Source of the DNA: a virus
Strand: one strand, 5' to 3'
IMG/VR virus record: IMGVR_UViG_3300030109_000085
Span: 1-20,226 of that record
Length of the DNA: 20,226 bases
Part shown: one piece after another, positions 1 to 20,226 of the stretch
Layout of the letters: every line of letters starts with the position of its first letter
How positions within the stretch are numbered: position 1 is the first letter of the stretch
Program-made: the position numbers and the translations under genes
The notes under the pieces: model-generated
Told to the model about the DNA's origin: nothing
What the model saw: only the letters and a program-made list of their open reading frames with translations
Database searches by the model: none

Positions 1-55
1 TAAAATAAATATTGCATCTGAAGTTATGGGTGAAGAATTAAAAGATTGGATTTAA
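1..55 (+). CDS. 3' end of a convergent plus-strand gene, product unknown (partial)
   Basis: From base 2 the plus strand reads as an uninterrupted frame of 17 codons followed by TAA at 53-55. The visible C-terminus contains ASEVMGEELKDWI, a charged, helix-like end that looks protein-like. The 5' part lies outside the window, so no function can be given. Its stop codon and the stop codon of the minus-strand endolysin share the palindrome TTAA (52-55), so the two genes converge with a 4-bp overlap. Because everything else here is on the minus strand, this is probably the last gene of an oppositely transcribed (early/replication) module. Seventeen open codons could also be chance, so confidence is moderate. 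Confidence 0.45.
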   Translation, partial: KINIASEVMGEELKDWI

Positions 56-528
56 ATTAGATCTACAGCTTTACCAATAATTGGTTTGTATCTAGTTTTT
101 TTATCTTCTCTGTAAGCTCTCATGTATTGATGTCTAGGATTAAATGGTACGTAACTTGCATGTATCCATCCTGAGTTGGGCTCACCAGGAGTATAATACT
201 CCAAAATTAATTGATCTGTTTCAAGGTTTTGTTTTATCCAATCAGCTACCTCAGCGTTGTCAACTCCAAGACATTCGAAATCAACCGCCTCAGCTTTTGC
301 ATGTTGTGAATTTACTGAGCTGCCGATGGCAGCACACAGCTCAGGGCTACGATAGCCGCTGGTGACCTTAACTCTACCGAATTGATCTCGTACTGGCTGT
401 AAAATATTTTCACATAATGCTTTTAGTTTATCTATTTGATCTGCGTTAGGTTCGTTGTCGATACCTTTACGTATCGCTGTGTCCGATTTGGTTAATTCTT
501 GAAGAGAAAAATTTCTAGATAATTGCAT
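52..528 (-). CDS. Endolysin, peptidase M15 (D-Ala-D-Ala carboxypeptidase-like)
   Basis: The 158-aa protein is a single zinc peptidase domain of the M15A type, which in phages cleaves the peptide part of peptidoglycan to release progeny. The zinc site is clear: SGYRS at 57-61 precedes the SQHAKAEAVDF segment with ligands His76 and Asp83, and GWIHASY supplies His123. Its length is typical for a globular single-domain endolysin of a phage with a Gram-negative host. No signal peptide or membrane segment is visible, so it needs a holin for export. It is the last gene of the minus-strand array, starting 2 nt after the stop of the 59-aa membrane protein, which fits a holin-endolysin pair. The start is an ATG with only a weak ribosome site, so coupling to the upstream gene is likely. 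Confidence 0.9.
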   Translation of the reverse strand: MQLSRNFSLQELTKSDTAIRKGIDNEPNADQIDKLKALCENILQPVRDQFGRVKVTSGYRSPELCAAIGSSVNSQHAKAEAVDFECLGVDNAEVADWIKQNLETDQLILEYYTPGEPNSGWIHASYVPFNPRHQYMRAYREDKKTRYKPIIGKAVDLI

Positions 529-530
529 TT

Positions 531-710
531 TTATTTCATTAAGTTCATGAGTAAAGCTAAAACAAGTGATCCCATTCCTGCTATAATCATGTATTCAATT
601 CTTCTAATACGTTCTTTCATTTCTTTAATTTGTTCAAAAGTTTGTTTCTGCATAATACGACACAGTTTTTCATGGTCTTCTATTTTCTGTAATGCAGATC
701 TTTTAGCCAT
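531..710 (-). CDS. Small coiled-coil/membrane protein, XhlA-like holin candidate
   Basis: This 59-aa gene begins MAKRSALQKIEDHEK. Residues 1-40 are strongly charged and helical (Lys/Glu/Arg-rich, heptad-like), and residues 41-57 form one hydrophobic membrane segment (MIIAGMGSLVLALLMNL) ending in a short basic tail. That layout, an N-terminal amphipathic helix followed by one C-terminal transmembrane helix, matches the XhlA haemolysin/holin-associated family. The gene lies directly before the endolysin (2-nt gap), where a holin is expected. Its ATG overlaps the stop of the 26-aa ORF upstream as TAATG. The holin role is inferred from topology and position; a spanin-like or accessory lysis protein is the main alternative. 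Confidence 0.75.
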   Translation of the reverse strand: MAKRSALQKIEDHEKLCRIMQKQTFEQIKEMKERIRRIEYMIIAGMGSLVLALLMNLMK

Positions 711-790
711 TATTTTGTAACCCCCGCTACAAAAGAAACCCGATAGGATAAACCTATCACACCGCCCAAACTTTTAATTTTGTTTACCAT
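710..790 (-). CDS. 26-aa micro-ORF between the ejection gene and the lysis genes
   Basis: An ATG at 790 opens a 26-codon frame (MVNKIKSLGGVIGLSYRVSF, then six more residues) that ends with TAA at 710-712. Both ends are overlapped: the upstream 1398-aa gene stops inside its start (TAATG) and its own stop overlaps the start of the holin candidate (TAATG). The peptide is basic at the N-terminus with a Gly/Val/Ile-rich middle that could insert in a membrane. It could be an antiholin or pinholin-like peptide, a leader peptide that couples lysis gene translation, or simply a spacer kept open by chance. The double overlap is the best argument that it is translated. Confidence 0.5.
   Translation of the reverse strand: MVNKIKSLGGVIGLSYRVSFVAGVTK
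742..758 (-). promoter_or_regulatory. Stem-loop inside the 26-aa micro-ORF, possible attenuator
   Basis: A perfect 6-bp inverted repeat (GATAGG / CCTATC) encloses a 5-nt loop. On the transcribed minus strand the stem is followed, after GGG, by TTTCTTTT. This resembles a weak intrinsic terminator or translation-dependent attenuator placed just before the holin and endolysin genes. The stem is short and AT-rich, so activity is uncertain. Confidence 0.3.
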
Positions 791-3700
791 TATGTTCTTG
801 ACCTTTGTCTAATTAGTTGTTCACTTGGTGATAGTAATGCACTCTCTGTCTGTGTCAACCCTGTTTGAGAGTTAATATTCTGTGCTGTTTTTATTGTAGG
901 CATTGGCATGTTTGGTAATGGCGGTGTCTGTATATTAGCTTGTTGAACTGTCGCATCTTGTTGAGGTACAACATTAGTAGATCCCATAAGGTCTTGTATT
1001 TTTTGAAGATTTGTTTTTTCTTCTCTTTGATCAAGTTTTTTTCTTTTATAACTTTTTTCAATATTTCTAAACATTCTTTTAGGATAAAAATAATCTTTTT
1101 CTATTTTTTCTCCTCTTTCTTTTGCTATTTTTTCAGCTTCTTTTACTCTACCTTTCATACGCGAATCGTATGCAGTGTAAGGAATATTTTCACCTTTTAA
1201 TAATTTTCTAGCTTTTGAAGAAGATATATTTCTTTTTCTTAATAGTTTTTTTAATTCTCTTTCAGAAACACCTACTGTTTGAGCATCCTTTAATATAAAA
1301 TAAAAGTCTTGATTAACTTTAAAATTTTCTTCTTGTATATTTCTAAACTCATCTGCCATTACGTTAGGACCTCTTTGATTAAAGTTTTGTAAACTAAAAA
1401 ATTTCTCTGCAGTTGTAACTGATCTAATATTTCTATTATATTCTGTTATCTTGTAGTTCATGGTCCGTGGTACATCGACATTGATAATTCTAATTCCTGA
1501 TAACATTGCAAGTAATTCATCTTGTAAGTTTACAGGTTGTCCACCTTTTTTAATATCTTTTGTAAATCCTTTTACTAATTTATCACCTGTATCAATAAAT
1601 GTAGGTCTAACTCCTTTAAATATGTGACCTAAACTTTTCATAAATTTATCTTGATCGGAATCAGTTTCAGAATAAACTCTAGATCCTGTTTTAGTTGCAC
1701 CACCTCTACCACCTAGTAAAAGGTTTGTTGGCATTACATCAGACATTTTTTCTAATGCAATTGATTGAGATACAAAAGGATCTATTAATTTTCTAATAGG
1801 ACCGTCTTCCCCAAAGAAAAGTTTAAACATAGTGTCACTTACATCTCTTTGTTTTAATTTACCTTCTTCAATTGTTTTAATTGTTGCTCTAAAAGGTTGT
1901 GAGATTACGTCATAAGGACTAAAATATGAAAAATTAATTGCTTTACCTATACCTTTTTCCCATTTGTTAATAGGTAAAATAGCTGCTCGTGAATCCCATG
2001 GTGCAGATAAACTTCTTTTGTAAGCATCGATTTGTTCCATTGTAGTTCCTGTTAAGTTTTGAGCTAACGTTGAAACTCCTTTTTCTGCTCCACCTAAAGT
2101 TACAAATGCACCTAGTAGTCTTCTATAACCCATCTGTCTTAGTTGTGGGTTAGAGGATGTAGCTTCTTTTGCACCAATAGATAATATATTGTAAGTTGTT
2201 CTAATCATTTCAGCAGGGAAAGATACAAAGTTACCAAAGGGTAGTTTTCTTAAATCTTTAATAACTTGCGGTACTTTACTATATGTCGGATAAGTATTTC
2301 TTATTTGCCAAGCTGCTGCTTCGTCTAAAGCTTCATCAAATGTTTTAGCTTTTCCTGTAAACGTATTGAACTTATCAAATTTTCTACCTACAATTTCGTT
2401 TGTCCATTTAGCAATATCATCTACATTTTTATACATAGATTTCATTTGAGACTTTACATATTCATGGCCATACCATTTCCATAAGTTATCCCCTCCAGCA
2501 TATATTCTTGTTGCTGTTTTAATCATTTTAGAATCAGCTAACCTTGCAATTAAACTATCCATGTTTTTAACTTTTGCACCTGATCGTATGTCTTTTAACA
2601 CTGCTTGTAATTCTGATGCTACAATGTTTTCATCAATAACACCCAATCTAATTTTGTTTTCTAAATTTTTTATAAATTTTCCTTCATCAATTACTTTTCC
2701 TGCACCAAAGATATCATCAACAACCATTTTAATAGACTCAGTTACCGAAGCTCTACCTCCGATGTGACCATTGGCTAATGGAAACATACTAGCAGATGAA
2801 ACGTTTCTTACTTGAGTTACAGGTGAAAGAACGGTTTTACCGAATTGAGTTGCCACTTTAAACTGTAGTATATTTCTATATACAGAACTTTGTATCCAAT
2901 TATCAAATGTACCAGGTGCACCTTTCAATGCTTTAGCCATATCTTTAGAAGCAAATAACTTACTCATACCTGTTTTTAATAAACCTAAACCTTTTAGATC
3001 TCCAACTTTTTCTACATCAAACATTCGTCTAGCGTCAGCAATAGTTTTATCTTTAAATAACCAACCTTCATCTAAACCTATCTTAGCTAACTTATCTAGA
3101 GTTTGCTTGTTTACTGATTGAGTAATAGCATGAGACGTTGTCTGTAATACAGAAGATTTTAAATTGTTTTCTTCTCCTAATAATTTTTTAATTGCATCAG
3201 GTAACTCTTCTCCTGTTCTAATTAATTTATCTGATCTTAAAGTATCTTTAGATATACTTTGTAATATTCTTAATGGGTCAACACCATCTTGTTTTGTATG
3301 AACTAATATTTTATTTGTTAAACTTTCAGCCATCTCTTGTAAAGCTTGATTGTCTGTCATGTTTTTAGTTTTTAATTCTTTTAAAGCAGACTCTCTTATA
3401 TCTTTGTTTTTCTTTACTACATTTTCCAATATCCATTTAGAAGCTGCAGCTTTTAATTTAGGGTCAGCCATAAACTCAGGGTTAGTAAATGTTGCAAAAG
3501 ATTTTCTCATGTAACCTTTTATGTTATTTAACATAAAATTTTTAAGATCACCTTCTGGAAGTAAATTAGCAAATGTTTTTTTAGTGTTTAGTAATTCTTT
3601 ATTTAATAACTCTGCTGTTTCTTGTAGTTCTTTTGGTAAATCACTTTTTTTAGTTTGACCTTTTAAAAAAGCTAAAACTTTATCTAAATAATAATCCCTG

Positions 3701-4986
3701 CTTGCGGGTGAAGTAGTTAATGAATTATACTGTCCTTCAAAACTTTTAGCTAAATCATATGATTTCTTTTCTATAGACTGTAAATACTTTTCTATTGTTC
3801 TAGATCTTGCTTTAATTTCTCTATTAGCTTCTGATGTAAGTTGATATTTTAAACCAGTTCCTTTGCCTAATGATCTAAACGCAGATAAAAAATTATCTAA
3901 TCTCTTTAATCTTTTTTCTAATGGATCACTACTGGATGTAGAAAACATTCTCCATTTATCAAATGAGGGTAATTGTTTTGCACCTGTACCTATTTTTAAA
4001 GGGGCTAGTGCTTTGTCAATAACAAAACTGCTTGCTTTTCTAGCTGCTTGACCTGCTGTTGTAGAACCTGGCACATTAGCTGCAAGATAAGTTACAGGTC
4101 TCACAACTAAAGTATCTACACCTGTTAATGCATAACCGGCTGGTTTCATAATACCATACTTTGCACCAAGAGTTAAAGCTTTACCTAAAGGTTTACCCAA
4201 TATAGGAAAACCTGCTCCTATAATAGTTCCTTCGGCTCCAAATTTTAATTTGTTTCTAAATCTTGCAAGTGCAAGATCTCTTCCATCCAAACCTTCTTCA
4301 CTTTCTTTTTCTAAAACTAATGGACCTTCTTCATTTATTTGTCTTGCACCTGATGTTATAAAATCTGTTGCACCAAAAGCAGTCGCCATATATCCAACAC
4401 GTTTTGCAATATCTGATCCTTTGGCCGTGGTCCCTGTTGCTTTGGCAGCTGCATTTGCATCTTTAACTTTTTTACTTTTTAAAAGTTTCTTAGCTCTATT
4501 CATTATTTTGAATACACCACCACCAGGTAAACCGTATTCAATTGCAATTTTGTTAATAGTTCCTAACAATGTTTCAGGGTCTTGTATTTTATTATCCCTG
4601 TATGCTTCATCTAATTTTTCAGTTAGTTGAGTATCTCTTGCTGCATCGATACCTGTAGTTATTAAATCACCGAATGAATAACTAATATTTTGAGCTGCGC
4701 CAAATATAGATTTTTCCATATCTTCAAAAAAATCTATGTAATCTTTTTCCTGTGGTTTAGTTTTACCTTCTGCTAAATCTGTAATTCTAGGTAATTTATT
4801 ATCCATTAATGATTTTATGTTGTAATTTCTTAATGGAGTATTACTCATAGACATCATAAGGTCAGCCGCACCTTTCCATGTAAATTTTACAGGTCTTTTT
4901 TTCTTTGTAAGTGTAGATCGTAAAGTGTCTGCTAATGTATCCTTGTCGATAACTATTCTATTATCTTTAGGTTTAAAGGGTTCCAT
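790..4986 (-). CDS. Very large internal virion / DNA-ejection-type protein
   Basis: At 1398 aa this is the largest protein in the window, similar in size to T7 gp16 (1318 aa), the ejected internal core protein. The sequence is Lys-rich and largely helical. Residues about 197-215 and 249-315 are Gly/Ala-rich and hydrophobic, interrupted by charges, which is compatible with membrane-interacting segments used during ejection. The C-terminal 150 residues are very basic, then Pro/Gln-rich (PPLPNMPMP), and end in a compact TQTESALLSPSEQLIRQRS tail. I cannot see a lytic transglycosylase or polymerase motif. It follows the 691, 302 and 368-aa genes by minimal spacing (1 nt after the last), as ejection proteins usually cluster. 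Function is inferred from size, composition and position, not from a recognised catalytic motif. Confidence 0.65.
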   Translation of the reverse strand: MEPFKPKDNRIVIDKDTLADTLRSTLTKKKRPVKFTWKGAADLMMSMSNTPLRNYNIKSLMDNKLPRITDLAEGKTKPQEKDYIDFFEDMEKSIFGAAQNISYSFGDLITTGIDAARDTQLTEKLDEAYRDNKIQDPETLLGTINKIAIEYGLPGGGVFKIMNRAKKLLKSKKVKDANAAAKATGTTAKGSDIAKRVGYMATAFGATDFITSGARQINEEGPLVLEKESEEGLDGRDLALARFRNKLKFGAEGTIIGAGFPILGKPLGKALTLGAKYGIMKPAGYALTGVDTLVVRPVTYLAANVPGSTTAGQAARKASSFVIDKALAPLKIGTGAKQLPSFDKWRMFSTSSSDPLEKRLKRLDNFLSAFRSLGKGTGLKYQLTSEANREIKARSRTIEKYLQSIEKKSYDLAKSFEGQYNSLTTSPASRDYYLDKVLAFLKGQTKKSDLPKELQETAELLNKELLNTKKTFANLLPEGDLKNFMLNNIKGYMRKSFATFTNPEFMADPKLKAAASKWILENVVKKNKDIRESALKELKTKNMTDNQALQEMAESLTNKILVHTKQDGVDPLRILQSISKDTLRSDKLIRTGEELPDAIKKLLGEENNLKSSVLQTTSHAITQSVNKQTLDKLAKIGLDEGWLFKDKTIADARRMFDVEKVGDLKGLGLLKTGMSKLFASKDMAKALKGAPGTFDNWIQSSVYRNILQFKVATQFGKTVLSPVTQVRNVSSASMFPLANGHIGGRASVTESIKMVVDDIFGAGKVIDEGKFIKNLENKIRLGVIDENIVASELQAVLKDIRSGAKVKNMDSLIARLADSKMIKTATRIYAGGDNLWKWYGHEYVKSQMKSMYKNVDDIAKWTNEIVGRKFDKFNTFTGKAKTFDEALDEAAAWQIRNTYPTYSKVPQVIKDLRKLPFGNFVSFPAEMIRTTYNILSIGAKEATSSNPQLRQMGYRRLLGAFVTLGGAEKGVSTLAQNLTGTTMEQIDAYKRSLSAPWDSRAAILPINKWEKGIGKAINFSYFSPYDVISQPFRATIKTIEEGKLKQRDVSDTMFKLFFGEDGPIRKLIDPFVSQSIALEKMSDVMPTNLLLGGRGGATKTGSRVYSETDSDQDKFMKSLGHIFKGVRPTFIDTGDKLVKGFTKDIKKGGQPVNLQDELLAMLSGIRIINVDVPRTMNYKITEYNRNIRSVTTAEKFFSLQNFNQRGPNVMADEFRNIQEENFKVNQDFYFILKDAQTVGVSERELKKLLRKRNISSSKARKLLKGENIPYTAYDSRMKGRVKEAEKIAKERGEKIEKDYFYPKRMFRNIEKSYKRKKLDQREEKTNLQKIQDLMGSTNVVPQQDATVQQANIQTPPLPNMPMPTIKTAQNINSQTGLTQTESALLSPSEQLIRQRSRT

Positions 4987-4987
4987 G

Positions 4988-6094
4988 TTACGCCCCCTGT
5001 GGTAATGTCAGATTTACGTCGTATTGTTGATTGAATGATGCGATGTCTTCGCCTGTTTGAATGTTTGCAAAGTCTAATAAAGCTTGTTTACTGTTTGCTA
5101 ACAGTTGTACAATGTCATTAGATATTTCTTGCGGTAATCTAGATCTTAATTGTGTGTAAGATAAATCTTCAACTTGATCAGGGTTTTGTGCAACTTCTTC
5201 CATCATTGGTTCACCACCAAAAGCTAAACCTACTCTACCGCCTTTGTTAAAGTTAGTAGAATCACCATAATTAAATACTTGCAAATCTCGATAAGCAAGT
5301 TTGGTAGCCTCCATTGTTCCGTCTACAACTAATTCAACATTTTGTTGTATCTCTTCAGGACCCGCATCTGGATTATCTCTTTGGTACTCTTTAATTCTTT
5401 TTTTATTTTCTTTTTCAACAGCTTCTGTTCTAGCTTCTAAAAATAAATCTTCATTTCCAAGAATAGTTGCGTATTCAGCGTTTTCACCTAGTTCTTTTTT
5501 TAAAAAGTTTTGATTTTTTTGTATTGTTCGTCTTGCTTGTTTTTTTTCATCTATTGTAGCAGTACCACTGTTTAAAATATCATTTGCATCAAAAATAGCT
5601 TGTTGTGCATCTCCAATAATTTTCATTTCAACTTCTGGTGTTTTTCTACTGTCATCTCCCTCTGCTAAATTTTTTATTCTTTGTTCTTCTAAATCATATT
5701 CAGAAGCTAAGGCACCTGTAAATAAATCTTCAGCTGCACTTCCTTTTCTGTTTCTTTCAGCCATTTTTGCTGCTTGGAAAGTTTTAAAAGGATCTTTTGC
5801 AGAGTCTGCTGCAGTAGCAAGTAGACCGCTAAAACCATCTCCTCTTGAAGGTCTAGACATTAAATCTAAACCAAATGAAGTTAAAAAACCTGGACCAGAC
5901 ATAGGACTAAAAGAACCTTGTTCTCCTCTAAATTTTTCTAAATCTTTCATAGCTCTTTCAGTTGTAGATAAAGCCCTGTCGTATGGATCCGTTCCTTGAT
6001 TATATTGTTTTCTTGGTTGATCTAACCCTGATGTAATACCAGAGTTTGTAGAACCACCCATTCTAAACATTGGTCTTTTTAATGTTCTATTCAT
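4988..6094 (-). CDS. Virion-associated protein with a GGRVG segment and conserved C-terminal domain
   Basis: The 368-aa protein starts with a basic RPMFRMGG segment (residues 7-14), has a long charged helical middle (about 100-270), a glycine motif FNKGGRVGLAFGG at 282-294, and a C-terminal domain (about 311-366) of the pattern LSYTQLRSRLPQEI followed by DIVQLL and FNQQYDVNL. I associate these segments, from memory, with structural proteins of marine pelagiphage-like viruses, where they recur in different proteins. No enzyme motif is visible. It starts by a TAATG overlap with the 302-aa gene and is followed after 1 nt by the 1398-aa gene, so it is likely an internal or ejected virion component. 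Confidence 0.6.
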   Translation of the reverse strand: MNRTLKRPMFRMGGSTNSGITSGLDQPRKQYNQGTDPYDRALSTTERAMKDLEKFRGEQGSFSPMSGPGFLTSFGLDLMSRPSRGDGFSGLLATAADSAKDPFKTFQAAKMAERNRKGSAAEDLFTGALASEYDLEEQRIKNLAEGDDSRKTPEVEMKIIGDAQQAIFDANDILNSGTATIDEKKQARRTIQKNQNFLKKELGENAEYATILGNEDLFLEARTEAVEKENKKRIKEYQRDNPDAGPEEIQQNVELVVDGTMEATKLAYRDLQVFNYGDSTNFNKGGRVGLAFGGEPMMEEVAQNPDQVEDLSYTQLRSRLPQEISNDIVQLLANSKQALLDFANIQTGEDIASFNQQYDVNLTLPQGA

Positions 6095-7002
6095 TATCCA
6101 AATAATTTTCCACCCAACGCTCCGTATACACCTGCAAGTGTTGCTCCTGCTCCTAGTGCAGTTTGCATTGGTGTAGGGTTAGGTACGTTAGTTGTTTGTG
6201 TTGCTCCTGGGTATCCACCCATGATTCCAGTTACTATGTTTGCATATCTATCAACTTGTTCTTGTGGTTGATAAGCTGTCATTCTTGCTGCTTCTCTTTT
6301 CGCATCTAATTCTGCTTGAGCTTGTGCTTGATTAATTGAACCTAGTTGACCTAGACGTGAAATGTCTTGTCCTTTTAATCCTGGTACTAGTTGTGCTAGA
6401 CCTTGTTGATTTTGAAATTGTTGTTGTGCTGCAGCTTGTGCCGCTTCAAAACCTCTTTGTTGTAATCCTGCTTGTAAACCAGCTCTTTCTCTAGCCATGC
6501 CTGAACCAAACTCTGCTAGTTGAACACCTTCTCTACCACCACCAAAAGCGCCAGAAGCAACTGCTTGATCTCTTATTTGTTGTTCTTGTATTGCTTTGTT
6601 TCTATCAAATTCTTTTAATGTCGTATCAATAACTTGTGATTGATAAGGTGACATGAATTGTTGAAATGCTTGTGGTCCTGTAGCAGATTGTGCTGCAGTT
6701 AAAAAAGGTTGGTAAGATCCAAGACCTGATGTAGCTAAAGCTTGTGCTTGTTTTTGTAAAGCATCTTGACCTGCAACTTGTGGAGCAAGTCCTGCTAAAC
6801 TTTGTTGTCTAATATCAAATTGTTGAGCAGCTTTTTGTCTTGCTGCAAATTGATCTGCTGTTTCACCAGCAAACTGTGTAATACCACCTGAGCCAGGCGC
6901 AACGACAGGTACACCTGTTTGTGCGGTTACTTGTGTTGCTAAATCTTGACCTAATTTTTCTACAAAAGGTGCTGGTTTTGTAACTGTAGTTTGTACGGCC
7001 AT
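6094..7002 (-). CDS. Gln/Ala-rich internal virion protein
   Basis: The 302-aa protein is unusually rich in Gln and Ala (AAQAAAQQQFQNQQ around 187-200), predicting long helices. Residues 116-165 hold an MSPYQSQVID segment followed by ASGAFGGGREG, a pattern that I recognise from ejection/tail-associated proteins of many phages. The final 20 residues (ALGAGATLAGVYGALGGKLF) form a Gly-rich hydrophobic segment that could span a membrane, in keeping with a protein delivered into the host envelope, as T7 gp14 is. It overlaps both neighbours by one base (TAATG at 7002 and 6094), so synthesis is likely coupled. Assignment as a gp14-like core protein is inference. Confidence 0.6.
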   Translation of the reverse strand: MAVQTTVTKPAPFVEKLGQDLATQVTAQTGVPVVAPGSGGITQFAGETADQFAARQKAAQQFDIRQQSLAGLAPQVAGQDALQKQAQALATSGLGSYQPFLTAAQSATGPQAFQQFMSPYQSQVIDTTLKEFDRNKAIQEQQIRDQAVASGAFGGGREGVQLAEFGSGMARERAGLQAGLQQRGFEAAQAAAQQQFQNQQGLAQLVPGLKGQDISRLGQLGSINQAQAQAELDAKREAARMTAYQPQEQVDRYANIVTGIMGGYPGATQTTNVPNPTPMQTALGAGATLAGVYGALGGKLFG

Positions 7003-9077
7003 TATAATACTTCCTCTAATCTTTGTGATGTTTGAAACATTTTTTTAGCGCCTTCTAAGCCTTGCGATTCTTCTGATACTTCACCTCCGGCTTCGAGGTT
7101 TTTCATCATGTTATACATGACTTCTGCGCCCTTGTCTACATTTCCCTCACCTGCATTTCTAACAGCATCTGCTGTAAATACAAATTCATTTTTAGATAAT
7201 CTCGCAGGAACATCATCTGCTTTTTCCATTCTACCTATTGGCACAAACCCACCTTCAGCTCTTAAATCCATTTCTTCACCATCCATATCTAACAATGGCA
7301 TAGTCTCTTTCGCTACTGGTTCTTTAGAACCTTCTGCTTGTGAATTTTTGTTTCTTTCATAAAAGTTTTTAAAAGTGTCAGCTTTTTCATGCATTGTAAC
7401 TAATGGACTGTCAGGGTTTGCTTCATATCTTTGAACCCATTTTTGATAAACTTTATTTTTTGATAGATCTTCAGAACCAGAAGAGTAACCTATTCTCCCA
7501 CCTTCTGCTAAAAATCTTGTTGCTAAATATTTTTCAGGATCTGCTCTATATCTATCTAAATAAAACTCATCTTCTTCCTCAGCATCGTATGTACTTTGTT
7601 TTGGAGTCATTAATCCTGCTGCTAATGATCCTGCTGCTATTCCAGTTAAAGCTTTGTTATTTTTTATAAACTCTAATATACCACCACTTCTATTACCCAT
7701 TCCTGAAGTTTCTTTACCTAAAAAAGATCTTGTTAAAAAATCTTTAATTCCTAGACCTTTACCAGACATCAATCCTTGTGCACCAAGTCCTAACAAAGCA
7801 GCTTTACCTAATGGTGATTTATAAATCTTACCAATTGTTTTCTTAGCCTTCTTAACTAGCTTACCTAAAAAATATTGTTGTCTCCCTGATTCAAGGTCCA
7901 TGATCCCACCTTCGTATTCAGACATACCACCATCAGCATAACCGTTTCTAGGAGCAAAGATATTAGGCATACCTGTAGGGTCATAGACAACGTCACCTGC
8001 TTGTGGTGCTCCTGATCCTGGTAGGTTTGTGCTAGGTGCTGCACCTGCAAAATTATTTAATAATCCTCCTCCTGTTGTTGCCTGTAAAGTTCCTGGAGGT
8101 TTAAAGTTAGGATCAATTTGAATTCTATCTGGTACATTAGCAAAAGCTTCAGCACCACCTTTTACAGGAATATTTGTACCAGAAAATGCTTCTAGTGTTG
8201 GGTTTGTAAAATTATTATCTTCAGGCATGATAGAACCTAGTCCACCTTCATCTCCACCACCTTCTCCTAGTGTTGATTCTGCCGAATTTATTTTTTGACT
8301 AAGTGCAGCTAGTTCTTGTTCTGCTGATGATACATTACTTCCTAATTGATTTAGTCTAGGAAATATTCCACCACCTTCTTGAAAAGCAGCTCTGCCTCCG
8401 TCTGCTAAAAATCTATATGCCGTAGGATCTTCTTCTTCAACTTCGTCTATAACTTTATCTTGTACTAAAGGTAAAGCCGTAATATCTCCTCTTTCAGCTC
8501 CTGCACTCTTTGCATCAATGCCACCACCAGTAAAAGGCATAGGATTTCCCATTGCATCTACTTCACCGGAAAGTCTATTTTTCATTTGTGTTTGATATAC
8601 TTTTTCATATTGTTCTTCTGTTAAATTACTTGGACTAAATGAAAGACCGTCCTCGTCTAAACCTAAAACATCCTGTACTAATTTTCCAGCATTAGGACCT
8701 TGCATAAACTTGTTTATAAAAAATTTTCTATTTGGTTCTCTACTTAAATCAGCTGCAAATTTTAAATATCCAGGAGTAAATTTACCATAATTAGAAGGTT
8801 CATATATAAATTTTTTTCTCTCTATTAATTTATCTAATCTTTTATTTTCACCACCAATTGCTCCTCTATCAGGTTCTTTGTCTTTTATGCTTGTAATTTT
8901 TCCTGTAGTTCCACCTGGACCTTTTCCACGAGACATAATTCCTTTTTCTCTTGGAGAACTTGTATTACTGCTTCTTTTAGATTTAGTTCGACCACTAATA
9001 AAACCAGCATCTCTATATCCAGTTCGTCCACCTTTTTGCATTAATTGTTTGTATTGTTGTGCGTTTGTTATGGCCAT
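7002..9077 (-). CDS. Large modular virion protein with repeated GGR motifs and PARLS/EFVF domain
   Basis: The 691-aa protein is a string of low-complexity linkers joining short motifs. KGGRTG is at 15-20; RFLADGGRAAFQEGG at 222-236 and RFLAEGGRIGYSSG at 521-534 are clear internal duplicates; YADGGMSEYEGG is at 380-391. Hydrophobic helices lie at about 424-439 and 477-492. The C-terminus (about 608-660) carries the conserved DDVPARLSKNEFVFTADAVR block followed by GAEVMYNMM, which I know from tail/internal proteins of many phages. No catalytic residues are apparent. It leads the four-gene ejection block, 9 nt after the GT-A gene. A scaffold, tape-measure-like or ejected protein are all possible. 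Confidence 0.6.
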   Translation of the reverse strand: MAITNAQQYKQLMQKGGRTGYRDAGFISGRTKSKRSSNTSSPREKGIMSRGKGPGGTTGKITSIKDKEPDRGAIGGENKRLDKLIERKKFIYEPSNYGKFTPGYLKFAADLSREPNRKFFINKFMQGPNAGKLVQDVLGLDEDGLSFSPSNLTEEQYEKVYQTQMKNRLSGEVDAMGNPMPFTGGGIDAKSAGAERGDITALPLVQDKVIDEVEEEDPTAYRFLADGGRAAFQEGGGIFPRLNQLGSNVSSAEQELAALSQKINSAESTLGEGGGDEGGLGSIMPEDNNFTNPTLEAFSGTNIPVKGGAEAFANVPDRIQIDPNFKPPGTLQATTGGGLLNNFAGAAPSTNLPGSGAPQAGDVVYDPTGMPNIFAPRNGYADGGMSEYEGGIMDLESGRQQYFLGKLVKKAKKTIGKIYKSPLGKAALLGLGAQGLMSGKGLGIKDFLTRSFLGKETSGMGNRSGGILEFIKNNKALTGIAAGSLAAGLMTPKQSTYDAEEEDEFYLDRYRADPEKYLATRFLAEGGRIGYSSGSEDLSKNKVYQKWVQRYEANPDSPLVTMHEKADTFKNFYERNKNSQAEGSKEPVAKETMPLLDMDGEEMDLRAEGGFVPIGRMEKADDVPARLSKNEFVFTADAVRNAGEGNVDKGAEVMYNMMKNLEAGGEVSEESQGLEGAKKMFQTSQRLEEVL

Positions 9078-9086
9078 TGTAGTATT

Positions 9087-9947
9087 TTATTTGGTTTTTT
9101 CTACGTCGTCAATATGTTTAAGACTCAATAATTCATCAAAGAAACGACCCTTGTATTGATACTCCCCAACATGGGTTATGTATTCAGTAACAAGAGCATG
9201 TATCTTACCGTCCATATCTCTCCATCTTTGACAGAATCCGAAGTCTTCACCAAAATATCTTTTGGTTTTTATGTCGTGTAGTGTATCAAATAAATTAAAA
9301 AAATTCTCCCTTTTTATTTCTTTTCCGTTAATAATTGTTGGTTGAAATATCTCTAATTCTGGGTGGTTTTTAATCATCTTTTCTAGTACATGTCGCTTGA
9401 TTAGCATACATCCTGTAGGAGCATGAGTTACTTCCATGATACCTTTGTCTACTTTTATGTTCTTCTTATCCTTTACCTTCATTGGATACATCAGACCATT
9501 AGCAAGTAAGTCTTCTTTAGTCTTAACCATGTCTGTCTCTTTTAGTCTTTTCCAAGCCTTATCTACATCATAGTTCTTCATAGGATAAGGACAGGCAATA
9601 ACATCTTTGTCTGCTTCTATCATTTTCATAATAGTATCAAACTCAAAGTCTATGTCAGAGTCTATAAATAACATATGCTCATAGTTATGTTCGTGGTTCA
9701 AGAAATCTGATACACATAAGTTTCTACCTTGTGTAACTAGTGATGACTTCAACATTGTAAAACTAACTAGTATGTTCTTCTTTAAACACTGTTGTTGAAA
9801 CATCAACACTGATTGACAATAGTGCATAGAAACATCGCTATGACAAGGTGTACAAACCATAATCTTATACTTAGGTTTGTTATCTAAACTTATCTCTATT
9901 GTGTTAGGTTCTTCTTTGTTAAACCATATAGGTTCATTGTTTTGCAT
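9087..9947 (-). CDS. Glycosyltransferase, GT-A fold (GT2-like)
   Basis: The 286-aa protein has the hallmarks of a metal-dependent GT-A transferase: an N-terminal beta strand leading to VCTPCHSDV (31-39), a DxD motif LFIDSDID with Asp96 and Asp98, a GEDFGFCQRW segment at 233-242 that supplies the usual acidic catalytic residue, and THVGEYQYKG at 258-267 with a His often used for metal binding. It would move a sugar from a nucleotide-sugar to an unknown acceptor in the cytoplasm. Its ATG is preceded by a strong AGGAG six bases upstream and lies inside the end of the GT4 gene (14-nt overlap). Co-location with GT4 and structural genes suggests virion or host-surface glycosylation; the acceptor cannot be told from the sequence. 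Confidence 0.85.
   Translation of the reverse strand: MQNNEPIWFNKEEPNTIEISLDNKPKYKIMVCTPCHSDVSMHYCQSVLMFQQQCLKKNILVSFTMLKSSLVTQGRNLCVSDFLNHEHNYEHMLFIDSDIDFEFDTIMKMIEADKDVIACPYPMKNYDVDKAWKRLKETDMVKTKEDLLANGLMYPMKVKDKKNIKVDKGIMEVTHAPTGCMLIKRHVLEKMIKNHPELEIFQPTIINGKEIKRENFFNLFDTLHDIKTKRYFGEDFGFCQRWRDMDGKIHALVTEYITHVGEYQYKGRFFDELLSLKHIDDVEKTK
9933..9944. repeat. 12-bp direct repeat, copy at the 3' end of the GT4 gene
   Basis: TTCATTGTTTTG on the plus strand is identical to 10865-10876. This copy contains the stop codon of the GT4 gene and codons 2-5 of the GT-A gene. Confidence 0.6.
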
Positions 9948-10869
9948 TGATTGCTCCTTTTAAAAAATTAGTCCAGGCCATAGCTTGCTTGTCCCAGTTA
10001 TAATATTGATTAGTATACTTTGATTGAAACTTTAAATGATCTTGTATTACTTCGTTATCTAAAGTTATTGCTGCAGCTTCTATTGCATTTGCAAAGTTCT
10101 TAGCTAGTTGTTTACGGTCCGTTAAGTATGGTACATAGATTGGAAACTCTGCACCTGTTTCAAACAATGCACCTAGATTAGTTGTAATACAATACAATCC
10201 ACCTGCCATACATTCTAGTAATGATATACAAGAAGTCTCTTCCCATATACTAGGATACGCATACATCTTATAGTCTTTGATGTGTTCTCTTATGTACTCG
10301 TTTGATTTATATCCAATGTAATTTACATTAGGTAATACTTCTGCTTGCTCGTAAAGTGTTTCATAGTATTTATGATTAGAGTTATGAAAGTCTTTACCAT
10401 AAACTTCTGTAGATGAATAAACATCTAAAGTAATTAATGGATTCTTAACTAACTGCATTGCACCTAATAAAACATTTAATCCTCTCCAAGGTGTGTTTTG
10501 ATGTATAATCTTTATAGGTTGACCTTTTATATAAGGTGTTGTTGGTTCTATCTTCTCTATACCATTCTTTATAACTACACATTTACTTGTAGGTAAATCA
10601 AATGCTATTCTAAACTTTTCAAAGGTCCAATGACTATTAAACACATACCAATCATACTTGTTGTGATTGCCGTGGTCCGTGAACCATGGTGCTAGATTCG
10701 GTTGATCGTATGAATTCTTTTGCCATAAGATATTTATCTTATCTTTATCCAGCGGTATTTTTTCAGGGATCGATGTACAAATAGAAAATTTATCAAGTAG
10801 AGTTTTATCTACATGGTTTTTTAAAAATTCTAATTGTAACTCCGTCCCACCTTTAGGTGTTTGATTCAT
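9934..10869 (-). CDS. Glycosyltransferase, GT4 / group 1 (GT-B fold)
   Basis: The 311-aa protein fits a short GT-B glycosyltransferase. The N-terminus has PKGGTE (5-10), typical of the acceptor-side glycine loop; VIKNGI at 99-104 and RGLNVLL at 129-135 mark the start of the donor domain; YPSIWEETSCISLLECMAGG at 205-224 contains the EX7E pair Glu211/Glu219 that binds the nucleotide-sugar. Retaining sugar transfer is expected, with donor and acceptor unknown. The gene overlaps the 75-aa gene by 17 nt and the GT-A gene by 14 nt. A perfect 12-bp direct repeat (9933-9944 and 10865-10876) covers exactly its stop and start, suggesting it arrived as a cassette. Confidence 0.85.
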   Translation of the reverse strand: MNQTPKGGTELQLEFLKNHVDKTLLDKFSICTSIPEKIPLDKDKINILWQKNSYDQPNLAPWFTDHGNHNKYDWYVFNSHWTFEKFRIAFDLPTSKCVVIKNGIEKIEPTTPYIKGQPIKIIHQNTPWRGLNVLLGAMQLVKNPLITLDVYSSTEVYGKDFHNSNHKYYETLYEQAEVLPNVNYIGYKSNEYIREHIKDYKMYAYPSIWEETSCISLLECMAGGLYCITTNLGALFETGAEFPIYVPYLTDRKQLAKNFANAIEAAAITLDNEVIQDHLKFQSKYTNQYYNWDKQAMAWTNFLKGAINAKQ

Positions 10870-11080
10870 TGTTTTGATTCATTACTTTCTTTAAAGCTTC
10901 TAATCCTTTTGGTGATACTTCTACAGTAACGTCTTCTGCAATGTCGTTAATAGTTGTATCTGTATTAGGATCAGCAACATCTAAGTCTTTCTCTTCTTTA
11001 GTTGCATAGACACGTTCTGTTTTAGTGTTTCTTATAACAACTGTAGTTGTACAATGTATTTTAAGTAAATCGTCAGACAC
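10853..11080 (-). CDS. Small acidic protein, unknown function
   Basis: A 75-aa acidic protein that I do not recognise. It has a beta-like N-terminus (LKIHCTTTVVIRNTK), a central Asp/Thr-rich stretch (about 33-50) and a short C-terminal helix (SPKGLEALKKVM) ending in MNQNNESNT. The start is GTG at 11078-11080, overlapping the TAG stop of the 111-aa gene as TAGTG; the next Met is only at residue 66, so GTG is required. The position between a virion protein and the glycosyltransferases suggests a small structural or accessory role, but nothing in the sequence proves it. Confidence 0.65.
   Translation of the reverse strand: MSDDLLKIHCTTTVVIRNTKTERVYATKEEKDLDVADPNTDTTINDIAEDVTVEVSPKGLEALKKVMNQNNESNT
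10865..10876. repeat. 12-bp direct repeat, copy at the 5' end of the GT4 gene
   Basis: TTCATTGTTTTG, identical to 9933-9944, holds the start codon of the GT4 gene and the QNNE codons near the end of the 75-aa gene. A second local duplication (TTTGATTCATT at 10860-10870 and 10873-10883) overlaps it. Confidence 0.6.
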
Positions 11081-11415
11081 TAGCCGTTCTCCTGCGATCT
11101 ATCTATTAAAGCATAACTAACAGAGCCTGTTATTTCATTTGCAGTTCCTGCCTGCATCTTTATAGCATCTCCTGCTTCTAAGTTTAAGGGTCCTGTCAAC
11201 ATACTTTCTGTATCTAAATTAACTTGTTTATAACCTATTTTAACATCTGATCCACCTGATTTTTTTAAAATTAAATGTGCATTGACATTACTTGCTGTAT
11301 CATGGACCGCTTGTACAGTTCTAACGATAGCAATAGCTGATGTTGATATAGACAACACTGTTGTTGCATTAGTAGATGTTAAGTTAAATGTAGCGCTTTT
11401 ATATTGTATTGTCAT
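11080..11415 (-). CDS. Small beta-rich virion structural protein
   Basis: The 111-aa protein alternates short hydrophobic and Thr/Ser-rich segments, predicting a beta sandwich: SATFNLTSTNATTVLSIS, then a conserved-looking IVRTVQAVHDTAS, LILKKSGGS, LTGPLNLEAGDAIKMQAG and a final strand VSYALIDR. Proteins with this strand pattern and the GPLxLExGDxIK turn are common in marine phage virion gene clusters, possibly as a tail or neck decoration. The ATG overlaps the stop of the 54-aa gene as ATGA and the stop overlaps the GTG of the 75-aa gene, so translation is coupled on both sides. The exact place in the particle is unknown. Confidence 0.6.
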   Translation of the reverse strand: MTIQYKSATFNLTSTNATTVLSISTSAIAIVRTVQAVHDTASNVNAHLILKKSGGSDVKIGYKQVNLDTESMLTGPLNLEAGDAIKMQAGTANEITGSVSYALIDRSQENG

Positions 11416-11576
11416 GACATGAAGTAGTTAAATATATCTTGTTCTTGTTTTAAGTCTTGTTGAAAAGAAAAATTAAGTTGGTTTTTTACTGTATCAATAG
11501 ACTCTAATATTTGTCTTTGGTTTTCGGAACTGTATTCCTCTTGTGGTTCAGGTATGTATACACTTATCTTTGCCAT
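11412..11576 (-). CDS. 54-aa small protein, unknown
   Basis: This short gene is easy to miss. It starts ATG at 11576 and stops TGA at 11412-11414, encoding MAKISVYIPEPQEEYSSENQ and a Gln/Asp-rich helical remainder ending YFMS. Evidence that it is real: it fills a 160-bp hole exactly, its start overlaps the TAA of the 650-aa tail-hub gene (TAATG), and its TGA overlaps the ATG of the 111-aa gene (ATGA). Residues 15-50 should form one amphipathic helix. No known domain is recognised. It may be a small assembly factor or tail component made in step with its neighbours. Confidence 0.75.
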   Translation of the reverse strand: MAKISVYIPEPQEEYSSENQRQILESIDTVKNQLNFSFQQDLKQEQDIFNYFMS

Positions 11577-13528
11577 TATCTACGTCCATCGGGTTGTGCG
11601 TCTAATCTAAATGTACCATAACGCCATGTTTCACCTGTGCTATCATTCTCTATTTTAAGAGAAACTAGTCGACCTCTTGCACGTGTATCTATTTTATCAG
11701 TAGATGAAGTCACTGTAAAAGGACCAAGTGGTGAGCTGGTAGCTGTGTTGTTTGGATAATCATTTATAAACAATGTAACTTTAGAGTTACCAGTAATTAA
11801 TTGATAGTCAGGTATAAATCTTTTAACAGACATAAAGAACTCGCCATCTCCTTTATAATTAACAGCTCCTGTTGTTTTACCTGCTCTATTTACTCCTGCA
11901 GTAATATCAAAATCTCCCGATCTAATAAATGCATCTATAGAAGTTGTCCCTGTAGTGTTAATCTGATCTGTTCCTTTTTCGTGTTCATAGTATATAGAAG
12001 CACCAGGTAAGTTTGTAATACCTTGAATAGGAAATACTGGAGTTGCTGTTAAATTAAATTCAGTTGCAAAAGGTAAATCAAATACACCTTGATCCATATA
12101 ACTAGATCTAGCTAAAGAACTGGTAGTCCAACAGTTTTCGCCATAGTTAAATGTAACACATCTATCTATTTGTGTTGAATTAGCTTTTGGATAAAACCAA
12201 TTTATTTCATTATATAAACTATTGTGTTCTGCATAAGTGATACCTGCTGTACTGTAATTAATACCTAAGTTATCTCCTCCTGTTGTAAATACAAAATCTT
12301 CAACAAGACATGGTAACATCTTAACTGTTCCATCATAAACAAAGAAACCACCTTCTCCTGACATCCAGAAAATTCTACCATTAGAATAACTCAAAGCATT
12401 TTGACCAATCAAACCACAGTTAGTTCCAACCTGTCTTACACTAAATGTAAAAGGCGCTCCAATAAATTGAATTATGTATGCAGCACTATCAGTTAAAACA
12501 AGAGTATAGTCTTTACCTTGCACTGCTCCTCTAATTTCATTACCAGTATCTAATCTAAAAGTACCAGATGTATTAGTTGCTGTTGGAGTATAATCATTTA
12601 AATTTTCTTGATCCGAGAATCTAATAAACATTGGGTCTTGTGTCCCTGTGCTTCCAATTGTTGTCTCTGTTCCAAAATGAAATACGTGTCTATCTCTATC
12701 AGATACTAATGTAAATCTAGATGCTGTTGGGTTTGCTGATGTAGAAAAACCAGATGTAGATGTAGAAGCTCTAATTGTTCTTGCATTAGTTGCTCCTGCA
12801 TTCCAAGTAAATGTTTTACCATTACTAATAGTTGCAATAAGGACTTCACCAAAATTATCTAAGGACCATTGGCCTGGATCTAATGTTACATTACTAGTTG
12901 ATCTAGGTGTATTCCATGTGCTTGCTCCCCATGTAGATGTACCCCAACCATAACCAGGTGTTTGAACAGCTGGACCAATTGTTACATAAGGGTTTATTGT
13001 AGCAGCACCTGTTGCACTACTAGCTCCTGCAGAATTAGAAGGCATTGTAATTTGAAATGTACCAGACTGAGAATTTAAAACTTCAAAAGTATTATCTGTA
13101 AAATCTGATGTTGAATAACCAGAGTTTGTTGGAATAGTTACACCTGTGAAAGTTATATACTCGCCGTTTATTAATCCATGACTCGATTTGTTAACTGTAA
13201 CTGTTGCAGAACCAGATGTTACTGTAAAAGTTGCACCTGTAATAGCAGTATCTAAAGGAGTGATATCAAAAAAATCTCCACCATAATATAAGAACAAACC
13301 TTTATTAGTTCCTATAGCTGAATATTTTTCTCCGGCTAAACTAGTAAAAGCATGTTTAGCTCTAGCAGCACCTGGTAAAGTGCTAGATGTAAGTTGTGAC
13401 CAACCGCCTATTTTTTCTGGTAAACCATATCTAAATCTAACAAAATCTCCATCAGTCCATTGAGATTCAGCCCCTGATTCTGTGACTTGTTTGTTAAATC
13501 CTGGTTTAAAATTAAGTTTTTGTAACAT
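11576..13528 (-). CDS. Tail-hub / P22 gp10-like packaged-DNA stabilisation-type protein
   Basis: The 650-aa protein is beta-rich throughout. It opens with a conserved-looking segment (WTDGDFVRFRYGLPEKIGGW at 24-43) and continues with strands around AIGTNKGLFLYYGG (71-84). Residues about 98-180 look like an inserted Ig-like domain rich in Thr/Ser/Gly. A later core (about 281-413) has HVFHFG, FIRFSDQENLNDY, LVLTDSAAYIIQF, GAPFTF, IFWMSGEGGFFVYDG and VEDFVF, the pattern I know from P22 gp10-type and related tail-hub proteins that close the portal channel. I infer that it sits between portal and distal tail. The C-terminal region (about 530-650) is again beta-rich and may be a receptor or fibre docking domain. 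The family match is by eye and could instead be a T7 tubular-B-like protein. Confidence 0.65.
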   Translation of the reverse strand: MLQKLNFKPGFNKQVTESGAESQWTDGDFVRFRYGLPEKIGGWSQLTSSTLPGAARAKHAFTSLAGEKYSAIGTNKGLFLYYGGDFFDITPLDTAITGATFTVTSGSATVTVNKSSHGLINGEYITFTGVTIPTNSGYSTSDFTDNTFEVLNSQSGTFQITMPSNSAGASSATGAATINPYVTIGPAVQTPGYGWGTSTWGASTWNTPRSTSNVTLDPGQWSLDNFGEVLIATISNGKTFTWNAGATNARTIRASTSTSGFSTSANPTASRFTLVSDRDRHVFHFGTETTIGSTGTQDPMFIRFSDQENLNDYTPTATNTSGTFRLDTGNEIRGAVQGKDYTLVLTDSAAYIIQFIGAPFTFSVRQVGTNCGLIGQNALSYSNGRIFWMSGEGGFFVYDGTVKMLPCLVEDFVFTTGGDNLGINYSTAGITYAEHNSLYNEINWFYPKANSTQIDRCVTFNYGENCWTTSSLARSSYMDQGVFDLPFATEFNLTATPVFPIQGITNLPGASIYYEHEKGTDQINTTGTTSIDAFIRSGDFDITAGVNRAGKTTGAVNYKGDGEFFMSVKRFIPDYQLITGNSKVTLFINDYPNNTATSSPLGPFTVTSSTDKIDTRARGRLVSLKIENDSTGETWRYGTFRLDAQPDGRR

Positions 13529-13566
13529 ATTTTATCCGTATTATAAAAGAAACAAGGACAAATATA

Positions 13567-14187
13567 CTACTTTTTAAACCAACTTGGAAGTCCTAAATGG
13601 GGCCGTTTGTCAAACATATTGTCTTTGGCTCCTGGTGTTTTACGATTGTTGTAGTGCAAAAATACTTGTGCACAGTCTTTGCCTTTAAATTTATTTCTCC
13701 AATGCTCTAGTTCACAACCAGAGTACACTAACATATCTCCTGGTTTTAAATTTACCTTAATACCTTTCTTACCAACTTCTCCAGAAGGCTCAAGATATAT
13801 TGGCCAATCATCGCCACCAAGATTCATAGTTGTAGATATTTCACAACTAAATCTATCTTTATGTCTTTTAAGAACATCTCCTTTTTTATAAATTCTTGCA
13901 TATGTGTAAGATGGATATAACTTTAAACCTGTTGTCTTTTCCATAATTGGTTGACATTTCAACATTAAAGTTTCCATAGCTATATCAGAATAACTGCTAT
14001 AAGTGTTTGGTATCTGTTGATTTTCATTTTCATAAAGACCTAAAAAAGTTTCATAAGGAGAAATGTATTGAGCCTTGATACTTGTATCAAAAACTTGTTT
14101 CTTCATTAAAAAATAATTGTAAAGAAATAATGCTAAATCTTTATCAATCGCTTGTTTAATAACTACATATTTATTTTTTTTAAACAT
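13567..14187 (-). CDS. 2-oxoglutarate/Fe(II)-dependent oxygenase (second of a pair)
   Basis: Using the ATG at 14187 this is a 206-aa 2OG/Fe(II) oxygenase. The iron triad is visible: KRHKDRF gives His109 and Asp111, and ELEHWR gives His162, within the usual double-stranded beta-helix (STTMNLGGDDWPIYLEP and LKPGDMLVYSG between them). The frame is open further, to a TTG at 14208, but that start would overlap the preceding gene by 20 nt, and the ATG sits 1 nt after the preceding stop, so I prefer the ATG. At ten residues after the distal His, where most relatives have an Arg that binds 2-oxoglutarate, there is a Cys; Lys168 or Lys170 may substitute. The substrate is unknown; protein or sugar hydroxylation are both plausible. 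Confidence 0.85.
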   Translation of the reverse strand: MFKKNKYVVIKQAIDKDLALFLYNYFLMKKQVFDTSIKAQYISPYETFLGLYENENQQIPNTYSSYSDIAMETLMLKCQPIMEKTTGLKLYPSYTYARIYKKGDVLKRHKDRFSCEISTTMNLGGDDWPIYLEPSGEVGKKGIKVNLKPGDMLVYSGCELEHWRNKFKGKDCAQVFLHYNNRKTPGAKDNMFDKRPHLGLPSWFKK

Positions 14188-14188
14188 A

Positions 14189-14818
14189 CTATTTAAATGG
14201 ATATCCAAGGTTCCACATTACCAATGAATATCTTGTTCCTTTCGTTACTGGTTTAACTCTATGCCATACAAATGAAGGAAATACAACAATACTTCCTTTA
14301 GGCAATATTTCTTTTGCTTGTATTATATGTGTTTTTTTATTTCTTAAATGAGGATCGTAATTTCTAAAATCAAACTCTAGTTCTCCACCTTGATATTCTG
14401 ATCCATCAGTTAGTTGACAGGTCATGGATAGTTTTCTTATTTTACCATAATCAGGTCCAGGGTTTTGATAAGGTTTGTCCCAAGAGTCACAATGCCAATC
14501 ATAGTATTGGTTTAATTTATATTTTGTAAATTGACAAGATTCACTTCGATCCCATTCAAAGTTCCAACCTGAATTTTTATTTGCTGCGTGAATATAAGGA
14601 TGTAATTCTTTGTATATCCAAGTATCATTTAACCAAACAAGATCTGAATTTCTCTTACGTTTCATATCTTTAATTTCATTTTTAGTTAATTTTTTATTAT
14701 CATAACCACCTGTTCTTGCCATGGTGTCTGCTTTTGACAAACCATGTTTTATAATATCATCACAAATTCTAGGTGGTATTACAGATGTAAAATACCAATA
14801 GTAATTACTTAAATTCAT
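14189..14818 (-). CDS. 2-oxoglutarate/Fe(II)-dependent oxygenase, prolyl-hydroxylase-like (first of a pair)
   Basis: The 209-aa protein has a complete 2OG/Fe(II) site: YDWHCDSW supplies His109 and Asp111, FVWHRVKPV supplies the distal His186, and Arg196 (GTRYSLV) is placed ten residues later to hold 2-oxoglutarate. Between them are the beta strands KLSMTCQLTDG and GGELEFDF typical of the prolyl 4-hydroxylase/PiuC-like superfamily. The expected reaction is hydroxylation of a protein or small substrate with release of succinate and CO2. It directly follows the Gly/Pro-rich protein gene (41-nt gap) and is followed after 1 nt by a second, quite different oxygenase, so the two are not a recent duplication. 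The substrate is unknown. Confidence 0.88.
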   Translation of the reverse strand: MNLSNYYWYFTSVIPPRICDDIIKHGLSKADTMARTGGYDNKKLTKNEIKDMKRKRNSDLVWLNDTWIYKELHPYIHAANKNSGWNFEWDRSESCQFTKYKLNQYYDWHCDSWDKPYQNPGPDYGKIRKLSMTCQLTDGSEYQGGELEFDFRNYDPHLRNKKTHIIQAKEILPKGSIVVFPSFVWHRVKPVTKGTRYSLVMWNLGYPFK

Positions 14819-14859
14819 AATTTAAATATCTTTCTAGCTCTTTCTTTTGCATAAATTTT

Positions 14860-15843
14860 TTACTGATACTTATACCTTATCATAACTATACCAGAACCAC
14901 CACTTCCCGCAGTTCCAGGATTACCGGCAGTTCCACCTCCACCCCCTCCAGTGTTAGCTGTTCCAGAATTTCCTCCATTTGATTTAGCGGCTCCACCTCC
15001 TCCAACTGCGGCTGGACCGACATAACTTGATGGATTAGTTGTTATTGCTGAACCACCTCCACCACCAAAATATCTTAAAGCACCATCTGGTCCTGGTGTT
15101 CCAACAGAAGGACTTGGATTAAATGCAGTTCCTACACCAGCACCACCAGCACTATTTCCTGATCCACCTGAAGCTCCTGCTCCACCTCCACTTGATTGTG
15201 TATTTACACTTGGGTCACTACCTACTGGACCACCTGGATTTCCTTGAGGAGGACTTACAGGAGGAGTATTTCCTGAACCTGCACTAGCTCCTGAAGGATT
15301 AGCTACTTTTTTTGCACCACCACCAGAACCTCCTGGGTTACCATTTGCATTATTATTAAGTAAAGCTCCACCTCCACCACCACCTGTAGATGTTATAGTT
15401 GAAAAAACTGAGTCTGATCCGTTAGCTCCTGGAGGTTGTGGTCCAGGTTGAACGCCTCCTGCTCCTCCCGATCCAACAGTTACTGGATAACCTTGAGCAG
15501 TTACGGTTAAACCACCACCTGGATTAGCTAAAGGACTCCCTGTCCATGCAGCAGGGCTTGGAACGGATTCTCTAAAACCTCCTGCTCCACCTCCACCACC
15601 TTTAAATGCTCCACCTCCACCACCAGCTACTACTAAATAGTCTACTGTTGCTGGACCACCTACAGGATTTGTTGGTGCGTTACCTGCTTGTGTAACTGTG
15701 AAAGTTCCTGGTGATGTAAAAGTGTGAATTTTGTAATCGCCTACAGTTGTAATTGTTCCACCTGTAGCTGATGTAAATTTTTTATTGCTGCCGCCTCCAA
15801 TGCCTCCCGGCATTTTGACTGCTTTACTTCCAATTAAAGGCAT
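14860..15843 (-). CDS. Gly/Pro-rich fibre-like virion protein
   Basis: The 327-aa protein begins with a short beta domain (KFTSATGGTITTVGDYKIHT, then FTSPGTFTVTQAG), then the characteristic DYLVVAGGGGG segment (about 68-78), a very long Gly-rich body with many GGGGG runs and Pro-rich patches (PGPQPPG about 133-139; TPPVSPPQ about 193-200), and a closing strand SGIVMIRYKYQ. This arrangement is the glycine-rich domain widespread in phage tail/fibre proteins, where glycine tracts form a polyglycine-type bundle. The start has a strong AGGAG eight bases upstream. It is followed by the two oxygenases, making it a candidate substrate for hydroxylation, but this is inference. Low complexity makes exact homology hard to judge. 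Confidence 0.75.
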   Translation of the reverse strand: MPLIGSKAVKMPGGIGGGSNKKFTSATGGTITTVGDYKIHTFTSPGTFTVTQAGNAPTNPVGGPATVDYLVVAGGGGGAFKGGGGGAGGFRESVPSPAAWTGSPLANPGGGLTVTAQGYPVTVGSGGAGGVQPGPQPPGANGSDSVFSTITSTGGGGGGALLNNNANGNPGGSGGGAKKVANPSGASAGSGNTPPVSPPQGNPGGPVGSDPSVNTQSSGGGAGASGGSGNSAGGAGVGTAFNPSPSVGTPGPDGALRYFGGGGGSAITTNPSSYVGPAAVGGGGAAKSNGGNSGTANTGGGGGGTAGNPGTAGSGGSGIVMIRYKYQ

Positions 15844-15857
15844 TTAAAATTCTCCTG

Positions 15858-16940
15858 TTATGCGAACTTTGTTTGTGCTGCAATAACTGTAAATGTAGCA
15901 CTTGCAGTTTTAATTATTGTGTAACTGTATACGTCTGTTGAAGAAGCGTTTCCTGCTGATGGAGCTGCTCCATCTTGCCATTTAGGAGTAACACTTGATC
16001 CATCAATTTGAAAAGCTGAATTATAATATGCCGTTGATCCTTGCGGTACAAGAGTTACAATAGTTAATGACTCTCCTGTATCCATAATATTATTTAAACT
16101 ATTTGAACCGTCACCTCTAACATTTAATGTCCAGTTTGCAGAAGCATTAGAAGTAGCATTAAAAATAGATTGTGTAATAACATCAAAGTTAATTGTACCT
16201 GTAAATGCTGTTGCAGCGTTTGTAACTTTTTCTGCAGTTTGTTCTATTTTAGCTGCACCTAAAACAACTCTTCCAATACCTTTTGGAGAAATATTTAAAT
16301 CAACATTTGTATCGCCACCAACTGCACTAAGAGAAGGACCTGAACCTGTTGCTTGGTTAGTTACTTCAAGATTGTTAACAGCTGATCCTGTTTTTTGAAA
16401 AACTATTTGTTCATTATTATCATCATCATAAATACCATGGTCATCATCAATTTTAATATTAAATGAGTTAGTATCTAAATCTCCACCTAATTGTGGACTA
16501 GTATCCTCTGAAACTTCTGTAATAGCATTAGATACAAAAGCTGTATCAACTACATTAGTTCCATCTGAATAAATTATTTTAGTGCTTTTATCTGTAGCGG
16601 ACCAAGTAACCCCTGTCCCTGAACTTGTTTTAAAAGTTACCGTGTATGCACCAGTTGTTGCATTATCTACAATATATGTTTTTTCTATTGAATCTGGAAT
16701 AGTAACAGTTCTATTAGCTGCTATGGTTCCTGTTAATTTTAAAACTTGATTTTTACCGTTTGATATAACACCATTAGAAAATGTTAAAGTTGCCCCTGTT
16801 GTAATTCCAATTGATTCATAACCACCAATTGCTTGTTCTAAAACAAGTAAATTAGTATTAGTAATTTGGCCCCATGTTCCAGAGTTATCACCTGTTGCTT
16901 GAACTGTAAGCTTTAGACTTGTTGATGTGGTATTAGCCAT
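15858..16940 (-). CDS. Tail fibre-like virion structural protein
   Basis: The 360-aa protein is beta-rich and low in charge. The N-terminus (MANTTSTSLKLTVQATGDNS, then GTWGQITNTNLLVLEQAIGG) is the attachment-type segment seen at the start of many marine and cyanophage fibre proteins. Residues 145-178 contain the SPQLGGDLDTNSFNI motif and an Asp-rich DDDHGIYDDDNNEQ run, common in fibre/baseplate proteins of these phages; the C-terminal half is Thr/Asn/Ser-rich strands ending in TIIKTASATFTVIAAQ. It is preceded by AAGGAA eight bases from the ATG and by a sigma70-like promoter, and it leads the fibre/oxygenase/tail-hub block. Which appendage it builds is unknown. Confidence 0.7.
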   Translation of the reverse strand: MANTTSTSLKLTVQATGDNSGTWGQITNTNLLVLEQAIGGYESIGITTGATLTFSNGVISNGKNQVLKLTGTIAANRTVTIPDSIEKTYIVDNATTGAYTVTFKTSSGTGVTWSATDKSTKIIYSDGTNVVDTAFVSNAITEVSEDTSPQLGGDLDTNSFNIKIDDDHGIYDDDNNEQIVFQKTGSAVNNLEVTNQATGSGPSLSAVGGDTNVDLNISPKGIGRVVLGAAKIEQTAEKVTNAATAFTGTINFDVITQSIFNATSNASANWTLNVRGDGSNSLNNIMDTGESLTIVTLVPQGSTAYYNSAFQIDGSSVTPKWQDGAAPSAGNASSTDVYSYTIIKTASATFTVIAAQTKFA

Positions 16941-16964
16941 ATTTTAAATTCCTTAAACTTTTGT

Positions 16965-16993
16965 ATGATATTAAATTTGTTTAGCAGTGTCAA
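16965..16993 (-). promoter_or_regulatory. Predicted sigma70-type promoter
   Basis: In the largest intergenic gap (16941-16997) the minus strand reads TTGACA (16993-16988), a 17-nt spacer, then TATCAT (16970-16965), one mismatch from TATAAT. Transcription would start near 16958, leaving room for the AAGGAA ribosome site (16954-16949) and the ATG at 16940. A perfect -35 box with optimal spacing is uncommon by chance even in AT-rich DNA. No operator or terminator is visible in the gap. Confidence 0.6.
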
Positions 16994-16997
16994 TTTA

Positions 16998-17375
16998 TTA
17001 TGATACTGGATTATAACCCGCGGCAGGGGCAGTTCCTGTATTAACTTCAGTATAAGTTTGCACAGAACCTGTATTTACTTCTGTAAATGTTTGCACTGGT
17101 CCAGTTGGAACTTGTGTCCATATAACAACATTTGGTGTTCCTAATGTTGCTGCAAAACTAATTCCAGTTACATTAACTATAGCATTTCCAGTGACTGTTG
17201 CGTCACCTTCTTGCATAGAAAGAAGTATACCAGTGACATTTACATTAGCATTACCAGTAGCTGTACCTGTACCCTCTTGCATAGCAAGAGTGATACCAGT
17301 TACAAACGCTTGACTATCGTTATTAACTAGCGATGAGAATGCACTTTGTGCAAAAGCGTTTATACCAAAAGCCAT
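16998..17375 (-). CDS. Small tandem-repeat protein, probable virion/fibre component
   Basis: The 125-aa protein is built from two sets of repeats. Residues 25-46 and 47-68 are two 22-residue copies of a VTGI(x)L(x)MQEG(x)(x)(x)(x)TGNA pattern, with a decayed third copy at 69-80. Residues 93-103 and 104-114 are two 11-residue copies of VQT(F/Y)TEVNTG with a weaker earlier copy ending TQVPTG at 92. Such alternating Thr/Val/Gly strands suggest a beta-solenoid or fibre stalk. The N-terminus (AFGINAFAQSAFSS) is a short helical segment. It sits among fibre genes, 15 nt after the 81-aa gene. No enzyme feature is present; a structural role is inferred. Confidence 0.65.
   Translation of the reverse strand: MAFGINAFAQSAFSSLVNNDSQAFVTGITLAMQEGTGTATGNANVNVTGILLSMQEGDATVTGNAIVNVTGISFAATLGTPNVVIWTQVPTGPVQTFTEVNTGSVQTYTEVNTGTAPAAGYNPVS
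17034..17303 (-). repeat. Two nested tandem repeat arrays in the 125-aa gene
   Basis: 66-bp units at about 17303-17136 (two good copies and one decayed) are followed by 33-bp units at about 17132-17034. Copies differ at many third positions, so the array is not a very recent expansion. Confidence 0.6.
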
Positions 17376-17390
17376 TGTTTAGGCTCCTGT

Positions 17391-17636
17391 CTACGCTACG
17401 TAACTTTTACCAGCAGTAATAGCACTATTAGCAGCAGTCATGTCTTCACTTCCCCAATCAGATTTTGCAACCATTAGTTCTAAGTGTTCAACATTTCTAT
17501 TTACACAATCATTTTTTTCTGATTGTTCTTCGCCAGCCATTCTTGATCCATCAATAATTCCATTGATTAAATCTACAGAGTGACCCATTGCTGTATAGTC
17601 TTGAGCTAGTTCTTCAGCTGTTCTTGTATCAGACAT
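17391..17636 (-). CDS. Small conserved-looking protein, unknown
   Basis: An 81-aa acidic, helical protein: TRTAEELAQDYTAMGHSVDL at the N-terminus, GEEQSEKNDCVNRNVEHLEL in the middle, and SAITAGKSYVA at the end. I do not recognise a domain. It has a strong AGGAG ribosome site that overlaps the stop codon of the GT9-like gene upstream (9-nt gap), and is followed by the repeat protein, so it belongs to the fibre-region operon. A small chaperone or assembly factor for fibres is possible from position alone. Confidence 0.65.
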   Translation of the reverse strand: MSDTRTAEELAQDYTAMGHSVDLINGIIDGSRMAGEEQSEKNDCVNRNVEHLELMVAKSDWGSEDMTAANSAITAGKSYVA

Positions 17637-17645
17637 ATGTTTCTC

Positions 17646-18524
17646 CTATTGTGTTGCACATGCAACGTTTTTACTTCTATCAAGTTTTTTGTATTGATCA
17701 ACGATTATTTTGCAATCTACCATATTATTTCTTGGATCGCTATCAATAAATTTAGACTCATCCCACTTTTTACCCATATGAAAATGCAGGTTTTTATTGT
17801 GGGAATAACCAAACTGGGTCCAACGAGTTGATCCCCAAATAACTACACCATGTTTTTCAGCCGATGCTGAGAAGTGTTGTAGACAACTATCTATACTGAC
17901 AAAGCCTTCTGCACCTTTTAACATTTCATGGATCTGTGAAAAATGTAAATCACATCTAATTGTTCCTCGATAATGTGGTTCATTAGGTAAGACACAGTTT
18001 ATAATAGTTGTATCTTTATATTCTTCCAACAACATATTAACTACTTGTTGAGCTAAAAAAGGTTGATAGTTTCTATTTGGATTTATGTTTTGATATTGAA
18101 CATTGTCTCCATAATTCCATTTAGGTTGACCACCACTAAATTGAATCATAATGTATTTACCTATCTCATTATCTTTTAACCATTTATCAACAGACTCTTT
18201 ATGTTGGTCTGTATATAATTTAGGTCTCATAGATGAGTTGTATTTAACACCATGATGTTCACAATAGCTTTCGATAATATGTTGTTTACCAAACTGAAAA
18301 TTAGATTTGTAAGGTTCACAATAATATATATTATCTGACGCCATGATCCTTGGATCTTGTAAAGGTATTGTAGACTCGTAAGCCATCTTTACATTTGGGT
18401 TATTTGCAAAGCAATCTATATACGGAGTATATATTTGCACTTCTGATTTTTTTCTCAACTCTGGTAACAGTGCTGAGAAGGCAACGCATTTTCCAATGCC
18501 ACCTTCAACGATATATGTATTCAT
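17646..18524 (-). CDS. GT9-like glycosyltransferase (heptosyltransferase-type, GT-B)
   Basis: The 292-aa protein resembles the ADP-heptose:LPS heptosyltransferase (GT9) fold. The N-terminus EGGIGKCVAFSALLPEL (7-23) matches the glycine loop and first helix of this family. The C-terminal domain has the donor-site pattern GFVSIDSCLQHFSASAEK (207-224) then GVVIWGST (226-233), equivalent to the usual DSG(x)(x)H and GPT motifs but with Cys in place of Gly after Ser213. It starts 2 nt after the tail-fibre stop, so the enzyme is probably made with the fibre. It could glycosylate the fibre or other virion proteins, or alter host LPS. The substitution in the motif leaves donor choice open. Confidence 0.75.
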   Translation of the reverse strand: MNTYIVEGGIGKCVAFSALLPELRKKSEVQIYTPYIDCFANNPNVKMAYESTIPLQDPRIMASDNIYYCEPYKSNFQFGKQHIIESYCEHHGVKYNSSMRPKLYTDQHKESVDKWLKDNEIGKYIMIQFSGGQPKWNYGDNVQYQNINPNRNYQPFLAQQVVNMLLEEYKDTTIINCVLPNEPHYRGTIRCDLHFSQIHEMLKGAEGFVSIDSCLQHFSASAEKHGVVIWGSTRWTQFGYSHNKNLHFHMGKKWDESKFIDSDPRNNMVDCKIIVDQYKKLDRSKNVACATQ

Positions 18525-18526
18525 AA

Positions 18527-20226
18527 TTATTTCTTTTTATTATCTTCTTTTAACAAATCTATTTCTTTTTTCAAGTCTTGAATAGCTTTAACTAATACAG
18601 GTATTAAATGTGAATTAGTTACTTTTAAACTTTCATCATTTTCATTATCAATAATAACATTATTAGAACCTTCAAGTTCTAATATGTCTTGTGCTAAAAA
18701 TCCATATTTTGTCATTCCATGTGGTTTTGGATTTTCTCTTGATTTTTTAAATCTAAAACTAACTGGTTTTAATTTATCTACAAATTCTAAACCATGAGGC
18801 ACTTCTTTAATTTCTGTTTTGTCTCTTAAATCTGAGGTTACTGTCCAATCTACTTTTACATAAGCATTAGTAATATCATTATGACCAGCTATAAATCTAT
18901 TACTTTCAGTAGTAATGTTAATCATACTAGCATCAGAACCAGCACAAATACCGACTGCTACGTTAGCATCTCCTGTTGTAAGATTTCTTAAAGCACTTCT
19001 TCCAATAGCTGTATTAGCACCACCTGTTGTACTACTAAGCATTGCCGCCGAACCAACTGCTGTGCTTTCTGACGTTGTTGTATTATTAGAAAGTGATCCT
19101 GTTCCAACCGCTGTGTTACAAGCACCTGTTGTATTACATATTAAAGAATTTTGTCCAACCGCTGTATTATCTGCTCCTGTTGTAGTTATTCTCAATGAAT
19201 CTTGACCGACTGCTGTATTGCAACAAGCTGTAGTATTACAAGCTAATGCATCATGTCCTACTGCCGTATTCATATCTCCAGTAGTAGTTTTAAGTAATGC
19301 GGCATTACCTAACCCTGTATTATTGTAACCATCTGTATTACAAGCTAATGCATAATTTCCTAAAGCAACATTCCCTGAACCAGTAGTGTTGTCGCCTAAA
19401 GCTTCTAAACCTACTGCTGTGTTATTTGGGCCTGTTGTATTATTTTCTAAAGCTTGTTTACCAATTGCAACAGTATTATCAGCTGTTGTATTTTTATGTA
19501 AAGCACAAACACCCACAGCAACGTTATTATCTCCTGTCGTATTACATTGTAAAGTTATATGACCAATTGCAGTATTACAAACACCCTCTGTATTTTTAGT
19601 CATAGAACCATTACCCATAGCAACGTTTCTACAACCAGTAGTGTTACTATCCATAGTTCCATCACCAAAAGCATTGTTCTGACCACCTGTTGTATTAGCA
19701 GCTAAAGCATCATGACCAATTGCTGTGTTTGAACCAGCTGTTGTTGCTGCTGTTAAAGCAGAATTACCTACTGCCACATTTTGATCTCCGTCTGTAGTAG
19801 CTTGTAAAGCACCTTGACCTATTCCTGTATTGGAATGACCTGTTGTGTTAATATTTAAAGCATAATAACCAAGAGCTGTATTATTATCTGCTGTTGTGTT
19901 ATTTTCTAAAGCACGATTACCAGATGCTGTATTACCTGTACCTGTTGTGTTATCCATTAAAGCACAAAAACCAATTGCTGTATTATTGTTTGCTGTTGTA
20001 TTTTCATATAAAGCATACCTACCAACTGCTGTATTACTATGACCTGTTGTGTTACAATTCATTGCATTATTACCAACAGCTGTATTACTAGAAGCTGTTG
20101 TGTTCACTTGTAAAGATTGTCTTCCAACTGCTGTATTACTTGCTCCTGTTGTGTTAGCTCTTAAAGCACAAAAACCTAATGCTGAATTATTTGCACCTGT
20201 TGTGTTAAGTTGCAAAGCAACATGAC
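18527..20226 (-). CDS. Tail fibre with 17-residue repeats and S74 intramolecular chaperone (5' partial)
   Basis: The frame runs off the right edge of the window (first complete codon at 20224), beginning in mid-repeat, so the N-terminus and true start are missing. The visible part has 25 copies of a 17-residue unit (consensus NTTGxxNTAVGxxALxx), like the YadA-head/Hep_Hag beta-roll repeats, then a linker and an S74 peptidase-type chaperone: TSDLRDK (putative self-cleavage Ser about 100 residues before the end), LKPVSFRF, YGFLAQD, and a terminal coiled coil LIPVLVKAIQDLKKEIDLLK. S74 domains trimerise the fibre and then cut themselves off. This is likely the host-recognition fibre. The GT9-like gene follows after 2 nt. 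Confidence 0.9.
   Translation of the reverse strand, partial: HVALQLNTTGANNSALGFCALRANTTGASNTAVGRQSLQVNTTASSNTAVGNNAMNCNTTGHSNTAVGRYALYENTTANNNTAIGFCALMDNTTGTGNTASGNRALENNTTADNNTALGYYALNINTTGHSNTGIGQGALQATTDGDQNVAVGNSALTAATTAGSNTAIGHDALAANTTGGQNNAFGDGTMDSNTTGCRNVAMGNGSMTKNTEGVCNTAIGHITLQCNTTGDNNVAVGVCALHKNTTADNTVAIGKQALENNTTGPNNTAVGLEALGDNTTGSGNVALGNYALACNTDGYNNTGLGNAALLKTTTGDMNTAVGHDALACNTTACCNTAVGQDSLRITTTGADNTAVGQNSLICNTTGACNTAVGTGSLSNNTTTSESTAVGSAAMLSSTTGGANTAIGRSALRNLTTGDANVAVGICAGSDASMINITTESNRFIAGHNDITNAYVKVDWTVTSDLRDKTEIKEVPHGLEFVDKLKPVSFRFKKSRENPKPHGMTKYGFLAQDILELEGSNNVIIDNENDESLKVTNSHLIPVLVKAIQDLKKEIDLLKEDNKKK
18533..18840 (-). other. S74 peptidase / intramolecular chaperone domain of the tail fibre
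   Basis: The C-terminal 104 residues start at VTSDLRDK, where the Ser in TSD (codon near 18835) is the expected self-cleavage nucleophile. YGFLAQD and the terminal Lys/Glu-rich coiled coil (LKKEIDLLKEDNKKK) complete the domain. Confidence 0.8.
18932..20226 (-). repeat. Array of 51-bp tandem repeats in the tail-fibre gene
   Basis: About 25 units of 51 bp (17 codons) without indels run from the window edge to about 18932. The protein consensus is NTTGxxNTAVGxxALxx; the plus strand shows the recurring CCTGTTGT and GCTGTATTA words. Units are diverged, with the last (LTTGDANVAVGICAG) grading into the linker. The array continues beyond the window. Confidence 0.9.

Follow-up and report, generated by a model that had tools for sequence, protein, structure and literature searches.

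A short GGR peptide at module joints of unrelated, putatively virion-associated proteins in HTVC027P-type pelagiphages

In phage T4, the short CTS peptide is common to otherwise unrelated proteins (IPI-III, Alt) that enter the head and are co-ejected with the DNA; it is a single propeptide at the N-terminus, 10-20 residues long, which the prohead protease cleaves off (PMC7411985). The Family 1 encapsulin targeting peptide, with the consensus SDGSLGIGSLKRS, is short and glycine-rich and loads cargo in an HK97-fold shell (PMC8346489). Polyvalent proteins are large and modular, their genes lie near portal and terminase genes, and they are predicted to be packaged and injected; the InPase domain is found mainly in these proteins (Iyer et al. 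2017, PMC5512222). No description of the motif or of a pelagiphage virion proteome was found in the open-access full-text literature, preprints excluded, and the GGR motif was not seen in the passages of PMC5512222 consulted.

The window, i.e. the whole stretch of 20,226 bases analysed here, derives from a pelagiphage of the HTVC027P type. On its minus strand, the first genes encode an S74-chaperone fiber, proteins resembling oxygenases and a 650-aa virion structural protein; after two glycosyltransferase-like genes come those of the 691-, 302-, 368- and 1398-aa proteins, with an M15 peptidase last. This is the gene order of gp75-gp85 in the cultured Pelagibacter phage HTVC027P, so that the 691-, 302-, 368- and 1398-aa proteins are the orthologs of gp82, gp83, gp84 and gp85, respectively. 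The fiber (18527-20215) is made of NTTGxxNTAVG-type repeats with the S74 domain at its C-terminus, and the glycosyltransferase-like genes (9087-10869) lie within the virion block at the position of HTVC027P gp80-gp81. The features discussed below are as follows.

790..4986, minus strand: 1398-aa protein, gp85 ortholog in the same gene block, without the motif (ORF; synteny)
4988..6094, minus strand: 368-aa protein, gp84 ortholog (ORF; synteny), located outside the coordinates of the preliminary description
5213..5248, minus strand: motif copy of the 368-aa protein, residues 283-294 (NKGGRVGLAFGG), GG at 285, KGGRVGLAFGG
6094..7002, minus strand: 302-aa protein, gp83 ortholog, between both carriers and without the motif (PHROG 4287)
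7002..9077, minus strand: 691-aa modular protein, gp82 ortholog, with three strict motif copies (ORF; synteny with HTVC027P gp82)
7089..7259, minus strand: C-terminal module EGGFVPIGRMEKADDVPARLSKNEFVFTADAVRNAG... of the 691-aa protein, residues 607-663 (PHROG 5448; invariant block in A3)
7473..7508, minus strand: motif copy 3 of the 691-aa protein, residues 524-535 (AEGGRIGYSSGS), GG at 526, FLAEGGRIGYSSGS
7902..7937, minus strand: degenerate GG element of the 691-aa protein, residues 381-392 (ADGGMSEYEGGI), GG at 383/390, YADGGM..GG
8370..8405, minus strand: motif copy 2 of the 691-aa protein, residues 225-236 (ADGGRAAFQEGG), GG at 227, FLADGGRAAF..GG
9003..9038, minus strand: motif copy 1 of the 691-aa protein, residues 14-25 (QKGGRTGYRDAG), GG at 16, KGGRTGY

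The full motif is A-[DEN]-G-G-R-[IVAT]-G-[YFL]-x-x-G-[GST], about 11 residues, and the consensus of 129 copies in the first 80 listed loci is A-D-G-G-R-I-G-[YF]-x-x-G-[GST]. Every string named in the preliminary description is present in the 691- and 368-aa proteins. Among 45 relatives of gp82, the motif was found at the aligned site of copy 1 in 26, of copy 2 in 11 (aligned GG in 40) and of copy 3 in 31 (GG in 44). The YADGGM element, previously counted with the GGR copies, is not one of them, since the strict motif occurs at its column in 0/45 relatives (GG in 34/45); it directly precedes an LGKLVKK helix module. The two RFLA(D/E)GGR copies had been taken for internal duplicates, and this was not borne out: they have only ~8 residues in common, with DNA identity of 42% upstream and 33% downstream, so that what they share is a word and not a duplicated segment. 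The gp82 relatives carry 0 to 3 copies each, with none in 3/45, so no single copy is essential. The copy of the 368-aa protein separates a variable middle from a conserved C-terminal domain, and GGRx[GA] occupies the same column in 38/40 gp84 relatives.

Like the T4 CTS, the GGR motif is a short peptide common to unrelated proteins; it differs in that its copies are mostly internal, often multiple and placed at module joints. The gp84 copy (285) and two gp82 copies (227 and 526) are internal, and only copy 1 (residue 16) lies near an N-terminus. The encapsulin peptide is likewise short and glycine-rich, whereas GGR includes an Arg and has mostly internal copies; among the listed matches of the AGR-codon set described below, it lies a median of 208 residues from the C-terminus, in place of a C-terminal GSL-type peptide. 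HTVC027P gp59 matches a major head protein family.

The C-terminal tails of terminase-portal proteins (e.g. ASGGVAYMLGE) resemble encapsulin targeting peptides by eye. This peptide is different from GGR: GG[LIV][AST]x[LMF] was detected in the last 14 residues of 20/65 terminase-portal ORFs vs 2/546 others, and xxGG[LIV]Ax[LM]LGE-stop tails occur in loci L148, L163, L165, L179, L181, L189, L192, L197, L207, L236, L249 and L254. A second tail, ~PESGPxPQGLxxLLxRvrk, ends the portal-adjoining gene in L148, L181, L186, L165 (second gene), L207, L236 and L254. Another word, ~LVxPSxDGSRPGY, recurs in L146, L157, L207, L220 and others, and D[GD]xRPGY was found in 11/773 ORFs and in none of the shuffled sets.

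With the polyvalent proteins, the gp41, gp42, psg36 and psg37 families share the gene position beside portal or terminase, and one motif carrier from outside the lineage (L352) has an InPase domain. InPase is the only known domain in that chain, while polyvalent proteins combine at least two disparate ones, and domain searches found no named enzymatic domain in gp41, gp42 or gp82. Tape-measure proteins (PHROG 5448, 23013) resemble gp82 in its C-terminal GG..DDVPARLS.NEFV module, which is common to them: residues 607-670 of the 691-aa protein match PHROG 5448 (E 3.6e-4). The likeness covers only these residues, against a profile of 3103 positions. Judging by its relatives, the lineage is probably podovirus-like, with no long tail indicated. 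Pfam and PHROG domain searches with the 691- and 368-aa proteins detected only this tape-measure-like end and one weak match to a PHROG with no known function.

The preliminary description proposed counting the motif against a shuffled background, and the outcome depended on its length. Enrichment of the bare GGR is weak (691-aa protein: observed 3, mean 0.55, 280/20,000 shuffles reach 3; 368-aa protein: observed 1, reached in 2,646/20,000), and the longer GGRx[GA][FYLW] is enriched (691-aa: observed 3, mean 0.017, 0/20,000 reach 3; 368-aa: 73/20,000 reach 1). The 327-aa protein at 14860-15843, with many glycine runs and no GGR motif, makes a useful composition control. In 1,024 distinct ORFs, called mechanically in 130 related loci fetched with the 691- and 368-aa proteins, 135 GGRxG[YFLW] were observed vs 2.55 expected.

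We also scanned for any DNA encoding the eight residues ADGGR[IV]G[FY], with AGR and then CGN arginine codons, and each search returned at least 120 stretches in viral contigs, while the reversed pattern had 0 matches in the viral collection. Since the query fixes residues -2 to +5, independent evidence comes only from the reading frame and from the Gly at +8. Among the matches listed, whose loci are a sample in scan order, 131/132 of the AGR set and 139/140 of the CGN set lie in frame (for the AGR set, that of the longest ORF), with Gly at +8 in 124/132 and 120/140. The forward pattern gave 49 stretches, mostly out of frame, in 84,980 cellular genomes (257 Gb), with 11/49 in the main frame and Gly at +8 in 2/49.

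The peptide, rather than its DNA, is conserved. The 364 distinct contexts contain 200 different encodings for the 18 nt of GGRxG[FYLW] and 344 for the longer, 36-nt motif; the second and third motif Gly show background codon usage and the first favours GGT/GGC. This free variation of synonymous codons indicates selection at the protein level. Rickettsia palindromic elements are mobile elements inserted in coding sequence, and recurrence of the GGR motif in unrelated genes could recall such an insertion. A mobile DNA element of this kind is scarcely credible here, and we reject it on the codon evidence: the copies lack the expected DNA-level identity, with 344 different 36-nt sequences in 364 copies and two of three Gly positions at the genome background, and two copies in one protein are scarcely more alike in DNA than two from different proteins (0.67 vs 0.63).

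The motif also marks joints between modules. We compared 22 residues on either side of the motif in pairs of motif proteins, and among the 275 pairs whose identity on one side was 80% or more, 218 had 25% identity or less on the other (pairs are non-independent). With the test point shifted by 45-80 residues, the corresponding counts were 7/63, 14/67, 5/60, 28/239, 15/143 and 8/114, from equally non-independent pairs; shifts below ~35 residues overlap the motif and were left out. The contrast was smaller (0.825 at joints vs 0.596, pairs again non-independent) in a control that used random positions and a threshold of 50%. For instance, the protein of locus L124 is identical over 22 residues to that of L080 upstream of the motif and to that of L122 downstream, the opposite sides being unlike. 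Proteins that are alike on one side of the motif and unlike on the other place it at module joints.

This strong association with homology breaks, together with the flexible linker predicted in the AlphaFold2 models, would suit a passive linker or recombination joint, i.e. a tolerated hinge that is kept because short repeats aid in-frame recombination of modules. We consider this quite unlikely, as Arg, the aromatic residue and the +8 Gly are kept while codons vary (the 200 encodings above). The gp84 motif moreover stays at its fixed place (38/40) with variable flanks: the G, G, R and G columns are conserved at 0.95-0.98 and the preceding 28 residues average 0.33. Neither a passive hinge nor a DNA-level signal predicts such retention of residues or such a fixed place, which counts against both.

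The modules that follow an internal motif are also found near N-termini elsewhere (50/262 vs 7-32 of 200-312 at shifted positions), e.g. MNRRSFIK starts the ORF in L149 and its counterpart GGRIGFADGGMSRRTFLK is internal in L165. This observation, and the location at joints, are what a processing site would produce, with cleavage at or close to GG-R by a protease of phage or host that would free the modules inside the head or following entry. Metallopeptidases have been proposed to process polyvalent phage proteins (PMC5512222), and HTVC027P gp34 has been assigned a C33-peptidase-associated domain, with speculation on polyprotein processing (PMC12753301). The mirror case is not enriched, with upstream modules at C-termini elsewhere in 7/262 vs 2-15; conservation reaches several residues beyond any cut in either direction; and no maturation protease is found among 25 of the 32 Pfam families detected across 59 HTVC027P proteins. 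Processing is the main rival to a docking function, and we regard it as unlikely. As a separate observation, a TAT-like RR[TG]FLK with a hydrophobic stretch comes right after the internal GGR motif in L165 (residue 535), L192 (427), L197 (455) and L209 (63), and the same element forms the ORF N-terminus in L149.

Predicted structures suggest that nearly all motif copies are flexible, low-order linkers. The AlphaFold2 models of the 691- and 368-aa proteins are poor (mean pLDDT 62 and 55), with shallow alignments of 45 and 40 rows, for which low confidence speaks to disorder only indirectly. The gp84 motif falls within residues 276-310 with pLDDT < 50 (about 35 at the motif), between a helical region and the helical C-terminal domain; the gp82 elements at 227, 383, 526 and 609 all lie in stretches with pLDDT < 50, and copy 1 is at the edge of a low-pLDDT stretch (17-63). 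PDB fold searches with both models gave no match at E up to 0.001, and the PDB sequence profile of gp84 had no match. That of gp82 matched Huntingtin (E 6e-4) and gave two weaker hits, all read as helical or low-complexity noise.

A related GG element opens the conserved tape-measure-like C-terminal module (GGFVPIG..DDVPARLS), and both elements occur in the SLT-bearing tail protein of L318, as could be the case for an ordinary beta-turn in a folded repeat domain common to tail proteins. The low pLDDT at nearly all copies, the unrelated sequence on both sides and the lack of a PDB fold match in the above searches make this turn very unlikely. The generic features of a short linear motif are all present, i.e. 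a conserved short peptide, unrelated contexts of low order and protein-level selection. The earlier proposal of a short linear element, rather than a fold, common to unrelated proteins is upheld by these models and by the motif-masked BLAST between gp41, gp42, psg36, psg37, gp82 and gp84, where E was 0.16 or worse between families.

Motif carriers come from two packaging/virion gene blocks, the TerL-portal interval and the region around the putative ejection proteins. Among the 152 motif ORFs of the AGR set (matches listed), 100 belong to the gp75-gp85 block, 46 lie next to or between the TerL and portal genes, and the remaining 6 lack neighbours of a typed family. A gene like those of HTVC027P-type references was present in 118/120 listed AGR-set loci (exceptions L158 and L211) and in 114/120 listed CGN-set loci. 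In the related loci, the motif was carried by 53/132 gp82-type, 56/81 gp84-type and 4/97 gp83-type ORFs, and by 0/101 gp75-type and 0/77 gp85-type ORFs. In the listed AGR-set loci, the carriers were 67/70 gp82, 16/41 gp84, 10/12 gp42, 6/6 gp41, 2/2 psg36, 2/5 psg37, 1/54 gp83 and 1/32 gp85 ORFs; these loci were picked by the motif, so the family rates are inflated and the zeros are the informative part (0/62 gp75, 0/35 portal, 0/22 TerL). The listed CGN-set loci had the motif in 0/86 portal and 0/58 TerL ORFs. HTVC027P has the motif in gp41, gp42 and gp82, the GGR form being absent from its gp84, and the uncultured relative 023Pt_psg01 has it in psg36, gp82 and gp84. The complete HTVC010P and the initial 34.9 kb of HTVC011P (39.9 kb in all) have zero copies. 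The GGGREGV of the 302-aa family is a separate conserved element and was left out of the motif counts.

Sequence comparison puts the motif in at least five protein families with no relation to one another. Loose clustering fused 72/84 carriers, and a coverage rule used instead gave 56 clusters of 123; singleton clusters may be fragments or distant homologues, and the claim is therefore kept at five or more. There was no Pfam match at E 0.01 for 54/56 carrier representatives, and the other 2 had a TAT-signal match only. Outside the lineage, we detected the motif in the InPase polyvalent-type protein of L352 (7393-10077) and in the SLT-bearing tail protein of L318 (3-6002). A large protein of L154 (160-5457) also has the motif; of the large carriers in L352 and L154, one has the InPase domain and one adjoins the portal gene, and the L318, L352 and L154 phages differ in base composition from the HTVC027P-type lineage.

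Taken together, the results make GGR a short linear motif that is selected as a peptide and located at joints between interchangeable modules. In other phages, gene blocks like those of the carriers are a source of proteins that are packaged or ejected. That the carriers are virion proteins is suggested by synteny together with two family matches, and the motif probably marks proteins loaded into the virus particle. The link to cargo comes from the 302-aa neighbour, which matches the DNA ejection protein family PHROG 4287 (profile match, E 7.4e-10), and from the InPase and SLT carriers outside the lineage. A repeated, exposed peptide that selection maintains in the protein whatever sequence adjoins it has the look of a docking tag, and our tentative best explanation is a flexible, exposed docking tag and joint on virion-internal, ejected proteins. 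The carriers would be built into the head and then ejected with the DNA, each copy tethering its modular protein to one common phage partner during head assembly, with the capsid interior, the portal or an ejection core as candidate partners; the glycine hinge would also allow in-frame swapping of modules. The 1398-aa protein is without the motif and the 302-aa family has nearly none, so some putative ejected proteins have no tag.

A broader and more doubtful proposal is that this SAR11 ocean-phage lineage uses one 11-residue universal tag and joint for head cargo, docking to a single virion receptor as an encapsulin-like code, with in-frame cassettes shuffled across unrelated genes of two regions and a second, C-terminal GGLAxLLGE-type tag on terminase-portal proteins.

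For most proteins of the virion block in these marine phages no function has been assigned, and a peptide that marks a class is a handle to predict which of them enter the particle; it also offers binding experiments a small, defined target. Should the motif prove to be a docking tag, this lineage would illustrate how new ejected proteins can evolve fast, by the swapping of modules around a fixed peptide.
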